A DNA stretch of 64,000 nucleotides from Acidobacteriota bacterium (GTDB taxonomy: Bacteria > Acidobacteriota > Terriglobia > Acidiferrales > UBA7541), in assembly GCA_021818865.1 (NCBI GenBank), contig JAKASX010000007.1:1-64000 (forward strand), written 5' to 3'. The translations under genes and the position numbers were made by a program. The notes under the pieces are model-generated. The model ran no database searches. It was given only the letters and a program-made list of their open reading frames with translations, and was not told the DNA's origin. Below are positions 1 to 64,000 of the stretch, in pieces; positions within the stretch are counted from its first letter, which is position 1, and the number at the start of each line of letters is the position of its first letter.

Positions 1-110
1 GTTCGGAACGCCGGCAGCACAAAAACACCGCGGTAAAACCCGCTCAGCATCCCCAAATCAGCCCAAAAGAAAAGAAAAACAGCCACCCAAAGCGATTTTT
101 CAGCAGCCTG

Positions 111-1400
111 CTAGTCTTTCTGCGCCATCCGTTCCAGCACGAGCAGGGATTCGACATGGGGAGTTTGTGGGTAAAAATCGAATCCCACAAGCGCCAGAGG
201 GCGGTACGTCGCGCCGAGCATCGCGGCGTCGCGCGTCTGGTTCGCCGGATTGCACGAAAGGTAGATGATGCGGCGCGGCCGCGCGCGCACGAGCGCCTCG
301 ACGAGCCGCGGATGCAGGCCGGCGCGCGGCGGATCGACCACCACCACATCGCTCGGCAACAGAAATTCCTCGGCGCACAATTCCGCGCGCGCCGCTCGTG
401 GATGGTAATTCTCCGCTCGGGCCTCGCGCCGGTTGCGTTCCGCCCACGCCGCAGCGGCTTCGTTCGATTCGACCGCCAGAATTTCCTCGGCTTTGTCGCG
501 CAGCAACAGCCCGATGGTTCCCACGCCGCTGTAAAGCTCCACGATGCGCCCGGTTTCTGGAACGTGGCGCCGAATTTCCTCCACCGCAAGCGAAAAAACC
601 TCCACGTGGTTTTGAAAAAATCCCTCGAGCGGCCACGCCAAATCGAGTCCGGCCACGCGCTCCACCAGATGGTCCGCGCCTCGCCGGCCGAGCAGCCGCG
701 TTTCGACCGAAGCTGGCGACAGCGGGTCGCTGTAATAAACGGCCCATCCCGCGCTGCGTTCGAGCCCCAATTCCGCGGCGGGAAAATTTTCGTCCATCAC
801 GTAAAGCCCGATAATCACTTGCCCGCTCGCGCGGCTCCCGCGAACGATCAGGCTTTTCAGCGTCGATGAGGAAATCCCACGCTTCTCGAGCCACGCCACC
901 ACTTCAAGTGCCGCTGCGTTCATCGCCGCGCTGGCGAGTTGGCATCCCTCCGGCAGCGGCAGCTTGCGCAACGAATGCCCGCGCTCGTGAAACGCCAGTT
1001 GCAGCCGGCCCTCACGCTCGGTGAAGCTGAATTCCATTTTGTTGCGGTAGCCCCAAACGGTTTCCGCGGCGGCGAAACGCTCGAGCGGCATGGAAGGAAA
1101 CAGTTCCTCAAGGACGCGGCGTTTCGCCTCGATTTGCGCGTCGTAGCGCATCACCTGCCATGGCGAGCAACTCAAATAATGATCCTCGCGCGGCGCAACG
1201 CGATCGGGCGACTCGCGCAGCACTTCCACGAGCCGGCAGAGCAGAGCGCCTTTTTGCCGGCGAATCGGCAGGACGCGCGCCCGTTCGCCGGGCAAAACGC
1301 CCCACGCGAGCGCCACGCGTCCCGCCGCTTCCGGCATCGGCGCGGACCCCATTCCGTCCGGCGTCAGCCGGTCGAATTCGAGTTCAAGCGATTCAGCCAT
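111..1400 (-). CDS. Class I SAM-dependent RNA (uracil-5-)methyltransferase, RlmD/TrmA family
   Basis: Predicted cytosolic enzyme that transfers a methyl group from SAM to C5 of a uridine in rRNA or tRNA. The 429-residue protein has an N-terminal TRAM-like beta domain (about residues 1-60), then the family segment 'YRNKMEFSF', the SAM-binding motif 'ELYSGVGTIGLLL', the 'DPPRAGLHP' motif and the catalytic-cysteine loop 'YLSCNPANQ'. The iron-sulfur cysteine cluster of E. coli RlmD is not complete: only one Cys remains in the segment 'YLSCSPWQVMRYDAQ'. It is therefore a cluster-poor member, and whether 23S rRNA or tRNA is the substrate cannot be told from sequence. The ATG at 1400 has only a weak purine stretch upstream. 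It is divergent from the next gene and has no operon partner in the window. Confidence 0.88.
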   Translation of the reverse strand: MAESLELEFDRLTPDGMGSAPMPEAAGRVALAWGVLPGERARVLPIRRQKGALLCRLVEVLRESPDRVAPREDHYLSCSPWQVMRYDAQIEAKRRVLEELFPSMPLERFAAAETVWGYRNKMEFSFTEREGRLQLAFHERGHSLRKLPLPEGCQLASAAMNAAALEVVAWLEKRGISSSTLKSLIVRGSRASGQVIIGLYVMDENFPAAELGLERSAGWAVYYSDPLSPASVETRLLGRRGADHLVERVAGLDLAWPLEGFFQNHVEVFSLAVEEIRRHVPETGRIVELYSGVGTIGLLLRDKAEEILAVESNEAAAAWAERNRREARAENYHPRAARAELCAEEFLLPSDVVVVDPPRAGLHPRLVEALVRARPRRIIYLSCNPANQTRDAAMLGATYRPLALVGFDFYPQTPHVESLLVLERMAQKD

Positions 1401-1625
1401 CGAATTCCAAAGAGCCTAGCATGCCGCTTCCCGCAACGCCTGCCGCGGGCGCCGCAATGCCGCCATCGCCCTTCCGCCGTCCAAATTCGTCTTTCCAGCC
1501 GTTGGGCAGCTTTGCCGGAATTGCCTCGCCGTTTCCTTGCAAGGTATCCTGATGGCCAAGGTTCGCCGGGTGACGTCGCCCGAACGGGACCATTGACGCT
1601 CTGGCCGCTCCATGGGGGAGAAGGC

Positions 1626-3020
1626 ATGGTTCTCGAACGATTTGAAGTGCCTGGCTTGGCTCATTATTCCTACATGGTCGCTTCGCGCAGCCGCGCAGTG
1701 GTCGTTGACCCTAAACGCGACGTCGACACCTATCTCGCCTTCGCCGCCCAGCGCGACTGGAAAATCACTCATATTCTCGAAACGCACATCCACGCCGATT
1801 ACGCTTCGGGCGCACGCGAACTCGCCGCAGCCACCGGAGCCGAGCTCTGGCTGAGCGCCCACGACGCCGGCGAAGACTACGTTTACCAGTTTCCGCACCG
1901 CGCCATGCGCGACGGCGACCGGCTGGAATGGAACGATGTCGCGATCGTCGCCTTGCACACTCCCGGCCACACGCCCGAGCACCTCTCTTTTCTGATTCAC
2001 GAGCCCGCGCAAAGCCCGCACCCGGTGGCGATGCTTTCGGGCGATTTTCTCTTCGTCGGCTCGCTCGGCCGGCCCGATCTGCTCGGCGAGCAATCGAAGC
2101 GGCGTCTGGCCGAATTGCTCTACGAAAGCCTGCATCGCCGCATCGGCCACCTGCCGGACGCTCTCGAAGTGCGCCCCGCGCATGGCGCCGGCTCGTTCTG
2201 CGGCAGCGGCATGAGCGACCGGGCGCAATCCACGCTGGGCGACGAGCGCGCGAGCAATGTTTTCTTCCGCGACCGCGAACGCGAGGCCTTCGTCAGCCGC
2301 ATCCTTGGCCACGTTCCTCCGTTTCCCGACTATTATCGCCGGATGAAGCGCGTCAACGCCGAGGGTCCGCGCCTGCTCGGCGAGTTACCTGGCGCGCGCG
2401 CGATCGGCGCGGCGGAATTTCGCGATTCAATCGAGCGCGAAAACGCGGTGGTTATCGATTGTCGTTCTCCAGAGAGCTTCGGCCGCGGCCACGTTCCCGG
2501 CGCGCTGAATATCGGCCTGGGCGGGGGATTTTCCACTTGGGCCGCGTGGATCGTCCCTTACGATCGTCCTCTGCTGCTCGTCGGCGACCGCGAAACGAAT
2601 CTCGACGATGCGCGCCGTGGCCTCGCTCGCGTGGGTCTCGACGACGCACGCGGCTTTCTCGGAGGCGGGTTCGAGGCGTGGGCGGAACGCGGCTGGCCGC
2701 AGGCGCAAGTGGAACAGGTTTCCGTCGCCGAACTCGATTCGCGCCGCCGCGCCGGCGCCGCGATCGTCGACGTGCGCGGCGACAAGGAATGGTCTTCCGG
2801 CCATATCCCCGGTTCGCTGCACATCATGGGCGGCGATTTGCCGAAACGACTCGACGAGTTGCCGCGCGACGCCCGCGTGCATCTGGTTTGCGCCAGCGGG
2901 TATCGCTCCAGCGTGGCTGCGAGCGTCCTGCGCCGCGCCGGTTTCGCCGACGTTGCCAACCTGGCGGACGGATTGAAGGCGTGGCGCGAGCGCGGTTTGC
3001 CGCTCGAAACGGGAGACTAA
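1626..3020 (+). CDS. MBL-fold persulfide-dioxygenase-like protein with two rhodanese domains
   Basis: Predicted cytosolic sulfur-handling enzyme, 464 residues. Residues 1-240 form an ETHE1-like metallo-beta-lactamase domain with metal ligands in 'THIHADY' (H54, H56, D58), 'PGHTPEH' (H115) and 'SGDFLFVGSLGRPDL'. The usual HxHxDH ends in Tyr instead of His, as in CstB-like fusions. Two rhodanese domains follow. The first ('VVIDCRSPESFGRGHVPGA', about 275-350) has no active-site Cys at the expected loop and looks structural. The second (about 360-460) has the loop 'CASGYRS' with C422 as the probable persulfide carrier. The family oxidises glutathione or protein persulfides and moves sulfane sulfur. 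The start is the ATG at 1626 because GGGGGAGAAGG lies just upstream; the frame is open much further back. The next gene follows after 9 bases. Confidence 0.9.
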   Translation: MVLERFEVPGLAHYSYMVASRSRAVVVDPKRDVDTYLAFAAQRDWKITHILETHIHADYASGARELAAATGAELWLSAHDAGEDYVYQFPHRAMRDGDRLEWNDVAIVALHTPGHTPEHLSFLIHEPAQSPHPVAMLSGDFLFVGSLGRPDLLGEQSKRRLAELLYESLHRRIGHLPDALEVRPAHGAGSFCGSGMSDRAQSTLGDERASNVFFRDREREAFVSRILGHVPPFPDYYRRMKRVNAEGPRLLGELPGARAIGAAEFRDSIERENAVVIDCRSPESFGRGHVPGALNIGLGGGFSTWAAWIVPYDRPLLLVGDRETNLDDARRGLARVGLDDARGFLGGGFEAWAERGWPQAQVEQVSVAELDSRRRAGAAIVDVRGDKEWSSGHIPGSLHIMGGDLPKRLDELPRDARVHLVCASGYRSSVAASVLRRAGFADVANLADGLKAWRERGLPLETGD

Positions 3021-3029
3021 GCCTCAACG

Positions 3030-3653
3030 ATGTTTCGCGTGATCACAATCAGCCGGGAGCATGGCAGCGGCGGAGCGGAAATCGCCCGCCGGATGGCCGA
3101 GCGCCTGGATTGGAAATTGGTGGACGATCCGCTGGTGGAGGAAATCGCGCGCCGGGCGAAAGTTCCTTCCGACGTTGCGCGCCGCTACGACGAATGCGTC
3201 AATCCGTGGTTTCATCGCCTGGTTCAGGCGGTCTGGCGGGGAGGTTTCGAGGGCTCGGCCACGCGGGTTGAAGCCGGTGCGTTCGACGCCGATCAGATGA
3301 TGCGCCTCTGGACCGAAGTGATTCGCGAAGCCGCCGAAATCGGTCACGCCGTCATCGTCGGCCGCGGCGCTCAGTGCATTCTGCGCGGCCGCCGCGACGC
3401 CTTCCACGTTTCCGTCCACGCTCCACTCGCCTGGCGCGCGGAAAATCTGCGCAAAGTGCTCGGCGTGAAGAGCGAGCCGGAAACCGTCGCCGAGGAAACC
3501 GACCGCCGGCGCGCCGCCTTCATCCATCGCTATTTCGGCGAAAACTGGAAGGATTTCCGCCTCTATCACCTGATGATTGATTCTTCGATCGGCCTCGACC
3601 GCGCCGCCGACGCCATCCTCGCCGCTGCCGGTCTCACTCCGCTACATTCCTGA
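3030..3653 (+). CDS. Cytidylate kinase-like family protein
   Basis: A 207-residue P-loop protein of the cytidylate-kinase-like family (AAK26 type). The N-terminus reads 'MFRVITISREHGSGGAEIA', where the glycine-rich GSGG segment replaces a classical Walker A. The middle part 'VIVGRGAQCILRG' and 'FHVSVHAPLAWRAENL' are family hallmarks. Members are found widely in bacteria and the substrate is usually unproved, so a nucleoside-monophosphate kinase role is only family inference. It starts 9 bases after the MBL-rhodanese gene and is probably cotranscribed with it, an association with no obvious metabolic logic. Length is normal for the family. Confidence 0.85.
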   Translation: MFRVITISREHGSGGAEIARRMAERLDWKLVDDPLVEEIARRAKVPSDVARRYDECVNPWFHRLVQAVWRGGFEGSATRVEAGAFDADQMMRLWTEVIREAAEIGHAVIVGRGAQCILRGRRDAFHVSVHAPLAWRAENLRKVLGVKSEPETVAEETDRRRAAFIHRYFGENWKDFRLYHLMIDSSIGLDRAADAILAAAGLTPLHS

Positions 3654-3658
3654 ATCCG

Positions 3659-3675
3659 CCGCGCGTTTCGCGCGG
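3659..3675. terminator. Possible hairpin between convergent genes
   Basis: Seven-base perfect stem CCGCGCG / CGCGCGG with a TTT loop, 6 bases after the kinase-like stop and before the convergent ATPase-subunit stop at 3738. There is no T tract, so it is at best a weak bidirectional terminator. Confidence 0.3.
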
Positions 3676-3737
3676 GCGATTTCGCTCGACGCGGCCCGAA
3701 GACCGCATTCTTGAGTCGTTGGACGTGCCAGGAAAAG

Positions 3738-4634
3738 TTACGCGGCGAATCGCGCGGTTGCCAGCACGCGCTTCAGGCCCAGCAGCGCCGCGCCCAGCGC
3801 GCCCACGTGCTCGCAATATTCGGGAACGCGGATCGGAATCTTCAGCCGGCGCTCGAGCGCCCGCACCGCGCCCTGCTGCCGCGCCACGCCGCCGATGAAA
3901 ACCAGTTCTCCGGCCGGCCCCACGCGCTTCAGCAGCAGCGCCGATCGGTCGGCGAGGGAATCGTAGATTCCCGCCAGGATATTGGGCACCGAAACGCCGG
4001 CTGAAACGTGATTGATGATTTCGCTTTCCGCCAGCACCGCGCAGATGCTGCTGATCGGGTGGGGATGGTTGGCTTCGAGCGCCAGATCGCCCACGCTTTC
4101 CAGGTCCACTTGCAAATAGCGCGCCGCGCGCACGATGAAGCTGCCCGATCCCGCCGCGCACTTGTCGTTCGTCTTGAACTGCCGCACGCGCCCGGCGTCG
4201 CCAAGCCCGATCGCCCGCGTCGATTGGCTGCCGATATCCATCACCGCGACGCTGTGCGGAAACAGGAAAAACGCGCCGCGCGCGTCGCTGGTGATCTCGG
4301 TGATCTGGATGTCGCGGAAGCCGATGCTGTAGCGGCCCAGTCCGGTGGCGGCGATGTAGTCGATCGCGCGGCGCGCGAGGCCAGCGGCTTCGCAGGCCTG
4401 CTCAAGCGCCGTTCGCGCCGCTTTTTCCATTTCCACGCCGGTGCGCACCGTGCCGCGGCCCAGGATGCAGACGCGCGCCGAAAAATCCTCGGGCGCGAGC
4501 AGGCCCGCGGCCACGCCCGGCTCGCCGAACCAGCCGACCAGCACCGCCTTCGTATGGCTCGATCCGACGTCCACTCCCGCCACCAGCGCGGCGGGCGCTT
4601 GCGAACGTTCCGTTTCAGCCACGTGGTGTGGCAT
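3738..4634 (-). CDS. BadF/BadG/BcrA/BcrD-type ATPase subunit (second activase, BzdQ/BcrA-like)
   Basis: ASKHA-fold ATPase of the family that drives electrons by ATP hydrolysis into benzoyl-CoA reductase or 2-hydroxyacyl-CoA dehydratase. The 298-residue chain shows phosphate-1 'GVDVGSSHTKAV', the helix-connecting segment 'ATGLGRYSIG', phosphate-2 'VMDIGSQSTRAIGL', and the Cys ligands of the intersubunit [4Fe-4S] cluster in 'NDKCAAGSGSF' (C159) and 'SSICAVLAESE' (C198). The start at 4634 is chosen because 'tggagg' lies just upstream and the homologous domain begins there; it overlaps the end of the previous gene by 20 bases. It differs from its neighbour at many positions (S for G in 'GSQS', S for T in 'AGSG'), so the two probably form a heterodimer, as in benzoyl-CoA reductases, rather than the homodimer of dehydratase activases. 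Last gene of the operon. Confidence 0.87.
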   Translation of the reverse strand: MPHHVAETERSQAPAALVAGVDVGSSHTKAVLVGWFGEPGVAAGLLAPEDFSARVCILGRGTVRTGVEMEKAARTALEQACEAAGLARRAIDYIAATGLGRYSIGFRDIQITEITSDARGAFFLFPHSVAVMDIGSQSTRAIGLGDAGRVRQFKTNDKCAAGSGSFIVRAARYLQVDLESVGDLALEANHPHPISSICAVLAESEIINHVSAGVSVPNILAGIYDSLADRSALLLKRVGPAGELVFIGGVARQQGAVRALERRLKIPIRVPEYCEHVGALGAALLGLKRVLATARFAA

Positions 4635-5451
4635 TCGACGGCCTCCAGATTCCGGATTCGAAGCTCTCGCCCATCTTCTCGATGGCAAACAGCGCCGCGC
4701 CCAGCGCACCGGCGAAATGCGCGTCCGAATTCACTTGCAGCTTCGTGCCGAGCACTTCCTCGAGCGCCTTCACCATCCCCGTGTTGCGCGACACGCCGCC
4801 GGTCATCGTGATTCCCGGATCGATCGGAACGCGCCGCGCCAGCGAAACGGTGCGCCGGGCGATCGCCAGGTGCACTCCTCCCAGAACGTCTTCCGGCTTC
4901 TTGCCCTGCGCCAGATAGGACAGTATGTCCGATTCCACGAACACCGTGCAGACGGTGGTGATTTTCACCGGATGCCGCGCCCGCAGCGAAAGCGGTCCGA
5001 TTTCGTCGAGCCCGATGCCCAGCACCTCGGCCGCGTTGGCCAGGAAACGCCCGGTGCCGGCGGCGCATTTGTCGTTCATCACGAAATCGAGCACCTCGCC
5101 GTGCTCTCCCACGCTGATCGCCTTCGAATCCTGCCCGCCCATGTCGATCACGGTGCGCGTCGAGGGAAACAGGAAGTGGGCGCCGCGCGCGTGGCAGCTG
5201 ATTTCGGTCATCTGCGTATTGCCGAACGTGATTTTGTAGCGGCCGTAGCCGGTTCCCACCACGAAGCCCACGCTTTCCGGCTCGACGCCCGATTCGCGGC
5301 ACGCCTCGAGAAAGCCGTTTTCCGCCGCGCGCTGCACGTTCGCGCCGGTATCCACCAGCGCGCGTCCCAGCATGCGAACTCCGCCGTCTTCGCCGACGAT
5401 CACCGCTTTCGTCTGCGTCGAGCCGACGTCCACTCCCGCCGCTACTCTCAT
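4615..5451 (-). CDS. BadF/BadG/BcrA/BcrD-type ATPase subunit (first activase, BzdP/BcrD-like)
   Basis: Second ASKHA ATPase of the operon, 278 residues, close to the roughly 280 of BcrD. It carries 'GVDVGSTQTKAVIVG', 'GTGYGRYKITFG', 'VIDMGGQDSKAI', and cluster-ligating cysteines in 'NDKCAAGTGRF' (C129) and 'TTVCTVFVESD' (C168), all textbook for the HgdC/BcrD family. The cluster sits between two ATPase subunits and passes an electron to the catalytic Fe-S subunits after ATP-driven movement. The start is ATG at 5451, 7 bases after the preceding gene. The pairing of two different ATPases with two different HgdB-like subunits is what separates benzoyl-CoA-reductase operons from simple 2-hydroxyacyl-CoA dehydratase operons. 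Confidence 0.9.
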   Translation of the reverse strand: MRVAAGVDVGSTQTKAVIVGEDGGVRMLGRALVDTGANVQRAAENGFLEACRESGVEPESVGFVVGTGYGRYKITFGNTQMTEISCHARGAHFLFPSTRTVIDMGGQDSKAISVGEHGEVLDFVMNDKCAAGTGRFLANAAEVLGIGLDEIGPLSLRARHPVKITTVCTVFVESDILSYLAQGKKPEDVLGGVHLAIARRTVSLARRVPIDPGITMTGGVSRNTGMVKALEEVLGTKLQVNSDAHFAGALGAALFAIEKMGESFESGIWRPSNATPRG

Positions 5452-5458
5452 CTCCGCC

Positions 5459-6802
5459 TCATTGCAGAATTTTCAATCGGTCCGCCGCCGCGGGCGCGAT
5501 TTCACCGCCCGGCGCGTGCCGGATGGCCGCGGCGCCGCGGTGCAGCGTTCCGGTGGACCGGGCATGCTCGAGCGCCTCGAAGAAAGCGTCCATGCGATTC
5601 TTGATCTGCGCTTCGGAAAAATACCGCGGATCTTCCAGATCCGATTCCACGTAGAGCGTTGGCACGCCCAGTTGCTGCGTGAAATAGCCGCGCATGTCGC
5701 CCTGTCCGGCGGAAAACAGCCGGCAGCTCTTCACGAAATGAATTACGACGCCGTCGGCGTCCCACTCCTCGATGTAGCGCCGGATCTGATCGTAGCGCTG
5801 CAAATAATTCCGGTTCGTCACGTTGTGCGCCAGCATGTGCATCGCCAGCGACTCGAACGGATGGTCTGGATCGTGGCGGAAACCGAATTCCCATAGCCCG
5901 CCGACGGTCGAATAGGTCGAAGCGACCGCCGTCGCTTTCCACGCCGCGAACATGTCGCGAAACGTCCGGAAAAAGGGATACGGCGGAGGACCCTCCATCA
6001 CCACGCGAAACCGCTCCTGGTCGTAAATCCCCTCGCCGCGCGCCGCTTTCTCTTCCAGTTCCCGCAGCGCCAGCTCGAAAAACGCGACGCCCTCCGGGCT
6101 GCCTCGATAAACGTAAAGCGGTCCCATCAGCGTGATCGCGTCGAAATAGGCGTCGAAGGGCGTCGGCGTGCGCCGCGCCAGATGCTTGATCCGCGACCAC
6201 GCCTCCTCCACTCGCGCGGAGCAGCGCATCGCCTCGCGAAAACGGTCGTAATCGAACCGCCGCCCGGTCAGTTCCTCCAGCTGCTTCACGATTTCCTTCA
6301 GCTGGCAGACGATGTACGCCACGTCCTCGGCTCGCGGTTCGGCCGTTCGCAGGAACGGCACGTCGAGCATCGCCAGCGGCGCGTTCTGAAATTCCGCGGC
6401 GTGCTCGAACCATTTCACGTACGTGTTGCACCCGACGAAATTGCACAAAACCAGCTTCGGCACCGGCAGTTCCGTTCCCGCCGGCGTGATTCCCTTGATC
6501 ATCGCTCCGATGTCCGCCTTCACGTAGGCGCAATTGTCGGCGGCGTAGCCCATTTCCTCGGCTGCCAGGATCGGATCGAGCGATTGATGGCGAATCGCCA
6601 GTTGCAGAGCGTTCACTTCCGGATAGAGCGGAACGGCGCCGAAGGCTTCGAGCAACTCGACGCAATTTCCGGAAATCATCAGCGAAACCGCCGGTGGCCC
6701 TCCGTGCGCGGATTCTTCGAGCCGTTGGTACCAGCGCAGCATCAGGTCGCGCTGTTGCCGGTGGATGTCGCTCCGGTATTCCGATGCCTGAGTTTCGCCC
6801 AT
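5459..6802 (-). CDS. HgdB-family Fe-S subunit, benzoyl-CoA reductase BzdO/BcrB-like
   Basis: Predicted catalytic [4Fe-4S] subunit of a radical CoA-ester reductase or dehydratase. It has 447 residues, the length of BzdO/BcrB. Likely ligands are in 'DNCAYVKADIG' (C91), 'LVLCNFVGCNTY' (C120, C125) and 'FVKSCRLFSAGQGD' (C360). Both 'DNCAYVKADIG' and the late 'KSCR' are features I associate with this subunit type. The enzyme class uses two ATP per electron pair to push low-potential electrons into an aromatic or 2-hydroxyacyl-CoA thioester. The gene lies 6 bases after the other HgdB-family subunit and 7 before the first ATPase, so all four subunits should be made from one message. The substrate is inferred from the operon, not from active-site residues. 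Confidence 0.88.
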   Translation of the reverse strand: MGETQASEYRSDIHRQQRDLMLRWYQRLEESAHGGPPAVSLMISGNCVELLEAFGAVPLYPEVNALQLAIRHQSLDPILAAEEMGYAADNCAYVKADIGAMIKGITPAGTELPVPKLVLCNFVGCNTYVKWFEHAAEFQNAPLAMLDVPFLRTAEPRAEDVAYIVCQLKEIVKQLEELTGRRFDYDRFREAMRCSARVEEAWSRIKHLARRTPTPFDAYFDAITLMGPLYVYRGSPEGVAFFELALRELEEKAARGEGIYDQERFRVVMEGPPPYPFFRTFRDMFAAWKATAVASTYSTVGGLWEFGFRHDPDHPFESLAMHMLAHNVTNRNYLQRYDQIRRYIEEWDADGVVIHFVKSCRLFSAGQGDMRGYFTQQLGVPTLYVESDLEDPRYFSEAQIKNRMDAFFEALEHARSTGTLHRGAAAIRHAPGGEIAPAAADRLKILQ

Positions 6803-6808
6803 AATTCC

Positions 6809-7990
6809 TCAATCGAACAGCAGCGATTCGACGAACGTTTCGACCTCCGTCCGCAGCCGGTCGAACGTGAACGCCTTTTCCTCGAATTCCAGGAGCAAGT
6901 GCGGAATCGCCGCCGCTTCCAGCTCCCGCTTGAACAGCACGTAGTCGAAATAAGCCGGCTCGCAGAATTTCGCGATCAGAAACAGCACCGCCTGCGCGCC
7001 CAGCCGCCGCGTTTTCTCCACCAGCAGCTTGTGCCGCCGGTTGCGGAAATCGTGCCGCACCGAAGAATAGACCGAATGATTCAAATAGCAGGAGGCCAGC
7101 GCTTCGAGCGGATCGCCGCCGGTCGGAACGTCGCCGGTGAACCACCGCAGGCCGAGCAGGAAATCGTCGTCCAGAACGTAGCAGCCGGCGTCCTCGACGA
7201 GCCGAATCAGGTCGAGCGGCGGCTGTTCGCAAAACGCGCCTTCGATCACGATCCGAACGCTGTCGCGCGGCTTCGCTTCCCGGTCGGCCAGCGACCCGAG
7301 GCCTTCCCTCAGCAGTTCGTTGTGCGTCTCCACCGGCAAAAAATTGCCGGCGCGCTGCAGCAGATAAATGTCGCTCGTGCGCACCTGGTGCGGATTCGCC
7401 GCGCGCAGCCCGTAGAGGTCGCGCAGCAGCCTCCGGTTCTCGTTGTACACGGCGATCGAAGCGCGCAGCGCGTCTTCCTCGATCTTGCGTCCGCCGAGCC
7501 GTTCGAGCGCGTCGGCCAGGCGCCGGTATTCACCCTTCAGAAATTCCGTGCTCGCCGCCGAAGCCGGATTCTGCGGCAGGTGGAGGAACTCCACGTATTT
7601 CGCGGGAACGTTGCGCTCGAAAACGAACGCCAGATTCCGCGCCGAATCGCAGATGCCGGAAAAGAGCATCCCGTCGAGCGGATCGAGGTGGCCCGTGAGG
7701 CCCATTTCGAGCGTCGTTTTGACGATCGAGCAGATGAACGAGCCGAAGCGCGCGTCGGCGTATTGCAAATCCAGGCGGTCGCCCGCTCCGTTCAGGCCTA
7801 CCGGCAGCATTCCCGCCGCGTGGACGAGTTCCACCGGCGCGTAGACGGGGAAATAGCCGATCGCGCGCGCGCCCGGATGCTCCTGCTTCCACCGGCGCAC
7901 TTCGCCCAGGCTCAAATCGTCCACGATTTCGCGGCAGCGCTCGATCAGGGCTTCAGCGGCGGCAGGCATGGTTTCGTTGAGGCTGCTCAT
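6809..7990 (-). CDS. HgdB-family Fe-S subunit, benzoyl-CoA reductase BzdN/BcrC-like
   Basis: Second catalytic-type subunit, 393 residues (BcrC/BzdN are about 380). Candidate Fe-S ligands are in 'GSFICSIVK' (C87), 'FSGICDSARNL' (C114) and 'AKFCEPAYFDY' (C343). The last motif, in the form 'KFCEP..FDY', is characteristic of the BcrC/BzdN side of the family. The start is the ATG at 7990: its ATGA overlaps the stop of the dehydrogenase gene, a sign of translational coupling; the longer open frame upstream is antisense noise. With the next three genes it gives the order N-O-P-Q seen in Azoarcus-type benzoyl-CoA reductase operons. Confidence 0.88.
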   Translation of the reverse strand: MSSLNETMPAAAEALIERCREIVDDLSLGEVRRWKQEHPGARAIGYFPVYAPVELVHAAGMLPVGLNGAGDRLDLQYADARFGSFICSIVKTTLEMGLTGHLDPLDGMLFSGICDSARNLAFVFERNVPAKYVEFLHLPQNPASAASTEFLKGEYRRLADALERLGGRKIEEDALRASIAVYNENRRLLRDLYGLRAANPHQVRTSDIYLLQRAGNFLPVETHNELLREGLGSLADREAKPRDSVRIVIEGAFCEQPPLDLIRLVEDAGCYVLDDDFLLGLRWFTGDVPTGGDPLEALASCYLNHSVYSSVRHDFRNRRHKLLVEKTRRLGAQAVLFLIAKFCEPAYFDYVLFKRELEAAAIPHLLLEFEEKAFTFDRLRTEVETFVESLLFD

Positions 7991-8760
7991 CCGGCCATCG
8001 TCAATCCGCCGCTGATGCTGATCACCTGCCCGGTGATGTAGCTGGCGGCTTCGGATGCCAAGAATGCGACCATCGGCGCGATGTCTTCGGGCTTGCCCAG
8101 GCGCTTCAGCGGAATGGCTCCCGTCACCGCTCCGATCACCTTGCGCCCGAAATCCCGCGATTGAATTTCCGCGAGCAGCGGCGTATCCACCAGACCGGGA
8201 CACACCACGTTCACGCGCACGTTGTCCCGCGCGTGCTCGCGCGCCAGCGTCTTCGAAAACGCCACCACGGCCGCCTTCGCGCCCGAGTATACCGCTTCTC
8301 CCATCGAACCGACCCGCGCCGAATCCGAGCTGATGTTCACAATCGCGCCGTGCTTGCGTTCGGCCATGTGCGGCAAGACGGCGTAGCAGGTGTGGATCAC
8401 GCCCTGATAATTCACGCCGATCACCCGCTGCCACTCTTCCGGCTTCGATTGCAGAAACGGCGTCAGGTTGTCCCAGCCGGCATTGTTCACCAGGATGTCG
8501 ATGCCGCCCAGTTGCGCGATTGCCGCGTCGCGCAGCGCCACGGCGTCTTCGAGCTGCGTCACGTCCGTCCGCGCGCTCTTCACCACGCGGCCGGTTTCGC
8601 GGCTCACCGTTTCCGCCGTTCGCGCCGCTTCATCCGCCAGGAAATCCCCAATCATAACGTCCGCGCCAGCCCGCGCCAGCGCCTCCACGATTCCCCGGCC
8701 GATTCCGCGCGCACCGCCCGTGACGACGGCTTTTTTTCCGGCAAGGCTCAGTTCGCTCAT
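7987..8760 (-). CDS. SDR-family dehydrogenase, BadH-like (2-hydroxycyclohexanecarboxyl-CoA dehydrogenase-like)
   Basis: NAD(P)-dependent short-chain dehydrogenase of 257 residues. Cofactor motif 'VTGGARGIGRGI' (13-24), 'NNAG' (92-95), catalytic Ser in 'NISSDSA' near 145 and the Y158-x3-K162 pair in 'YSGAK'. The C-terminus 'ISGGLTMAG' closely resembles BadH, which oxidises 2-hydroxycyclohexanecarboxyl-CoA to the 2-keto ester in alicyclic and aromatic acid degradation. Placed directly before the reductase subunits with ATGA overlaps at both ends, it fits oxidation of a hydroxylated alicyclic CoA ester. SDR specificity cannot be read from sequence alone, so another hydroxyacyl-CoA is possible. 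Start at 8760, where the ATG overlaps the preceding stop. Confidence 0.88.
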   Translation of the reverse strand: MSELSLAGKKAVVTGGARGIGRGIVEALARAGADVMIGDFLADEAARTAETVSRETGRVVKSARTDVTQLEDAVALRDAAIAQLGGIDILVNNAGWDNLTPFLQSKPEEWQRVIGVNYQGVIHTCYAVLPHMAERKHGAIVNISSDSARVGSMGEAVYSGAKAAVVAFSKTLAREHARDNVRVNVVCPGLVDTPLLAEIQSRDFGRKVIGAVTGAIPLKRLGKPEDIAPMVAFLASEAASYITGQVISISGGLTMAG

Positions 8761-9653
8761 TGCGCCTGACCCCCTCCGGCCGCCGGCCGCGCGGTTTGCG
8801 GACCGAGCCCGAAAAGCTCGCTGGCGTTGTCGTGAAGCAGTTTCCGCTTCACTTCGTCTTTCAAGCCGAGCTGTTCGATCTGCGCCAGGCTCTCTTTCCA
8901 TCCCAGCCCGTTCGTTCCCCACAGGCAGCGGTCGCGGCCCAGCCGGCTGCTGAGGAATTGCAGGATTTGCGGCGAAAGGTATTTCGGCATCCACGCGTCG
9001 ATGCCAAACCAGATGTTGTCCCACTTGTAGCAGACTGAAAGCAACTCATCCACCCACGGCCAGCCCGTGTGCGCTCCCACGAGCTTCAGCTTCGGGAAAT
9101 CGCACGCGACGCGGTCGAGCAGCATCGGGTGGCCGCCCTCGCTCGGCATCGCTTCGAGCACGTGACCCACCTGCAGCGAAACGGGCACGCCGAGCCCCTC
9201 GCACAGCGCGTAGAGCGGATACATCTTGCGGTCGTCGAGGGGAATATCGAAGCCGTAGATGTGGACGTAGACACCCTTGAATCCGTGCCGGGTCACCGCC
9301 GTCTCGATCTCCTCCAGGCTCTCGCGGATGCGGAAGGGATTGTAGCCTGCGAGGCCCGAAAAGCGCTCTGGATAGCGCTCGGTGTACTGGAGCACCTCTT
9401 CGAGCTTCGTGTCCATGTACATCCATTTGCGCCAGTACGACCACATTTTGCACTGGGTAATGAATACGCGCTCCACTCCGGCTTCATCCATCAGCTTCAG
9501 CATCTCTTCGATGGAGTGGTAACGCGGCAGGCCGCCGATGGATCGCTCCATCCGGCAGATGAGTTCGCCTTTTTTGGCTTCGTCCCACCGGTGCATGAAC
9601 TCCTCGGTGGCGACGTAATACATGAAATCGATCGCGCCGATCGCGTTGGACGT
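8757..9653 (-). CDS. Amidohydrolase-2-like TIM-barrel protein, apparently without metal ligands
   Basis: First gene of the reductase operon, about 298 residues. Strand and loop signatures of the ACMSD-like amidohydrolase family are visible: 'GAIDF' (first strand), 'GLAGYNPFR', 'GVYVHIYGF', 'LVGAHTGWPWVDE', 'CLWGTNGLGW' and 'NASELFGL'. The N-terminal HxH metal pair is missing ('AIDFMYY') and the late catalytic Asp of 'GSDxP' appears to be Asn ('GTNGLGW'), so a zinc hydrolase mechanism is doubtful. Start: a good AAGGAG (9665-9660) stands six bases before an ACG codon at 9653, which would give 'M-S-N-A-I-G-A-I-D-F'. The first in-frame ATG (9623) lies inside the first conserved strand and has no Shine-Dalgarno; a TTG at 9752 is also possible. 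ACG is my choice but is non-standard. Confidence 0.72.
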   Translation of the reverse strand, partial: TSNAIGAIDFMYYVATEEFMHRWDEAKKGELICRMERSIGGLPRYHSIEEMLKLMDEAGVERVFITQCKMWSYWRKWMYMDTKLEEVLQYTERYPERFSGLAGYNPFRIRESLEEIETAVTRHGFKGVYVHIYGFDIPLDDRKMYPLYALCEGLGVPVSLQVGHVLEAMPSEGGHPMLLDRVACDFPKLKLVGAHTGWPWVDELLSVCYKWDNIWFGIDAWMPKYLSPQILQFLSSRLGRDRCLWGTNGLGWKESLAQIEQLGLKDEVKRKLLHDNASELFGLGPQTARPAAGGGQAQ

Positions 9654-9785
9654 AGGCGTCTCCTTCGGGAAGCGTAGGATCGCACTCCAAGCGAGGCAGG
9701 GACTTAGGTCACAGGAACAGCTGGCGAGGGAGCATCGCCCCTGCCGACCCAATTCCAGCCGAACTTCTGTTCTTTCCTGTGCAAA

Positions 9786-9814
9786 ATTGTATCACCCGCC
9801 AATTCGGGCCACAA
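9786..9814 (-). promoter_or_regulatory. Putative sigma-70 promoter of the benzoyl-CoA-reductase-like operon
   Basis: Read on the minus strand: TTGTGG, a 17-base spacer, then TACAAT preceded by TG (extended -10). Transcription would begin near 9779, about 125 bases before the proposed start. The region also lies between divergent genes, so regulator binding here could affect both. Confidence 0.45.
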
Positions 9815-9848
9815 TGAATGTGATGTAGGAACGGTCGAGAGGTGGGAC

Positions 9849-10250
9849 ATGAAATGGACGAAAGCGGAGCGTGAATTTCTCGAAACGGCTCGCGTGGCGC
9901 GGCTGGCGACCGTCGCGCCGGATGGATTGCCGCACAACGTGCCCATCTGCCCATTGATGGAGCGAGGCAGGCTCTTTTTCGGCACTGACCGGAACACCGC
10001 CAAGGTCCGTCACATTCAGGCGCATCCCGGCGTGGCGGTTGCCTTCGACGATTACACGGAGGATTGGCGGCATCTGCGCGGGGTATTGATTGAAGGCGAA
10101 GCGAGGGTGTTGGAAGAGCGCGCCTTTCGCTCCGTTCGCGCCCGGCTCTATCGCAAATTTCCGCAGTACCAGGCGATCGCACCGCTCACCGACCGCGACG
10201 CGGTTGCCGTGGAAATCACGCCGCGCCGCAAGGTGAGCTGGGGATTCTGA
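9849..10250 (+). CDS. Pyridoxamine 5'-phosphate oxidase-like (FMN/F420-binding split barrel) protein
   Basis: A 133-residue single-domain protein with the split-barrel flavin/F420-binding fold. 'RVARLATVAPDGLPHNVPICP' is the family's first beta hairpin, followed by 'LFFGTDRNTAKVRHI' and 'VAVAFDDY'. The closing 'AVAVEITPRRKVSWGF' matches the Rv1155-like F420-dependent subgroup, which reduces or oxidises small ligands using the bound deazaflavin or flavin. Which cofactor is used cannot be decided here. The start ATG at 9849 follows GAGGTGGGAC. It is divergent from the reductase operon and convergent with the GntR gene; no operon partner is seen. Confidence 0.83.
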   Translation: MKWTKAEREFLETARVARLATVAPDGLPHNVPICPLMERGRLFFGTDRNTAKVRHIQAHPGVAVAFDDYTEDWRHLRGVLIEGEARVLEERAFRSVRARLYRKFPQYQAIAPLTDRDAVAVEITPRRKVSWGF

Positions 10251-10346
10251 CGAAGAGTTTTCCTTCGCGCGAACCCGGGCCCGCGGCCCGCGCGGGAATC
10301 GCTAGGCGCGGTTTTCCGGAGGGCGAACCGTCCTCCCGCGTGGGCG

Positions 10347-11051
10347 TCAGGCGAATCCGCTGTCGCCAAACGCCTCGATCATGCGTTTTTCCGCCGCCCG
10401 GATCTGCGATTCCATCAGCTGCGCGGCCAGCGATGGCCGTCGCCGCCGCACGGCGTCGACGATCATCAGGTGCTCGGCTGTTGCTTCCTCGGGATCGAGC
10501 CCGCAATCGAGGCCCAGATAGAGCGGCCGCTGAATGTGGCCGATCACGCTGGTGACGGCCGCTTCGAGGCGCGGGTTCTGCGCCGCAAGAGCCAGTTGGC
10601 GGTGAAAAGCGGTGTTCGTGCGCAGATAGCTTCCGTACGTGTGGCGCTCGCCCGGCTCGTAGCGGAGTTCAGCGACGGCGAGCAGCCGCGCCACCTGGCT
10701 CGGTCCCGAGCGTTCCGCCGCTAGCGCCGCCGATCGCCCCTCGACGATTCGCCGCAGTTCGCAAAGCTCGCGAATATCCGCCAGGGTGAAGTGGGCAACG
10801 ACGAAGGTTTTCGATTTTTGCGGCCGAACCAGCTCTTCTTGCGCCAGCCGATTGCACACCTTGTGAAACACCGCCGGCGCAACGCACAGTTCCTTCACCA
10901 GGCAGCGTTCGTTCAACGGGGCGCCTGGCGGCAGCCCGCACGTCAGAATGCGCCGCTTCAGCTCTCCGTAGGCGCGTTGCATGGGCGTGCGAACGTACGC
11001 GCTTCCTGCTGTTTCGTTCCCCGCCAGGGGAAGGGTGGCTCGCTGTTGCAT
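10347..11051 (-). CDS. GntR-family transcriptional regulator (FadR/FCD type)
   Basis: DNA-binding regulator of 234 residues. The N-terminal winged helix runs from about 20 to 90 ('MQRAYGELKRRILTCGLPPGAPLNERCLVKELCV...', with 'VRPQKSKTFVVAHF' as the wing), and an all-helical FCD ligand-binding domain fills the rest, with His residues in 'NTAFHRQLA' and 'EEATAEHLMIVDA' placed like the metal/effector ligands of FCD proteins. FadR-type GntR regulators commonly sense organic acids or acyl-CoA. It lies 700 bases from the aromatic-type operon on the same strand, so it is a reasonable candidate regulator of it, but no shared operator was found. The start is the ATG at 11051, preceded by GCAGGAGTCAC. 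Confidence 0.87.
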   Translation of the reverse strand: MQQRATLPLAGNETAGSAYVRTPMQRAYGELKRRILTCGLPPGAPLNERCLVKELCVAPAVFHKVCNRLAQEELVRPQKSKTFVVAHFTLADIRELCELRRIVEGRSAALAAERSGPSQVARLLAVAELRYEPGERHTYGSYLRTNTAFHRQLALAAQNPRLEAAVTSVIGHIQRPLYLGLDCGLDPEEATAEHLMIVDAVRRRRPSLAAQLMESQIRAAEKRMIEAFGDSGFA

Positions 11052-11186
11052 GTGACTCCTGCGAAAGTGTTTTCGCTGGTATAGCCTAAGTCGCGCCACG
11101 CGTCAACGCTTTCCTGCATCCTGCCGCCGGCGCTCTTGCGGGCAAGCCGTGGGTCGTTTCCGGCCGCGCCCTCGCCCATTTTCAGA

Positions 11187-12071
11187 TTAGAAGATGAGGA
11201 TGGGCAGTCCGTCCCAGTCCCAGTCGTCCTTCGGACGGTATTTCGGTCCTCTTCCGCAGCCTTCCGGCGCGCCCAATCGCTCGGTCAAGCTCCATTCCTG
11301 ATCGCAGCCCAGACCCTCGATGTCCGGTTTCTGGTCGGGCCGCGGCGGCTTCATTCCGGCGTAGGCGGGATTCAAGGCGAGCGTGGACGACCCGACCATC
11401 CGCGCCACTTGCTTGAAAGCCTGGCGCGCGGCCGCGTCGTTCGACTGTTTGGCCGGCTCGTTCCACACATGCAAGTTCACAACGCCTTCGACGATCACTG
11501 GCGTCCAGGGCAACGGGCGGAATTCGAGCGGAGACGTGGAATCGGGATGGATGTAGGTGAAAGCGACGATTTCGGGAACCATCTTCGGCTGCACCACCGG
11601 CTGCGGCGTTCCCGTAAAAAAATGCTTCCCGTGCGATTCGTGCATCAGACGGAGCGGCGTGATGAAATCCGGAAACGGAAATGCCAGTTCGCTGTGCGAC
11701 AGGTCCGCGTTCACCTTGAGCCCTGAGAAAACCGCGTTTTGGTGCGGATCGATCGCTTCGAATCCCGGCCGCGGCCCAGTCATCACCCCCGAAAGTCGGT
11801 ATTTGGTGCTGCGTTCGAGCGGAATCTCCTGCATCCAGTCGCCCGCCAGATAGGCGCGATCCGGCCCCGCGTCGGGCAGATATACGCGCACCTCGCTCTG
11901 CCCGAAATCGAGGATGCAAAGACCGTGGAACAACACGTTTAAGCGTTGAAACGGCGACGCCGAGCGATCGATCTGCCAACCGGAAGCGGCGCGGGCCAGC
12001 GATGCGAAAAATGCCATCGCCGGCCCGGCCGCGAGTACGCGCAGAATCTCCCGCCTGGTGAACCCGCTCAT
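11187..12071 (-). CDS. Tat-exported protein of unknown function (paralogue A)
   Basis: Unrecognised exported protein, about 294 residues. The N-terminus 'MSGFTRREILRVLAAGPAMAFFASLARAA' has a twin-arginine motif, a hydrophobic stretch and an AxA cleavage site, so it should leave the cell folded. The mature part shares several blocks with the next gene: 'LNVLFHGLCILD', 'YLAGDW', 'FFTGTPQP', a following 'VPEIVAFTY' and 'VNLHVW'. The C-terminus is acidic and aromatic ('DDWDWDGLPILIF'). No catalytic motif is evident. The ATG at 12071 is used because the signal peptide starts there. A cofactor-containing or folded-before-export protein is suggested by Tat use only. Confidence 0.7.
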   Translation of the reverse strand: MSGFTRREILRVLAAGPAMAFFASLARAASGWQIDRSASPFQRLNVLFHGLCILDFGQSEVRVYLPDAGPDRAYLAGDWMQEIPLERSTKYRLSGVMTGPRPGFEAIDPHQNAVFSGLKVNADLSHSELAFPFPDFITPLRLMHESHGKHFFTGTPQPVVQPKMVPEIVAFTYIHPDSTSPLEFRPLPWTPVIVEGVVNLHVWNEPAKQSNDAAARQAFKQVARMVGSSTLALNPAYAGMKPPRPDQKPDIEGLGCDQEWSLTERLGAPEGCGRGPKYRPKDDWDWDGLPILIF

Positions 12072-12137
12072 CCGCGGCGACGCCTCATTTCTTCCCCGCT
12101 CCTCGTAGCGGAGAGTAGTCACGGCGTCGCCGTGGCG

Positions 12138-13049
12138 TCAATACAGAAATATCGACGAGCAGGAAACCGGGGGCTTTGTTTTGCAACAAGGAGCTTTGGG
12201 GTGCTCCCCGTTCTTCGTTCGTTCGAAGAGTGTATGTTCCTGGTCCGGAGTGAGGCCTGGAACTCCCGTTTTCTTATCCACGAGTGGCATGCCCGCATTG
12301 TAGTATGCGGAATTTGCATGGAGATTCGAGAAACCGGTCAGCTGCTTCAGTACAGCAAATCGCTTTCGAAACATCGCCGGATCGGGTGCGCCAGGTTCCA
12401 TGGCCCAGATGTGAAGATTGATGTAGCCTCCCTGGACGTCGGGAGTCCAGGGAAACTCGGCGACCGGCGGTGCCGAAAATACTCTTTGAATGGACGGCAG
12501 GCTCTGGAGTCTCTGATAGGTGAACACCACAACCTCGGGTATGGCGTGCGGTTGCACGTATGGTTGGGGCGTGCCCGTGAAGAACGGCGCGCTGCCAATC
12601 TGGTGCGCGAGGCGTAGGAAGGAGTATCCGTTCGGGTAGGGCAGAAAGAAACGGAAATGCGAGTATTCCGTATGCAAGCTGCCGCCAGGGAACACCGGAT
12701 TCTCGGTAGGCTGCAATTTCGCTTCCGGCGGACCTGCGGCCGGTTGGCCCGGCGACTGAGAAACGTTAAGGGCGAGACGCTCACCCTTCGCAATCGCTTG
12801 TTCTTTCAGCCAGGTCCCGGCCAAGTAATCATGTCCTTGATGCGAAATGGGCGGGTAGAGCGTGACACCTTTTCCGCGCACGTCCACCACGAACATCCCA
12901 TGAATCACAACGTTCAGCGTGTAGGAATTTTGTGAACCCGGTCGCGAATCCAGGAATTCTCCCCATGCGCCCGGTCGGAGGCCGGCCAATGCTGCGCCCG
13001 CCCCCAGGCCATAGAGAAATTCACGCCTACCCAGCTTTTTCATCAGCAT
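12138..13049 (-). CDS. Tat-exported protein of unknown function (paralogue B)
   Basis: Paralogue of the neighbouring downstream gene, 303 residues (start ATG at 13049 or two codons later). Signal 'KKLGRREFLYGLGAGAALAG' carries the twin-arginine motif. Shared blocks are 'LNVVIHGMFVVD', 'YLAGTW', 'FFTGTPQP', then 'IPEVVVFTY' and 'INLHIWAMEPG'. Order and spacing of these blocks are conserved, which supports ancient tandem duplication. The tail is cysteine-rich ('APCCKTKPPVSCSSIF'), unlike paralogue A. No known domain recognised. The two genes are 66 bases apart on the same strand and likely cotranscribed; the CHAT-protease gene ends 40 bases upstream, so they may belong to the same expression unit. 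Confidence 0.7.
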   Translation of the reverse strand: MLMKKLGRREFLYGLGAGAALAGLRPGAWGEFLDSRPGSQNSYTLNVVIHGMFVVDVRGKGVTLYPPISHQGHDYLAGTWLKEQAIAKGERLALNVSQSPGQPAAGPPEAKLQPTENPVFPGGSLHTEYSHFRFFLPYPNGYSFLRLAHQIGSAPFFTGTPQPYVQPHAIPEVVVFTYQRLQSLPSIQRVFSAPPVAEFPWTPDVQGGYINLHIWAMEPGAPDPAMFRKRFAVLKQLTGFSNLHANSAYYNAGMPLVDKKTGVPGLTPDQEHTLFERTKNGEHPKAPCCKTKPPVSCSSIFLY

Positions 13050-13089
13050 TCCTCCCGAATATGAAATTTCCCCTGTTTCGATCTGCCCC

Positions 13090-16000
13090 TCACCGGACGT
13101 AGACGCTGAACGCGGCCCAATAATAAGGGTGAGCCGTAGCCGGAGCTTGACGAACCACTCGCGCCGCCCGTTCGAGCGCTACTGCCACGCCGTCGCCCGC
13201 CAGCAGCCGTTTGTAAAATTTTTCCATGAGCCGGGTGGTCACCGCCGAATTTACGTTCCATCGGCTCGCCACCACATCCGGCACGCCCGCCAACAGAAAC
13301 GCACCCACCAGACCTTCGGGGTCCACCAGCGCCGCGCCTTCGCCCGATGCGGTCGAGCAGGCCGAAAGCACCACCAACCGGCATTCGCGCAATTCGCGCG
13401 AATTGATTTGAGCGGCCGCCAGCACCTCGGCGCCGCGAGCGCGCTCCCTTCCCGAATTCCACTCCTGCGTGTCATTTCCCGCCGCGAGGAGCAATCCCCT
13501 CCGGCTGCCTTCCGCCAGCGCGTGGCCCGCGAAATGCAAGATCTGAGCGTCCGGCAAAGCGCGCAGCACCGCTTCAGCCGAAGCCGCGCGTCCTGTCAGC
13601 AGGGTCGCCTGGCGGAAATCCGCCGCCACGGCCCGCGCTTCGCTGTCCGCTTCGGGCAGCGGCGGAAGAAGCGACGCCCACGCGCCTTCGATCGCCGGCG
13701 CGCCAATCGCGAGCATGTGATCGGCGCCTGTGAATCTCGCTTTCGGTCCGCGCACGTTTTGATAGCCGAGCCCCGGCGACAAAAGAATCGCGAATCGGCT
13801 GCCGAGGTATTTCCCGTGCGGACCGACCAGCGCCGCAAACGGTATCTCTCCGATTGCACGGTCCGTTTCAAACGCGATCGCGCGTCCCGGGCTGAGCCTT
13901 TCCGCCACCGGCGCGATCAACCAACCGTAGAGCTTCCGCCCATCGCTTCGCAGCAAATCAAGATTGGATTTCGGATCGGCGCATTCGCGGCCGAATCGCC
14001 GCGCCACCCGGTTGAACTCGCGTTTCGGCACGGCAACCCAGCGCGCCGAAATTCCGCGGTCGTCCAACGTCCAGATTTCGACTCCATCGCGAAACTGCGC
14101 GTAGCTGACGACCGTTTCTTTCCGCAAGCCGGCTTGCCGGCTGCGAATCCACCGCGAGAGATTCGCGCGCAGCCGTGCGAAATCCGCCGCATCGGACGAA
14201 ATTCGCGGAGACGGCGGCATCGGCAGCAATCGCTCGGCGGAATCGCCGGCATTTTCCTGCGCGCGCACCGGACCCGAGCGGTACCACTCCCACAGCCCTA
14301 GCGCAGCCACGGGATCTTGCCGCCCCTCCAGTTCCGTGCGAACCAGGCCGCGATACACGCCGGCGTACCACTCGGTCCACGAAACGCGGTCGGCGCCGCT
14401 GCGCAGCGAAAAAAGCCCGCGTTCGGCAATCGCCGCCGCATCCAGCAGCGAATCCTCCGCCTTCGCCACGCTGCCTTCGGCCAGGTACGCTTCGCCGAGC
14501 GCCCGAAAATAATTCGGCGCGAACGCGCTGCCGGTCGCCCGTTCCACCATCGGCCGCATCCGCAGCAATCGCTTCAGAGCCAGTTCCGGCTCGCCAGTTT
14601 GCACCTCGAAATCGGCCAGGTTGATCTGGCAGACCCCTTCGTAAGTGATGAAACTCGGATCGGGAGGCAGACTGGCGAAAATATTCGACGCCCGCTGAAA
14701 CTGCTTCCGCGCGGTCGTCCGGTCGCCAGCCAGATTCGCCAGCGTGGCCAGGCGAAAGCGGGCAATCGCTTCCCACGAGCGATTCGGCGTCTTGCGAATC
14801 ATTCCGACGCCTTCCTTCGCCAGAGCTTCGGCCACCAGCCAATCGCCGGCGTCTTCGGCGTCGAAGGTCATATCGGAAAAAAACTGATACGCGCGAATAG
14901 GCGGAAATTCGCCGCGCCAATATTCCTCGAGGCCCGCCCGATCGTCGCGCCAGGCGTCGCGGTAATCGTCCACGTCAGAGGCGAATCCGGCCTGAAATCC
15001 GATCGCGCGCAGGTAAAGCGCTCCATAGCCGCTTTCGCACGCGACGTTCACCGCCCGGTCGGTCTCCTGGCGAAAGGCGGTCAAATGCCAAAGGATGTTG
15101 TCGCAAACCGCTTCGTCCAGCAGCAACTGCCCTTCGATCCACGGAAAGGCGCGACCGCCAACTTCGTCGAGACCCTGCCGCGCGGCGCCCAGGCAGGCCG
15201 TCGCTTCGTTCGATTCCAGCTCGTAGGCGTAGGCCAATTCCGTTTGCGCGCGCAGCAAGGCCGGATTCCGCGCCGCCCCGAGCAACTTCACCGCTCGCTG
15301 CGCCTGCTCCAGACCCTCGTCCGGCCGCCCTTCCTCATTCAGCCGCACCGCTCGCCCTAGCGCTTCAAGACCGGGAGCCGTCGAGCGGGTGGAGGGTGCT
15401 TCCAGAACGTCTTTGAGCCACTGGTCGTGGTGCCTTAGGGAGAGTTCATTCGCCAGACGTTCGAGCGCGCTCCGTTTGGCCTGTTGCTGCGGCGCAAGCG
15501 CGCCGCCGTGGGAATAAAAATCGGGCAACCAATTCTTGACGGCGACGTCCAGCAGTTCTTCATCGGCCGAATTCATCGAGTCGCGCCGGTCCTGCGGCTG
15601 TTTCATGCGCACGGCCAGCCACGCCGCCGCGGCCCGGGGACTCGCTGGCGGCAATTCGGCTTTCGGCGATGCGCTGAGCTGTTTTTTCAGCCGGTCCAGA
15701 TGGAGCCGCGCGACCTTCGTCGCCCATTCGCTCGAAGGATCAAGCTTTAAATACCGCTGCCAGTCGTCCATCGCGAGGGGCAGCGAACCGATGCGCTCGT
15801 AGACGAGCGCTCGATTGAATAGCGCCACTTCGCTTTTCGGCTCAAGCTCGAGCGCCTGGGAGAGATGCTGCGCCGCGGCCATGAAATCCTCGTCGCGTTC
15901 TTCCGTCAGCCCCAGCTCGTATTCCGCCGTCGCCAGATCGGTCAGGATGCTCGGTGAATCCGGCTGGAATCGCAGCGCCTGCTCGAGGGTCGTCCGCGCC

Positions 16001-16869
16001 TGGCTGAAATGGCCCGCGACGAGTTGCGCGCGCCCATCGAGCGCGAGCCACGCGGCGCTTGACGGATGCGCCGCCAGTTGCCGGACGATCAGCACCTCGG
16101 CCCGCAGCAGCGGCAGCGGCCGCGTCGCGCTTTCTCCGCGCTCGGTCGCCATCGGCGCGTACGCGGCGCCGGGAATCCGGAGTTGCAAAACGCGATTGGC
16201 GCTGTACGCCTGCGCCAGCAGTTGCCGCGCCGAATGCTCCGGCGCGCCCTGCCGTCCAATCACCAAAAATGCGATCAAAACTGCTGCCGCGACCGCAACC
16301 GCCGCGCTCCACGCCCAAATCCAGCGCCGCCGCGTGGCCGCGGGCTGCTTGCTCGCCGGCGCTGGCGTTTGGCCCATCGCCAATCGCGCCGCCAGCGGCT
16401 GTTGCACTTCTTTCCGCGCGCTGGGCAGTTGGCTCAGCAATCGTTTTTCTTCTTCGCTCCACTCGTCGGAAAAATCCTCCGTTGCCTCGCGCAGCAGCGG
16501 TCCGCAGTACGAGCATCGCGCGGCGTGATCCATCCACGCCGCGGCCTGATCCGCGTCCACGAGGCCCGCGGCCACCCGCGGCCATTCCGATTCCGGCGGG
16601 CATTCCGGAGTTCTCATGCGCTCCTCGCTGATGCCCAGCCGCAATCCATCCAGTTGCGCCTGCGCCGCGCGAAGTTCCGCCACGCGCCGGCCGCATTCGG
16701 GGCAGCCGGCTGCATGTTGCGCCGCATTTTCGAGTTCGGCATCGCTATGTCCGCCTTCACCGGCTTCCACCAGCCGATTCAGCAGATCGGGGCCGAGGTG
16801 TTGCAGTGGCTCGCTCAAAGACCCTTGCCATTCCTTCCCTTGTATTTTTGAACGCCCTTTACCCGCCAA
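13090..16869 (-). CDS. Zinc-finger / TM / TPR / CHAT-protease fusion protein
   Basis: A 1259-residue membrane protein. Domains in order: two anti-sigma-type zinc-finger motifs ('HAAGCPEC' with H52, C56, C59, and 'HAARCSYC' with H115, C119, C122), one transmembrane helix (about 183-205), a long alpha-helical TPR region (about 225-850), and a C-terminal CHAT caspase-like domain whose dyad is H1116 in 'LHFAGHAL' and C1171 in 'VLSACSTASGEG'. CHAT proteases cleave partner proteins in peptidase-based signalling and immunity. The N-terminal cytosolic zinc fingers next to an ECF sigma gene suggest that this protein binds the sigma factor and that signal-driven proteolysis or TPR sensing controls its release; this is inference. 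Start TTG at 16869 with GGAAAAGG upstream; no in-frame ATG occurs before the fingers. Confidence 0.87.
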   Translation of the reverse strand: MAGKGRSKIQGKEWQGSLSEPLQHLGPDLLNRLVEAGEGGHSDAELENAAQHAAGCPECGRRVAELRAAQAQLDGLRLGISEERMRTPECPPESEWPRVAAGLVDADQAAAWMDHAARCSYCGPLLREATEDFSDEWSEEEKRLLSQLPSARKEVQQPLAARLAMGQTPAPASKQPAATRRRWIWAWSAAVAVAAAVLIAFLVIGRQGAPEHSARQLLAQAYSANRVLQLRIPGAAYAPMATERGESATRPLPLLRAEVLIVRQLAAHPSSAAWLALDGRAQLVAGHFSQARTTLEQALRFQPDSPSILTDLATAEYELGLTEERDEDFMAAAQHLSQALELEPKSEVALFNRALVYERIGSLPLAMDDWQRYLKLDPSSEWATKVARLHLDRLKKQLSASPKAELPPASPRAAAAWLAVRMKQPQDRRDSMNSADEELLDVAVKNWLPDFYSHGGALAPQQQAKRSALERLANELSLRHHDQWLKDVLEAPSTRSTAPGLEALGRAVRLNEEGRPDEGLEQAQRAVKLLGAARNPALLRAQTELAYAYELESNEATACLGAARQGLDEVGGRAFPWIEGQLLLDEAVCDNILWHLTAFRQETDRAVNVACESGYGALYLRAIGFQAGFASDVDDYRDAWRDDRAGLEEYWRGEFPPIRAYQFFSDMTFDAEDAGDWLVAEALAKEGVGMIRKTPNRSWEAIARFRLATLANLAGDRTTARKQFQRASNIFASLPPDPSFITYEGVCQINLADFEVQTGEPELALKRLLRMRPMVERATGSAFAPNYFRALGEAYLAEGSVAKAEDSLLDAAAIAERGLFSLRSGADRVSWTEWYAGVYRGLVRTELEGRQDPVAALGLWEWYRSGPVRAQENAGDSAERLLPMPPSPRISSDAADFARLRANLSRWIRSRQAGLRKETVVSYAQFRDGVEIWTLDDRGISARWVAVPKREFNRVARRFGRECADPKSNLDLLRSDGRKLYGWLIAPVAERLSPGRAIAFETDRAIGEIPFAALVGPHGKYLGSRFAILLSPGLGYQNVRGPKARFTGADHMLAIGAPAIEGAWASLLPPLPEADSEARAVAADFRQATLLTGRAASAEAVLRALPDAQILHFAGHALAEGSRRGLLLAAGNDTQEWNSGRERARGAEVLAAAQINSRELRECRLVVLSACSTASGEGAALVDPEGLVGAFLLAGVPDVVASRWNVNSAVTTRLMEKFYKRLLAGDGVAVALERAARVVRQAPATAHPYYWAAFSVYVR

Positions 16870-16891
16870 ACCCTTTTCCGCGCAAGCCCGG

Positions 16892-17560
16892 TTAATCCTC
16901 CAATCGGTTCCTGCCCGGCGCGGTCGCCGCCGAGCCGCTTTCGGCCAAACTTTCGCGCAGCATCCGCGTCAAGCGGAAAATCGTGCTTTCCACTCCTTTC
17001 ACCGTCAGGTCCATTCCGGGAAGATCGGCAATCGTGCTGGCGCTCATTCCCGCTCGGTAATACAGGCGGAAAATGCGCCGGTCCCGCTCGCCCGTCGGGC
17101 CAAGGCTCAGCTGTTCCAGTCGCCGCTCGATTTCGCCGAGCAACGTGGCCCGCTCGATCTGCCGGCCCGCGGCCGGGTCGGCCGGATCGCTTTGGAATGG
17201 GCTGGAAAGCGACAGGGTTCCTTCGTCGCTGCCGCGCTTGGCCGCGTGAGTCCGTTTGAAATAGTCGTGAACCACCCGTGCGGTGACGACTTTCAGGTAT
17301 CCGAAGAAGGCTTCCGGGTGGCGGGGCTCGAATTCCCGCAGCAGCCGCCTGCGGTCGGCGCAGATTTTGACAAACGTCTCCTGCACCAGATCCTCGAGGA
17401 CCAGCGGCGAGGTTTCTCCCCAACGCCGCGCTGTGCGCAGTGCAACGCCGGCAATCGTCGGCTGAAACCGACGAACGAATTCTTCCCAAGCTCCGGGGTC
17501 GGCCGAATCAACGCATGCCCGCACCAGTTCGGTGGCTGCCAGGTTTGTATAGTAGGGCAT
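16892..17560 (-). CDS. ECF-type sigma-70 family RNA polymerase sigma factor
   Basis: Sigma factor of about 222 residues containing region 2 ('AWEEFVRRFQPTIAGVALRT...LEDLVQETFVKIC') and region 4 ('DRRIFRLYYRAGMSASTIA...VESTIFRLTRMLRESL'). A 'GMDLTVKGVEST' helix gives the promoter -35 contact. It directs RNA polymerase to an alternative regulon. The start ATG at 17560 ('MPYYTNLAATELVRA') fits the usual ECF N-terminus; the frame is open 260 bases further but that part lacks family similarity. It precedes the zinc-finger/CHAT gene by 22 bases, so the pair is probably cotranscribed as sigma factor plus membrane-bound regulator. Confidence 0.88.
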   Translation of the reverse strand: MPYYTNLAATELVRACVDSADPGAWEEFVRRFQPTIAGVALRTARRWGETSPLVLEDLVQETFVKICADRRRLLREFEPRHPEAFFGYLKVVTARVVHDYFKRTHAAKRGSDEGTLSLSSPFQSDPADPAAGRQIERATLLGEIERRLEQLSLGPTGERDRRIFRLYYRAGMSASTIADLPGMDLTVKGVESTIFRLTRMLRESLAESGSAATAPGRNRLED

Positions 17561-18032
17561 GTAAATCGTGGGGATTCTACACCCGCACGCGCCTTCGCGG
17601 AATCGCTGTCTAGAACCATTTGCGCCGGGGTTTCCCTGCCTCGCGCATCGGCGTCGTGCGGCCGGGCAATTCCGCGCGAAAAGGGATTCCGCCTCGTTGC
17701 GCGTTCGTTCCTTGTAACGGAGAGACCATCCCCATCGGTCAGGTGATCTCTCTGGAACACCCGGGGATGCCGAGTCAGAGGGAGGCGCGGGAAACCCGTT
17801 CGGTGGCTCGCGCGGGATCACAATCGCCTCCCTCCTCAGTGCCTGGCAACGAGGAGCGACGGGAGAAAACGGAGTTTATCCGCCAGAAGCCGGTCCTACG
17901 CCTCCGGCAACAGGCTCACCTACTCCGCCCAACTCCGCGATCCCGTCGCGCCTCGCCAAGTCGCCCACGCACAAAAATTCGCGGTGTGGCGCGTCGCGCG
18001 TGTCCCAATTTCGCCGGGTGCCGCAACCCGAC
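17561..18032. other. Intergenic region, no gene supported
   Basis: About 470 bases upstream of the sigma gene. Open frames exist on both strands but none shows family similarity, a Shine-Dalgarno or consistent codon pattern. It should contain the promoter of the sigma/CHAT unit on the minus strand; no clear -35/-10 pair was found, as expected if the sigma factor is autoregulated. Confidence 0.5.
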
Positions 18033-18545
18033 CTAATTATCCGTAATTCTCACCAGCACCACGCCGTGCCCCGGCACCCTCGCCGTGTAGCTGCTGTGGA
18101 ACGTTCCAAGGTCCTTGCGTTCCCACAAGTCGCGCACCTGCTCGGTCGAGCCGACGCCGATCTGGCCGAAATAGACAGTAATCGGTTCGGGCGAATACCC
18201 AGGTTGAAGAGCGCCACCACGCGCGAGCGATCCGCCATCACTTTCATCCAGATTTGCAGCGGACCCTCCTGCCAGATGCGGTAGCCTTCGTTGCCGGCCG
18301 GATCCTGGTCCACGGCGATCACGTCGGGATTGGTGAGAATCGCCAGCGTTTGGGGCGTCATTTCCGTCAAATCGTTTCCGGCGATGAGCGGCGCGGAGAG
18401 CAGGCACCACAAACTCATGTGCGTTTTTTCCTCGTTCGGCCGCATGCCGCCGTTTCCGATTTCGAGCATGTCCGGATCGTTCCAATGTCCCGGTCCGGCG
18501 AAGCGTGGGAACGAATCGGACGGAGCCAGCGAGTGCTGAATCATC
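18033..18545 (-). pseudogene. GH27 alpha-galactosidase C-terminal remnant, truncated and frameshifted
   Basis: Two overlapping minus-strand frames together encode the C-terminal third of a family-27 glycoside hydrolase. The first frame gives 'FAGPGHWNDPDMLEIGNGG', 'THMSLWCLLSAPLIAGNDL', 'AILTNPDVIAVDQDPAGNEG' and 'QIWMKVMADRSRVVALFNLG'. At about 18198-18210 the reading shifts by one base into a second frame continuing 'YSPEPITVYFGQIGV', 'VRDLWERKDLGTFHSS', and 'VPGHGVVLVRI' before a stop near 18033. The catalytic N-terminal barrel, including the nucleophile, is missing; upstream of 18545 the sequence no longer matches. GH27 enzymes release galactose from alpha-galactosides, which fits the intact galactose genes 3-7 kb away. 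A frameshift alone could be an assembly error, but the missing N-terminus shows real decay. Confidence 0.8.
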
Positions 18546-19057
18546 TGGGGCTTCTCAGGAGACCGGGCGTGACAGGCCTTGGCGGGGCCGTTGGCCCGGG
18601 CGCGACGAGTGACGCAAAAGGAGGGTTCGGATTGGCCGCGGCAGGGTGTCACAGCCTGTCGAGCAAAAAATCCGGTAGGTGGTTTTGTTTCAGCAAGATA
18701 ATTTTTCCAGGGTGTCATTTTTTGGGCCTCTTTTGCGTTGGCAACGAGGCCTGAATTCGGAGCGGCGGCACTCCTCGGGCGAGTGAAACGGATTCCGCTC
18801 GATCCGAGCCTTGGCATGTGGTGCTTCCTCCTTCGCGCGGGTAAAGGGCCGCTTTTTTCTGCACGCGACGCCATTTTCGCGTGATGCGACTCGGAGCGCG
18901 AGGGGTGGTTCTACGTAAGGAGGCGAGGGGAATTGCGGCGGGCCGGCGCGGGCGCGGCTTGCGCGATGGGCAGGCCTACGTGAAGGGTTGCGGCTCGGTC
19001 GGCTCATGGGTTGGGGCGCTCGTGGAGGCGAGCCTTATCGTCTCGCCCCTCGTGGGG
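18546..19057. other. Intergenic region beside the GH27 relic, no gene supported
   Basis: About 510 bases with mixed composition (T-rich patches near 18660-18720) and open frames that lack any recognisable domain. No RNA gene, mobile-element end or terminal repeat was seen. Probably degraded former coding sequence plus the upstream region of the next gene. Confidence 0.45.
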
Positions 19058-19110
19058 GTATCATGCCGATGAGCATGGGCCGTCAAAAGCCAAACCTGCC
19101 AAACCGCAGA
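19058..19110 (+). repeat. Leader repeat copy A (upstream of exported protein)
   Basis: About 53 bases that recur 1648 bases downstream (copy B, 20706-20758) with roughly 80 percent identity and no gaps; the core AGCATGGGCCGTCAAAA is identical. It ends 21 bases before the start of an exported-protein gene. An ATG in the core (19075) opens 'MGRQKPNLPNRRNP', in frame with the gene. Both copies precede genes for exported proteins of unknown function. Confidence 0.6.
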
Positions 19111-19131
19111 AACCCGCACATAGAGGACGTG

Positions 19132-20223
19132 ATGATGAAATCGCTGTTCGGCGTCGTGCTGGTCTCCATGTTCGGTTCCGCTTTTTCTGCTTCGTATGCC
19201 GTCGCCAGGGATCGTCGGCAATCTCCCAGGGTTCCGGCGCAGACAGCGGCTCCAGCCCTGCCACATCGTTCCCGCCAACATGGACCACGGCTAACGGTTG
19301 CCGCAATTCCTTCCGTGCCAACCGGGGCCGTGGCGGAAATTCATACCCAACACCTGGCTCTCGGGGACCAGGCGTTTGTGTTTTTAAAACGGACGCTTCA
19401 TGTCCGCGGAGTCTCGATCACCGACGAGTTCGGCACGACCGATCAGTATTGGGAACTGCGTGAACCTTCCGGCGCCGTCATCTATCGGCCGCCCGCGATT
19501 ACACCGCGAATTCGGGGTGGTTCATTCGAGGAGACCGAATCGGTGGCTGCACACGTCCTGAAAACGAGATTTGGCCGTGCCCTAGTCGTCGAGATAGACT
19601 CCGAGCCATCGGTTCCCGACTCGGGCGGCTGGGTCCAGATATTCGGAATCATCAACGGGAAACTGGCACCCTTTGGGCCGCCTATCACGAGCGGCAATTT
19701 TATCGGCGAAGGCGTGGACTCCTACACGGTCTCGCGGATGTTCCGCGGAGAGGCGCCCCGCACGATTGAGCGCGACGTTCTCAACTTCCGCCTCCGGACC
19801 GGGAACTTCGACATCATCTATCCCGTCCAGATCGATTGGGAGACGGGCAGCCTCCGTCCGGCTTGGCGCTGCCTTGCCGGCGCGCCGAACGGACGTGGCT
19901 TGGTGGAAGTGGGCTGCCGGTACAAGCTCTACCGCGTCGAACCCACCCGCAGCGCCGCCCTTACCTTTGTGCGCCTATTCCCGGAACCGAACGAACAGAT
20001 GGGCGTGCCTGCGAACGTCGTCATCAAGCCGAAGTCCCTCATCGAGTTCCTCGATGCTTCCGTTCTGGTTGAGTGGACCCAGGACACGAACGCTATCAAC
20101 TTCGGGGTGGGCGGGGGTTCGGGCGCGGCGGGAGTTTGGCTGCACGTAAAAATTGACGGCCGAGACGGTTGGATTCATTCCGAGGAAGATTTCGAAGCTG
20201 TCGGCCTGCCGCAAGCCGGCTGA
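19132..20223 (+). CDS. Exported protein of unknown function with SH3-like C-terminus
   Basis: A 363-residue protein not recognised as a known family. Signal peptide 'MMKSLFGVVLVSMFGSAFSASYA' is followed by a basic linker and a beta-rich domain ('QAFVFLKRTLHVRGVSITDEFG', 'ALVVEIDSEPS', 'GWVQIFGIINGKLAPFGPPI'). The C-terminal part, 'VLVEWTQDTNAINFGVGGG' followed by 'VWLHVKIDGRDGWIHSEEDF', has the pattern of a bacterial SH3-like domain, which often binds cell wall. Start ATG 19132 follows GAGGACGTG. An alternative start at 19075 would prepend the repeated leader in frame. No neighbour suggests its function. Confidence 0.65.
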   Translation: MMKSLFGVVLVSMFGSAFSASYAVARDRRQSPRVPAQTAAPALPHRSRQHGPRLTVAAIPSVPTGAVAEIHTQHLALGDQAFVFLKRTLHVRGVSITDEFGTTDQYWELREPSGAVIYRPPAITPRIRGGSFEETESVAAHVLKTRFGRALVVEIDSEPSVPDSGGWVQIFGIINGKLAPFGPPITSGNFIGEGVDSYTVSRMFRGEAPRTIERDVLNFRLRTGNFDIIYPVQIDWETGSLRPAWRCLAGAPNGRGLVEVGCRYKLYRVEPTRSAALTFVRLFPEPNEQMGVPANVVIKPKSLIEFLDASVLVEWTQDTNAINFGVGGGSGAAGVWLHVKIDGRDGWIHSEEDFEAVGLPQAG

Positions 20224-20314
20224 CGCGCCGATCGGGAGGCTGTTTCGTTGCAAGGTGGCTTTGACGAAAACGCGATGTGGCGCAGACCTACCCTCTTGAG
20301 GGCCTTGGTCCGCG

Positions 20315-20680
20315 GTGACAGTATCGCTAGCGAATGTTCCTTCGCCGCCACGAGCGCTCCAAGGATGCGAAGGGGGCAGCGGGAACGCCTTCGCCGACAT
20401 CGGCCTGACCAATCCCGAGGAGCGTCTTGCGAAGGCCGATCTTGCGATTTGCATCGGCGAGGCCATCCGTTCGCGGCGGCTTACCCAAACTCAGGCTGCC
20501 CGCACGCTCAAAATCGATCAGCCGAAAATTTCTCGCCTGTTGCGAGGCCAGCTTTCCGGCTTTTCGACGGAAAGTCTCATGCACTTTCTGACTCTGCTCG
20601 GCCGCGACGTTGAGATTCGGGTGAAAGCCGCGCCGCGCTCACGCCGCCAAGGACGTCTCCGCGTCCTCGTAGCCGCATAA
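20315..20680 (+). CDS. XRE-family HTH protein, HigA-like antitoxin without a visible toxin
   Basis: A 121-residue (or slightly shorter) helix-turn-helix protein. The N-terminal segment 'GNAFADIGLTNPEERLAKADL' and the HTH 'RRLTQTQAARTLKIDQPKISRLLRGQ' followed by 'GFSTESLMHFLTLLGRDVEI' match the HigA-like antitoxins that normally follow a RelE/HigB-type (gp49-like) toxin gene. Between 20224 and 20314 there is no room for that toxin and no readable remnant, so this is an orphan. The GTG at 20315 is the first start in frame; its Shine-Dalgarno is poor and a start nearer 20360 is possible. It would autoregulate by binding its own promoter if still functional. Confidence 0.62.
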   Translation: MTVSLANVPSPPRALQGCEGGSGNAFADIGLTNPEERLAKADLAICIGEAIRSRRLTQTQAARTLKIDQPKISRLLRGQLSGFSTESLMHFLTLLGRDVEIRVKAAPRSRRQGRLRVLVAA

Positions 20681-20705
20681 TCTTCCTGCGGCGGCCCGCG
20701 CCGGT

Positions 20706-20758
20706 GTAACATCCCGATCAGCATGGGCCGTCAAAAACCAGGCCGCCAAAATCGTAGC
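20706..20758 (+). repeat. Leader repeat copy B with a short leader ORF
   Basis: Partner of copy A at 19058-19110. Here the ATG in the core (20723) opens a 28-codon frame beginning 'MGRQKPGRQNRSRAP' that ends with TGA at 20807-20809, overlapping the ATG of the next exported-protein gene (20806) as ATGA. That geometry would allow translational coupling or attenuation. Whether it is translated is unknown. Confidence 0.55.
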
Positions 20759-20805
20759 CGCGCGCCGAATGTGCACCGCGCCGCCGCGCCCTCGGTGGTG
20801 CCGAA

Positions 20806-21696
20806 ATGATTCGATTCGGACTCAGGCTGACGGCTGTCGCGGGCGTGCTGCTGGCCTTTCTGGCCGCATCCGCCGAACCCGCTCAGAAGGCGGTAGCAAT
20901 ATGGTGGCGCGCGCCATCGTTTGCGTCGGGCTGGGGGCTGACAGTTGGCTCGGGCGCTGAGTACCGAGCAAGCTGTTCGTGGGGAAAACCGACCTCGCTT
21001 GGTCTTGCAATCGTAGGTGAGGAGAAGATCGGGCGACGCGAGGGATGGTGGCTCGAAGCCTGGGCCCGTACGCCAGGACAGCGGAACGGGTTCGCGACAA
21101 AAAGCCTCTTCTACCTCGCCGGTGACCGCGCCGTTTTTGTACGAGGCGTCGTCAAGCTGCCGGGGCATCGCCCGGCCGAACTGCCTAGATCGTGGCTGTT
21201 CACCTGGAGCAGGGGAGAACTGGCCCTCGCATCGGGCTTCATCGAGCCTTACATGAGCCTCTCGCTCTCGTTCCCTAAGCAATCCATGCTTCAGGCAGTG
21301 CCTGTGAGCGAGTTCCCCGCCGAGCTGCCCCGAGCCAGCAAGACCCGCCTGCAGACGGTGAACACTCCGGCCGGCAGATTTATCTCCCAGGGCTGGCGCT
21401 TCGGTTCAGTTTCCGAGCCGTGGCGCCTGGACGGTCGCCCGATCAACGTCTGGCTCTCGCGCGGCGCAGGCCCCTTTGGGCTGGTCGGAGCCCGCATGCG
21501 AGACTCGTCTGCCGCGTGGTGCGATCTCCTCTTGGTGCGAATATTGAACACGGCCAAGGACACTATCGGGGACCGTGCTGCACACATACCGTCGTGGAGG
21601 CTCACAGACTGGGTGTCCCAGAAAGCCGGCCCCCTCGCCCACGCTTGCTTGCCGCAGCTCGGCTTGCCATCGCTGCCCGGCGCGCTCGTCAGGTGA
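20806..21696 (+). CDS. Exported protein of unknown function
   Basis: A 296-residue protein that I do not recognise. The N-terminus 'MIRFGLRLTAVAGVLLAFLAASAEPAQ' is a standard Sec signal peptide. The mature chain is rich in Trp, Arg and Pro with short beta-like blocks ('WGLTVGSGAEYRASCSWGK', 'FYLAGDRAVFVRGVV', 'WLFTWSRGELALASG'); no catalytic motif or repeat is evident. The start codon overlaps the stop of the short leader frame of repeat copy B (ATGA), the best argument that 20806 is the start. Codon usage and GC are less extreme than in the core genes around, consistent with an accessory origin. Confidence 0.55.
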   Translation: MIRFGLRLTAVAGVLLAFLAASAEPAQKAVAIWWRAPSFASGWGLTVGSGAEYRASCSWGKPTSLGLAIVGEEKIGRREGWWLEAWARTPGQRNGFATKSLFYLAGDRAVFVRGVVKLPGHRPAELPRSWLFTWSRGELALASGFIEPYMSLSLSFPKQSMLQAVPVSEFPAELPRASKTRLQTVNTPAGRFISQGWRFGSVSEPWRLDGRPINVWLSRGAGPFGLVGARMRDSSAAWCDLLLVRILNTAKDTIGDRAAHIPSWRLTDWVSQKAGPLAHACLPQLGLPSLPGALVR

Positions 21697-21800
21697 GATT
21701 GGTGCGCGGTTCTGGGCGAAGTCGGTAAGGGCCCCCACGGCCATAGGGGCGCGACGAAAGAGTCCTGCCACAGGTTCGTGGCGAGGCGCTGCACTCTCGT

Positions 21801-22958
21801 CTAGCGCGGGATTTCCCCCGCGGCGTCTGTGGGGCGGCAAAGCGTAATCTCAGGGTGAACACCGGTTTCGGCTTTGTAGCGGCGGGCGAGATCGCTCCCG
21901 AAATTTTCCGCGGCGTCGGCGCGGACCAGATTCACCGTCGAGCCGCCGAAGCCTCCGCCGGTCATCCGCGCGCCGTAAGCGCCCGGCAATTCCCGCGCGA
22001 GGCGAACCATCAGATTGAGTTCCGCGCAGCTCACTTCGTAATCGCGATCGAGGCTTTCATGCGACTGGCGCATCAACTCGCCAAATGCTTCGTAATCGGA
22101 GCGTTCGAGCGCCTGCGCGGCGGCATGGACGCGCGCGATTTCCTGCGTAACGTGGCGCGCGCGGCGGCGAATCGGCTCGGGCCAATGGGCGGCCATTTCC
22201 GCAATCTCTTCCCAGGAAACGTCGCGCAGGGCGCGCACCGCGGGCCGCGTTTCGGCGATGCGGCGCACGGCTTCTTCGCATTCCTCGCGCCGGCGGTTGT
22301 ATTCCGAAGCGGCGAGTTCATGCCGCGCCATCGTGTTCGCTACCACCACGCGCACGCGCGCGGAATCGAGGGGGAGCGGACTCACGGCGAGCGTGCGGCA
22401 ATCGATCAAAAGCGCGTGTTCGCGCTTGCCGAAACACGCCGTGAGTTGATCCATGATTCCGCAGCGCATGCCGACGAATTCGTTTTCGGCGCGCTGGCAC
22501 GCGCGGGCGATTTCGACGCGCTCGATCGTGGCACCGGCGAGTCCCGTGAACGCAAAGGCTGTGGAAACTTCGAGCGCGGCCGAGGAACTGAGGCCGCCGC
22601 CGGGCGCGACGTCGCTCGCAATCAAAAGATCTGCGCCCGCGACGCGAACGCCGAGTTCCTTGAGCGCCCACGCGACGCCGGCGACGTATTGGCTCCAATG
22701 GCCGCTGCCGGGCCGCGCGGCATCGAGCTTGATTTCCGCCGTTTCGCCGAATTCGCGGGAATGGACGCGAACCCGGCCGTCAGTGCGCCGCGCAGCGAGC
22801 ACGGTGCAATCGCGATCGATTGCCAGCGGGAGCACGCAGCCATCGTTGTAATCCACGTGCTCGCCGATCAGGTTCGCACGGCCGGGGGCGCGAAACGCGC
22901 GCGGCTCTGCGCCGAATTTCCGGCGGAACTGCTCGCGCAGCGAGGGCAGATCGCTCAT
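21801..22958 (-). CDS. galK: Galactokinase
   Basis: GHMP-family kinase of 385 residues that phosphorylates alpha-D-galactose to galactose 1-phosphate, the first step of the Leloir pathway, in the cytosol. Visible motifs: galactokinase signature 'GRANLIGEHVDYNDG' (26-40, with the substrate-contacting Glu and Asp), the phosphate loop 'PGGGLSSSAALEVS', 'GIMDQLTACFG' including the catalytic Asp, and the C-terminal 'ARMTGGGFGGSTVNLV'. Full length for the family. The ATG at 22958 overlaps the stop of the small membrane protein (ATGA). galT, galE and galM are not in the window. Together with the symporter it forms a galactose uptake and activation unit. Confidence 0.96.
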   Translation of the reverse strand: MSDLPSLREQFRRKFGAEPRAFRAPGRANLIGEHVDYNDGCVLPLAIDRDCTVLAARRTDGRVRVHSREFGETAEIKLDAARPGSGHWSQYVAGVAWALKELGVRVAGADLLIASDVAPGGGLSSSAALEVSTAFAFTGLAGATIERVEIARACQRAENEFVGMRCGIMDQLTACFGKREHALLIDCRTLAVSPLPLDSARVRVVVANTMARHELAASEYNRRREECEEAVRRIAETRPAVRALRDVSWEEIAEMAAHWPEPIRRRARHVTQEIARVHAAAQALERSDYEAFGELMRQSHESLDRDYEVSCAELNLMVRLARELPGAYGARMTGGGFGGSTVNLVRADAAENFGSDLARRYKAETGVHPEITLCRPTDAAGEIPR

Positions 22959-23197
22959 CCCGGGCCACCGCGCGAAGCCGCGCGGCGATCGGCGCGCCAC
23001 GCGCCGAAAATCATCGCCGCGCCGAAAATCACCAGAACGAATCCCCACCACAAATCCAGATTCACGCGCGTCGGCTCGACGCTGCCGCGCGGAGCGAACG
23101 CCGCGCCGTACGCGGCGAGCGCCACTCCCATCGCCGCGAAAAGAAGACCGATCGGCCAACGAATATCGAGCGTGCGCGTGGGCGACGGGGAAGCCAT
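22955..23197 (-). CDS. Small two-TM membrane protein
   Basis: An 80-residue protein with two hydrophobic helices ('WPIGLLFAAMGVALAAYGAAF' split over about 14-34, and 'LWWGFVLVIFGAAMIFGAW' about 48-66) and a basic tail 'RADRRAASRGGPG'. It resembles the short conserved membrane proteins often found between sugar-symporter and kinase genes in Acidobacteriota; function unknown. The ATG at 23197 has an excellent GGAGGG seven bases upstream, and its stop overlaps the start of galK. Its position between symporter and galK suggests an accessory role with the transporter. Confidence 0.75.
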   Translation of the reverse strand: MASPSPTRTLDIRWPIGLLFAAMGVALAAYGAAFAPRGSVEPTRVNLDLWWGFVLVIFGAAMIFGAWRADRRAASRGGPG

Positions 23198-23275
23198 GTC
23201 AATTCCCTCCGTACGGTGCGGCTGGCGTTTCCGCCGCGGCAAACTTTTTGCGAAAGGCCTCGAAGCGCGCGGGAA

Positions 23276-24904
23276 TCATCGGAACATCCAGTTCAGGACG
23301 ATCGTCAGCGCCAGCACGCCGAGCGCGAGCGTCACCGGCCTTCGCCACCACGATAGATGACCGTAGCGTGGCCGCTCGGTGAGGGAAGAGACCAAGCCAA
23401 CGAGTTCGGCTTCCGGGCGCGGCGTGGTGAACAGGCTCACGCCGACCGTGATGACGAAACACGCGCCAAACGCATAGATTGCGCGCGAAAAATTCGCCGC
23501 CATCACGCTCGAATAGTGAAACAGCAGACCGTGCGCCGTCATCGCCCAGTGGCCCGCGGCTGCTGTCGTTCCACTGACAAGTCCCCAGAACGCGCCATTG
23601 GCCGTGGTGCGCTTCCAGAACATGCCCAGCAGGAACGTGGCGAGCAGCGGCGCATTCACGAACGAAAAAATCAGCTGCAGGTAGTTCATGATGTTGTGGA
23701 ATTGCAGCGCCGCGTAGGCCGCGCCGATGCTCAGCAGGATGCCGAAAAACGTGGCCGCGCGGCCCATTTTGAGGTAGTGCTGATCGGGGGCTTCGCGCCG
23801 CAGGAGCGCCTGATAGATGTCGTAGGTCCAGACGGTGTTGAACGCGGTGACGTTGCCCGCCATGCCCGACATGAAACTCGCCAGGAGCGCCGTGACGCCC
23901 ACGCCGAGCAGTCCCGCCGGATAATAGCGGCCGAGCAGAAGCGGCAACGCCAGGTTGTAATTCGTTTTCCCGTTGACCAGAAACGCGGAATGCGGAATCA
24001 CCGCCCAGGCGGCGATGCCGGGAATAATCACCAGAAACGGAATGAATACTTTGGGAATCGCGCCGACGAGCGGCGTTTTCTGCGCCGCAGTCATGTCCTG
24101 CGCCGCCATGGCCCGCTGCACCACCAGAAAATCGGTGCACCAATAGCCGAACGAGAGCACGAATCCCAGCCCCATCACCACGCCGAACCATTCGACGCCC
24201 ATCGGGTTCGCCGATGCATGGCCCAGCGTGGTCCAGACGTGCAAATATCCGCTCGGCAATCGCCGTTCGAGCCCCTGCCATCCGCCCGCTTCCACCATGC
24301 TCATCACCGCGAGCGGCAGAATGCCCAGAACGATCAAGAAAAATTGCAGGACTTCGTTGTAGATCGAGCTGGTGAGGCCGCCCAGCCACGTGTAAACGAG
24401 GACCACGGCGGCGGAAAGCAGAACCGTAGCGTTGAACGACCACCCGAGCATCAACTGGAAAACGATCGCCATTGCGTACAAATTGATTCCGCTCGCCAGG
24501 ATGGTCATCACCGCGAACGTGCCGGCGTTGAAAAGCCGCGTTTTCTCGTCGAATCGCAGCCGCAGATATTCCGGCACCGAGCGCGCCCGACTGCCGTAAT
24601 AAAACGGCATCATGAAGAGCCCGACGAAGACCATCGCGGGAATCGCGCCGATCCAATAGAAATGGCAGGTGAGCATGCCGTATTCGGCGCCGCTGGCGGC
24701 CATCCCCAGCACTTCGAGCGCGCCAAGATTCGCGGAAATGAAGGCAAGACCGGTGACCCAGGCGGGAATGCGGCGGCCGGAAAGGAAGAAATCGAGGCTG
24801 GTGCGCGTCGAGCGCTTCAGGGCGAAGCCGACGCCGAGCACGAAAGCGAAATAGAGTCCGATGACGACGTAATCAATTGGGGCCAGGTGCATCGTCGCGG
24901 CCAT
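23276..24904 (-). CDS. Sodium:solute symporter (SSS family, SGLT-like), probable galactose/glucose transporter
   Basis: Inner-membrane transporter, 542 residues, about 14 transmembrane helices. Signatures include 'DFFLSGRRIPAWVTGLAFISAN' near residues 38-60, 'SARSVPEYLRLRFDEKTR'-like cytoplasmic loop after helix 2, 'WLGGLTSSIYNEVLQFF' and 'FGYWCTDFLVVQRAMAA', all typical of SGLT/vSGLT-type sodium-coupled sugar carriers. A 'FMSGMAGNVTAFNTVW' segment contains the conserved Ser/Asn around the sodium site. It is the first gene of the unit with the small membrane protein and galK, so galactose is the likely substrate; glucose cannot be excluded. Start ATG at 24904 with GAGG upstream. Confidence 0.92.
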   Translation of the reverse strand: MAATMHLAPIDYVVIGLYFAFVLGVGFALKRSTRTSLDFFLSGRRIPAWVTGLAFISANLGALEVLGMAASGAEYGMLTCHFYWIGAIPAMVFVGLFMMPFYYGSRARSVPEYLRLRFDEKTRLFNAGTFAVMTILASGINLYAMAIVFQLMLGWSFNATVLLSAAVVLVYTWLGGLTSSIYNEVLQFFLIVLGILPLAVMSMVEAGGWQGLERRLPSGYLHVWTTLGHASANPMGVEWFGVVMGLGFVLSFGYWCTDFLVVQRAMAAQDMTAAQKTPLVGAIPKVFIPFLVIIPGIAAWAVIPHSAFLVNGKTNYNLALPLLLGRYYPAGLLGVGVTALLASFMSGMAGNVTAFNTVWTYDIYQALLRREAPDQHYLKMGRAATFFGILLSIGAAYAALQFHNIMNYLQLIFSFVNAPLLATFLLGMFWKRTTANGAFWGLVSGTTAAAGHWAMTAHGLLFHYSSVMAANFSRAIYAFGACFVITVGVSLFTTPRPEAELVGLVSSLTERPRYGHLSWWRRPVTLALGVLALTIVLNWMFR

Positions 24905-25085
24905 TGGCGATACCTCGTTTTTCCGCCGTTTCCGACGCGCCGTTTATAGCCGACCGCCGGAAGAAATGCCAGCGCGATCGCGATTTTGTTTCGGGCTTGG
25001 GTCAGGCGGCGGCACGCACGCGGGCATACCGCGACTGGTGACGACTGCCAGGTTCCGTTGCTACGGCTTTTGGTGAGGGCCCCCG

Positions 25086-26141
25086 TTAGTAGGGGGCGTA
25101 ATAGCCGGCGCGGGTGAGGACTTTGTATTTCTTCGGCGTAGTTTCCAGTTTGATTTTCCGGTACGTGCCGTCGCGTCTGGCGTCGGTGGGGTAGTAGCCG
25201 ATCACGTACTGGCTGCGCAATTCCTCGGCCAGTTCCCTAAAGGCGCGGTCCAGTTGGCTGCCGCTCCGCGCCGGAATCAGCCGGCCGCCGGTTTCTTTGG
25301 TGAGTTTCTCCGCCACGCCGCGGCCGAAATAGCCGAGATAGCCGTATTCGCTGGGCTCGGCGGCCAGCACCACGTGTACCACCGTATCGGTCTTTTGCGC
25401 CGCCTCAATCGCCTGATCGAGCGTGTAGTGGCTGCCGTAATCCTGCGCGTCGGTCAGCGCGATGATCGCCTTGCGCCCGGCTTCCTGCGAGAGCTTGTCC
25501 TCGCACGTCAGATAGACCGCGTCGTAGAAATGCGTGCCGTTCGGGCCTGAGGGGACCGTTCCCGGCGTACCCATGTCCGGCGCCGGACCGCCGGCGTTGA
25601 TTCGCGTGTGTTCGATCGCCTCGTCGAGGACATGGCGGTCGTTCGTGAAATCGGCCAGCATATTCACGCCGAAATCGAACCCGACCACCATCGCCAGATC
25701 CCGCGGCGTGAGGATCTTCCGCAGAAATTCCTCGGCCGCGTCCTGCTCGCCCGGGAGCAGGTCCATTTGGCTTCCGCTGGTATCGATCAGGAGCGCGATG
25801 GTCAGCGGCAGGTTTTTCGAGAGGTTGAAATAAGCGATTTTCTGCTCGACGCCGTTCTCGTAGACCTTGAAATTGTCTTTCGTCAGGTTGGTGACGAGTT
25901 CGCCGTTCTTTTCGCGGACAGTCGCGTAGAGGTGGACCAAACCGACCTGCACCCGCAGTTGACCCGGCGCCTGTGGTATGAGCACCGGCTTTTGCGGCTT
26001 GGTCTTTTGCGGGGGTATGGTCGCAGGCTGAATCGGGCCGGCCTGCTGGGCGCGCAAGGATCCCGGCGCGAGACCGACCAGGGCGGCTGCAAAGAGGAAA
26101 CTCAGAACAAACCGCAGGTTGCGAACTTTCAAGGTTGCGAT
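25086..26141 (-). CDS. Secreted VWA-domain protein (acidobacterial VWFA-related type)
   Basis: Exported protein of about 351 residues. After the signal peptide ('LKVRNLRFVLSFLFAAALVG...SLRAQQ') and a proline-rich linker comes 'ATVREKNGELVTNLTKDNFKVYENG', the strand block typical of acidobacterial VWFA-related proteins, then a von Willebrand A domain with MIDAS 'LLIDTSGSQMD', and 'DAVYLTCEDKL', 'ALTDAQDYGS'. It ends 'YVIGYYPTD..RDGTYRKIKLE', a closing beta domain. Such proteins are common and uncharacterised; metal-dependent adhesion is inferred. Start: GAAGGGGAG stands six bases before ATC at 26141, which would give 'M-A-T-L-K-V-R-N'. The nearest standard codon is TTG at 26132; ATG at 26237 would leave a 40-residue basic extension before the signal core. 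Confidence 0.82.
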   Translation of the reverse strand: MATLKVRNLRFVLSFLFAAALVGLAPGSLRAQQAGPIQPATIPPQKTKPQKPVLIPQAPGQLRVQVGLVHLYATVREKNGELVTNLTKDNFKVYENGVEQKIAYFNLSKNLPLTIALLIDTSGSQMDLLPGEQDAAEEFLRKILTPRDLAMVVGFDFGVNMLADFTNDRHVLDEAIEHTRINAGGPAPDMGTPGTVPSGPNGTHFYDAVYLTCEDKLSQEAGRKAIIALTDAQDYGSHYTLDQAIEAAQKTDTVVHVVLAAEPSEYGYLGYFGRGVAEKLTKETGGRLIPARSGSQLDRAFRELAEELRSQYVIGYYPTDARRDGTYRKIKLETTPKKYKVLTRAGYYAPY

Positions 26142-26354
26142 GGCAAGCTCCCCTTCCCGCCGATTCGTACGATGCGCCGCCAAGCTGGCGCGATGCCTCC
26201 GACGGCTCCCGCCGACGGTGCCGCGGTCTGCGAGCATAGGGAACCCTGCCGTTGCTATCCATCCATAGCGGGAGTCCAATGCTTCCACGGCCTTCTTATA
26301 TGAAACCCCACGCCGACAAACCGGGCAAGCGGCTTCCCGGGCGCGACAGACGCT

Positions 26355-28013
26355 TTACGACGCGCTTTTTTCCTGGCAAAGCTCTTCCATCAGTCCCTGT
26401 CGGTGCTTGATTGCCATCGCGTCGATCCGGCTGAGGCTCACCGCGTAGCCCGCGAGCGCCAGCGCCGCGAGCACGAGAAACGCCCACGCCACCACGGCTG
26501 GCCTTCGCGCCACATCCCCGATGATAAAAACGGTGACGGACGTCCCGATCAGCAATCCTTGCGTCATGAATCCCGCCAGCATTGCCATCCCCGGCGGGCC
26601 ATTTCGGCGGCGAAATGTTCCGAACTCCATCCGGTTGGGAAACGAGAGCGAAATCACGTTACCGATGGCCAAGCTCGTCAGCAGCGCGTAAGCCGCCGCC
26701 AAAAACGTGACGCCGACCATCGGCCAACTTGGAGGACCCGCGGCCCAGCGCACGCACAGCCACAGCAGGAGAACGTCCAGCAACGTTGCCGTCGCCTGGC
26801 ACAGATTTTTTCCCAGCACGACCTGACGGAATTTGACCGGCGCCATCAGCAGAAACCGCACGCCCGTGCCGTCGTAGCCGAGGTTGTTAAAAAACCAGTT
26901 CATCTCCATCAGGAACAGGTAGGCCAAGGCGATCGGAAACGCGAACGCGCGATGTTTCGCGAGAAAACCTTGCTGTCCCCGGTCCGTCAAGAAGAGAAGC
27001 ACGAGAAAGGCGGGCAGCAGCAGTTGGAGAAGCACCTGCCAGTTCCGCAGCGTGTATCGCGTTTCCCGCTCGAAAACCGCGGCCACCACCGTAGAGCGCC
27101 ACGGCAGCCGCGCCAAGCCGTGAAGTTTCGTTGCCGCGACACCGCGGCCGGCCGTCGCCGAAAGGCTCGGCGCTTCGCTCAAATTTTCGCCGCGGAACTG
27201 CGCCGCAAGGCGCAGGTGCAGCAGCCAGAAAAAGGCCAGCGCGTAAACGCCCACCAGCGCGAGACCGGCGACAGCCTTCACCGCCTCGCCCGCCAATCCT
27301 CCGGCCATCGCCAGACCGACGAGGCCCGGCGGCAGCGCCCGCGCCGCGGTAAACAGCGGCCCGATCCAGCGCGCCCCTTGGCCGGGCCGAACGTTGTTCG
27401 CAAGGCGCGGCACTACGAAATTCACGGTCAGAATGAGCACCACGAACACCAGACCGAAAATCTCGCGCGATCTACGCTGCGCCAGCCATCGGTCCGTCCA
27501 CGTGGAGAACGCGCGCGAGAGAGCCACGTTCATCACCGCGAAAATCAGCGAGGCCGCAAGCACCCACGGCAGTAACGCCGGCCGCGCCACGCCCGCTCCC
27601 GCCGAAAGGCAGATCAGCCAGAAAATCGAAATCACCGCAGCGGGATCGAACAATCCGTAGGCCAGGCTGAGCGCGAAAAAACTCGCGTAGCGCAGGGGAA
27701 ACCGAAGCAGGTCGCTGAAATCGAATTGCGCGCCGCCCGCTCCGGAAAGCAGCGGATACAGCTGCCAGAAAATCAGCACCACCCAGAACAGAGCGCCCAA
27801 CTCCGCGCCCCGGCCGCGCCCCGCGAATTGCCAGGCGACCACCCCGATGGCCCCTCCGCCGCCAAACATCAGCCCGGCCATCATCAGCCACAGCAGAACG
27901 CGCGAAACCGCGTTCAGACGCCCGCGCAGCGTTCGCAGCGAATTGCGAAACAGTTGCCAGCGCAGCAGCAGAATCAGCCCGATCTGCTCGCGAACGCGCG
28001 GAACGCCGCTCAT
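26355..28013 (-). CDS. ABC-2-type transporter permease
   Basis: Integral membrane permease of 552 residues with about 12-14 hydrophobic helices, for example 'VLLWLMMAGLMFGGGGAIGVVAW', 'IFGLVFVVLILTVNFVV', 'LLQLLLPAFLVLLFLT' and the C-terminal helices around 'VVAWAFLVLAALALAGYAVSL'. Such large two-half permeases form exporters with a separate ATPase. Its ATG overlaps the stop of the ATPase gene (ATGA), proving partnership. Substrate unknown; exporters of this shape in Acidobacteriota are commonly unannotated. It ends 223 bases before the VWA gene on the same strand. Confidence 0.85.
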   Translation of the reverse strand: MSGVPRVREQIGLILLLRWQLFRNSLRTLRGRLNAVSRVLLWLMMAGLMFGGGGAIGVVAWQFAGRGRGAELGALFWVVLIFWQLYPLLSGAGGAQFDFSDLLRFPLRYASFFALSLAYGLFDPAAVISIFWLICLSAGAGVARPALLPWVLAASLIFAVMNVALSRAFSTWTDRWLAQRRSREIFGLVFVVLILTVNFVVPRLANNVRPGQGARWIGPLFTAARALPPGLVGLAMAGGLAGEAVKAVAGLALVGVYALAFFWLLHLRLAAQFRGENLSEAPSLSATAGRGVAATKLHGLARLPWRSTVVAAVFERETRYTLRNWQVLLQLLLPAFLVLLFLTDRGQQGFLAKHRAFAFPIALAYLFLMEMNWFFNNLGYDGTGVRFLLMAPVKFRQVVLGKNLCQATATLLDVLLLWLCVRWAAGPPSWPMVGVTFLAAAYALLTSLAIGNVISLSFPNRMEFGTFRRRNGPPGMAMLAGFMTQGLLIGTSVTVFIIGDVARRPAVVAWAFLVLAALALAGYAVSLSRIDAMAIKHRQGLMEELCQEKSAS

Positions 28014-28846
28014 CCCAGCCAGCTCAGTTCCTCGCCGGTTCCGCGGCTGCCGCCGACGATGTCCAGGAAAATCTGTTCGAGCGTCAGCTTGTCTCCGGCC
28101 GCCTGCGTTTCGCCCACATCCGCGGCGCGATGCGCCACCACGCCCGCACGCAATTCCTCGAGCGAACCCTGCGCCACCAGCTTGCCGCGATGAATGATCG
28201 CCACGTGGCTGCACAGCCGCTCGACGATTTCCAGCACATGCGAAGTGAGGAAAATCGTCGCGCCTCGCGCGATCATCCTTTGCAGCATCGCTTTCAGCGA
28301 GCCGGCCGCGATCGCGTCGATTCCCTCGAACGGCTCGTCCAGAAACAGCACCTTCGGCGCGTGAATCACCGCCGCGGCCATCGCCAGCTTTTTTTTCATG
28401 CCGTGCGAAAGATCGGCCACCAGCGATTTCCGGTGATCGGCCAGTTGCATGAACTCCAAGAGCTCTTCGGCCCGCTGACTCGCGGTTTGCGGGTCCAGCC
28501 CGTACATTCGCCCGGCGAAATTCAGGTATTCGGACGGCGTCAGCCGGTCGAAAAGCGCCAGGCCCTCCGGCACCACGCCGATCTGGCTTTTCACGGCGAC
28601 CGCGTTCGCTTCGAAATCCAGCTGCAGGATGCGGATGCGCCCGGCCGTGGGTTCCAGCAGCCCGGTGAGCATCTTGATCATCGTGGATTTGCCCGCGCCG
28701 TTCGGCCCGAGAAAACCGAAAAATTGTCCGCTATCCACGCGCAAATCTACGCCGTCCACCGCTACGAGTTTGCCGAACCGGCGCGTCAATCCCTCGGTTT
28801 CAATCGCGGCCAGTCCGTTCGCCGGCGTCATGTTTTCCATTGCCAT
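28010..28846 (-). CDS. ABC transporter ATP-binding protein
   Basis: Cytoplasmic ATPase of 278 residues. Walker A 'GPNGAGKST', signature 'LSHGMKKKLAMAAA' (variant of LSGGQ, usual for ABC-2 exporters), Walker B 'VLFLDEPFEGID', D-loop after it and 'TSHVLEIVERLCSHVAII' H-loop are all present. The C-terminal extension 'LTLEQIFLDIVGG' is typical of the CcmA/NatA-like exporter ATPases. Translationally coupled with the permease. Start ATG at 28846; another ATG lies three codons in. Confidence 0.93.
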   Translation of the reverse strand: MAMENMTPANGLAAIETEGLTRRFGKLVAVDGVDLRVDSGQFFGFLGPNGAGKSTMIKMLTGLLEPTAGRIRILQLDFEANAVAVKSQIGVVPEGLALFDRLTPSEYLNFAGRMYGLDPQTASQRAEELLEFMQLADHRKSLVADLSHGMKKKLAMAAAVIHAPKVLFLDEPFEGIDAIAAGSLKAMLQRMIARGATIFLTSHVLEIVERLCSHVAIIHRGKLVAQGSLEELRAGVVAHRAADVGETQAAGDKLTLEQIFLDIVGGSRGTGEELSWLG

Positions 28847-28895
28847 CGCGCCTCTGGTCGTCTGGTCTCCGCCAGTCGTTTCGTTGCCTCGCCGC

Positions 28896-31800
28896 TCATT
28901 CTTCGGCCGCCACGGCGGGTCGCGTCGTTGCCGCTTCCGCGCTTTCCTGCGCGGCCGGGCGAATCGCCACCAGTTGCTCGTGCGCCGGGCAGAGCGGCTG
29001 GAAATCGCAGAAGCTGCAATGCCAGCCCGGCTGCGGATCGAATTGCGCCGCGCGGATTCGCCCGGCGGTTTCGATCGCTTTCTGCCGCGCTTCGTTCAAA
29101 TCGGCGACATCGCGCGTGGTTTCGAGGCGCACATTCGCGGAAAGGTACCAAAGCACCAGGCGTTCCGGCTCGAGTTCCAGCGCTTCGCGCGCGGCCAGCG
29201 CGTAAAGGCTCAATTGCAGGTCCTTGTCGACTTCCTTTTGTTTTTTCGGCGCGCCCGTCTTGTAATCCACCACCTCGACGCGCTTCGATCGCTCGGAGCC
29301 GCCCAGCCGGTTCAGCTGATCGATTCTGCCGGTAATCACGACGTTTCCTTCGATCGGCAGTTCGAACCGTTTTTCCTGATGCATCACGTCCGGCGCGTGC
29401 GCCAGGTAGCTTTCGCGAAACGTCTTGAGCTGCTCCAGGCCCGCTTTCCGGTAAAGTTCTTCCTGATACTCGTCGTCGTATTTCCCTGCCGGCCATTCGC
29501 GCGCGTAAATGGTTTCGAGTTCCTCCATCGGCATCGGCAGTCCCTTGCGAACGCCGGCGACGAATTGCTGGATCGTGGTGTGCATCAGGTTGCCGAACGT
29601 CATCGCCGCACTCGGACCGCCGCGCAATGTCCATCCCTTTTCAAACGCGAATTTCAGCGGGCACGCCAGATACGTTTCGATCGCCGTCGGCGAAAGCTCC
29701 AGCGGCTCCGGAATCGGCGGATGGTACGCGTCCGCCCACACGGCGATCCGCGACCACGCGCGTGAGTCCTGCCGCGCGGGATCGAGGAGGGCGGGCGAGG
29801 CGGGATCGGAGGGCAAACCCTCGACGGCCAGGCCTTCGCGCGCCGGCTTTATTTTTGGCGCCAGTTGTTCGACGTCGCGCGCCTGAATCTGCGGATGGGA
29901 CAAAAAATCGTCGAGGAACGGCGAAGGTTTCACCTTTGGAGTGACGACCGCGGTCAGTGTAAGTCGCTCGCGCGCCCGCGTCAGCGCCACGTAAAACAGC
30001 CGCCGCTCCTCTTGAATATGAAAATCCCCCACCGGCTTCGCTTCCTTCATCAAATCCGCCGGAAATTCCAGCACCGGGCGCCGCTTGTCCGCCGGAAACG
30101 AGCGCCGCGACATCCGCATCACGAAGACGTGCCCGAATTCCAGTCCCTTGGCTCCGTGCACCGTCATTAGCTGCACCGCGTCCGGCGCTTCCTGCTCCTC
30201 CAGATGGATCGGCTCGCCCTTTTCGAAATGGAAATCGAGGTATTCGAGAAAATCGTGCAAATTCCTTGCATCCGGCTCCGCTTTCTTTTCCCATTCGCTG
30301 GCGAATTTCAAAAATCGCTTCAGATACAGCTCGTCCGCGCTCGACGGCACGAGTTGCAGATCCAGTTCCTCCACCAGCGCCTTCAGCAGCGCCGTGGCCG
30401 CCAGGTTGTGCGCCAGGCGCGCCATGCCGGCGATCATCCGTCCGAGTTCGCGCCCGCGTTCCGGCTCCGATGGCAGATCGAGCGAAGCCGCCAGTTCGTC
30501 GAGCAGATGCCGGTGATTTTTCCCCGCGCGCTCGGAAAGCCTCGCCAGATCCTCCGGCCGGAATCCCCAATACGGCGCGGCCGCCACGCGCGCAAACGAA
30601 ATGTCGTCGCTGGAATTTGCAATCAGGCGCAGATACGCGATCAGGTCGCGGACCAGCGTGTTCGAAAGGATCGAAAGCTTGCGAATCACAAACGGGATTC
30701 GCCGCCGCGCCAGTTCCCGCACCAGCAGATCGCGATGATTGTGCTTCCGGTACAGCGCGGCGAACCCTCCCCACGCGCGGCCCGCTCCGTGTTCGCGGTC
30801 GATTTCCGCGGCGATCCATTGCGCTTCGGCTTCGGGCGACGTAAATTCCACCACGCGCACGCGCGGGCCTTCGCCGTTCGGCGTTTCCAGGCGCTTGCCG
30901 GGCAGGAAGCGGTCTTTGTTCTGCACGATCACTTCGCCGGCCACGCGCAGAATCCGCTGCGTGGACCGGTAATTCTCGTTCAACTGCAGAAGCGATTTCG
31001 GCTTGCCCGCCGGTGCGAGGAAAAATTGGCGGAAACGGTCGAAGCTCGCGAAGGAAGCGCCGCGGAAACGGTAAATCGCCTGATCGTCGTCGCCGACAAC
31101 GAAAATATTCCGCTCGCGTCCCACCAGGTGCCGCAGCAGCTCGATCTGGGCGATGTTCGTGTCCTGGAATTCGTCCACCAATATGTAGCGGAAGCGCTCG
31201 GAAAGCTGGTCGCGCAGCGCCCGGTCCTGCCGCAGCTTGCGTTCGGCTTCGAGGATCATCGAGCCGAAGGTCAACGCGCGCCGCTCGCGCAACAGGCGGT
31301 CGCTCACCCGGTACGCCCGCGCGATTTCCCGCTGCCGCTCGTTCTCCTCTTCGCGCTCGGCAGCGTCCTCTGGTGGCAGCGAGCTTCGCTCCGCTTCCAG
31401 TTTTCGCTCGAGCGCCCGAACGTACGCGTCGTAATCGTCCGGCGTCACGAGTTCGTCCTGGCAGCGCGAAAAGAATTTCAAAAAATCATTCAGAATATGC
31501 GCGGGATCGTGCAGCTTCAGGTAGCGTTCCAGCGCGAGCAGCCGCAGATTCCGCCGGAGCAGAATCCAATGGTCCATATCCTCGATCGGGTCGAGGTCCG
31601 GTTCGGTCGGCTTCAGGATGACGTTCAGGCAGAACGAATGAAACGTTCCCAGGCAGATATCGCGCGCGCGTTCGCCGGCCGTCCGCACCACGCGGTGCTT
31701 CATTTCCGCCGCCGCTTTGTCGGTGAAGGTCAGCCCGAGGATGTTTTCGCCGGAAAGCTGGGGATTTTCTTCGAGCAGCCGGCGGATGCGCTCGGTGATG

Positions 31801-31916
31801 ACGCGCGTTTTCCCGGTTCCCGCTCCGGCGACGACGAGCAACGGTCCCTCGTCATGCTCGACCGCTTCTTTCTGTCGAGGATTCAGTTTCAGCGTGGCGC
31901 GCGTTCGCTCAGGCAT
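28896..31916 (-). CDS. UvrD/Rep-like DNA helicase with C-terminal RecB-type PD-(D/E)XK nuclease (AdnB/AddA-like)
   Basis: A 1006-residue SF1A helicase-nuclease for processing DNA ends. Motif I 'VVAGAGTGKTRVI' near residue 30, 'GLTFTDKAAAEMK' (Ia), 'YILVDEFQDTNIAQIELL' (II), 'VVGDDDQAIYRFRGA' (III), 'QLNENYRSTQRIL' (IV), 'VQLMTVHGAKGLEFGHVFV' (V) and 'RLFYVALTRARERL' (VI) are in order. The nuclease domain follows, with 'EVVDYKTG' (D884, K886), and cysteines for a possible Fe-S cluster: 'YLACPLKF' upstream and 'CSFCDFQPLCP' (C967, C970, C976). This is the architecture of AdnB or AddB-like partners, which normally work with a second subunit; none is adjacent. Start ATG at 31916. Confidence 0.92.
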   Translation of the reverse strand: MPERTRATLKLNPRQKEAVEHDEGPLLVVAGAGTGKTRVITERIRRLLEENPQLSGENILGLTFTDKAAAEMKHRVVRTAGERARDICLGTFHSFCLNVILKPTEPDLDPIEDMDHWILLRRNLRLLALERYLKLHDPAHILNDFLKFFSRCQDELVTPDDYDAYVRALERKLEAERSSLPPEDAAEREEENERQREIARAYRVSDRLLRERRALTFGSMILEAERKLRQDRALRDQLSERFRYILVDEFQDTNIAQIELLRHLVGRERNIFVVGDDDQAIYRFRGASFASFDRFRQFFLAPAGKPKSLLQLNENYRSTQRILRVAGEVIVQNKDRFLPGKRLETPNGEGPRVRVVEFTSPEAEAQWIAAEIDREHGAGRAWGGFAALYRKHNHRDLLVRELARRRIPFVIRKLSILSNTLVRDLIAYLRLIANSSDDISFARVAAAPYWGFRPEDLARLSERAGKNHRHLLDELAASLDLPSEPERGRELGRMIAGMARLAHNLAATALLKALVEELDLQLVPSSADELYLKRFLKFASEWEKKAEPDARNLHDFLEYLDFHFEKGEPIHLEEQEAPDAVQLMTVHGAKGLEFGHVFVMRMSRRSFPADKRRPVLEFPADLMKEAKPVGDFHIQEERRLFYVALTRARERLTLTAVVTPKVKPSPFLDDFLSHPQIQARDVEQLAPKIKPAREGLAVEGLPSDPASPALLDPARQDSRAWSRIAVWADAYHPPIPEPLELSPTAIETYLACPLKFAFEKGWTLRGGPSAAMTFGNLMHTTIQQFVAGVRKGLPMPMEELETIYAREWPAGKYDDEYQEELYRKAGLEQLKTFRESYLAHAPDVMHQEKRFELPIEGNVVITGRIDQLNRLGGSERSKRVEVVDYKTGAPKKQKEVDKDLQLSLYALAAREALELEPERLVLWYLSANVRLETTRDVADLNEARQKAIETAGRIRAAQFDPQPGWHCSFCDFQPLCPAHEQLVAIRPAAQESAEAATTRPAVAAEE

Positions 31917-32022
31917 CTCCGTGTGCGCTCAAGGTTGCCACAACCCCGCGGCGAAGGAAAAGCGGAAAAGGTGCGTGGCCTGCCGCGGGGTTGCGGGCCA
32001 GTGTGGCGAAAAGCGTTTTCGT

Positions 32023-32409
32023 TCACCACCGGCGCGCCCATCGCGACGGTCGGCCTTGCACCACGCCGCCCAAATACCAGCGCCCTTCGGATTCGTGCGC
32101 GTCGCCGGCTTTTTGGAGCCGCTTCAGCGCCGACCGGGCTCGCTTTGCGTCCCAACCCCATTGCTCGGCCACCTGGAAATCCATCAATCCCACGCCCGCT
32201 CTGCCGCCGCCTTTTTCCAGCGCTTCCCGCGCTTTCTTTTTGTCCCTGTTCCGAGCGTGCCGGATGAGCGCGCGCAGGATTTCCTCGCCCACGGCCAAAC
32301 CCGCAACGCCGGAGCCCGCGATCCAATGCCACGCATGGCCGAACGAGACTGCCACCTGCACCTCCCGGAGCGGCACACCTACGACCGTTTGTAGAACGAG
32401 TGTCCGCAC
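32023..32409 (-). CDS. Small hypothetical protein, possible winged-helix fold
   Basis: Up to 128 residues in a frame between the helicase and the thiolase. The segment '[19 protein letters not shown]' and the end '[25 protein letters not shown]' followed by '[11 protein letters not shown]' looks like helix-turn-helix plus wing. The first start is GTG at 32409 with no Shine-Dalgarno; nearby GTGs lie closer to a GGGAGG. The gene is plausible but unproved. Confidence 0.35.
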
Positions 32410-32522
32410 AATGCAAGACCCGCTGCGCCACGGGCGGCGCTTTTCGCGGCTTTACCCCGCGTGAAATCGGGGCCTATACTGGCCGTGACAAGCGAAAAGA
32501 GCGTGGGGATGGAAGGAGCGTC

Positions 32523-33704
32523 ATGGAAAAGACGGTCATTTTGAGTGCGGTGCGCACGCCAGTCGGCAAATTCCTCGGAGGTCTCGCGCCGCTTTCGGCG
32601 ACGCAGCTCGGCGCAGTCGCCGTTCGCGCCGCGGTCGAGCGAGCCGGCATCGATCCCAAACAAGTGGATGAAATCATCATGGGCAACGTCCTCGCCGCCG
32701 GGCTCGGCCAGAATCCGGCGCGGCAGGCGGGGCTCGGCGGCGGCCTCGATCCCCGCGTGGCGGCGATGACGATCAACAAAGTCTGCGGCTCGGGCCTGAA
32801 AGCCGCCGCGCTCGCCGATCAGGCGATTCGGCTTGGCGAAGCGGCTATCGAAGTCGCGGGCGGCATGGAATCGATGTCCAACTCGCCTTATCTCCTGACG
32901 AACGCGCGCACCGGCTATCGCCTGGGTCACGGCGAGGCGATCGATTCGATGATTCACGACGGCTTGTGGGACGTTTATGAAAATTTCCATATGGGCATGA
33001 CCGGCGAACTGGTCGCCGAAAAATACAAAATCTCCCGCGAGGAGCAGGATCGTTTCGCCTTCGACAGCCACCAGAAAGCGGTCGCGGCGGCGAAAGCGGG
33101 TTTCTTCCAGTCGCAGATCGTTCCCGTGGAAATCGCCGGCAAGAAAGGCGAAAAGACCGTTATCGCGAAGGACGAATCCCCGCGTGAGGACACTTCGGTC
33201 GAGGCGCTTGCCAAGCTGAAACCCGTCTTCAAAAAGGATGGCACCGTCACCGCCGGCAACGCGCCGGGCACGAACGACGGCGCCGCGGCGCTGGTTTTGA
33301 CGAGCGAATCGCTGGCGTCGAAACTCGGCAAAACACCCATCGCGCGCGTTGTCGCGCAGGCGACCAGCGGCGTCGAGCCGAAATGGGTGATGATGGCGCC
33401 GGTGCAAGCGGTTGAAAAACTTCTGGCGAAGACCGGCTGGGATCGCGATCGCGACGTCGAACTGGTCGAATTGAACGAGGCGTTTTCCGTGCAGGCGCTC
33501 GCGGTGATGCGCGAATTGCGGCTCGATCCCGCGAAAGTGAACGTGAATGGCGGGGCAGTGGCGATCGGGCATCCGATTGGAGCATCGGGCGCGCGGATTC
33601 TCGTCACGCTGCTGCACGAAATGATTCGCCGCAACGCGAAACGCGGAATCGCCGCGCTTTGCCTCGGCGGCGGGAACGCCGTCGCGCTCGCCGTCGAACG
33701 CTGA
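32523..33704 (+). CDS. Acetyl-CoA C-acetyltransferase (thiolase)
   Basis: Condensing enzyme of 393 residues that joins or cleaves 3-ketoacyl-CoA, in acetoacetyl-CoA synthesis or the last step of beta-oxidation. Active-site residues: C88 in '[11 protein letters not shown]', H350 in '[14 protein letters not shown]' and C380 in '[12 protein letters not shown]' (usual form is CIGGG; the Leu is a mild variant, the catalytic Cys is intact). '[11 protein letters not shown]' and '[13 protein letters not shown]' are also conserved. Length is normal. Start ATG at 32523 follows GGAAGGAGCGTC, an excellent Shine-Dalgarno. It is a single gene here; the 3-hydroxyacyl-CoA dehydrogenase that would precede it in beta-oxidation is 7 kb away. 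Confidence 0.95.
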
Positions 33705-33740
33705 TCGCGCAGCGGCCTCCTCGCAAATCTCTTGGTAAAC

Positions 33741-33793
33741 GCGGGCCGGGAAGTGTAAAGTGTTTCAAACTTCCAAAGGAACTCCCGGCCCGC
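33741..33793. other. Long-stem hairpin between thiolase and DUF4242 gene
   Basis: Eleven-base perfect inverted repeat GCGGGCCGGGA / TCCCGGCCCGC separated by 31 bases that themselves contain GTTTCAAAC. It begins 37 bases after the thiolase stop and ends 43 bases before the next start. It may be a terminator without T tract or a structured leader. Confidence 0.45.
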
Positions 33794-33836
33794 TTTCAAC
33801 CGATTCGGGCGAGCCGTGCGAACTCAGGAGGCACGG

Positions 33837-34112
33837 ATGCCGAAATTCGTCATCGAGCGCGAAATCCCCGGCGCGGGCGACCTCTCGCCCGAGCAACTCC
33901 ACGCCATTTCCCAGAAATCCTGCGGCGTGCTCCAAAGGCTTGGCCCGCAGATCCAATGGGTGGAAAGTTTCGTGACGCAGGACAAGCTCTATTGCGTCTA
34001 CATCGCCCCGAACGCGGAAATGGTGCGCGAGCACGCGCGCCAGGGCGGTTTTCCCGCCAACCGCATTTCGGAAGTCAAGTCGGTGATCGATCCCACAACC
34101 GCGGAAGAATAA
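33837..34112 (+). CDS. DUF4242-type small protein
   Basis: A 91-residue ferredoxin-fold protein of the DUF4242 (nickel-binding-annotated) family: 'PKFVIEREIPGAGDLSPEQL' at the N-terminus, then 'CGVLQRLGPQIQWVESFVTQDKLYCVYIA', 'REHARQGGFPANRISEVKSVIDP'. The pattern of one conserved Cys, the 'WVESFVT' strand and the terminal 'I.EV..VIDP' is characteristic. Function unknown in the family. The start ATG at 33837 has CAGGAGGCACGG immediately upstream; the frame extends a few codons further but has no second Shine-Dalgarno. Confidence 0.82.
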   Translation: MPKFVIEREIPGAGDLSPEQLHAISQKSCGVLQRLGPQIQWVESFVTQDKLYCVYIAPNAEMVREHARQGGFPANRISEVKSVIDPTTAEE

Positions 34113-34232
34113 CGCACGCCCGAGGCTGCGAAAGGATGCGTGATTTGCCGTGCCGGCAAGACAACGAGGCCGCGCGGAGCCTGGCGGGCAAGGCGTATCT
34201 TCCCGTAGCTTCAAAGGCGCTCTGGTCGAGGC

Positions 34233-34760
34233 CTAATGCGCCACGGGCGCCGCAGTCCCGCCTTGGTGGATCACCACCGCCAAGTGCGGCGGCTTATTCG
34301 GCGGCATCAGCGTGACGATCTCCACCACGGGCGTCCCGCGCGTGGGCCCTGCTCGAAATGCTTCCGCTGGACCTCCAGCGCCTTTGCGGCCCGGTCCGCT
34401 GTTCTCCCAGGTCACCCAGTTCGCGGGGATCGCGGCTTTCACGTCGGCCGAAATGCGATGAAATTGCGCGATCATTTTCGAATATGGCTGGCTTTGAAAG
34501 AGGCAAAAATAGAGGTACGTCGGACCGACGACCTCCACCGTGCACCGGTGCGCCCCGGGCAGCTTCACTTTGCCCGCGTATTCGTTCGGCCTGTGGTTAC
34601 TCTGGCGCGAGAGTACCGCTCCGCGCAACGCCACGAAACCTGAGCCGCGGTGGGCCAGGATCTTCTTCACCGCCTCGCAGCCTTCGTTGCGGCAAACCGC
34701 TTGCCCGGTTGCGGCAAAGCCCAAAACCGCGCACGCTACCGCCAGGATCGTCTGGCGCAT
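34233..34760 (-). CDS. Small secreted protein with conserved cysteines
   Basis: About 175 residues. Signal peptide 'MRQTILAVACAVLGFAATGQA' and a mature part with 'CRNEGCEAVKKILAHRGSGF' and 'HRCTVEVVGPTYLYFCLFQS', giving two potential disulfides, then a proline/glycine-rich tail. No recognised family. The start at 34760 has GAGGGT seven bases upstream and matches the signal peptide; the ATG at 34784 lacks a Shine-Dalgarno. It is isolated between plus-strand genes. Confidence 0.62.
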   Translation of the reverse strand: MRQTILAVACAVLGFAATGQAVCRNEGCEAVKKILAHRGSGFVALRGAVLSRQSNHRPNEYAGKVKLPGAHRCTVEVVGPTYLYFCLFQSQPYSKMIAQFHRISADVKAAIPANWVTWENSGPGRKGAGGPAEAFRAGPTRGTPVVEIVTLMPPNKPPHLAVVIHQGGTAAPVAH

Positions 34761-34901
34761 CGGATACCCTCGCGCAATTTTCATACGTGGATGGTAGGGC
34801 CGCGTTCGGAAGCGGTCAACCGAAGACGCCGCCATTCTTGCGCTCCGTTCGCCGAAGCGGATTACTAGAACGTACCATTACCTAATAAATAATTTTTTCG
34901 C

Positions 34902-34930
34902 TTGACCGTCTCTCCGTTTCACGAATAGAG
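34902..34930 (+). promoter_or_regulatory. Putative promoter of secreted protein gene
   Basis: TTGACC (34902-34907) with a near -10 (GAATAG/AATAGA) 15-16 bases later, in an AT-rich stretch ('attttttcg') upstream. The predicted 5' untranslated region is about 50 bases. Confidence 0.4.
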
Positions 34931-34987
34931 TGCCCTGCAAGACAGCTTTTCAGATGCATCCAGACCTTCGTTATTAGGGGAGAATAC

Positions 34988-35626
34988 ATGAGGCGAATTC
35001 TGATCGCGTTTTCACTACTTTCCGCATTTCTGCTCGCGGGTTCGACGGCATGGGCCCAGAGCAGTGGCAACTCGGTCTTCGAGATGCAAAAGAGTCAGTG
35101 CGCCATCGACAGCTCGAATGGGACGCTCACGGGTGGCACGAGCAACCCCGGGCTACTGTTCTCCGACACAATACAGACCCCGAACACGGGCCAGGCGGCG
35201 CTCCTCATCACTCCGTCTCTCGTCACAGGACTTTACACCGACAACAAAATTACAAACAATTCCAGCAGTTCAACCCAGGATATCGGCGTAGACGTCACCG
35301 TGCTCGTGGACGGCAATGCGGTCGAGCCGGAAACGACCGCTTCGGGTTCGGGCAGCTATGTGATCTACGACCAGCGGTTCATTCAAGTGAGCTCCACGGT
35401 CATCAGCAGCCTCGCCTCGTGCACGACGGGCGTCACTTGTTTCCAGCTTGTTGAGAGCACGCTTTCCGCTCACTCGTTCAATTTCGTGTATCCGGACCCC
35501 GGCCAGGGCGAGCACACCGTCACGGTCAACTGGAACATTCTCAACGGCGGCAATGGTGAAGCGGCTTGCGTTGGCCCCGCCACCATCACCGTCGAGCAGG
35601 TTCAGAACTACAAGCAGGATCAGTAG
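34988..35626 (+). CDS. Secreted beta-rich protein of unknown function
   Basis: A 212-residue exported protein. Signal peptide 'MRRILIAFSLLSAFLLAGSTAWAQ', then a Thr/Ser/Asn-rich mature domain typical of beta-sandwich proteins ('GQAALLITPSLVTGLYTDNK', 'TQDIGVDVTVLVDGNAVEPE', 'GSYVIYDQRFIQVSSTVI'). Four cysteines occur in the mature part ('QCAID', 'SCTTG', 'TCFQL', 'ACVGP'). No family recognised. Start ATG 34988 follows 'aggggagaatac'. It ends in front of two hairpins, the second a convincing rho-independent terminator. Confidence 0.68.
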   Translation: MRRILIAFSLLSAFLLAGSTAWAQSSGNSVFEMQKSQCAIDSSNGTLTGGTSNPGLLFSDTIQTPNTGQAALLITPSLVTGLYTDNKITNNSSSSTQDIGVDVTVLVDGNAVEPETTASGSGSYVIYDQRFIQVSSTVISSLASCTTGVTCFQLVESTLSAHSFNFVYPDPGQGEHTVTVNWNILNGGNGEAACVGPATITVEQVQNYKQDQ

Positions 35627-35642
35627 TCCAGCCTCCGCGCAG

Positions 35643-35664
35643 GCTCCGGCGAATTCGCCGGAGC
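35643..35664. other. Perfect 22-base palindrome
   Basis: GCTCCGGCGAATTCGCCGGAGC, eleven bases per arm with no spacer, 16 bases after the stop of the secreted protein gene and just before the terminator. It can form a hairpin or be a protein site. Confidence 0.6.
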
Positions 35665-35683
35665 TGCCGCCGGCACAAGATCA

Positions 35684-35720
35684 GGGAGTCGGGCCTTCCC
35701 CGGCCTGACTCCCTTTTTTT
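35684..35720 (+). terminator. Rho-independent terminator
   Basis: Stem GGGAGTCGGGCC / GGCCTGACTCCC (one G-T pair), loop of six bases, followed by seven T. It closes the secreted-protein gene before the next gene's start at 35777. Confidence 0.85.
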
Positions 35721-35776
35721 CGCGCTCACTGCTTGACCCGTTCGCCTCGCATGTGTTTCGCTTGGCTTGTCAAAAT

Positions 35777-36412
35777 ATGTTCTGCCCGAACTGCGGGATC
35801 GAATATCGCCCGGGATTCACGCACTGCAACGATTGCGGCGTGGACCTGGTGGAGCAATTGCCCGGCGCCGAAGCCGAGTCCGGTGACGGATCGGCCGGGG
35901 AAGACGTCGAATTGCTCTGGCGCGGCACGAATGGCCGCGTCTTCAGCGAAATCGCCTCTTCGCTGGAGGATGCCGGCGTCCGCTTCAACCGCGAAGATCT
36001 CGACGCGCGTCTCACCTTCGGCAATAGCTACGGCGCTCTGGAAATCTGGGTGCCGGCGTCCGAACTCGCAGCCGCGAAAAAGGTTTTGGAGGATGCGCTC
36101 GCCCGGATCGCCGCGTCCATCGCGGGGCCGGAGGGTGAATCTGCCGAACAGGCCGACGCGGAAGACGGCGATTGGACTGAAGCCTCCGGCATCGTCGAGG
36201 ATCCACATCCCGAGGACGCAACCGCCGAAGTCTGGCATGGTGAGGACGCCGAACTCGCGGGCTTTCTGAAATCCGCGCTCGCCGGCAACGGCATCGGCAG
36301 TTACCTCGCCGACGAGGAGGGCCAGCCGCTCGTTCTTCGCGTTCTGCCCGAAGACGCCCAGCGGGCTACGCCGATCGTTCGCCAGGTGGTCGAAGGCGTT
36401 CCGCCGGAATGA
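35777..36412 (+). CDS. Zinc-ribbon plus DUF2007-like protein
   Basis: A 211-residue cytosolic protein. N-terminal zinc ribbon 'MFCPNCGIEYRPGFTHCNDCG' (C3, C6, C17, C20), an acidic region, and a 'VELLWRGTNGRVFSEIASSLED' to 'ALEIWVPASELAAAKKVLEDALA' segment resembling the signal-transducing DUF2007 fold, which recurs after a linker ('DAELAGFLKSALAGNGIGSYLA' to 'VLPEDAQRATPIVRQVVEG'). So there appear to be two copies of a small ferredoxin-like domain. The start at 35777 places the ribbon at the N-terminus; no good Shine-Dalgarno is visible. Function unknown. Confidence 0.72.
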   Translation: MFCPNCGIEYRPGFTHCNDCGVDLVEQLPGAEAESGDGSAGEDVELLWRGTNGRVFSEIASSLEDAGVRFNREDLDARLTFGNSYGALEIWVPASELAAAKKVLEDALARIAASIAGPEGESAEQADAEDGDWTEASGIVEDPHPEDATAEVWHGEDAELAGFLKSALAGNGIGSYLADEEGQPLVLRVLPEDAQRATPIVRQVVEGVPPE

Positions 36413-36716
36413 TCTAATCTCATACGGGACGCTGCTGAGCGGCGGGCGCGTGGCCGATGCGCCGTCGACCGTTCGACCATCCTGCCCGGAACTAAAGACA
36501 AGCGCCTCAGCTTTCTGGGACCCTGAACGCACGCTCTCCGCACCCGCGCGGGAACGAGGATGGATCGAGGGCCCCGTTTTTCGGGATCCTTCGCTTCGCT
36601 CAGGATGACAAATTGAGTGCCGCTTCGCGCCGATTTCCCCTCCGGAGCAGGCGCGTGCCGTTTCGTCGTAGCGGGCGCGAACGCTTCACGCTAATATGCA
36701 AGGCTCGCGAGCAGCC
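36413..36716. other. Intergenic region with a widely seen repeat motif
   Basis: Between the zinc-ribbon gene and the GH31 gene. Contains at 36581-36610 a motif reading GGATCCTTCGCTTCGCTCAG and continuing into GATGACA. From memory, close variants are very common in intergenic DNA of unrelated bacteria. No gene seen. Confidence 0.5.
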
Positions 36717-38939
36717 ATGACCAAAAAAATCGATCGCAGGCAAATCCTCAAAACGCTGGGGGCGGCTTGCGCCGCAGGGATTCTTCCCGAAAATCTGGTT
36801 GCATCCGCGCAAACCGCCGCGGCGCGACTTGCCCCGGGCGATTTCGAGATCCAGGTCGGCGCGGTGAGCGAACATACGTTTCGGCTGAGCGTGTTGCCGA
36901 TCGTCGGCGGTCGTTCCGCGGCGATTCCGCGCGATGGCTCGCTGGTTCGCGAGTCGTGGCACGCGCCGATCGCGACGCTTCGCGGCGAATTTCACGCGCA
37001 AACGATTCGCGCGGGGAATCTGCGGGTGCGCGTCGAGCCTGCGCCGCTCGCTTTTCACATCGCGACGGCGAATGGCGAGCCAATTCAGAGCCTTGCGATG
37101 GATCGCGCGACCGGGGCCGTCTCTTTCGATGCGAGCCATGCGCCGATTTTCGGGCTCGGCGAAGGAGGGCCGCAATTCGACCGCCGCGGCTCATTTTTTC
37201 CGATGCGCAACGGCGAAGGCGTGCCCGATCTTGCGACGGCCGGCGCGCGCGTCCCGATTCCGTGGATCGCGAGCGCCGCGGGCTGGGCGATGTTTTTTCA
37301 TCAGCCGTATGGGACGTTCGATTTCACCGGCGCGGAAGCGAGATTTCTTCCCGCGGAGCAAGGCTCCTCGCCGCTGGACCTTTTTTTCACCGCGTCGCGC
37401 GACCCGGAAACGATTCTTGCCGAATACGCGCGCCTGACCGGGCTTCCGGAAATGCCGCCGCTGTGGAGTTTCGGCTATCAGCAGTCGCATCGCACGCTCG
37501 AGAGCCGCGAGGAAATTCTGGATGAAGCGGAAACCTTTCGCCGCAAAAAGCTGCCCTGCGACGCGCTGATTTATCTGGGCACCGGGTTTTGCCCCTCCGG
37601 CTGGAACACCGCGAACGGCTCATTCGACTGGAACCCGCGCGTTTTTTCCGATCCGCCGACGATCCTCGCGAAATTCCACGAGCACCATTTCCGCGCCGTG
37701 CTTCACGTGGTGATTCTGGCCGATAAGCTTGCCGGCAGCGTTCGCGACACTTGCCGCCTGGACCGTTTCGGCGATACGCGCGCCAGTTGCTATTGGGACG
37801 AGCATCGGCGCGATTTCGCGATGGGCGTGGATGGCTGGTGGCCCGACGAAGGCGATGCGCTCGATATTCCCTCGCGCCTCGATCGCAACCGGATGTATTG
37901 GGAGGGCCCGCAGCTCGATCGGCCGAACGTGCGGCCCTACGCGCTGAACCGAAACGGCTACGCCGGCATGCAGCGCTACGCATCGTTTCTTTGGTCGGGC
38001 GACGTGGTTTCCACGTGGGAGACGCTGAAAACGCAGGTCGCGAACGGAATCAACACCGGCTTGAGCGGGATTCCGTATTGGGGCACGGATATCGGGGGAT
38101 TCATTCCGACGAAAGAATTTACCGCGGAACTTTACCTGCGCTGGTTCCAGTTCGGCGCGTTTTGCCCGCTGTTCCGTTGCCACGGCCGGACGTGGAAATT
38201 GCGGCTGCCGTGGGGCTGGGACATGGGCAATCCCGGGCCGATTGAATCGAGATACGTGCCGCCGGACAGCGAATTGCACAACACGCAGGTCGAGCCGATT
38301 TGCCGGAAATACCTGAATCTGCGCTACCGTCTGCTTCCTTATTTATATAGCGCGGTGCGGGAATGCTCGCGGACTGGACTGCCGATTCTGCGCGCGCTGT
38401 GGCTGCAGTATCCGGACGATCCCGTGGCCACGGCGCGCGCCGACGAGTATTTGTGGGGACGCGACATACTGGTCGCGCCGATATTCGAAAAAGGAGCGGC
38501 GACGCGGAGCGTCTATCTGCCGCGCGGCGTGTGGCACGATTTCTGGACGGGCGAACGCATCGAAGGCGGACGCGAAATCGTGCGCCCGGTGGATCTCGAA
38601 ACCATCCCTTTGTACGTTCGCGGGGGGACGATCCTGCCGCTCGGGCCGGTGAAACAATACGTGGGCGAAAAATCGGACGAGCCGTTGACCGTGGTGATTT
38701 ATCCCGGCGCGGACGGCCATTTCTCTCTTTATGAAGACGACGGGGAATCGTTCGATTACCGGCGCGGGGAATGGATGGGCATGGAAATGCGTTGGAACGA
38801 TGCGCATCGCCATTTCGGCCTGTCGCTGGCGGAAGGTTCGCGGATGCTCGCGCCCGCGCGGCGGAAAATCGACGTGCAACTTGGCGAGGTGAAACGCCAA
38901 ATCACTTTCTCTGGCCATCCTTTGGAAATTTCCTTCTGA
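36717..38939 (+). CDS. Tat-exported GH31 family alpha-glycosidase
   Basis: Exported glycoside hydrolase of 740 residues. Twin-arginine signal 'KKIDRRQILKTLGAACAAGIL'. The GH31 catalytic barrel contains 'FGLGEGGPQFDRRGSFFPM', 'PPLWSFGYQQSHRTLESREE', nucleophile D377 in 'DGWWPDEGDAL' and the probable acid/base D429 in 'LWSGDVVSTWETL', then 'GIPYWGTDIGGF' and 'FCPLFRCHGRTWKLRLPWGW'. The end, 'PLTVVIYPGADGHFSLYEDDGES', is the C-terminal beta domain. GH31 includes alpha-glucosidases and alpha-xylosidases; the exact sugar is not determined. Tat export is unusual for this family, most of which are cytosolic or Sec-exported. Start ATG 36717. Confidence 0.9.
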   Translation: MTKKIDRRQILKTLGAACAAGILPENLVASAQTAAARLAPGDFEIQVGAVSEHTFRLSVLPIVGGRSAAIPRDGSLVRESWHAPIATLRGEFHAQTIRAGNLRVRVEPAPLAFHIATANGEPIQSLAMDRATGAVSFDASHAPIFGLGEGGPQFDRRGSFFPMRNGEGVPDLATAGARVPIPWIASAAGWAMFFHQPYGTFDFTGAEARFLPAEQGSSPLDLFFTASRDPETILAEYARLTGLPEMPPLWSFGYQQSHRTLESREEILDEAETFRRKKLPCDALIYLGTGFCPSGWNTANGSFDWNPRVFSDPPTILAKFHEHHFRAVLHVVILADKLAGSVRDTCRLDRFGDTRASCYWDEHRRDFAMGVDGWWPDEGDALDIPSRLDRNRMYWEGPQLDRPNVRPYALNRNGYAGMQRYASFLWSGDVVSTWETLKTQVANGINTGLSGIPYWGTDIGGFIPTKEFTAELYLRWFQFGAFCPLFRCHGRTWKLRLPWGWDMGNPGPIESRYVPPDSELHNTQVEPICRKYLNLRYRLLPYLYSAVRECSRTGLPILRALWLQYPDDPVATARADEYLWGRDILVAPIFEKGAATRSVYLPRGVWHDFWTGERIEGGREIVRPVDLETIPLYVRGGTILPLGPVKQYVGEKSDEPLTVVIYPGADGHFSLYEDDGESFDYRRGEWMGMEMRWNDAHRHFGLSLAEGSRMLAPARRKIDVQLGEVKRQITFSGHPLEISF

Positions 38940-39133
38940 GCGCGGATTCCAGTTGCCCATCGAGGTCGATCTTTTTGTAGAGGCGGAATCCGGCGCCGAC
39001 CACTATCGTGCTATAGCGCAACTGCCGCACAGATTCTCCTCTTGATTCGCGACCTGTTACCTTGCTACGATTCGCGCCCACACTGCACGAAAGGCAAGCC
39101 CCAATTCCGATTCTTTTTGAGAGGAGACGTGCA

Positions 39134-39943
39134 TTGGCGCCATCCGGCCCTAAGCCATTTCCGTGGGGGAATTCGGCTGAAACCTTGGTGCTGATTTCCG
39201 TTGCGCTTACTTGCCTCGTGAGCGCCCGGCCGGCCAGAGCGCAGGTGGCCGGCAACCGGCCTGACGCCGCAACGCTCGATCGCGATGGCATCAGCCTTTT
39301 CCGCCAACAGCGATACGCGCAGGCCCTCGTCAAATTCCGTCAGGCGGCCGCGCGGGGCGACGCCACTGCCGAGAACAATCTTGGCTGGATGTACGAGCAC
39401 GGCAAGGGCGTGAGACAGGATTACAACCAGTCGCTCGCGTGGTACCGCAAGGCCGCCGCGCAGGATTACGCTCGCGCTGAAAACAACCTCGGCTGGATGT
39501 ACGAATACGGGGACGGCGTGAGTCAGGATTACGGCCAGGCGCTCAAATGGTACCGGAAAGCAGCCACTGAGGATTACCCGGACGCCGAAAATAACCTCGG
39601 CTGGATGTATCAGCATGGGCTGGGCGCGAGAAGGGATCAGAACCAGGCGCTCCTGTGGTATCGGAGGGCCGCGGCGCAGGGAGACGCCGCTGCCGAAAAC
39701 AACCTCGGCTGGATGTATGAACACGGACGCGCTGTGCACCGGGACTACCGCCGGGCCATTGCGTGGTTCCATAAGGCCGCCGCGCAGGGCTACGCTCTGG
39801 CCGAAAACAGCCTCGGCTGGGTCTACGAGCACGGAAAGGGAGTGGGCAAGGATTACGTCCGAGCCCTGGCGTGGTACCGGAAAGCCGCGGCGCAGGGCGA
39901 CGCGGGCGCGAAACACAATCTCGCCGCCCTCGAACGGCGATAG
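39134..39943 (+). CDS. Exported Sel1-like repeat protein
   Basis: Secreted protein of about 269 residues with six near-identical 36-residue Sel1/SLR repeats ('AENNLGWMYEHGKGVRQDYN', then 'QSLAWYRKAAAQDYAR'; the other copies vary at few positions), a helical solenoid used for protein contacts. The N-terminus 'ETLVLISVALTCLVSARPARAQ' is a signal peptide. The TTG at 39134 is chosen because GAGAGGAG lies about 8 bases upstream and gives a signal peptide of normal length; the longer frame from 39062 has no Shine-Dalgarno. Repeat identity at DNA level suggests recent tandem expansion. Partner unknown. Confidence 0.83.
   Translation: MAPSGPKPFPWGNSAETLVLISVALTCLVSARPARAQVAGNRPDAATLDRDGISLFRQQRYAQALVKFRQAAARGDATAENNLGWMYEHGKGVRQDYNQSLAWYRKAAAQDYARAENNLGWMYEYGDGVSQDYGQALKWYRKAATEDYPDAENNLGWMYQHGLGARRDQNQALLWYRRAAAQGDAAAENNLGWMYEHGRAVHRDYRRAIAWFHKAAAQGYALAENSLGWVYEHGKGVGKDYVRALAWYRKAAAQGDAGAKHNLAALERR
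39360..39935 (+). repeat. Tandem 108-base coding repeat (Sel1 units)
   Basis: Six roughly 108-base units sharing AACAATCTTGGCTGGATGTA or close variants, encoding the solenoid repeats of the Sel1 gene. Not a CRISPR array: it is coding and contains no unique spacers. Confidence 0.85.
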
Positions 39944-40111
39944 GGAACTTTCCGGCCGAGCGCAATCGCGGAACAGGCAGACCCTCGTTCGTGGTTCCGC
40001 TCGGCCTCGACGACTCGAAATCCGTCCGTCCGCGCCGGCGTTCCCGCCCTTGCTTTATCGCCCTCGCCGTGATTTTCTAATTTCTTCGCGATTCCGCGGC
40101 TCGGAGGTTCG

Positions 40112-41023
40112 ATGAAGCTCGAAGACATCAAAACGGTGGGTGTGGCTGGCGCGGGAACGATGGGCAACGGCATCGCGCACGTTTTCGCGCGCGCGGGCTA
40201 CGCCGTGATTTTGCGCGACGTGGAACAGCGATTCCTCGATCGTGCGCTCGAAACGATTTCCAAGAATCTCGATCGCGAAATCAAGCGCGGCAAGCTGGCC
40301 GAAGCCGAAAAACCGGCCATCCTGGCGCGCCTGCGGATAACGACGAAGCTCGAAGACCTCGCCGCAGCCGAACTCGTCGTGGAAGCCGTGCCCGAGCAGG
40401 CAGATCTGAAAAAGCAAATTCTCGCGGAGCTTGAGCGAGTCCTACCGGCAACTGCTTTGCTGGCTTCAAATACGTCTTCGATTTCCATCACCGCGCTCGC
40501 CGCCACGACCGGCCGCCCCGAGCGTTTCGCCGGCATGCACTTCATGAATCCCGTGCCGATGATGACGCTGGTGGAAGTGATTCGCGGCATCGCGACGAGC
40601 GACGAAACCTTCGGCGTCATCCTGGGGCTGTGCGAGCGTCTCGGCAAAAAGCCGGTGGCCGTGAACGACGCGCCCGGGTTCGTCTCGAATCGCGTGCTGA
40701 TGCCGATGATCAACGAAGCGGTTTTTGCGGTGCTCGAAGGCGTCGCCACCGTCGAAGCCGTGGATCAGGTGATGAAGCTGGGCATGAATCATCCGCTCGG
40801 CCCGCTCGAACTCGGCGATCTGATCGGTCTCGACGTTTGCCTGGATATTCTGGAAGTGCTGCATCGCGACCTGGGCGATCCGAAATATCGCCCCTGTCCG
40901 CTGCTGCGCAAACTCGTTGCCGCTGGATGGCTGGGCCGGAAAACGGGGCGCGGGTTTTACGTCTATTCCGGCGGCGTGACGACGCCGAATCCCGCGCTGG
41001 GTGGGGCGGGTGTGGGCGGATAG
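40112..41023 (+). CDS. 3-hydroxyacyl-CoA dehydrogenase (3-hydroxybutyryl-CoA dehydrogenase-like)
   Basis: NAD-dependent dehydrogenase of 303 residues. N-terminal Rossmann domain with '[21 protein letters not shown]', '[14 protein letters not shown]', catalytic region '[19 protein letters not shown]' (His-Asn and Glu of the hydride-transfer site), and the C-terminal helical domain '[18 protein letters not shown]', '[21 protein letters not shown]' and '[14 protein letters not shown]'. It interconverts 3-hydroxyacyl-CoA and 3-ketoacyl-CoA in beta-oxidation or butanoate metabolism. A short Gly-rich tail 'ALGGAGVGG' extends beyond the family end. Start ATG 40112 has CGGAGGTTCG upstream. Transcribed alone; the thiolase is 6.4 kb away. 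Confidence 0.93.
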
Positions 41024-41175
41024 GACACGGGCGGGAGAATATCTTTGCTTTTTCTTCGCCTGGTGATAGGATAGGCGAGCTTGACGGATGAGGGAAGGCC
41101 GGCGGAACTTCTTGTCAGAGCGGGCCGCGTTGTGATTGGCTGAACGGGCTGGCAGAATCCTGGGTGAGGTGGCAG

Positions 41176-42246
41176 ATGGCGGACGAAAAGAGCAAGCTGC
41201 TCGAAAACGCGATTGCGCAGATCGAAAAGCAGTACGGCAAAGGCTCGATCATGCGGCTGGGCAGCCGCGACGTGATGGTCCCGGTGAGCGTGATTCCGAC
41301 GGGTTCCATTTCGCTCGACGCGGCGCTCGGGGTGGGCGGCCTGCCGCGTGGCCGCGTGGTGGAGATATTCGGTCCGGAATCGAGCGGCAAAACGACGCTG
41401 GCGCTGACAGTGGCCGCGCAGGCGCAGAAACTCGGCGGGCAGGTGGCTTTCGTGGACGCCGAGCACGCGCTCGATCCGAGCTACGCGAAGAAGCTGGGCG
41501 TGGACGTGGACAATCTGCTGGTCTCGCAGCCAGACCACGGCGAACAGGCGCTCGAAATCGCGGAAACGCTGATTCGATCGGGCGGCGTGGACGCGGTGGT
41601 GGTGGATTCGGTGGCAGCGCTGGTGCCGAAATCGGAACTCGAAGGTGAAATGGGCGAGCCGCAGATGGGCTTGCAGGCGCGCTTGATGTCGCAGGCGCTG
41701 CGGCGGCTGACCGCGATCGTTTCGAAATCGCGCACCTGCTTGATTTTCATCAACCAGATTCGCGAAAAAATCGGCGTTTTCTACGGCAATCCGGAAACGA
41801 CCACCGGCGGCCGCGCGCTGAAATTTTACAGCTCGGTCCGGCTGGATATTCGCCGCGTGCAATCCATCAAGGACGGCGAGAAAGTGATCGGAGCGCGCAC
41901 CCGCGCCAAGGTCGTGAAGAACAAGGTCGCCGCTCCATTCCGTCAGGCCGAATTCGACATTCTCTACGACGACGGCATCTCGTTCGAAAACGACCTGATC
42001 GATCAGGGCCTCGAACTCGGCGTCGTCGAAAAATCCGGCTCCTGGCTTTCGTTCCACGGCGAACGCATGGGCCAGGGACGCGAAAACGCGCGCGTCTTCC
42101 TGAAGGAAAATACCGACGTCCGCCAGAAACTTGCCGCGGCGGTGCGAAAAGAACTCGGCATTCCGACGATGGGAGGCGAGCCGGAAAAGGAAAAACCGCC
42201 GGTGCAAGCTTCCGCCGCCGCTGCCGGCAAGGAGAAATCGCGCTAA
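41176..42246 (+). CDS. recA: RecA recombinase
   Basis: Recombinase of 356 residues that coats single-stranded DNA, drives strand exchange and, as a filament, stimulates LexA self-cleavage. Walker A 'GPESSGKTT' (66-74), Walker B region '[14 protein letters not shown]', loop L1 '[21 protein letters not shown]', loop L2 around '[21 protein letters not shown]', and the C-terminal '[14 protein letters not shown]' segment are all present. One small departure: '[15 protein letters not shown]' where most RecA proteins have Thr before GEQ. Start ATG at 41176 with GAGGTGGC just upstream; a GTG four codons before is possible. lexA is in the same window but 5 kb away. Confidence 0.97.
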
Positions 42247-42259
42247 GCGCGATTTCTCC
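42231..42259 (+). terminator. Stem-loop over the recA stop codon
   Basis: GGAGAAATCGCG / CGCGATTTCTCC, a perfect 12-base stem with a five-base loop CTAAG that contains the TAA stop of recA. There is no long T tract. It may be a terminator or a 3' stabilising element. Confidence 0.55.
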
Positions 42260-42515
42260 GCCCCGCTGAGTCGCGGTGGAGTGTCGCGCTTTTGTTCCCG
42301 CGCTGTTGGCAGGCCTCGGTTGCCTTCGCGCCCTCCGGCTTTCTCCGTGTCCTCCGTGTTAATCCTTTCGTTTTGAATGGAGTACCATTCCGGAATCCCG
42401 GCTCTTGCCAAAAAGGAAAATTCCCTGCGGGATTCGGTTGCCTGCTTCGCGAATCCTCCTCTACAATGCCCACGCGGGAGTGAGCAGCGCCTGGAAACGG
42501 ACTGAGAGCCTACGT

Positions 42516-43880
42516 GTGTCCACGAACGTGCTGAATTCCATTTGGGGAAGACTGCGCGGAGCAGCCGCGCTGATTTTTGTGTTCCTTTTGGCCGTGCCGG
42601 CTGCCGCGCGGCAAACTGCCTCGACGCCAAGCGCGGCGAAGCGTTCCTCCACTGCCGCTTCCGCGAAATCGAAAACGCGAAAGAACACGGCGATCTCTCA
42701 TCGCGTGGTTCATCCCGTGCGGCACAGAGTGGTGCGTCGCCGCGTCGTTCCGCGCCGCCGCGTTGCGGTGCATCGCGGGGTTCCGGCGCGCCGCCGAGTG
42801 GCGTCGCATCGGCGAGTGGAGCATCGCACGGTCGCTTCTCGGCGTCGCGTGGTTCAACGGCGCTACGTCCGGCCACGTTACATTCATCGCGTGCGGTACT
42901 ACCGCCCGCGCCTGGATCCTTCGGCCGGTGACGTCACCGCGTTCGACGATCCCATGGTGCGACGCGCGGCGATTGCCGCGCTGGGCCCGTACTACGGCTC
43001 GGTGGTCGCGGTCGATCCGAACGACGGCCGCATCCTGGCGATTGTGAATCAGCGGCTCGCCTTCTCCTCCGGCTTCGAACCCTGCTCCACGATCAAGCCC
43101 GTCATTGCGCTCGCCGCTTTGCGCGAGGGCCTGATCAACGGGAATACGCTCGTTCGCGTGGCGCCGCGCTATTCGATCGATCTCACCGAAGCCATCGCCC
43201 ATTCCAATAACGAATTTTTCGCGGAAATGGGCCGCCGGCTTGGCTACGAGACCGTGGCGCACTACGCCCATCTGCTCGGCCTCGGCGAACGCGCCGGTTG
43301 GGATATGCCCGCGGAGCATCCCGGCACGTTTCCCTCCGCGCCGCCTCCGCCGTGGCGTGGCGGCATCGGCAAAATGACGAGCTTCGGCGAAGGCATCCGC
43401 ATCACTCCGCTCCAACTGGCCGCGGAAATGTCGGCGTTTGCCAACGGCGGCTCGCTCTACTATTTGCAATATCCGCAAAGCGCGCAGCAAGCGAAGGATT
43501 TCGTTCCTCGCCTGAAGCGCAGAATCGACCTCGCGCCCTACAACGATGCGATTCGCGAAGGCATGCTGGGCGCCGTGGAATTCGGCACAGCGCGGTTGAG
43601 CTACACGCCCGATGGCGAACTCGTCTACGCCAAAACCGGCACGTGCACCGACGAGACACGCGGCGGCGAACTGGGCTGGTTCGTTTCCTACGCGAGCAGC
43701 GATCTGGGCGGCAACCACCCCAAGCTCGTGCTGGTGGTTTTGCTGCGGCGCTACGGTCCCGGTGTCAGCGGCCCTCACGCCGCGAGGGTCGGCGGGCGCA
43801 TCTATCGCCAGCTCTACATGCAGAATTTCTTCTCCGCGCAAAGCACCAGCGCTTCCGCCGGGTCTTCCGGCGAGGAATAG
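42516..43880 (+). CDS. Penicillin-binding-type transpeptidase with Arg/His-rich linker
   Basis: Exported protein of 454 residues. An N-terminal hydrophobic signal/anchor 'GAAALIFVFLLAVPAAARQ' is followed by about 70 very basic residues (about 60-131, repeated 'RRRV', 'HRRV' words), then a transpeptidase domain with the three penicillin-binding motifs: S191-x-x-K194 in 'PCSTIKPVIAL', S230-x-N232 in 'AHSNNEFF' and K373-T-G in 'YAKTGTCTD'. It should cross-link peptidoglycan. There is no PBP dimerisation or glycosyltransferase domain, so it resembles a compact class-B PBP-like protein. The start is uncertain: GTG at 42516 gives a normal signal peptide; GTG at 42480 is a rival. Confidence 0.82.
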   Translation: MSTNVLNSIWGRLRGAAALIFVFLLAVPAAARQTASTPSAAKRSSTAASAKSKTRKNTAISHRVVHPVRHRVVRRRVVPRRRVAVHRGVPARRRVASHRRVEHRTVASRRRVVQRRYVRPRYIHRVRYYRPRLDPSAGDVTAFDDPMVRRAAIAALGPYYGSVVAVDPNDGRILAIVNQRLAFSSGFEPCSTIKPVIALAALREGLINGNTLVRVAPRYSIDLTEAIAHSNNEFFAEMGRRLGYETVAHYAHLLGLGERAGWDMPAEHPGTFPSAPPPPWRGGIGKMTSFGEGIRITPLQLAAEMSAFANGGSLYYLQYPQSAQQAKDFVPRLKRRIDLAPYNDAIREGMLGAVEFGTARLSYTPDGELVYAKTGTCTDETRGGELGWFVSYASSDLGGNHPKLVLVVLLRRYGPGVSGPHAARVGGRIYRQLYMQNFFSAQSTSASAGSSGEE

Positions 43881-43981
43881 ACGACCGCGCGTGGCGCAGC
43901 CGCGCCGTTTGCGTGTCTACATTAGTTTCGATGGGCTGGAGGGACGCGGGGAGGAAGCGTCACGCGTCCCGCGCCGTTCGC

Positions 43982-44929
43982 TCAGGTCAGGTTGCGCAGG
44001 TTCGGCGTGATGTCGCGGTGGTAGACGTCGAGCTGCGCGAGGGGTTTCGATTCGAGCGCGGTGATTTTCCGCTTCAGGTAATCCTCGTAGGTCGGCACTT
44101 CCAGCTTGTAGTAGACGCCCAGCGCGATTCGTCCGCTCGGATCCTGCGACCGGATGAGCGCCTGCGCTTTCTTCCGCGTGATTTCCGCCGGATCCTCGGG
44201 GTTGTGCACCACCGGATCGTAGTCCGTGCCGTCGAGTTTGTAGAGCCGCGGCTGTCCCTCAACCTGTTCGGCGTACCAACTCTTGCTGTGCAGGTCGTTG
44301 TAGGTGGGGCAGGTTTGCAGGACGTCGACGAGCGAGCTGCCGCGGTGCTGAATGGCCTGCGCGATCAGGTCCACCAGGTATTTCGTATCGAGCGCGTAGC
44401 CGCGAGCCACGAACGTATATCCGCACGCGAGCGCCAACAGAACCGGATTGATCGCCTCCATGATGGATTCTTCGGGCATTGACTTGGTTCGCTGGCCCTT
44501 GCCGATCGTCGGCGATGCCTGGCCTTTCGTCAGGGCGTAGACGTCGTTATTGAAGACGACGTAGGTGATGTCCAGGTTCCTGCGTCCGCCGGCGACGAAA
44601 TGGCCGCCGCCGATGCCGTAGGCGTCGCCGTCGCCGCCCGCTCCGATCACCGTCAGATCGTGATTGGCCAGTTTCAGCGCCGTCACGCACGGCATCACGC
44701 GCCCGTGGAGCGTGTGAAAGGCGTACGTGTTCATGTAGTGCGCCGCCTTGGCCGAGCAGCCGATGCCGCTCACCACCGCCGCGCGATAGGGCGGAATCTG
44801 CAGCTTGGCCAGCGCCATCTGGATCGCGGACAGAATCCCGAAATCGCCGCAGCCGGGGCACCAATCGTTGTGAATGTCGGCTTTGTAGTCCTGCGCGGTG
44901 AAAGGTTTGATCTCGGTCACAGTTCCCAT
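43982..44929 (-). CDS. korB: 2-oxoacid:ferredoxin oxidoreductase, beta subunit
   Basis: Thiamine-diphosphate subunit of 315 residues. 'WCPGCGDFGILSAIQMA' at the N-terminus carries Fe-S ligands, 'SGIGCSAKAAHYMNTYAFHT' and 'GAGGDGDAYGIGGGHF...DITYVVFNNDVYALTKGQASP' are the TPP/Mg site. It decarboxylates a 2-oxoacid (2-oxoglutarate is the typical substrate of this subfamily) with CoA and passes electrons to ferredoxin. Lies 17 bases after the alpha subunit; no separate gamma or delta subunit is present. It is a source of reduced ferredoxin, the cofactor that a benzoyl-CoA reductase would need. Confidence 0.93.
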   Translation of the reverse strand: MGTVTEIKPFTAQDYKADIHNDWCPGCGDFGILSAIQMALAKLQIPPYRAAVVSGIGCSAKAAHYMNTYAFHTLHGRVMPCVTALKLANHDLTVIGAGGDGDAYGIGGGHFVAGGRRNLDITYVVFNNDVYALTKGQASPTIGKGQRTKSMPEESIMEAINPVLLALACGYTFVARGYALDTKYLVDLIAQAIQHRGSSLVDVLQTCPTYNDLHSKSWYAEQVEGQPRLYKLDGTDYDPVVHNPEDPAEITRKKAQALIRSQDPSGRIALGVYYKLEVPTYEDYLKRKITALESKPLAQLDVYHRDITPNLRNLT

Positions 44930-44946
44930 CGAATCCTCTCCTTGGC

Positions 44947-46920
44947 CTAGCGGTTGTAGCCCGGCGGCAGCGGAACCATCGGTGGAAGCATCTTGCCGTG
45001 TTTGCGGCGCAATTCGATCATGCGTTCGAATTCCGCGGGTGCGAATTCGGGTCCCACCACGCGCCCGCCGCTGATGACGATGCGTTCGGGCCCGCCCGCC
45101 ACGGCGTGTTCGAGCGCCGCGACGATTTCGTCCTCGCTGAACGGCCGTCCGTCATATTTCACCACGCGGTGTTGCGGCTGGAATCCGGTTTCCTCGCGCA
45201 CCAGCCGGGCGAGTTGCTCGGAATAGTTGCCGTCGAAGCAGACCACCTTGCCGGCGCGTTCGACCATGCGCCGCACCTGTTCCACCGGGAACGGCCTCAT
45301 CATCCGGATCTGCAGGAAGCTGTAGCGCCGCCCTTCGGGATCGGCGTGGCGCAGCGCGTCCACGATCGCTCCCTTCGACGAGCCCCAAGCCAGCGCCAGC
45401 ACCGGGGTTTCCCCGCTGCCCACCAGGCGGAATTTCTTCTCGTCGGAAATTTCGTTCGAGGCCAGCTTCAGCTTGCCCATCCGTTTTTCCATCATCAGCA
45501 GGCGGTTGGAAATGCTTTCGGTGATGTGGCCGCGCGGGTCGTGCTCGTCGGTCGTCGTCCAGAAAGCGCCGCCCGGCTGACCGGGAATCGAACGCGGGCT
45601 CACGCCGCTCGGCGTGAACGCGTGCCGGAAATATTCACCGTGGCCGTTTCCTTCGCCCTCGAACAGAGCGCCGCGGTCGATCTTCAGGCGCGAAGTGTCG
45701 AAGAGCGGCAGCGTCTGGTAGCTCGAGGAAAGATGCTTATCCACCAGCACGATCACGGGCAGCTGATAGCGGTCGGCGTAGTTGAAGGCGTCGAACGTAT
45801 CGAAAAAGCTTTCTTCGATGTCGCCCGAGGCGATGACGATCCGCGGGATGTCGCCTTGTCCCGCCGACAGCGCGAAGGAAAGATCGCCCTGTTCCCAGCG
45901 CGTCGGCAGCCCGGTGGAAGGCCCGCCGCGCTGGTAATTCACCAGCACCGGCCCCGGCGCCTCCGTCATCGCCGCGAAGCCCAATCCTTCGGGCATCAGC
46001 GCGAAGCCGGGTCCCGACGTCGAGGTCGCCGCGCGCACGCCTCCGTGCGCCGCCATCACCGCCGCGTCGATGGCCGAAACTTCATCCTCGGTTTGCAGCA
46101 CCACGATTGAATGTTCGCGCTGGTTTTCCTCGAGGTACACACTCTCGTCGGTCGCCGGACTGATTGGGTAATACGTTTGAATTCCGCAACCCGCCTGCAG
46201 CTTGCCCAGTCCCACCGCCTGCGTGCCCTTAATCAGCATCTGCTCGCGCGGTTCAGGCACCGGCGGAAGTTGGTAGCTGAGTTTCCCGGTGAAGTGCTCG
46301 CGCGCGTAATTGCACGCGTGGCGAGCGGCGAGCACGTTCATTTCCGCCACCCTGCCCGCTTTCGCGCCGAAACTGTCGCGAATCGCCACGGCCGCCGCTT
46401 CGAAATCGAAGCCGAGCACGCCCACCGACGCGCCCAGCACCATGCTGTTGTTCATGATGCGATAGGCGCGCGCCTGTCCCGGCTTGCCCGCTTCCTCGAG
46501 CGCCCGCTCGAGCAGTTCGGCGTAGGGCATCTCCCAGAACTGCACGTCGTCGCGCTCGATCCAGTCGAGGAATTTGCGGTATTCGCGGTCGTACAGAATC
46601 GCGCCGCCCGGCGCCATCTCGTGCACGTGGCCGGGATGCGCGGGAAATTCGTGGTACAGGTCGCCCACCAGCGTTTCCTCGTCGAGCGCGGAAAGCAGGT
46701 GCACCGCCTCGACGTGGGAAGCCAGCGGTTCGCTGGCGATCCTCAGCCGGTACGCGCTGTGTTTGCCCTTGATGTTCGAATGATATTCAATCTGGCCGAA
46801 GACGTAATAACCGGCCCTGCTCAGCGCCTTCGCGAACATTTCGGCGCTTACGTTGATTCCGCTTCCTTGGGGCCCGCCGATCATCCAGGAAAAAGACAAA
46901 TCTGCCGACTTCCCTCGCAC
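44947..46920 (-). CDS. korA: 2-oxoacid:ferredoxin oxidoreductase, fused gamma-alpha subunit
   Basis: A 657-residue protein, partner of the beta subunit. The N-terminal gamma domain has 'SWMIGGPQGSGINVSAEMFAKAL' and 'GQIEYHSNIKGKHSAYRLRI'; the alpha (pyrimidine-binding) part has 'YPISPATDESVYLEENQREHSI', 'QTEDEVSAIDAAVMAAHGGVRA' and 'TSTSGPGFALMPEGLGFAAM'. The start is GTG at 46920 because GGAGAGGCAACC precedes it and the sequence begins as other KorA proteins do; a TTG seven codons earlier is in frame. Gene order alpha-then-beta with 17 bases between them indicates one message. Confidence 0.92.
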   Translation of the reverse strand: MRGKSADLSFSWMIGGPQGSGINVSAEMFAKALSRAGYYVFGQIEYHSNIKGKHSAYRLRIASEPLASHVEAVHLLSALDEETLVGDLYHEFPAHPGHVHEMAPGGAILYDREYRKFLDWIERDDVQFWEMPYAELLERALEEAGKPGQARAYRIMNNSMVLGASVGVLGFDFEAAAVAIRDSFGAKAGRVAEMNVLAARHACNYAREHFTGKLSYQLPPVPEPREQMLIKGTQAVGLGKLQAGCGIQTYYPISPATDESVYLEENQREHSIVVLQTEDEVSAIDAAVMAAHGGVRAATSTSGPGFALMPEGLGFAAMTEAPGPVLVNYQRGGPSTGLPTRWEQGDLSFALSAGQGDIPRIVIASGDIEESFFDTFDAFNYADRYQLPVIVLVDKHLSSSYQTLPLFDTSRLKIDRGALFEGEGNGHGEYFRHAFTPSGVSPRSIPGQPGGAFWTTTDEHDPRGHITESISNRLLMMEKRMGKLKLASNEISDEKKFRLVGSGETPVLALAWGSSKGAIVDALRHADPEGRRYSFLQIRMMRPFPVEQVRRMVERAGKVVCFDGNYSEQLARLVREETGFQPQHRVVKYDGRPFSEDEIVAALEHAVAGGPERIVISGGRVVGPEFAPAEFERMIELRRKHGKMLPPMVPLPPGYNR

Positions 46921-47124
46921 GGTTGCCTCTCCTAGCGACAATTTGTTTGTACTCTACCACAGCGTTCCGGGGCACGATACCGGGGGTGCGCGAAAGAAGC
47001 AGCGCGGCGCAGACTGTTAGAGACTTGATTCGTGGGGGCGCCGTGCCGGCGTCGCCCGCGGACTTCCGGAAACGCGAGAGGAAATTTTCCTTGCTTCTTC
47101 GCCTTCTCTTCGCCTACAGTAATT

Positions 47125-47145
47125 CCGCAATGCGTTTGATTGCGG
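47125..47145. promoter_or_regulatory. Inverted repeat over the lexA Shine-Dalgarno
   Basis: CCGCAAT-GCGTTTG-ATTGCGG: two perfect 7-base arms separated by 7 bases, ending 7 bases before the lexA ATG and sharing bases with the GGAGG Shine-Dalgarno. It could be a LexA autoregulatory operator or an RNA hairpin that limits ribosome access. It does not match the E. coli or Bacillus LexA box. Confidence 0.55.
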
Positions 47146-47152
47146 AGGCGAC

Positions 47153-47776
47153 ATGGCTCTGACCAAACGGCAAAAACAGGTGCTCGATTTTCTGGTGTCG
47201 TTTCTCGACCGGCGCGGCTATTCACCGAGCTACGAGGAGATGGCCAAATCGCTCGGTCTCGCCTCGCTGGCCACCGTCCACAAACATCTCACCACGCTCG
47301 AGCGCAAGGGATTCATCCGCCGCGGCCACAATCGCAGCCGTTCGATCGAAATCCTGAATCTCCCGCGTCCGGTGCGGGAGGAGGTGATCGGGCGCCAGGC
47401 GGCCGAACTGCCGCTCGTCGGCCGCATCGCCGCGGGCCAGCCGCTCGAAGCGGTCGAAAGCCGCGAAGCGATTTCGCTGGGCGATTTCACCCGCGGCCGC
47501 GGCACCTACGTGCTGCAGGTGAAGGGGAATTCGATGCGCGACGATCACATCCTCGACGGCGATTACATCGTCGTGGAGCAGACGCAGGTCGCGAATCCCG
47601 GCGAAATCGTCGTCGCGCTGGTTCGCGGCGAGGAAGCCACGCTGAAGCGCTTCTATCGAGAAGCCGGCGGACGCATCCGCCTGCAGCCGGCCAACGCCGA
47701 AATGCAGCCCATCTTCGTTCCCGCCGACGAAGTGAAGGTGCAGGGCCGCGTGGTCGGGGTTCTGCGCAAGTATTAG
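47153..47776 (+). CDS. lexA: LexA repressor
   Basis: SOS repressor of 207 residues. N-terminal winged helix (about 1-65: 'TKRQKQVLDFLVSFLDRRGYSPSYEEMA'-type start with 'LASLATVHKHLTTLERKGFI' recognition helix) and C-terminal serine protease domain. The self-cleavage site is A94-G95 in 'RIAAGQPLEA', catalytic S127 in 'KGNSMRDDHI' and K165 in 'EATLKRFY'. RecA filaments would trigger cleavage after DNA damage. Start ATG 47153 with GGAGGCGAC upstream. The inverted repeat over the Shine-Dalgarno is a likely autoregulation element. Confidence 0.96.
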   Translation: MALTKRQKQVLDFLVSFLDRRGYSPSYEEMAKSLGLASLATVHKHLTTLERKGFIRRGHNRSRSIEILNLPRPVREEVIGRQAAELPLVGRIAAGQPLEAVESREAISLGDFTRGRGTYVLQVKGNSMRDDHILDGDYIVVEQTQVANPGEIVVALVRGEEATLKRFYREAGGRIRLQPANAEMQPIFVPADEVKVQGRVVGVLRKY

Positions 47777-47849
47777 GCGAGCGGCGCGGACTTCGGTCTG
47801 CTTTTGGGGCTGTCCCGAGCGGTCTCGCGAAACCGCAAAAAACCGACTT

Positions 47850-47885
47850 GCCTCAATTTGAGGCCGGGGTCTACAGTGTTAGAAC
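47850..47885 (+). promoter_or_regulatory. Promoter with palindrome before the bactofilin gene
   Basis: GCCTCAA-T-TTGAGGC (47850-47864), a perfect 7-base-arm palindrome whose right arm is part of a -35-like TTGAGG, followed 16 bases later by TAGAAC (47880-47885). Bactofilin starts at 47940. The overlap of palindrome and -35 suggests a repressor site. Confidence 0.42.
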
Positions 47886-47939
47886 TGTTCCGCGCCCCGT
47901 TCGCGTTCGATCGGCCGGAGCAGCAATCGAGGAAACCTC

Positions 47940-48461
47940 ATGTGGCCAGGAAAGAAGCGGGAAATTCCGAATGAGCCGGAGGTCAAGGCCCCGCCGGCTC
48001 CCGCAAAGCCTGCACCTACGGTGCAGCCCGCGCCGCCTCCGCAGCCACGTCCCTCTCAGGAGGCCAAACCGATGACGCCCACCGAACCTTCCCGCCCGAG
48101 CGCCCCCGAACGCCGTGGCGCGCACGTTGGCCCGGGCCTGCACGTTCAAGGCGAAATCAGCGGCCAGGAAGACCTTCAGGTCGACGGCCGCGTCGAAGGC
48201 AACATCGTTCTTGGCGAGCACCGGCTGACCATCGGCGCTGCCGCCCGCGTCACCGCCGATATTTCAGCGCGCGAAGTGGTGGTCTTCGGCAACGTGAAGG
48301 GCAATCTGCGCGCGCGCGACCGCATCGAAATCAAAAAGGACGGTTCGGTCGTTGGTGACCTGGCGACCGCCAGGATCATGATCGAGGATGGCGCTTATTT
48401 CAAAGGCTCGATCGAAATCGAGCGCGGCGCTGAATCCGCCGCTTCCGCCCAAGCCCGCTAA
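47940..48461 (+). CDS. Bactofilin (polymer-forming cytoskeletal protein)
   Basis: A 173-residue protein: an N-terminal proline-rich disordered tail (about 14-60) and a right-handed beta-helix core made of short repeats such as 'HVQGEISGQEDLQVDGRVEGNI', 'AARVTADISAREVVVFGNVKGNL' and 'GSVVGDLATARIMIEDGAYFKG'. Bactofilins polymerise without nucleotides and scaffold cell-wall enzymes or division sites. The start ATG 47940 follows GAGGAAACCTC. A proline-rich tail commonly mediates partner binding. It is followed by a VOC-protein remnant. Confidence 0.92.
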   Translation: MWPGKKREIPNEPEVKAPPAPAKPAPTVQPAPPPQPRPSQEAKPMTPTEPSRPSAPERRGAHVGPGLHVQGEISGQEDLQVDGRVEGNIVLGEHRLTIGAAARVTADISAREVVVFGNVKGNLRARDRIEIKKDGSVVGDLATARIMIEDGAYFKGSIEIERGAESAASAQAR

Positions 48462-48504
48462 GCCGCTACGCCCCAGCCCGCCGCCTGACGCACGGGGATT
48501 CTTC

Positions 48505-48675
48505 GTGAGCCAACATCTGGCGATCGTCTACAGCGAAGACCTCGAGGCGAGCGAGAGGAACGTCCAAGCCGCCGGCGGGAAAATCGTGAAACCGACTTTT
48601 TCTTTCCCGGGTGGGCGACGGTTTCACTTCACCGACCCGAGCGGAAACGAGCTGGCCGTTTGGTCGGACAAGTAG
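48505..48675 (+). pseudogene. C-terminal fragment of a VOC (glyoxalase-like) protein
   Basis: About 57 codons, beginning near the GTG at 48504: 'LAIVYSEDLEASERNVQAAGGKIVKPTF' then 'FPGGRRFHFTDPSGNELAVWSDK'. This equals the second half of a small VOC-family protein ('SEDLEAT..KV.AAGGKIVKP..SFPGGRRFHFTDP.GNE.AVWSD'). The N-terminal half, including its metal ligand, is absent, and the frame overlaps the end of the bactofilin gene upstream. So it is a truncated remnant, unless a short single-domain version is expressed. Confidence 0.62.
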
Positions 48676-48892
48676 GTTCGATCACACCACCAGCGAGTTG
48701 CGGAAATCAGGACATGCCAGATTTCAGCGCGGCGATCCCATAGCCGAACGATAATGATGCGTGATTTTCATCTCGCGCCGCCGTCCAGCCAAGACAGGCG
48801 TGGCGCGCAACCACACCCGGCCTAATCACGAAAAGGATTGCGGCCGAGCGCTTTCCGCGCGAGCTGCCTGAGACGTATCGAACGTCGCGCTT

Positions 48893-49492
48893 TTAGAGTT
48901 TCCCGAATCGCCAGACCAGACCAGTTTCCACGCGGAAATTGTTCTGCAGGTTGTTCACGCCGTCGTTCCACTTCGTCATGAAATATTCGGCTTGGAAAAC
49001 GCGAACGGCCAGGTGTTTGGTGACCGAGGCGTCCAGGCCGCCGCCGATGGTCCACGCAAAGGCGTTCTTATCGGCCTGGAAAAACCCGCTCTGGCCGTTG
49101 TTCCCGACCGGCAGCGCGTTGTTGCCCTTCACACCGCCGAACAGCGTCTGAAAATAAGGCGTCAGCGTGTTCCATTTCCGGATGGAAAGCTTGGGGCCAA
49201 AAAGGTAAGAGGCGTAGGTGATGTCCATTCCACCGGCCGAGCTGACCGTGCTGGTGTTGTAGCCGCCGACTTCGGCGACGATGCCCCACATGTTTGTCAG
49301 GTTGAAGGTGATCGAACCGGTGCCGCCGTTGGCTTGCAATCCTTCGCTATAGTCGCCCGGCCCTTTAATATTGTCGCGCATGTAAGCGTACGTGCCGGCC
49401 AGTTCGACTTTCGACGCCTTCGTTTGGGCAAAAGCGGGAAGACTCATCGCCAGGAACAAACCGAACGCCGCGAAAACTTTTCCACACCTCAT
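48893..49492 (-). CDS. Outer-membrane beta-barrel (OmpA/porin-like) protein
   Basis: A 199-residue outer-membrane protein. After the signal peptide 'MRCGKVFAAFGLFLAMSLPAFAQ' come alternating hydrophobic strands ('TYAYMRDNIKG', 'GTGSITFNLTNMWGIVAEVGGYNTS', 'YASYLFGPKLSIRKW', 'TPYFQTLFGGVKG', 'GGLDASVTKHLAVRVFQAEYFM') and a terminal aromatic strand 'NFRVETGLVWRFGKL'. An eight-stranded barrel is likely. Start ATG 49492 follows GGAGGTGGGAG. No neighbour hints at a substrate; a structural or adhesin-like role is as likely as transport. Confidence 0.8.
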   Translation of the reverse strand: MRCGKVFAAFGLFLAMSLPAFAQTKASKVELAGTYAYMRDNIKGPGDYSEGLQANGGTGSITFNLTNMWGIVAEVGGYNTSTVSSAGGMDITYASYLFGPKLSIRKWNTLTPYFQTLFGGVKGNNALPVGNNGQSGFFQADKNAFAWTIGGGLDASVTKHLAVRVFQAEYFMTKWNDGVNNLQNNFRVETGLVWRFGKL

Positions 49493-49760
49493 CAAGCTCC
49501 CACCTCCGCAGGAATCGTGTAAACGTTGAATTACCCCAACGAGTACGAAACACTAAGATGCCCGACATCCCACCCGATATGCAAGCAAGTTTGGCGAATC
49601 CGATGTCGCAACGGCCATTATTCCCATTTTGATACGTACGTCTTTAGTTTATATTACGCTTTTTTTGCCCCTTGCCGGAAAAGCGCCGCGTCTTGCGTTC
49701 GGACCCGCACCGCGCCTGCGGTACCATTTATCGCAACTTGTGCAACGGAGGTTTCGCCCG

Positions 49761-50513
49761 GTGCCGGATCGCATCGCTTTCCTCGCCGATATTCATGGCA
49801 ATTCCTGGGCTCTCGAAGCCGTCCTCGACCACGTTCGGTGCCAATCCGTCACGCGTATCGTGGATCTCGGCGACGTTCTCTATGGCCCGCTGAATCCGCT
49901 CGAAACCTTCCGGCAGCTTGCCGAAGCGCAAACCCCCGTCACCATTTCCGGCAACATGGACCGGCTGGTCCACGCTTCCTCCGACGCCGAAATCCGTGCG
50001 AATCCGACGCTCGCTTTCGTTCTGCGCGCTCTCGGCCCGGAACCCGTCGCCTGGCTGAAATCCTTACCTGGAACCGCGACCCTCGACGACGAACTGCTTC
50101 TGTGCCACGGCACACCGTTTTCCGACGACGAGTACCTTCTCGAAGACGTTTCCTCGGGCTACCCGGTCGTATTGCCCGAAGCGGAGATTCTCCGGCGCCT
50201 GGGTCCCGTCAGCCATCGCGTCGTCCTGTGCGCGCATTCGCACATTCCTCGCGTGGTGCATCTCTCCACCGGCCAGCTCGTAGTGAATCCCGGCAGCGTT
50301 GGCCTGGCCGCGTACGATCAAAATATTCCGCACATGCACTTCATGGAGTCCTATGCACCGCACGCCTCCTACGCGATTCTGGAGAAAAGTTCACAGGGCT
50401 GGAACGTCTCGCTTCACCGCGTCGCCTACGACTGGAACGCCGCGGCGCGGCGCGCCGGCGAGCTCGGCCGCGAGGACTGGGCCCGTGGTATCGCCACCGG
50501 CCGCATGACCTGA
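49761..50513 (+). CDS. Metallophosphoesterase (YfcE/MJ0936 type)
   Basis: Binuclear-metal phosphodiesterase of 250 residues. Motifs in order: 'AFLADIHGNSWAL' (D-x-H), 'RIVDLGDVLYGPLNPLE' (GD), 'TISGNMDR' (GNH variant with D), 'LLLCHGTP' (H) and 'VLCAHSHIPRVVHLSTGQLVVNPGSVGLAAYD' (GHTH variant). A cytoplasmic phosphatase; natural substrate is unknown. GTG start at 49761 has GGAGG about nine bases upstream. The frame is open earlier but lacks a Shine-Dalgarno; the region in front is AT-rich (49640-49670), fitting a promoter shared divergently with the barrel gene. Confidence 0.86.
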   Translation: MPDRIAFLADIHGNSWALEAVLDHVRCQSVTRIVDLGDVLYGPLNPLETFRQLAEAQTPVTISGNMDRLVHASSDAEIRANPTLAFVLRALGPEPVAWLKSLPGTATLDDELLLCHGTPFSDDEYLLEDVSSGYPVVLPEAEILRRLGPVSHRVVLCAHSHIPRVVHLSTGQLVVNPGSVGLAAYDQNIPHMHFMESYAPHASYAILEKSSQGWNVSLHRVAYDWNAAARRAGELGREDWARGIATGRMT

Positions 50514-50719
50514 CGCGATGTCCCCGCGATTTGCGGTTTCTGCCGGCAAGGGGACGGCAGCGCGGAAAAATTGGCTGGTGGAAGCGAGGTTTGTTATAGC
50601 ATAGGGGCTTGAGCGGCTTGGGCGGTTGGCCGGCGCGGAGCGCTGCCAGCGCCTTGGGAGTTGCCTGCGACGAGCCTGCGCGGACGGGAGCTTCCGCGCC
50701 TGTGCGGCGGGCGAGCAAG

Positions 50720-51754
50720 ATGAGTTTCCAGAAGAAAATCCGAAGGAGGCGCCTGGCGATCCAGCGCGGCTGGCGGACGTGGCGCAAAGTCGCCAGGGGC
50801 GTCGTGTCCACCGATCACGTCTTCCTGGCACACCTCATTCCGATCCGGCGCTGCAATCTTTCCTGCACGTATTGCAACGAATTCGACAAGCATTCACCGC
50901 CAGTCCCGATCGAAGATCTGAAAAACCGGCTCGACTACCTGGCGTCGTTCGGCACCAGCATCGTCACCATCTCCGGCGGCGAGCCGCTGCTGCATCCTGA
51001 ACTCGACGATGTGATCCGCCACATCCGCCATCACGGCATGATCGCCGGCATGATCACCAATGGCTACCTGCTCACGCGCGAGCGGATCGAACGGCTGAAC
51101 CGTGCGGGCCTCGAATACCTGCAAATCTCGATCGACAACGTGATTCCCGACGAGGTTTCGAAAAAGAGCCTGAAAGTGCTCGATCAGAAGCTCAAGCTAC
51201 TGGCCGAGCACGCCGACTTTCACGTGAACATCAATTCGGTGCTTGGCAGCGAAGTGAAGAATCCCGAGGACGCGCTGACGGTGGCGCATCGCGCCGTCGC
51301 GCTGGGTTTCACGAGCACGGTGGGGATTCTGCACGATGGCCAAGGGCAATTGCAGCCGCTCGGCCTGCGCGAGCGCGAAATTTTTGAAGAGATCATGCGC
51401 CTGGGCAAGCGCAGCTTCGCCCGCGTCAACGGGTTCCAGCAGGATATCGCCCACGGCCGCGAACATCATTGGCGCTGCCGCGCCGGCGCGCGCTACCTCT
51501 ACGTCTGCGAGGACGGTCTGGTGCATTACTGCTCGCAGCAGCGCGGCTATCCGGGCGTCCCGATCGCGCAATACACGCGCGAGATGCGGCGGCGGGAGTT
51601 CCTCGCGCAGAAGGGCTGCGCGCCGCATTGCACCATCTCTTGCGTGCAGCAGGTCGCCACGCTCGATAATTGGCGTTCACCGCAGCAGCGGCCCGAGGTG
51701 GCGCCCTCTTCGCGGGAGCTCGTGCAGTTGAGCGGGGTGAATCGCGACCGTTAA
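50720..51754 (+). CDS. Radical SAM protein with SPASM-like C-terminal cysteines
   Basis: A 344-residue iron-sulfur enzyme. The radical SAM motif is C-x3-C-x2-C in '[13 protein letters not shown]', followed by '[15 protein letters not shown]' (SAM contact). Late cysteines in '[22 protein letters not shown]' and 'CAPHCTISC' look like SPASM-type auxiliary cluster ligands, used in peptide or carbohydrate modification. There is no candidate substrate peptide or transporter in the immediate flank, so the reaction is unknown. The start ATG at 50720 gives a normal basic N-terminus ('[11 protein letters not shown]'); upstream the frame is open but has no similarity. Confidence 0.85.
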
Positions 51755-51925
51755 CACGGCCGCTAAGGGTTTTTCCATTCATTCATTGTTCAGGACGCAT
51801 CCAGGCGGCGAATGGGCGTAGCCGCTTGGCGGTGTGGCGGAGTAATATACGACGGCGATTGAGACCCCGTGGGGCAACAATCTCCGGGCGCTTGAGGGCG
51901 GCAAAACGGCAAGAGGGAGGAACGG

Positions 51926-54900
51926 ATGCGCTTGAAAAGCATCGCAGGGTGGGTTTTGTGTCTCGCGATCGGATTCCTGCTGGCGGCGCTCCCCGCCGCG
52001 GCCCAGGTCAACACGGCGAACCTGACCGGGCGCGTACTCGATCCGAAGGGATTGCCCGTGCCGGGCGCCCGGGTGAGAATCCAAAGCCTGGAGACGGGAG
52101 CGGCGAAAGAGATCACCAGCAACTCCCGCGGCGAATATGATTTTCTGGCGTTGCCGCCGGGCGGCTACCGGATGACGATTCTGGCGCGCGGCTTCGCCAC
52201 GCTGATCAATCCTCGCATCACGCTCACGCTCGGTCAGCGCGCCATTTACAACCCCGTCCTGAAGATCGCCGCGGAATCGGAAACGGTGACGGTCACCGGC
52301 CAGCCCGCGCTCGTCGAAACCACCCGCAGCGCCACCTCCACGACGATCACCCAGCGCCTCATCAACGACCTTCCGATCAATCGCCGCGACTACATCAACT
52401 TCAGCCTGCTCGATTCCGCGATCAAGCGCGACGATACCCCATCCATCGGCGCCGCTCCCACCAGCGGACTCGATTTCAACGGCCAGCGCGGCCGCGGCAA
52501 CGACGTCACGGTCGATGGAGCCAGCGCTGTCGACGCTTCCACCGGGGGAATCCGTTCCACTGTTTCCCAGGAAGCGGTGCAGGAATTCCAGGTGATTCAG
52601 GACAGCTACATGCCGGAATACGGCAACGCGATCGGCGGCGTCATCAATATAGTCACCAAATCCGGCAGCAACCAGATGCACGGCAACGTCTTCGGCTTCC
52701 TGCGCGACAGCCGGATTCAGGCCCGCGATCCGTTTTCGGTGCAAGTGAATCCGACGACCGGTGTGGCGACGCCGGTGAAGCAGGCCTACACGCGCGTTCA
52801 GGCCGGCGCCACGCTGGGCGGGGCGCTCGAGCACAACAAGATGTTCTATTTCATCGCCTTCGAAACCCACCGCAGTGAGGAAAACGGATTTTCCAGCATC
52901 GGTTCCGGCAATTTCGGCTTGGCCAACGCGACCATCCCCTGCCTCTCCGGCCAGCAACTGTTGACCTCGCAACAGGCCGCCTTTTTCCAGGCGGCCATTC
53001 CCGCGGCCGGCGGCTGCTCGAGCCAGGCGGCGGCGCCGCTGATTCAGGCCGCCGGCCTGTACAACGCCGCGTCGCAAACCGCGCTCTATGGCGTCGGTGC
53101 AACAACGGCCATCTTGAACGCCGAAACGAACGTTCCCACCACGTTTCCGCTTCCCGTCGATTGCAACCCCGCCGTCACCGGCAGTTGCGGGCCCTCGAAC
53201 GAGGTGCCGCTGCCCACCTCCTACGTCGGGCTTGCCTCACTCATCGGGAATTACCCCGCGACGGAGAAAACCGACATCGGCTCGATTCGCCTGGATCGCA
53301 TCTGGAACCAGAACCAGCGCAGCTTCATTCAGGCCGCGATCACGCCCTCCTATCAGGACGGCATTCAGGTGAACGCGCAGGACCAGAATTTCGGCCAGAA
53401 CGCCGGTTCGCGCACCTCCGAACAGCGCTACCTCGACCAGACGGTGATCGCCCAGCACACGATCCTCTTCTCGAGTTCGCTCCTGAACGAAACCCGTTTC
53501 CAGTACGCGCGGCGCGGCCTGCACTACGGCTATTCGCCGCTCACCGGCGGCAGCAACGTCGCCGTCAATATTCCCGGTTTCGCGTTTTTCGGGCGCGAGC
53601 CGTTCTCGACGGTGGACCGCATCGAGAAGCGCTGGGAAGGGGCTGACACCGTCACCTGGATTCACGGCAACCACTCGTTCAAATTCGGACTGGACGGCAA
53701 CCTATTGCAACTCCGCTCGTCGAAACCGCAGATTTTCGAACTTAATTTCGGCGGCGTCTATAATTTCGGCGCGCTCGATGCCAGCTCGCTCGGGCTTTCG
53801 CCCCAGCTTCCGGGTTTCAGCGCGGTGCAGGCCTACGGTCTGGGCGTTCCCCAGGTATTCATTCAGGGCATCGGCACGTCCTATCAGCCGTTCGACGAGA
53901 AAGATCTCGGCGCTTTCGCGCAGGATAGCTGGCGCATCACCTCGAACCTGACCCTCAACTACGGCCTCCGCTACGACCTTGCCGTCGTGCCGCTGTTCCC
54001 CGCGGCGACCACCATGAATCAGAACGCCGAAAAAGCGTTCAATATCGTGCAGGGCCTCCCGCGCGACTACAAGGACGTTTCGCCTCGCTTCGGCCTGGCG
54101 TGGGATCCAACCGGAGACGGCAAAACGGTGGTTCGCGCCGGCTTCGGAATCTTCTACGACATGACGCCGCTGGCCATCGCCTTCGATTCGGCCACCGCCG
54201 ACGGCGCCCAGTCCACCCAACTCGAGGTCGGCGGGGGCGTGCCGACGGGCCTACCGGTGACCGCGGCGACCGCGCCCCAGGCGCTCAACGCTTCTTCCAT
54301 TTTTCAGGGCGTCGTCGGCGGAATTCCGACGATCACTTCCGCGGGCACCGAACTTTGCGGATCCGGGGCTCCGAGCAGCCTCGGCTACGAGTGCGCCCAG
54401 CAGCGCTTCAATCCCACCCTTGCCGGTTCCATCTTCACCGAGCAGAATTACATCACGCAGGGCTTCCCGATTCCGCTCCTGCCGTTCACTCTTCCCGTGG
54501 CCGGGAATTTCGTGAATACGTACGCGGAGCAGGGCAGCCTGGGAGTGGAGCGGCAACTCGCGCGCAACTACAAAATCAGCGTCACCTATACCTATATCCA
54601 CGGTTTGCATCTCTACCGCTCGCGCAACATCAACCAGACCGATCCCGTTCTGCTGACGCAGAACTACGCGAAAGCCATCGAAGCCGGCCTCGACCCTTCG
54701 AGCCCGCTTTCGGTCGCCATCCCGCTCGCTTCGCCCAATAGCTGCATTTCCACGTCAGCCGCGAGCAGCGTCGCCGTGATTGAGCCGGGAGTTCTGGCCG
54801 CGGGATTCGGCAGCCCCAATTGCACCAGCTCGCCGCTCGGCTACATCGGGACGCCGGCCGTCTTCAATTTCTTCCGGCCTTCCGGGCCGAATCCTTCTTT

Positions 54901-55792
54901 CGCCGGGCAAAACGCGGTGAATTACAGCGGCCTCGTTGAGTTGGCCAAGCTCGCCGGCTTTCCCACCGGTTTCGGCGTGCCGGTGCCATGGAGCGACGTC
55001 GAGCAGCAGGAATCCTCCGGGGCCTCGCTCTACAACGGGTTGACGGTGACGGTGTCGAAGCAGTTCTCGCAGGAATTCGAATTCCAATCGAGCTGGACGT
55101 GGTCGCACGCGGAGGATAATTCCACCGACCTTTCCACCTTGCTCGATCCGCAAAACAGTAACTACCCGAATCTCGAGTGGGGCAATTCCACTTTCGATCA
55201 GCGCCATCGTTGGGTCACGAGCGCGATCTTCTCCAGCCCCTACCACGGCAAGCAGCACGGTTTCGTGAAAAGCTTGCTGGATAATTCGTACGCCGCTCCG
55301 ATCATCGAGCTCGGCACCGGCAGGCCCTACAACGTGATCACCGGAACCGATTACAACCTCAACTTCAGCGCCAATACCGACCGCCCCTCGGTCGTTCCCT
55401 CCGGCACGCCCGGCTCGGTGACCGACCCTTACATTCCCAACGTGGCGTTCTCCGTGCCCACGACCTGCGCGGCGGGAATTCCGCAATCCGCCCAGTCGCC
55501 CTTCGGCCAGACGATTCCCATACGGCCCTACGGGTGCGACGGCAATCTTGGCCGCAACACGTTCTACACACCGGGCTATTTCAACGTGGACCTGCGGCTG
55601 GACAAGAAGTTCTACGTGACCGAAACGGCCAACTTCGAGGTCATCGCCGACGCCTTCAACCTGTTCAATCGGTTCAACGTGCTCGCGGTAAATCTGCTCT
55701 GCAATCCCACCGGCGGCTCGTGCAGCGCCGGCGAGCCCTCGGCAGCGTTTTCGCCGCGCGAGTTCCAGTTCGGATTGAAATTCAACTTCTGA
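51926..55792 (+). CDS. TonB-dependent receptor, Oar/carboxypeptidase-regulatory-like type
   Basis: Outer-membrane receptor of 1288 residues of the acidobacterial Oar family. Signal peptide 'MRLKSIAGWVLCLAIGFLLA', then a carboxypeptidase-regulatory-like domain 'VNTANLTGRVLDPKGLPVPGAR' (about 25-110), the plug domain ('DLPINRRDYINFSLLDSAI' to 'GGVINIVTKSGSNQMHGNVFG'), and a large beta-barrel with typical strands and the closing 'SAAFSPREFQFGLKFNF'. Such receptors import large substrates such as oligosaccharides or chelates with TonB energy. The substrate cannot be deduced; no SusD, TonB or hydrolase gene adjoins. Start ATG 51926 after GGGAGGAACGG. Confidence 0.93.
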   Translation: MRLKSIAGWVLCLAIGFLLAALPAAAQVNTANLTGRVLDPKGLPVPGARVRIQSLETGAAKEITSNSRGEYDFLALPPGGYRMTILARGFATLINPRITLTLGQRAIYNPVLKIAAESETVTVTGQPALVETTRSATSTTITQRLINDLPINRRDYINFSLLDSAIKRDDTPSIGAAPTSGLDFNGQRGRGNDVTVDGASAVDASTGGIRSTVSQEAVQEFQVIQDSYMPEYGNAIGGVINIVTKSGSNQMHGNVFGFLRDSRIQARDPFSVQVNPTTGVATPVKQAYTRVQAGATLGGALEHNKMFYFIAFETHRSEENGFSSIGSGNFGLANATIPCLSGQQLLTSQQAAFFQAAIPAAGGCSSQAAAPLIQAAGLYNAASQTALYGVGATTAILNAETNVPTTFPLPVDCNPAVTGSCGPSNEVPLPTSYVGLASLIGNYPATEKTDIGSIRLDRIWNQNQRSFIQAAITPSYQDGIQVNAQDQNFGQNAGSRTSEQRYLDQTVIAQHTILFSSSLLNETRFQYARRGLHYGYSPLTGGSNVAVNIPGFAFFGREPFSTVDRIEKRWEGADTVTWIHGNHSFKFGLDGNLLQLRSSKPQIFELNFGGVYNFGALDASSLGLSPQLPGFSAVQAYGLGVPQVFIQGIGTSYQPFDEKDLGAFAQDSWRITSNLTLNYGLRYDLAVVPLFPAATTMNQNAEKAFNIVQGLPRDYKDVSPRFGLAWDPTGDGKTVVRAGFGIFYDMTPLAIAFDSATADGAQSTQLEVGGGVPTGLPVTAATAPQALNASSIFQGVVGGIPTITSAGTELCGSGAPSSLGYECAQQRFNPTLAGSIFTEQNYITQGFPIPLLPFTLPVAGNFVNTYAEQGSLGVERQLARNYKISVTYTYIHGLHLYRSRNINQTDPVLLTQNYAKAIEAGLDPSSPLSVAIPLASPNSCISTSAASSVAVIEPGVLAAGFGSPNCTSSPLGYIGTPAVFNFFRPSGPNPSFAGQNAVNYSGLVELAKLAGFPTGFGVPVPWSDVEQQESSGASLYNGLTVTVSKQFSQEFEFQSSWTWSHAEDNSTDLSTLLDPQNSNYPNLEWGNSTFDQRHRWVTSAIFSSPYHGKQHGFVKSLLDNSYAAPIIELGTGRPYNVITGTDYNLNFSANTDRPSVVPSGTPGSVTDPYIPNVAFSVPTTCAAGIPQSAQSPFGQTIPIRPYGCDGNLGRNTFYTPGYFNVDLRLDKKFYVTETANFEVIADAFNLFNRFNVLAVNLLCNPTGGSCSAGEPSAAFSPREFQFGLKFNF

Positions 55793-55795
55793 GGA

Positions 55796-57190
55796 TCACT
55801 CTTCGGGAGGGTTCGCGCCGTCCTCGCGCGGCGGCTGCCGCAATTCGACTTCGGTGGGCTCGAGCGCGGCGAGTTCGGGCTCGCCCGAAACGCCCAGTTC
55901 GCCCAACCGCCGCGCGGAGGGCAGCAGGCGGTCGTTGAACGAGCCGACCGCGCCGTTGTAGGCGCGGCTGGCCTTGTCGAGCCCCTCGCGCACTCCGCCC
56001 AGGTGCTCGACGAATTTTCCGATCCGATCGTAGAGTTCCTTGCCCAGCCGGGCGATCTGCCGCGTGTTTTCCTCCATCTGCTGTTGCCGCCAGCCGTGCT
56101 CGACGGCCATCAGAAGCGCAATCAGCGTGATCGGGCTCGCCGGCAGCACCTTGTCCTCGCCGCCGAGTGCGTCCTCCAGCAATTGGCGGTCGCTTTCGAG
56201 CGCGGCGCTGAAAAACGATTCGCCGGGCATGAAGAGAACCACGAATTCCGGCGCGGAGGGGAACTGGCTCCAATACGCTTTCGAGCCGAGTTGGCGCAGA
56301 TGCGCACGCACCGCCCGAACGTGCTCTTCCATCGCCTGTTGCCGCTCGCGCGGATTCGTCGCTCTGGCCGCGCGCAGAAAAGCCTCCAGCGGCACCTTCG
56401 CGTCGATCGCGATGTTGCGCCCACCGGGCATCTTGACGATCAGATCCGGTCGCAGCCGCCCGGCCTCGCCGCTCAGCGTTTGCTGCTCGACGAAATCGCA
56501 ATGCGACGACATGCCAGCCAGCTCCACCGCCCGCCGCAACGACAATTCTCCCCACGACCCGCGAATGTTCGGCTGTCGCAATGCGGTCGCCAGCGTTCCC
56601 GTTTCCTGGCGCAACTCGGCGAGCCGCGCGGAAAGGTCCCCATGCGCCTGTTTCAGGGCGGACTCGTTCTGCGACAGGACGCCCAGTTGCGCTTCCAATT
56701 TTCCCAGCGTTTCGGCCAGGGGATTGACCATCGCTTCGACCGCCAGTTTCCGCGTTTCCAGCTCCTGGTTCGCCTGTTCCTGCGCGCCCTCGAGCCGCAC
56801 GCGGGCCAATTCCAAAAATTGCTGCGTGGTGGCGGAAAGCGCTTCGGAAGCCAGCGCGCGAAAAACCGATTTCATCTCCTCCTTGGTTTCTTCGAGCGCC
56901 TGCCGCTGCTCGGCCAGGCTCTTGTCCGCCGCTTCGAGCGCCGCTTCGGTCGCCACGCGCTGCGCCGTTTCCGATTCCAGCCGGCTCTGCTGCGTCTGGA
57001 ACTGCGCGCGAAGGCCTTCGAGCTGCGCTCGCAATTCCGTGGTCGTCGCTTCCAGCCCGGCGCGGCCCGTTTCCGCCTCGCGCAGCCGCGCATCGTACCC
57101 CGTGCGCGAACGCGAGGACCCGTAGAGGTAGCCGATGATCGCGCCCACCGCGAGAGCCAGAATCGCTAGCAGGATTGCGGTCGCTCCCAT
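55796..57190 (-). CDS. rmuC: DNA recombination protein RmuC
   Basis: Membrane-tethered protein of 464 residues: N-terminal helix ('TAILLAILALAVGAIIGYLYG'), a long coiled coil (about 30-190, rich in 'AEQRQALEET'-like heptads), then the RmuC core from 'ETGTLATALRQPNIRGSWGELSL' onward with 'DLIVKMPGGRNIAIDAKVPLEAF', 'FVVLFMPGESFFSAAL' and 'LLMAVEHGWRQQQME'. RmuC limits DNA inversions and is thought to have a PD-(D/E)XK-like fold. Start ATG 57190; it follows the small coiled-coil gene by 7 bases. A second, shorter RmuC paralogue is divergent from it. Confidence 0.91.
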   Translation of the reverse strand: MGATAILLAILALAVGAIIGYLYGSSRSRTGYDARLREAETGRAGLEATTTELRAQLEGLRAQFQTQQSRLESETAQRVATEAALEAADKSLAEQRQALEETKEEMKSVFRALASEALSATTQQFLELARVRLEGAQEQANQELETRKLAVEAMVNPLAETLGKLEAQLGVLSQNESALKQAHGDLSARLAELRQETGTLATALRQPNIRGSWGELSLRRAVELAGMSSHCDFVEQQTLSGEAGRLRPDLIVKMPGGRNIAIDAKVPLEAFLRAARATNPRERQQAMEEHVRAVRAHLRQLGSKAYWSQFPSAPEFVVLFMPGESFFSAALESDRQLLEDALGGEDKVLPASPITLIALLMAVEHGWRQQQMEENTRQIARLGKELYDRIGKFVEHLGGVREGLDKASRAYNGAVGSFNDRLLPSARRLGELGVSGEPELAALEPTEVELRQPPREDGANPPEE

Positions 57191-57197
57191 CGCCCGC

Positions 57198-57428
57198 CTA
57201 CTCCGTCGCCTTCCCTCGTGCCGGCCCTGCCGAAGGGTTCGCCGGACCCAATCCGCGCAGTTGCTCCTGCAAATCGGCGATCCGGCTTTCCAGTTCGGCG
57301 CGTCCGGCTTCGGCCGCTCCCAGTTTCTCCTCATAGGTCATGCGAGCCCGCGCCTGCCCCAGCAGAAACCCGAGCACACCCCCGATGAGCAGCGTCATTC
57401 CCGCGAAAATCATCGCCGATACGATCAT
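57198..57428 (-). CDS. Small TM/coiled-coil protein upstream of rmuC
   Basis: A 76-residue protein with one transmembrane helix ('FAGMTLLIGGVLGFLLGQARAR') and a short coiled coil ('EEKLGAAEAGRAELESRIADLQEQL'), similar in plan to the N-terminus of RmuC. Start ATG 57428 with GAGGG upstream. It is 7 bases before rmuC on the same strand and probably cotranscribed. No family name recognised; a membrane partner or regulator of RmuC is a guess from context. Confidence 0.68.
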   Translation of the reverse strand: MIVSAMIFAGMTLLIGGVLGFLLGQARARMTYEEKLGAAEAGRAELESRIADLQEQLRGLGPANPSAGPARGKATE

Positions 57429-57646
57429 TCTCGAACCCTCATAAACGGTCTTGGTCGCCGAGAGTATCACACCCGCCGCGCCTCGCCCACTTGGTGGCGG
57501 CGGGCGCAGGCTCCGCCGCAAGACGGCCGAGCGAAGACCCAGACGGCGGGGCAAAGGGAGGAGTGCGGGGCGGTTATAGAACTATTACTAACAGGTAAAC
57601 CATTTCAAAACGAAACATTGCTCGCCTTGTTAACTGGGTAAAATGA

Positions 57647-57660
57647 CCTCCTTAAGGAGG
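57647..57660. promoter_or_regulatory. Self-complementary Shine-Dalgarno of the second rmuC
   Basis: CCTCCTTAAGGAGG, a perfect 14-base palindrome whose right half is the Shine-Dalgarno (AAGGAGG) of the gene starting at 57670. In RNA it would hide the Shine-Dalgarno by pairing with its own copy, so translation may be regulated. Confidence 0.6.
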
Positions 57661-57669
57661 AATTCTCCC

Positions 57670-58785
57670 ATGAGCGTCGTTGGCGTTGTCGTCGTTGTGG
57701 TGCTGGCGATTTTTGCGGCCTCCATGCTCGGAGCCTGGCTCCGCGGCGGAGGGCCGCAGACCGATATCAAGGCGGTGCGCGAGGAAATGCAGCGCATGCT
57801 GGCCACCCAGGCGCAAGGATTGGCCGGCCAGATGGGCGAGCTCTCGCAAGCGGTGACGCAACAGCTGGCCGAAGTCCGGCGCGAACTCGAGCAAGGGGTC
57901 CACAGCGCCAGCCAGATCACCGCCGACGCCCAGCGCGACGTCAGCGAGCAACTGCGGAATTCGACCACGGTGCTCGCTCGGCTCACCGAGCACCTGGGCG
58001 AAGTGCAGCAATCGGGCAAGGAACTGACGCAGGCGGCGCAGACGATGCAAGCCGTCCTGGGTGGTCCGAAATCCCGCGGCGTTTTGGGCGAAACGCAGCT
58101 CGAAACGCTGCTCGCCGACATGCTTCCGCGCAGCGGCTACGACTTCAACCACAAGTTTGCCAGTGGAGCGACGGCGACCGCGGTTCTGCACGCCGGGCGG
58201 AAGATGGTCGCGATCGACGCTGATTTCCCGCTTGATGCCTGCCACAAAATCGCGCAGCAGGGCGAATCGGCTCGTTCGGAATTCGCCCAGGCCGTCCGCG
58301 AGCGCGTGGATCATGTCGCCGGAACCTTCATCCAGCCCGACGAAGGAACACTCGATCTGGCGCTGATGTTTGTTCCGTCGGAAAGCGCGTTCATGGAAGT
58401 ACTACTCACTGAAGACGAGCAGGGGCGCCTGGACGATTATTGCCGCCGGAATCGCGTTCTGCCCGTTTCGCCCAATAGCCTGCACGCCTATCTCGGCGCC
58501 GTCCTGGTGGGCCTAAAAGGCATGGAACTCGAGGACAACGCCAAGCGGATGATGGCCCGCCTGGAGACGGTGAAGAAGCAGTTCGACGAATTCCGCCAGA
58601 TCTACACGGCGCTCGGCAATCAGATCGAGCAGGCAGCGCAAACGCACATCGCCGCCGGCCACTCGTTCGAACAGACCTGGGCGGCGCTGGGCACGGCAGT
58701 GCCCGAAGGCTCGCTTGACGATACGCTGATGGGCGTCACGCCCGAAGCGCTGCTTGCTATGTCGCATTCCGACAATGGCGCTTAG
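57670..58785 (+). CDS. Second RmuC-family protein
   Basis: A 371-residue paralogue of RmuC. N-terminal anchor 'MSVVGVVVVVVLAIFAASMLG', a coiled coil ('GQMGELSQAVTQQLAEVRRELEQG'), and the RmuC core 'VLGGPKSRGVLGETQLETLLA', 'RKMVAIDADFPLDACHKI', 'LDLALMFVPSESAFMEVLL' and 'LHAYLGAVLVGLKGMELE'. It differs from the first copy in length and in its core motifs, so the two are old paralogues. The ATG at 57670 is preceded by a palindromic Shine-Dalgarno. Divergent from the first copy and convergent with the kinase gene. Confidence 0.86.
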   Translation: MSVVGVVVVVVLAIFAASMLGAWLRGGGPQTDIKAVREEMQRMLATQAQGLAGQMGELSQAVTQQLAEVRRELEQGVHSASQITADAQRDVSEQLRNSTTVLARLTEHLGEVQQSGKELTQAAQTMQAVLGGPKSRGVLGETQLETLLADMLPRSGYDFNHKFASGATATAVLHAGRKMVAIDADFPLDACHKIAQQGESARSEFAQAVRERVDHVAGTFIQPDEGTLDLALMFVPSESAFMEVLLTEDEQGRLDDYCRRNRVLPVSPNSLHAYLGAVLVGLKGMELEDNAKRMMARLETVKKQFDEFRQIYTALGNQIEQAAQTHIAAGHSFEQTWAALGTAVPEGSLDDTLMGVTPEALLAMSHSDNGA

Positions 58786-58830
58786 TCCGCGCTGTTTATC
58801 CGCTGACGTTCATTGCCGCGCCTGACCGTT

Positions 58831-58874
58831 TTCGGGACGCTTCCCGACGCCTCCCAGTCGGGAAGCGTCCCGAA
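58831..58874. terminator. Long perfect hairpin between convergent genes
   Basis: Stem of 18 bases TTCGGGACGCTTCCCGAC / GTCGGGAAGCGTCCCGAA with an eight-base loop. It lies 45 bases after the second rmuC and 117 before the convergent kinase stop. It may terminate both messages, but there is no T tract; it could also be a mobile REP-like unit. Confidence 0.5.
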
Positions 58875-58991
58875 GCTACGTCTCCTCGCGTACCTACATG
58901 TCCTCACCATTTTCGGGGTCCTTCCCGACAAAAAGCGCCGGGACTCCCGGCGGTCGTCGGCTGACGGCTTCGCCCAGGGTCAAAGGGATTT

Positions 58992-61900
58992 TTACTGGAG
59001 TTTGGCGTATTCGGATTTGGCTTGCAGCAAAACGGGAATGCCGGGATCGGCGTGCTGCCAGAGGGCGAGGAAATCCTGATACTGTTTGCGCGCTCCGGAT
59101 TTGTCGCCGGAGAGCACGCGGGCGCGGGCGAGGCCCAGATGCGCGAGCGGCAGGATCACTTCGTTGAGCGCGATGCCGGGGTGGTCGAGGATTTTCTGGA
59201 ACTGGGCCGCAGCCCCCGCTCCCCGGTGCGCCCGGAGGTACGCCAAGCCGCACACATACACCCCATACAGATTCAGGCCCAGGGTTTGCCTCGGAGTGCC
59301 GAGTTCGTAGGGAGCAGCCGCCTGCAGGTCGGAAACCGCCTCGTCTGGGTCATTGCGATCGAGCGCAATCGCCGCGCGAATCCCCGGCAGGTAATTGAAC
59401 TGCACCACGGTATCCTGAGGATAGCGTTGCGCCAGATCGGCTGCGAGTTTTTGTGCCCGAGCCGCATCGCCGGCAATGGCCAACGCCAGCGCGCTGGCGG
59501 CTTCCGTATCTCGGCCATTTGACATTTTCAGCGCAGCGGCAGCTTGCTGGCGCGCCTGCGCGGCGTCTCCGACAACGGCTTCGCGCAGCGCGGCTTCCGC
59601 CTGGTAGCCGGCAGCCGTTTCTTTTTCTCCTGCCTGCTCCGCATCGGCAATTGCCCGCGCCGTCAAGCCGTTCGACCGGACCTGCCGGCCGTCATAGGCC
59701 GCTGTGTCAGACCGCAGATCAAGGAGAACGCCATTGATTCCCGGCCTGCCACTCCCCGATGCCGCCTCGCGCGCCATTTCGGCTCTGTCTCCGCGCAGAA
59801 AGGCGAGGTAGTAGCCGACGTAATCCAGCAACGGAGACCGCACCCCGCGCGCTTTGGCCTCTTGAAGGATGGCCGCCGCCTCGTCGGCGCGATCGAGGCT
59901 TAGGTAGGAGCGGCTGAGGCCGGCGAGGGCAAATCCGCCGCCGGGCATAAGCGCGACGGAGCGACGCAGCGCCTCAATCGACCCCTCGTACTGTCCCAGG
60001 TTCCTGTAATCCCCGCCCAGGTTGACAAGGGGCGTCCCGGCGCGAGGATATGTACGGGCCCACAAGCCAAAAATACGGTCTGCCCTCACGAGGTCGCCGG
60101 TCACGTCCCCAACATAGTGCGCCGAAATGTAGAGTCTCTCGCGGTCGCTCACGCGGTCCCTCAGCCCGTAGGCCTTCTTTAGATTCTCCGACCCAAGCCC
60201 GGCGTCGCCGAGGTTGAAATAGACCACCCCGAGCGCCGCGTAGGCCATGGCGAAATTCGGATCGAGGGAAATGGCGCGCTGGAGGGGGACAATCGCGGCG
60301 GATTCGTCCCCGTTGACGTTCGCCTGCCAGCCTAGCGTATAGGCCTGGAGCGCTTCGAGCGAAGACGTGGTGACGTCCTCGAGCGGCTTATTGAATTTCC
60401 GGATCGAGGCGAGCGATTCGCCGAGCTTGTGGCGAATCGAAGTGGCAACGCTCGAAAGGGCTTCAAGGACGTGATTTTTGTCGCTGGCGATTGTTTGCGT
60501 GCTGGCCAGCGTCGCACCCGTCGCGCAATTTTCCACGTTCAAAACGAGACTATATTGGCTGCCGACTTGGCCGATCGAAGGATCGAGCACGGCCGCGTCG
60601 CCATCGCGCTGACAAATCTGCCGGGCGATCTGATCGGAGACGTCCGCTCCGGCGGGCTGGCCCATAAGCCGCAGCGTCTGCGCCATCTGCTGATCGGGAA
60701 CGATATTCAGGAACGGCGACTGGGCAAGCTGCGCGGCCAGGCCCTGGCGCAGCGTTCCATTGAAAACGGAATCGCCGGTGGTGTTCGTGAAATCGGCGAG
60801 AACGATCGAGTCTTTCGAAGTCAGCACGGGCTGGCGCGGCCAGAAATAGAACACGATCGCGGCGAGAACGACGGCGCCGAAAATCCCAGCGGCCCAAAAA
60901 GGGATGCCGCGCGAACGAGCGGGCGCGGCCGTCGGAACGGCGCCGGTGGTCCCAGCCGCGCCAGCGGAATTGGGCTCGACCGCAGTGCCTTCGGGCGCGG
61001 CTGGCGTCGTGCCTGTGCTGGCTGGCGAGGAAGCCGCTGCAACCACTCGACGGCTGGAGGAACCTGCCTGTGCCACCGAAGTTGCCGCGGACGGCGTGCC
61101 GGCGTTGGCGTCGGTCTCGTCTTCGGCTTCCTGATAAGCGGTTGAGCGCGTGGAATCGGTGTCGCGTTTCAGACGAAGCAGGTCCGATTCCAGACCCGCG
61201 GCGGATTGATACCTGAGCTTCCGGTCCTTTTCGAGCGCCTTGGCGATGATTTCCTCGAGCCGCGGAGGAACGTCGGGATTCAGGCGGACCGGAGCCACGG
61301 GAGCGCGATCGAGAATCGCCTGGAAAATCACACCGCTCGTATCGCCGCGAAACGGCGCAACGCCGGTGGCCATTTCGTAGAGAACCACGCCGAGCGAAAA
61401 AAGGTCCGTGCGCGCGTCCACCGTCTCGCCGCGCACCTGCTCGGGCGACATGTAGGCGACGGTGCCTACGGCGCTGCCGGGACTGGTCAGTTGCTCTTCG
61501 GCGAGGGCTGGCGCGTTCGCGCCGCGCGTCAGAGTGGCCGCGGCGTCGCTGGACTTGGCCGTCTGTTTCGCCAGGCCGAAATCCAGGATTTTCGCGTGGC
61601 CGCGCGTGGTGATGAAAATATTCGCGGGCTTGATATCGCGATGCACGATGCCCTTGGCGTGCGCCGCGTCCAGGCCGTCGGCCACCTCAATGGTCAGCGA
61701 AAGCAGCTGAGCGAGCGGCAGCGGTTTGCCGCTGATTCGATGCTTCAGCGTTTCGCCTTCGAGGCACTGCATCACCAGGAACGGTTTGCCCTCGAACTCG
61801 CCGATTTCGTGAATCGTGCAGATATTGGGATGGTCGAGCGCGGAAGCGGCTTGCGCTTCGCGTTCGAATCGCTCGAGCGAGCGCGGATCGCGCGCCAGTT

Positions 61901-62045
61901 CCGGGGGAAGGAATTTCAGTGCGACGAACCGGTGCAGGCGGATGTCCTCGGCCTTGTACACCACACCCATCCCGCCTCCGCCGAGCCGCTCCACGACGCG
62001 GTAGTGGGAGATGGTCTGGCCGATCAAGGATGGGTTCTCCGCCAC
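58992..62045 (-). CDS. Membrane Ser/Thr protein kinase with C-terminal TPRs
   Basis: A 1017-residue membrane kinase. Kinase domain: glycine loop '[14 protein letters not shown]', catalytic K44 in 'VALKFLP', 'HRDIKPANI' with D137, 'DFGLAK' (155-160), '[13 protein letters not shown]' and '[15 protein letters not shown]'. A Ser/Ala/Pro-rich linker (about 310-390) leads to one transmembrane helix '[21 protein letters not shown]', then a periplasmic region with an ATP-independent '[21 protein letters not shown]' start and many TPR units ('[20 protein letters not shown]', '[20 protein letters not shown]' and others). This is the common acidobacterial kinase type; substrates are unknown. GTG start at 62045 has only a weak Shine-Dalgarno. 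Confidence 0.93.
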
Positions 62046-62110
62046 GCCAGCGGCATATTACGTGGCGTTTTCCCGCAAGTCAACGAGAGCCCTGCTCCCG
62101 TTGCCGCCGC

Positions 62111-62803
62111 TTACGGGTCCAGCCGAACGACGTAGGTGACGCGGAAGCCTTGCTGGCCGCGAAGCTTGGTTGCCAGGCGCCGCGCCGCCGCTACGCTGGG
62201 GACTTCGCCGACGCGGACGCGGTAGAGCAAGCCGTTTGGCGAATCGTAATTCTGGATGAACACTGGGCCGTACTGCTCTCCGAGCCGGTGTTGCAAACGC
62301 AGCGCGTTCGAATGCACCGCAAACGCTCCCACCTGCACGGTGAATTCGCCCTGCTCGGGATTCTGGCCGGAAACCAGTTGCAAACGCACGGGCGCGACGC
62401 CCGGACCGATCATATCGAGCGCGCGCGCCGCGCCAAACGAGAGGTCGATAATCCGGTTTTTCACGAACGGACCGCGATCGATGATGCGCACCACCACCTG
62501 GCGGCCGTTCTGCAAATCAGTGACGCGCACGAGTGAATTGAAGGGCAGCGTGCGGTGCGCCGCCACCATTTTGTACATGTTGTAGATTTCACCGTCGGCC
62601 GCGCGGCGCCCGTAGAACGGCACGCCGTACCAGGAAGCGAGACCATCCTCGGTCCAGCCAGGTGGCGGCGGAGGAACGGTGGAAGGAACGGGAGGGTGAT
62701 AGGCGGGTCGCCGGGCGCAGCCGGCAACGAAGCTCAGAATCACGAGCAGAATCGCCGCTTGACGCCTGCGCGCGTTTCGCCTGCCGTGCCCGTTGGCCGG
62801 CAA
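62111..62803 (-). CDS. rlpA: RlpA-family lipoprotein with SPOR domain
   Basis: Lipoprotein of 230 residues. Lipobox 'LSFVAGC' near residue 29, then a double-psi beta-barrel with 'GLASWYGVPFYGRRAADGEIYNMYKMVAAHRTLPFNS' (catalytic-type Asp and His as in lytic RlpA) and 'VVVRIIDRGPFVKNRIIDLSFGAARALDM', and a C-terminal SPOR domain ('FTVQVGAFAVHSNALRLQHRLG' to 'RVRVGEVPSVAAARRLATKL') that binds denuded septal glycan. It cuts glycan strands or acts at the septum. TTG start at 62803 has GAGAGG about eight bases upstream. Confidence 0.9.
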   Translation of the reverse strand: MPANGHGRRNARRRQAAILLVILSFVAGCARRPAYHPPVPSTVPPPPPGWTEDGLASWYGVPFYGRRAADGEIYNMYKMVAAHRTLPFNSLVRVTDLQNGRQVVVRIIDRGPFVKNRIIDLSFGAARALDMIGPGVAPVRLQLVSGQNPEQGEFTVQVGAFAVHSNALRLQHRLGEQYGPVFIQNYDSPNGLLYRVRVGEVPSVAAARRLATKLRGQQGFRVTYVVRLDP

Positions 62804-62959
62804 AGCGTCAGGCCTCTCGCCTGGAGCGGCAAATTCGCCTGCGGGGCGTAGCCCCGAGCGAGCCGTGGCGGGATGTGATGCCCAGTCGCACGCAAACCAG
62901 CAGCCGTAAAAAACTTTCGGGTATTATAGGAACCGCGGAATCTTCCGACAAGGAGACCG

Positions 62960-63898
62960 GTGCCACTCAGCCCGCGTTGGCGATGGAAAATTGAGCGACG
63001 GAAGGAGCAGTACCTTGGCTGGCTGCTGCCGGGCGAGCCGGAGCCGGACCGGCCGCGGCTCTGTCCATCCTGCGGGCAACTGGCCGGAGTGGGCGCGCGG
63101 CGCTGCCCGAATTGCGGCGCCAGCATGAAATTTTCGCTCGCTGCAGCGAGCCAGTCCTTTTCGCGCTTCCTTCCCGAAACTTCGCCGGCCACCTACGGAA
63201 TTCTCTTCTTCTGCTGCTTGCTCTACGGCATCACGTTGCTGCTCACGATGCGTTCGGGCGCGCGGGTGGGCGGAGGGATTTTCAATTTCGGCGGAATCAG
63301 CAGCCGCGTGCTGTATATGTTCGGCGCGTCGCTGCCACTGCTCCCCTCCCCGTTCTTCTATGGGAGCGACCTGACGCAACCTTGGCGGTTGGTGACCGCG
63401 GTTTTCCTTCACGGCAGCCTGCTCCACATCGGATTCAATATGTGGGTGCTGATGGATATCGGGCCGATGGTCGAGGATCTCTACGGCTCGGCGCGCTATT
63501 TCTTTCTGTTCGTGGTGACCGGAGCTTTCGGCTATGTGGTCAGTTCGTTTTTCGGAAACTTTAGCATCGGCGCATCCGGCGCTCTGCTCGGCCTGATCGG
63601 ATTGCTGCTGGCGGTCACCATGAGGCACCGAGCCAGCCCCACCGCGCAAATGATGAAAAGCCAGCTGATTCGCTGGCTGATTTATATCGCCGTCTTCGGG
63701 TTGCTGATGCCGGGCATCGACAACTACGCGCATGCGGGAGGTCTGGTGTCCGGTTTCCTGCTCGGCCGGGTGATGATGGATCGCCAGCCCGCCGATCCCG
63801 TCGAGCGCAAGCGCGCCTACGCGCTGGGCTGGCTGGCCGGCGCAGCCGTGGCACTGAGTTTCCTGATGATGGCTTCGCAGTTCCTGCGGATGCGCTGA
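62960..63898 (+). CDS. Rhomboid-family intramembrane serine protease with N-terminal zinc ribbon
   Basis: A 312-residue membrane protease. A zinc ribbon (C35, C38, C49, C52 in 'LCPSCGQLAGVGARRCPNCGA') precedes six or seven transmembrane helices. Catalytic residues are S206 in 'SIGASGALLGLIG' and H258 in 'NYAHAGGLVSGFLLG'; N160 in 'HIGFNMWVLMD' would complete the oxyanion side. Rhomboids cleave single-span membrane proteins inside the bilayer. The GTG start at 62960 is preceded by AAGGAGACCG. No candidate substrate adjoins. The gene ends near the window edge, and the last 100 bases hold no supported feature. Confidence 0.9.
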   Translation: MPLSPRWRWKIERRKEQYLGWLLPGEPEPDRPRLCPSCGQLAGVGARRCPNCGASMKFSLAAASQSFSRFLPETSPATYGILFFCCLLYGITLLLTMRSGARVGGGIFNFGGISSRVLYMFGASLPLLPSPFFYGSDLTQPWRLVTAVFLHGSLLHIGFNMWVLMDIGPMVEDLYGSARYFFLFVVTGAFGYVVSSFFGNFSIGASGALLGLIGLLLAVTMRHRASPTAQMMKSQLIRWLIYIAVFGLLMPGIDNYAHAGGLVSGFLLGRVMMDRQPADPVERKRAYALGWLAGAAVALSFLMMASQFLRMR

Positions 63899-64000
63899 GC
63901 CTCAAACTTCCTTGCGAATGAAATAGGGCCCGGACGGTCTTCCGAGAGAGCGCTCAATAGTCCTGCAGTCCGCTTTTGCGAGCCCCTGCGCCGCGGGCCG

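Follow-up and report, generated by a model that had tools for sequence, protein, structure and literature searches.

An ECF sigma factor operon of Acidobacteriota with a predicted membrane anti-sigma factor that carries a CHAT protease domain: a divergent family of the DdvS-DdvA kind

Membrane anti-sigma factors of the RseA/DegS/RseP type are released by proteolysis in the envelope. DdvA reportedly forms transmembrane dimers with a periplasmic TPR-CHAT part whose His-Cys site is incomplete, and autoproteolysis of DdvA, followed by the action of RseP, is reported to have been proposed in 2024 in Science Advances. DdvA and its partner, the sigma factor DdvS, come from Myxococcus xanthus (PDB 8rlz, 8rot and 8rw5; Bernal-Bernal 2018 and 2024, as cited in PMC12288465), and the signal that inactivates DdvA was not known as of 2015 (PMC4374960). 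The kind of system that we describe here is already known from this pair; the protein encoded in the window, by which we mean the whole stretch of 64,000 nucleotides that was analysed, belongs to a divergent family of the same type in Acidobacteriota, one that is new.

Other described systems share parts of the arrangement. In Craspase/CASP, a TPR-CHAT protease (Csx29) is likewise tied to an ECF sigma factor (CASP-sigma) and its inhibitor (Csx30), which is a separate protein cut by the CHAT protease; however, the parts of Craspase are separate soluble proteins that are activated by CRISPR RNA recognition (PMC10028731). In addition, Csx30 is no zinc-binding anti-sigma (ZAS) protein, unlike the anti-sigma factor of the window, and there are no CRISPR genes at this locus. 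An assignment to Craspase (type III-E) was rejected, as neither Cas7-11/gRAMP nor a Csx30 partner is present and the neighbours are third genes, described below, and metabolic genes. In CalpL-CalpT-CalpS, an anti-sigma factor is also cut by a protease to free the sigma factor, but CalpL is a Lon-type SAVED protease triggered by cyclic oligoadenylate, and its domains are unrelated to those found here (PMC11417357). ECF54 of Actinobacteria resembles the window in having CHAT-domain proteins near the sigma factor but is described without an anti-sigma factor (PMC8999054), whereas here anti-sigma and CHAT domains lie in one protein; assignment to ECF54 was rejected on account of this fusion.

All parts of the operon lie on the minus strand, as do the features of the window given below unless marked otherwise. 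In the order of transcription, a promoter-like element (17680..17706) is followed by the ECF sigma factor gene P0002 (16892..17560; 222 aa), the large gene P0001 (13090..16818, or from TTG 16869), and two tandem copies of a third gene, both of which encode proteins with a Tat signal (copy a, 12138..13049, 303 aa; copy b, 11187..12071, 294 aa). An earlier note on this DNA had described a unit of two genes, the large gene lying 22 bases after the sigma gene. The large gene does follow the sigma gene, but the conserved unit is bigger, taking in the promoter element and two further genes down to position 11187, and the 22 bases presume a start at TTG 16869. Comparison of three species of the genus indicates that TTG 16818, with an AAGG Shine-Dalgarno-like stretch, is the conserved start. 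It is probably the true start of P0001, in which case the spacing is 73 bases and the residue numbers used here drop by 17.

P0002 was confirmed as the ECF sigma factor that had been read from the sequence: it scores 57 bits against TIGR02937 (cut-off 42.9), lies above the cut-offs of Sigma70_r2 and Sigma70_ECF as well, and has regions 2 and 4 only, with region 4 giving only a weak model match. Upstream of the sigma gene, GAACG-N15-TCCCTTT is present with identical spacing in the window and at the related loci L035, L146, and L152, and in L149 as AAACG. The 3.97 Mb genome of the window contains one exact match, at its own operon, while genome G272 contains two, both upstream of its sigma gene. 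Genome-wide counts of the pattern are not above those of a reversed-pattern control; the informative part is its position. Classical ECF promoter motifs (GGAAC..GTC and similar) show no excess over shuffles upstream of the sigma gene. The predicted element suggests a local regulon, and we infer that the sigma factor probably drives its own operon.

A search of 399 genomes of the class yielded a strong relative in 29. The architecture reported for P0001 in the earlier note, with two anti-sigma-type zinc motifs, one transmembrane (TM) helix, TPRs, and a CHAT domain that retains both residues of the His/Cys dyad, holds up. The ligands of the first ZAS motif (H24..H52xxxC56xxC59; 16693..16800) and the second (C90..H115xxxC119xxC122; 16504..16602) are all invariant in alignment A1, the first that was made, which has five members. 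Across 33 relatives, the four ligands of the second motif, the one that matches DdvA, are the sole invariant columns, and the first motif is absent or altered in part of the family, among some of the more distant relatives. Pfam calls no zinc finger in P0001 of the window itself and detects zf-HC2 in 12 of the 33 relatives (best 9e-6). When the N-termini were used in a profile search of the PDB, DdvA (8rlz) was matched with E = 1e-3, and RsiW, RslA, and ChrR with E of only 0.2-0.6; Foldseek with the N-terminus of P0001 gave anti-sigma factors the top match probabilities, yet at E > 1, which is not significant. We infer that P0001 is likely a zinc-binding anti-sigma factor that would trap the sigma factor with cytosolic ZAS domains. 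Hydropathy places the single TM helix at residues ~184-206 (16252..16320), followed by two regions matching Pfam TPR families (14170..16221) and by the CHAT domain at residues 976-1255 (13105..13944; Pfam CHAT, E = 2e-55, 189 bits). The sole other CHAT gene of the genome (L002; G000:C19:104718-105533) encodes a TPR-CHAT protein, with no zinc anti-sigma part visible in the available stretch.

The best match of the CHAT profile in the PDB is 8rot_B (E = 6e-12), the 991-residue chain of 8rot and 8rw5, which does not differ from DdvA over the N-terminal stretch that was matched. Like DdvS-DdvA, the window locus pairs an ECF sigma factor with a membrane anti-sigma factor, which in one chain combines an N-terminal zinc domain, a single TM helix, TPRs, and a C-terminal CHAT domain. 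Unlike DdvA, P0001 has two ZAS motifs rather than the one matched in DdvA, is ~1242 rather than 991 residues long, keeps the segments SRWxVDS and HPYYWAAF in its CHAT domain, and is followed by a third gene. Furthermore, DdvS governs a CBASS/CRISPR island, whereas the surroundings of the window operon showed no defence genes.

On balance, we think it somewhat probable that the operon serves envelope signalling and is of the same kind as DdvS-DdvA, with CHAT-driven release of the sigma factor. By analogy, the TPR region would sense a signal in the envelope and CHAT would become active; CHAT would then cut the anti-sigma stalk, either in its own chain or in a neighbouring one. An RseP-type protease would then cut within the membrane, and the sigma factor thus freed would drive its own operon. 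The third-gene proteins would be the output of the operon and might serve as a ligand or a second substrate. Proteolysis of the regulator, as proposed for DdvA, is a plausible mechanism, and it would differ from the RseA/DegS/RseP type in that the anti-sigma factor would itself contain the protease that makes the first cut. The genome encodes an M50 protease of the RseP family, but M50 proteases are present in nearly all bacteria, so that the presence of one says little.

The third gene is a conserved part of the operon. Using leave-one-out profiles from which near relatives were omitted, all 30 class-level members, from 27 loci, were recovered at E <= 2.2e-7 (3e-31 for copy a and 5e-35 for copy b of the window), E-values that are somewhat flattering since all profiles draw on the columns of a single master alignment. 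Each member ranked first or directly behind a tandem paralogue. Among the other classes of the phylum, 5 of 9 candidates fall below 0.01, which is weak support. A shared motif consists of a strand that closes with an invariant G, after which come P and H. Besides the window, L035, L169, and L172 carry two copies. Loci L150 and L151 carry no third gene; there, an opposite-strand gene facing the CHAT gene resembles clostripain-type (C11) peptidases by eye. Searches of the third protein against Pfam gave no family, and its predicted fold (pLDDT 63, low confidence) had no match in the PDB. Its signals vary, being Tat in the window and elsewhere Tat with a lipobox-like Cys, Sec lipoprotein, or, at about half of the loci, none. 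No link by co-variation was found between the TM helix of the CHAT protein, which is nearly constant, and these variable export signals.

These observations bear on the main rival explanation, that CHAT cuts the third-gene protein, as an effector or precursor, rather than the anti-sigma factor, the fusion then coupling expression of the substrate to that of its processing enzyme. We regard this as possible, if rather doubtful. The conservation of the third gene in 27 class-level loci is consistent with it, as is L195, where a CHAT lipoprotein is found with a third-gene candidate (profile E = 2e-4) in the absence of a sigma gene, and Craspase provides an example of a CHAT protease that cuts a separate protein, Csx30 (PMC10028731). 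However, CHAT is apparently outside, whereas about half of the third proteins have no signal sequence. The same finding counts against the envelope-signalling model, as it is a poor fit with a periplasmic partner.

A second explanation, which we consider improbable, holds that CHAT serves as a sensory scaffold and has no protease activity, and that other proteases or a change of shape free the sigma factor. The active site of DdvA is reportedly incomplete, and degenerate enzymes are common among sensor domains. In our alignment of CHAT domains, the His and Cys letters are also present in DdvA, but its SRWxVDS segment differs and its C-terminal HPYYWAAF segment is not aligned. In the window family, by contrast, the dyad named in the earlier note, H1116 (13522..13524) and C1171 (13357..13359), is not only present but kept in 37 of 37 relatives, and P0001 thus has, by sequence, both the fold and the His/Cys pair of a CHAT cysteine protease. 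Together with SRWxVDS and HPYYWAAF, the two segments missing in DdvA, this conserved pair suggests selection for protease activity, in keeping with CHAT-driven release.

The earlier note had also asked on which side of the membrane the TPR and CHAT parts lie, and comparison of relatives places them outside. The N-terminal side of the helix is more positive in 28 of 39 helices, less positive in 8, and equal in 3. A separate gene encodes the CHAT part at L172, L173, L042, L167, and L155, and its product begins with a signal anchor; outside this class, but within the phylum, the CHAT relatives L195, L197, L203, and L204 are lipoprotein-like or signal-anchored. Because the CHAT of split relatives has its own anchor and others look like lipoproteins, the TPR-CHAT part is likely extracytoplasmic, with the ZAS domains in the cytosol. 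This evidence comes from evolution and is consistent across independent rearrangements. It is very unlikely that TPR and CHAT are instead cytosolic, as in Craspase, with a hydrophobic helix that does not span the membrane. While half of the third proteins look cytosolic and the Craspase target is a cytosolic sigma inhibitor (PMC10028731), such an arrangement is at odds with the signal anchors or lipoprotein signals that CHAT relatives carry, whether split or stand-alone, and with the charge asymmetry of the helix.

According to the earlier note, the pairing of the two genes would fall if a genome survey showed their adjacency to be rare and coincidental. Our survey found it to be neither: at all 35 scorable class-level loci, the gene immediately upstream, read from the same strand, is a homologous sigma gene. 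By comparison, 71 other CHAT loci, with flanks reaching up to 8 kb, gave a sigma-profile match in 5 cases. Of those five, at least two, L093 and L097 from candidate division KSB1, resemble the same system in separate genes, which encode the sigma factor, a zinc-TM-TPR anti-sigma factor, and an exported TPR-CHAT protein. Gene order is preserved in both the split and the fused forms. The divergence of sigma, anti-sigma, and CHAT is correlated, with Mantel r of 0.54-0.81 against permutation maxima of 0.22-0.30, values to which shared species history contributes; for sigma versus the anti-sigma N-termini, r is 0.72 and the permutation maximum 0.30. The arrangement of sigma, anti-sigma-TM-TPR-CHAT, and third gene also occurs in further classes of the phylum, where the sigma-like genes are very divergent and their identity was judged by eye, with no profile; at L187, L189, L192, and L194, the CHAT protein that follows such a gene has an N-terminal domain without zinc ligands. 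With nothing found in its favour, a coincidental adjacency of functionally unrelated genes can practically be dismissed given the 35 loci, the order kept in split and fused forms, the correlated divergence, and the separate-gene version in KSB1. L093 and L097 also encode a membrane protein with a HEFAHA motif like that of zinc metalloproteases, of which L093 has a second copy.

In five genomes, the anti-sigma frame ends right after a homopolymer in the same linker between the domains, and CHAT lies in the -1 frame with no signal of its own. The run is T9 in L169 (G286:C17), L170 (G387:C91), and L244 (G667:C99) and A10 in L245 (G664:C10) and L168 (G398:C1). In frame, the A10 sites read A AAA AAG, resembling the dnaX slippery site. 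Runs of A or T of at least 9 are rare, numbering 37 in 2.37 Mb of loci that partly overlap. The break at the junction may reflect programmed frameshifting or slippage, or an assembly error; the window's own large gene is plainly in frame. A short anti-sigma factor that does not contain CHAT seems to be produced in these five genomes. This counts against the envelope-signalling model, since CHAT would then be dispensable for some anti-sigma molecules. A more far-reaching reading, which we offer tentatively, is that of a widespread three-part envelope system in which the anti-sigma factor and the caspase-like protease are made as one protein or joined on demand by frameshifting or slippage at A10/T9. 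Some cells would then make both plain and protease-bearing anti-sigma factors, and the third protein would be a dedicated ligand or substrate.

The possible defence role raised in the earlier note found no support: PADLOC gave no match among ten proteins of the operon and its neighbourhood, the other neighbours are metabolic genes, and the predicted promoter element has its single genomic match at this operon. The earlier observation was right and understated, and its interpretation right in outline, apart from the hint at defence. Also in the neighbourhood are an alpha-galactosidase remnant (18050-18544), of which only the Melibiase_2 end and part of Melibiase_C are left, and, on the plus strand, an HTH_37 antitoxin-like regulator (20315-20680) with no obvious toxin partner called alongside.

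Since no antiphage link is evident at the window locus, membrane CHAT anti-sigma factors may serve envelope sensing more generally. With this family, the one studied example, DdvA, becomes a widespread and diversified family with a complete-looking CHAT site. The family also brings a partner gene that is conserved yet uncharacterised, along with a candidate promoter, and its naturally occurring split and frameshift forms reveal where the domains meet. With a CHAT site that looks complete, it becomes possible to test the proposal that a caspase fold of the CHAT type would release an ECF sigma factor across a membrane.
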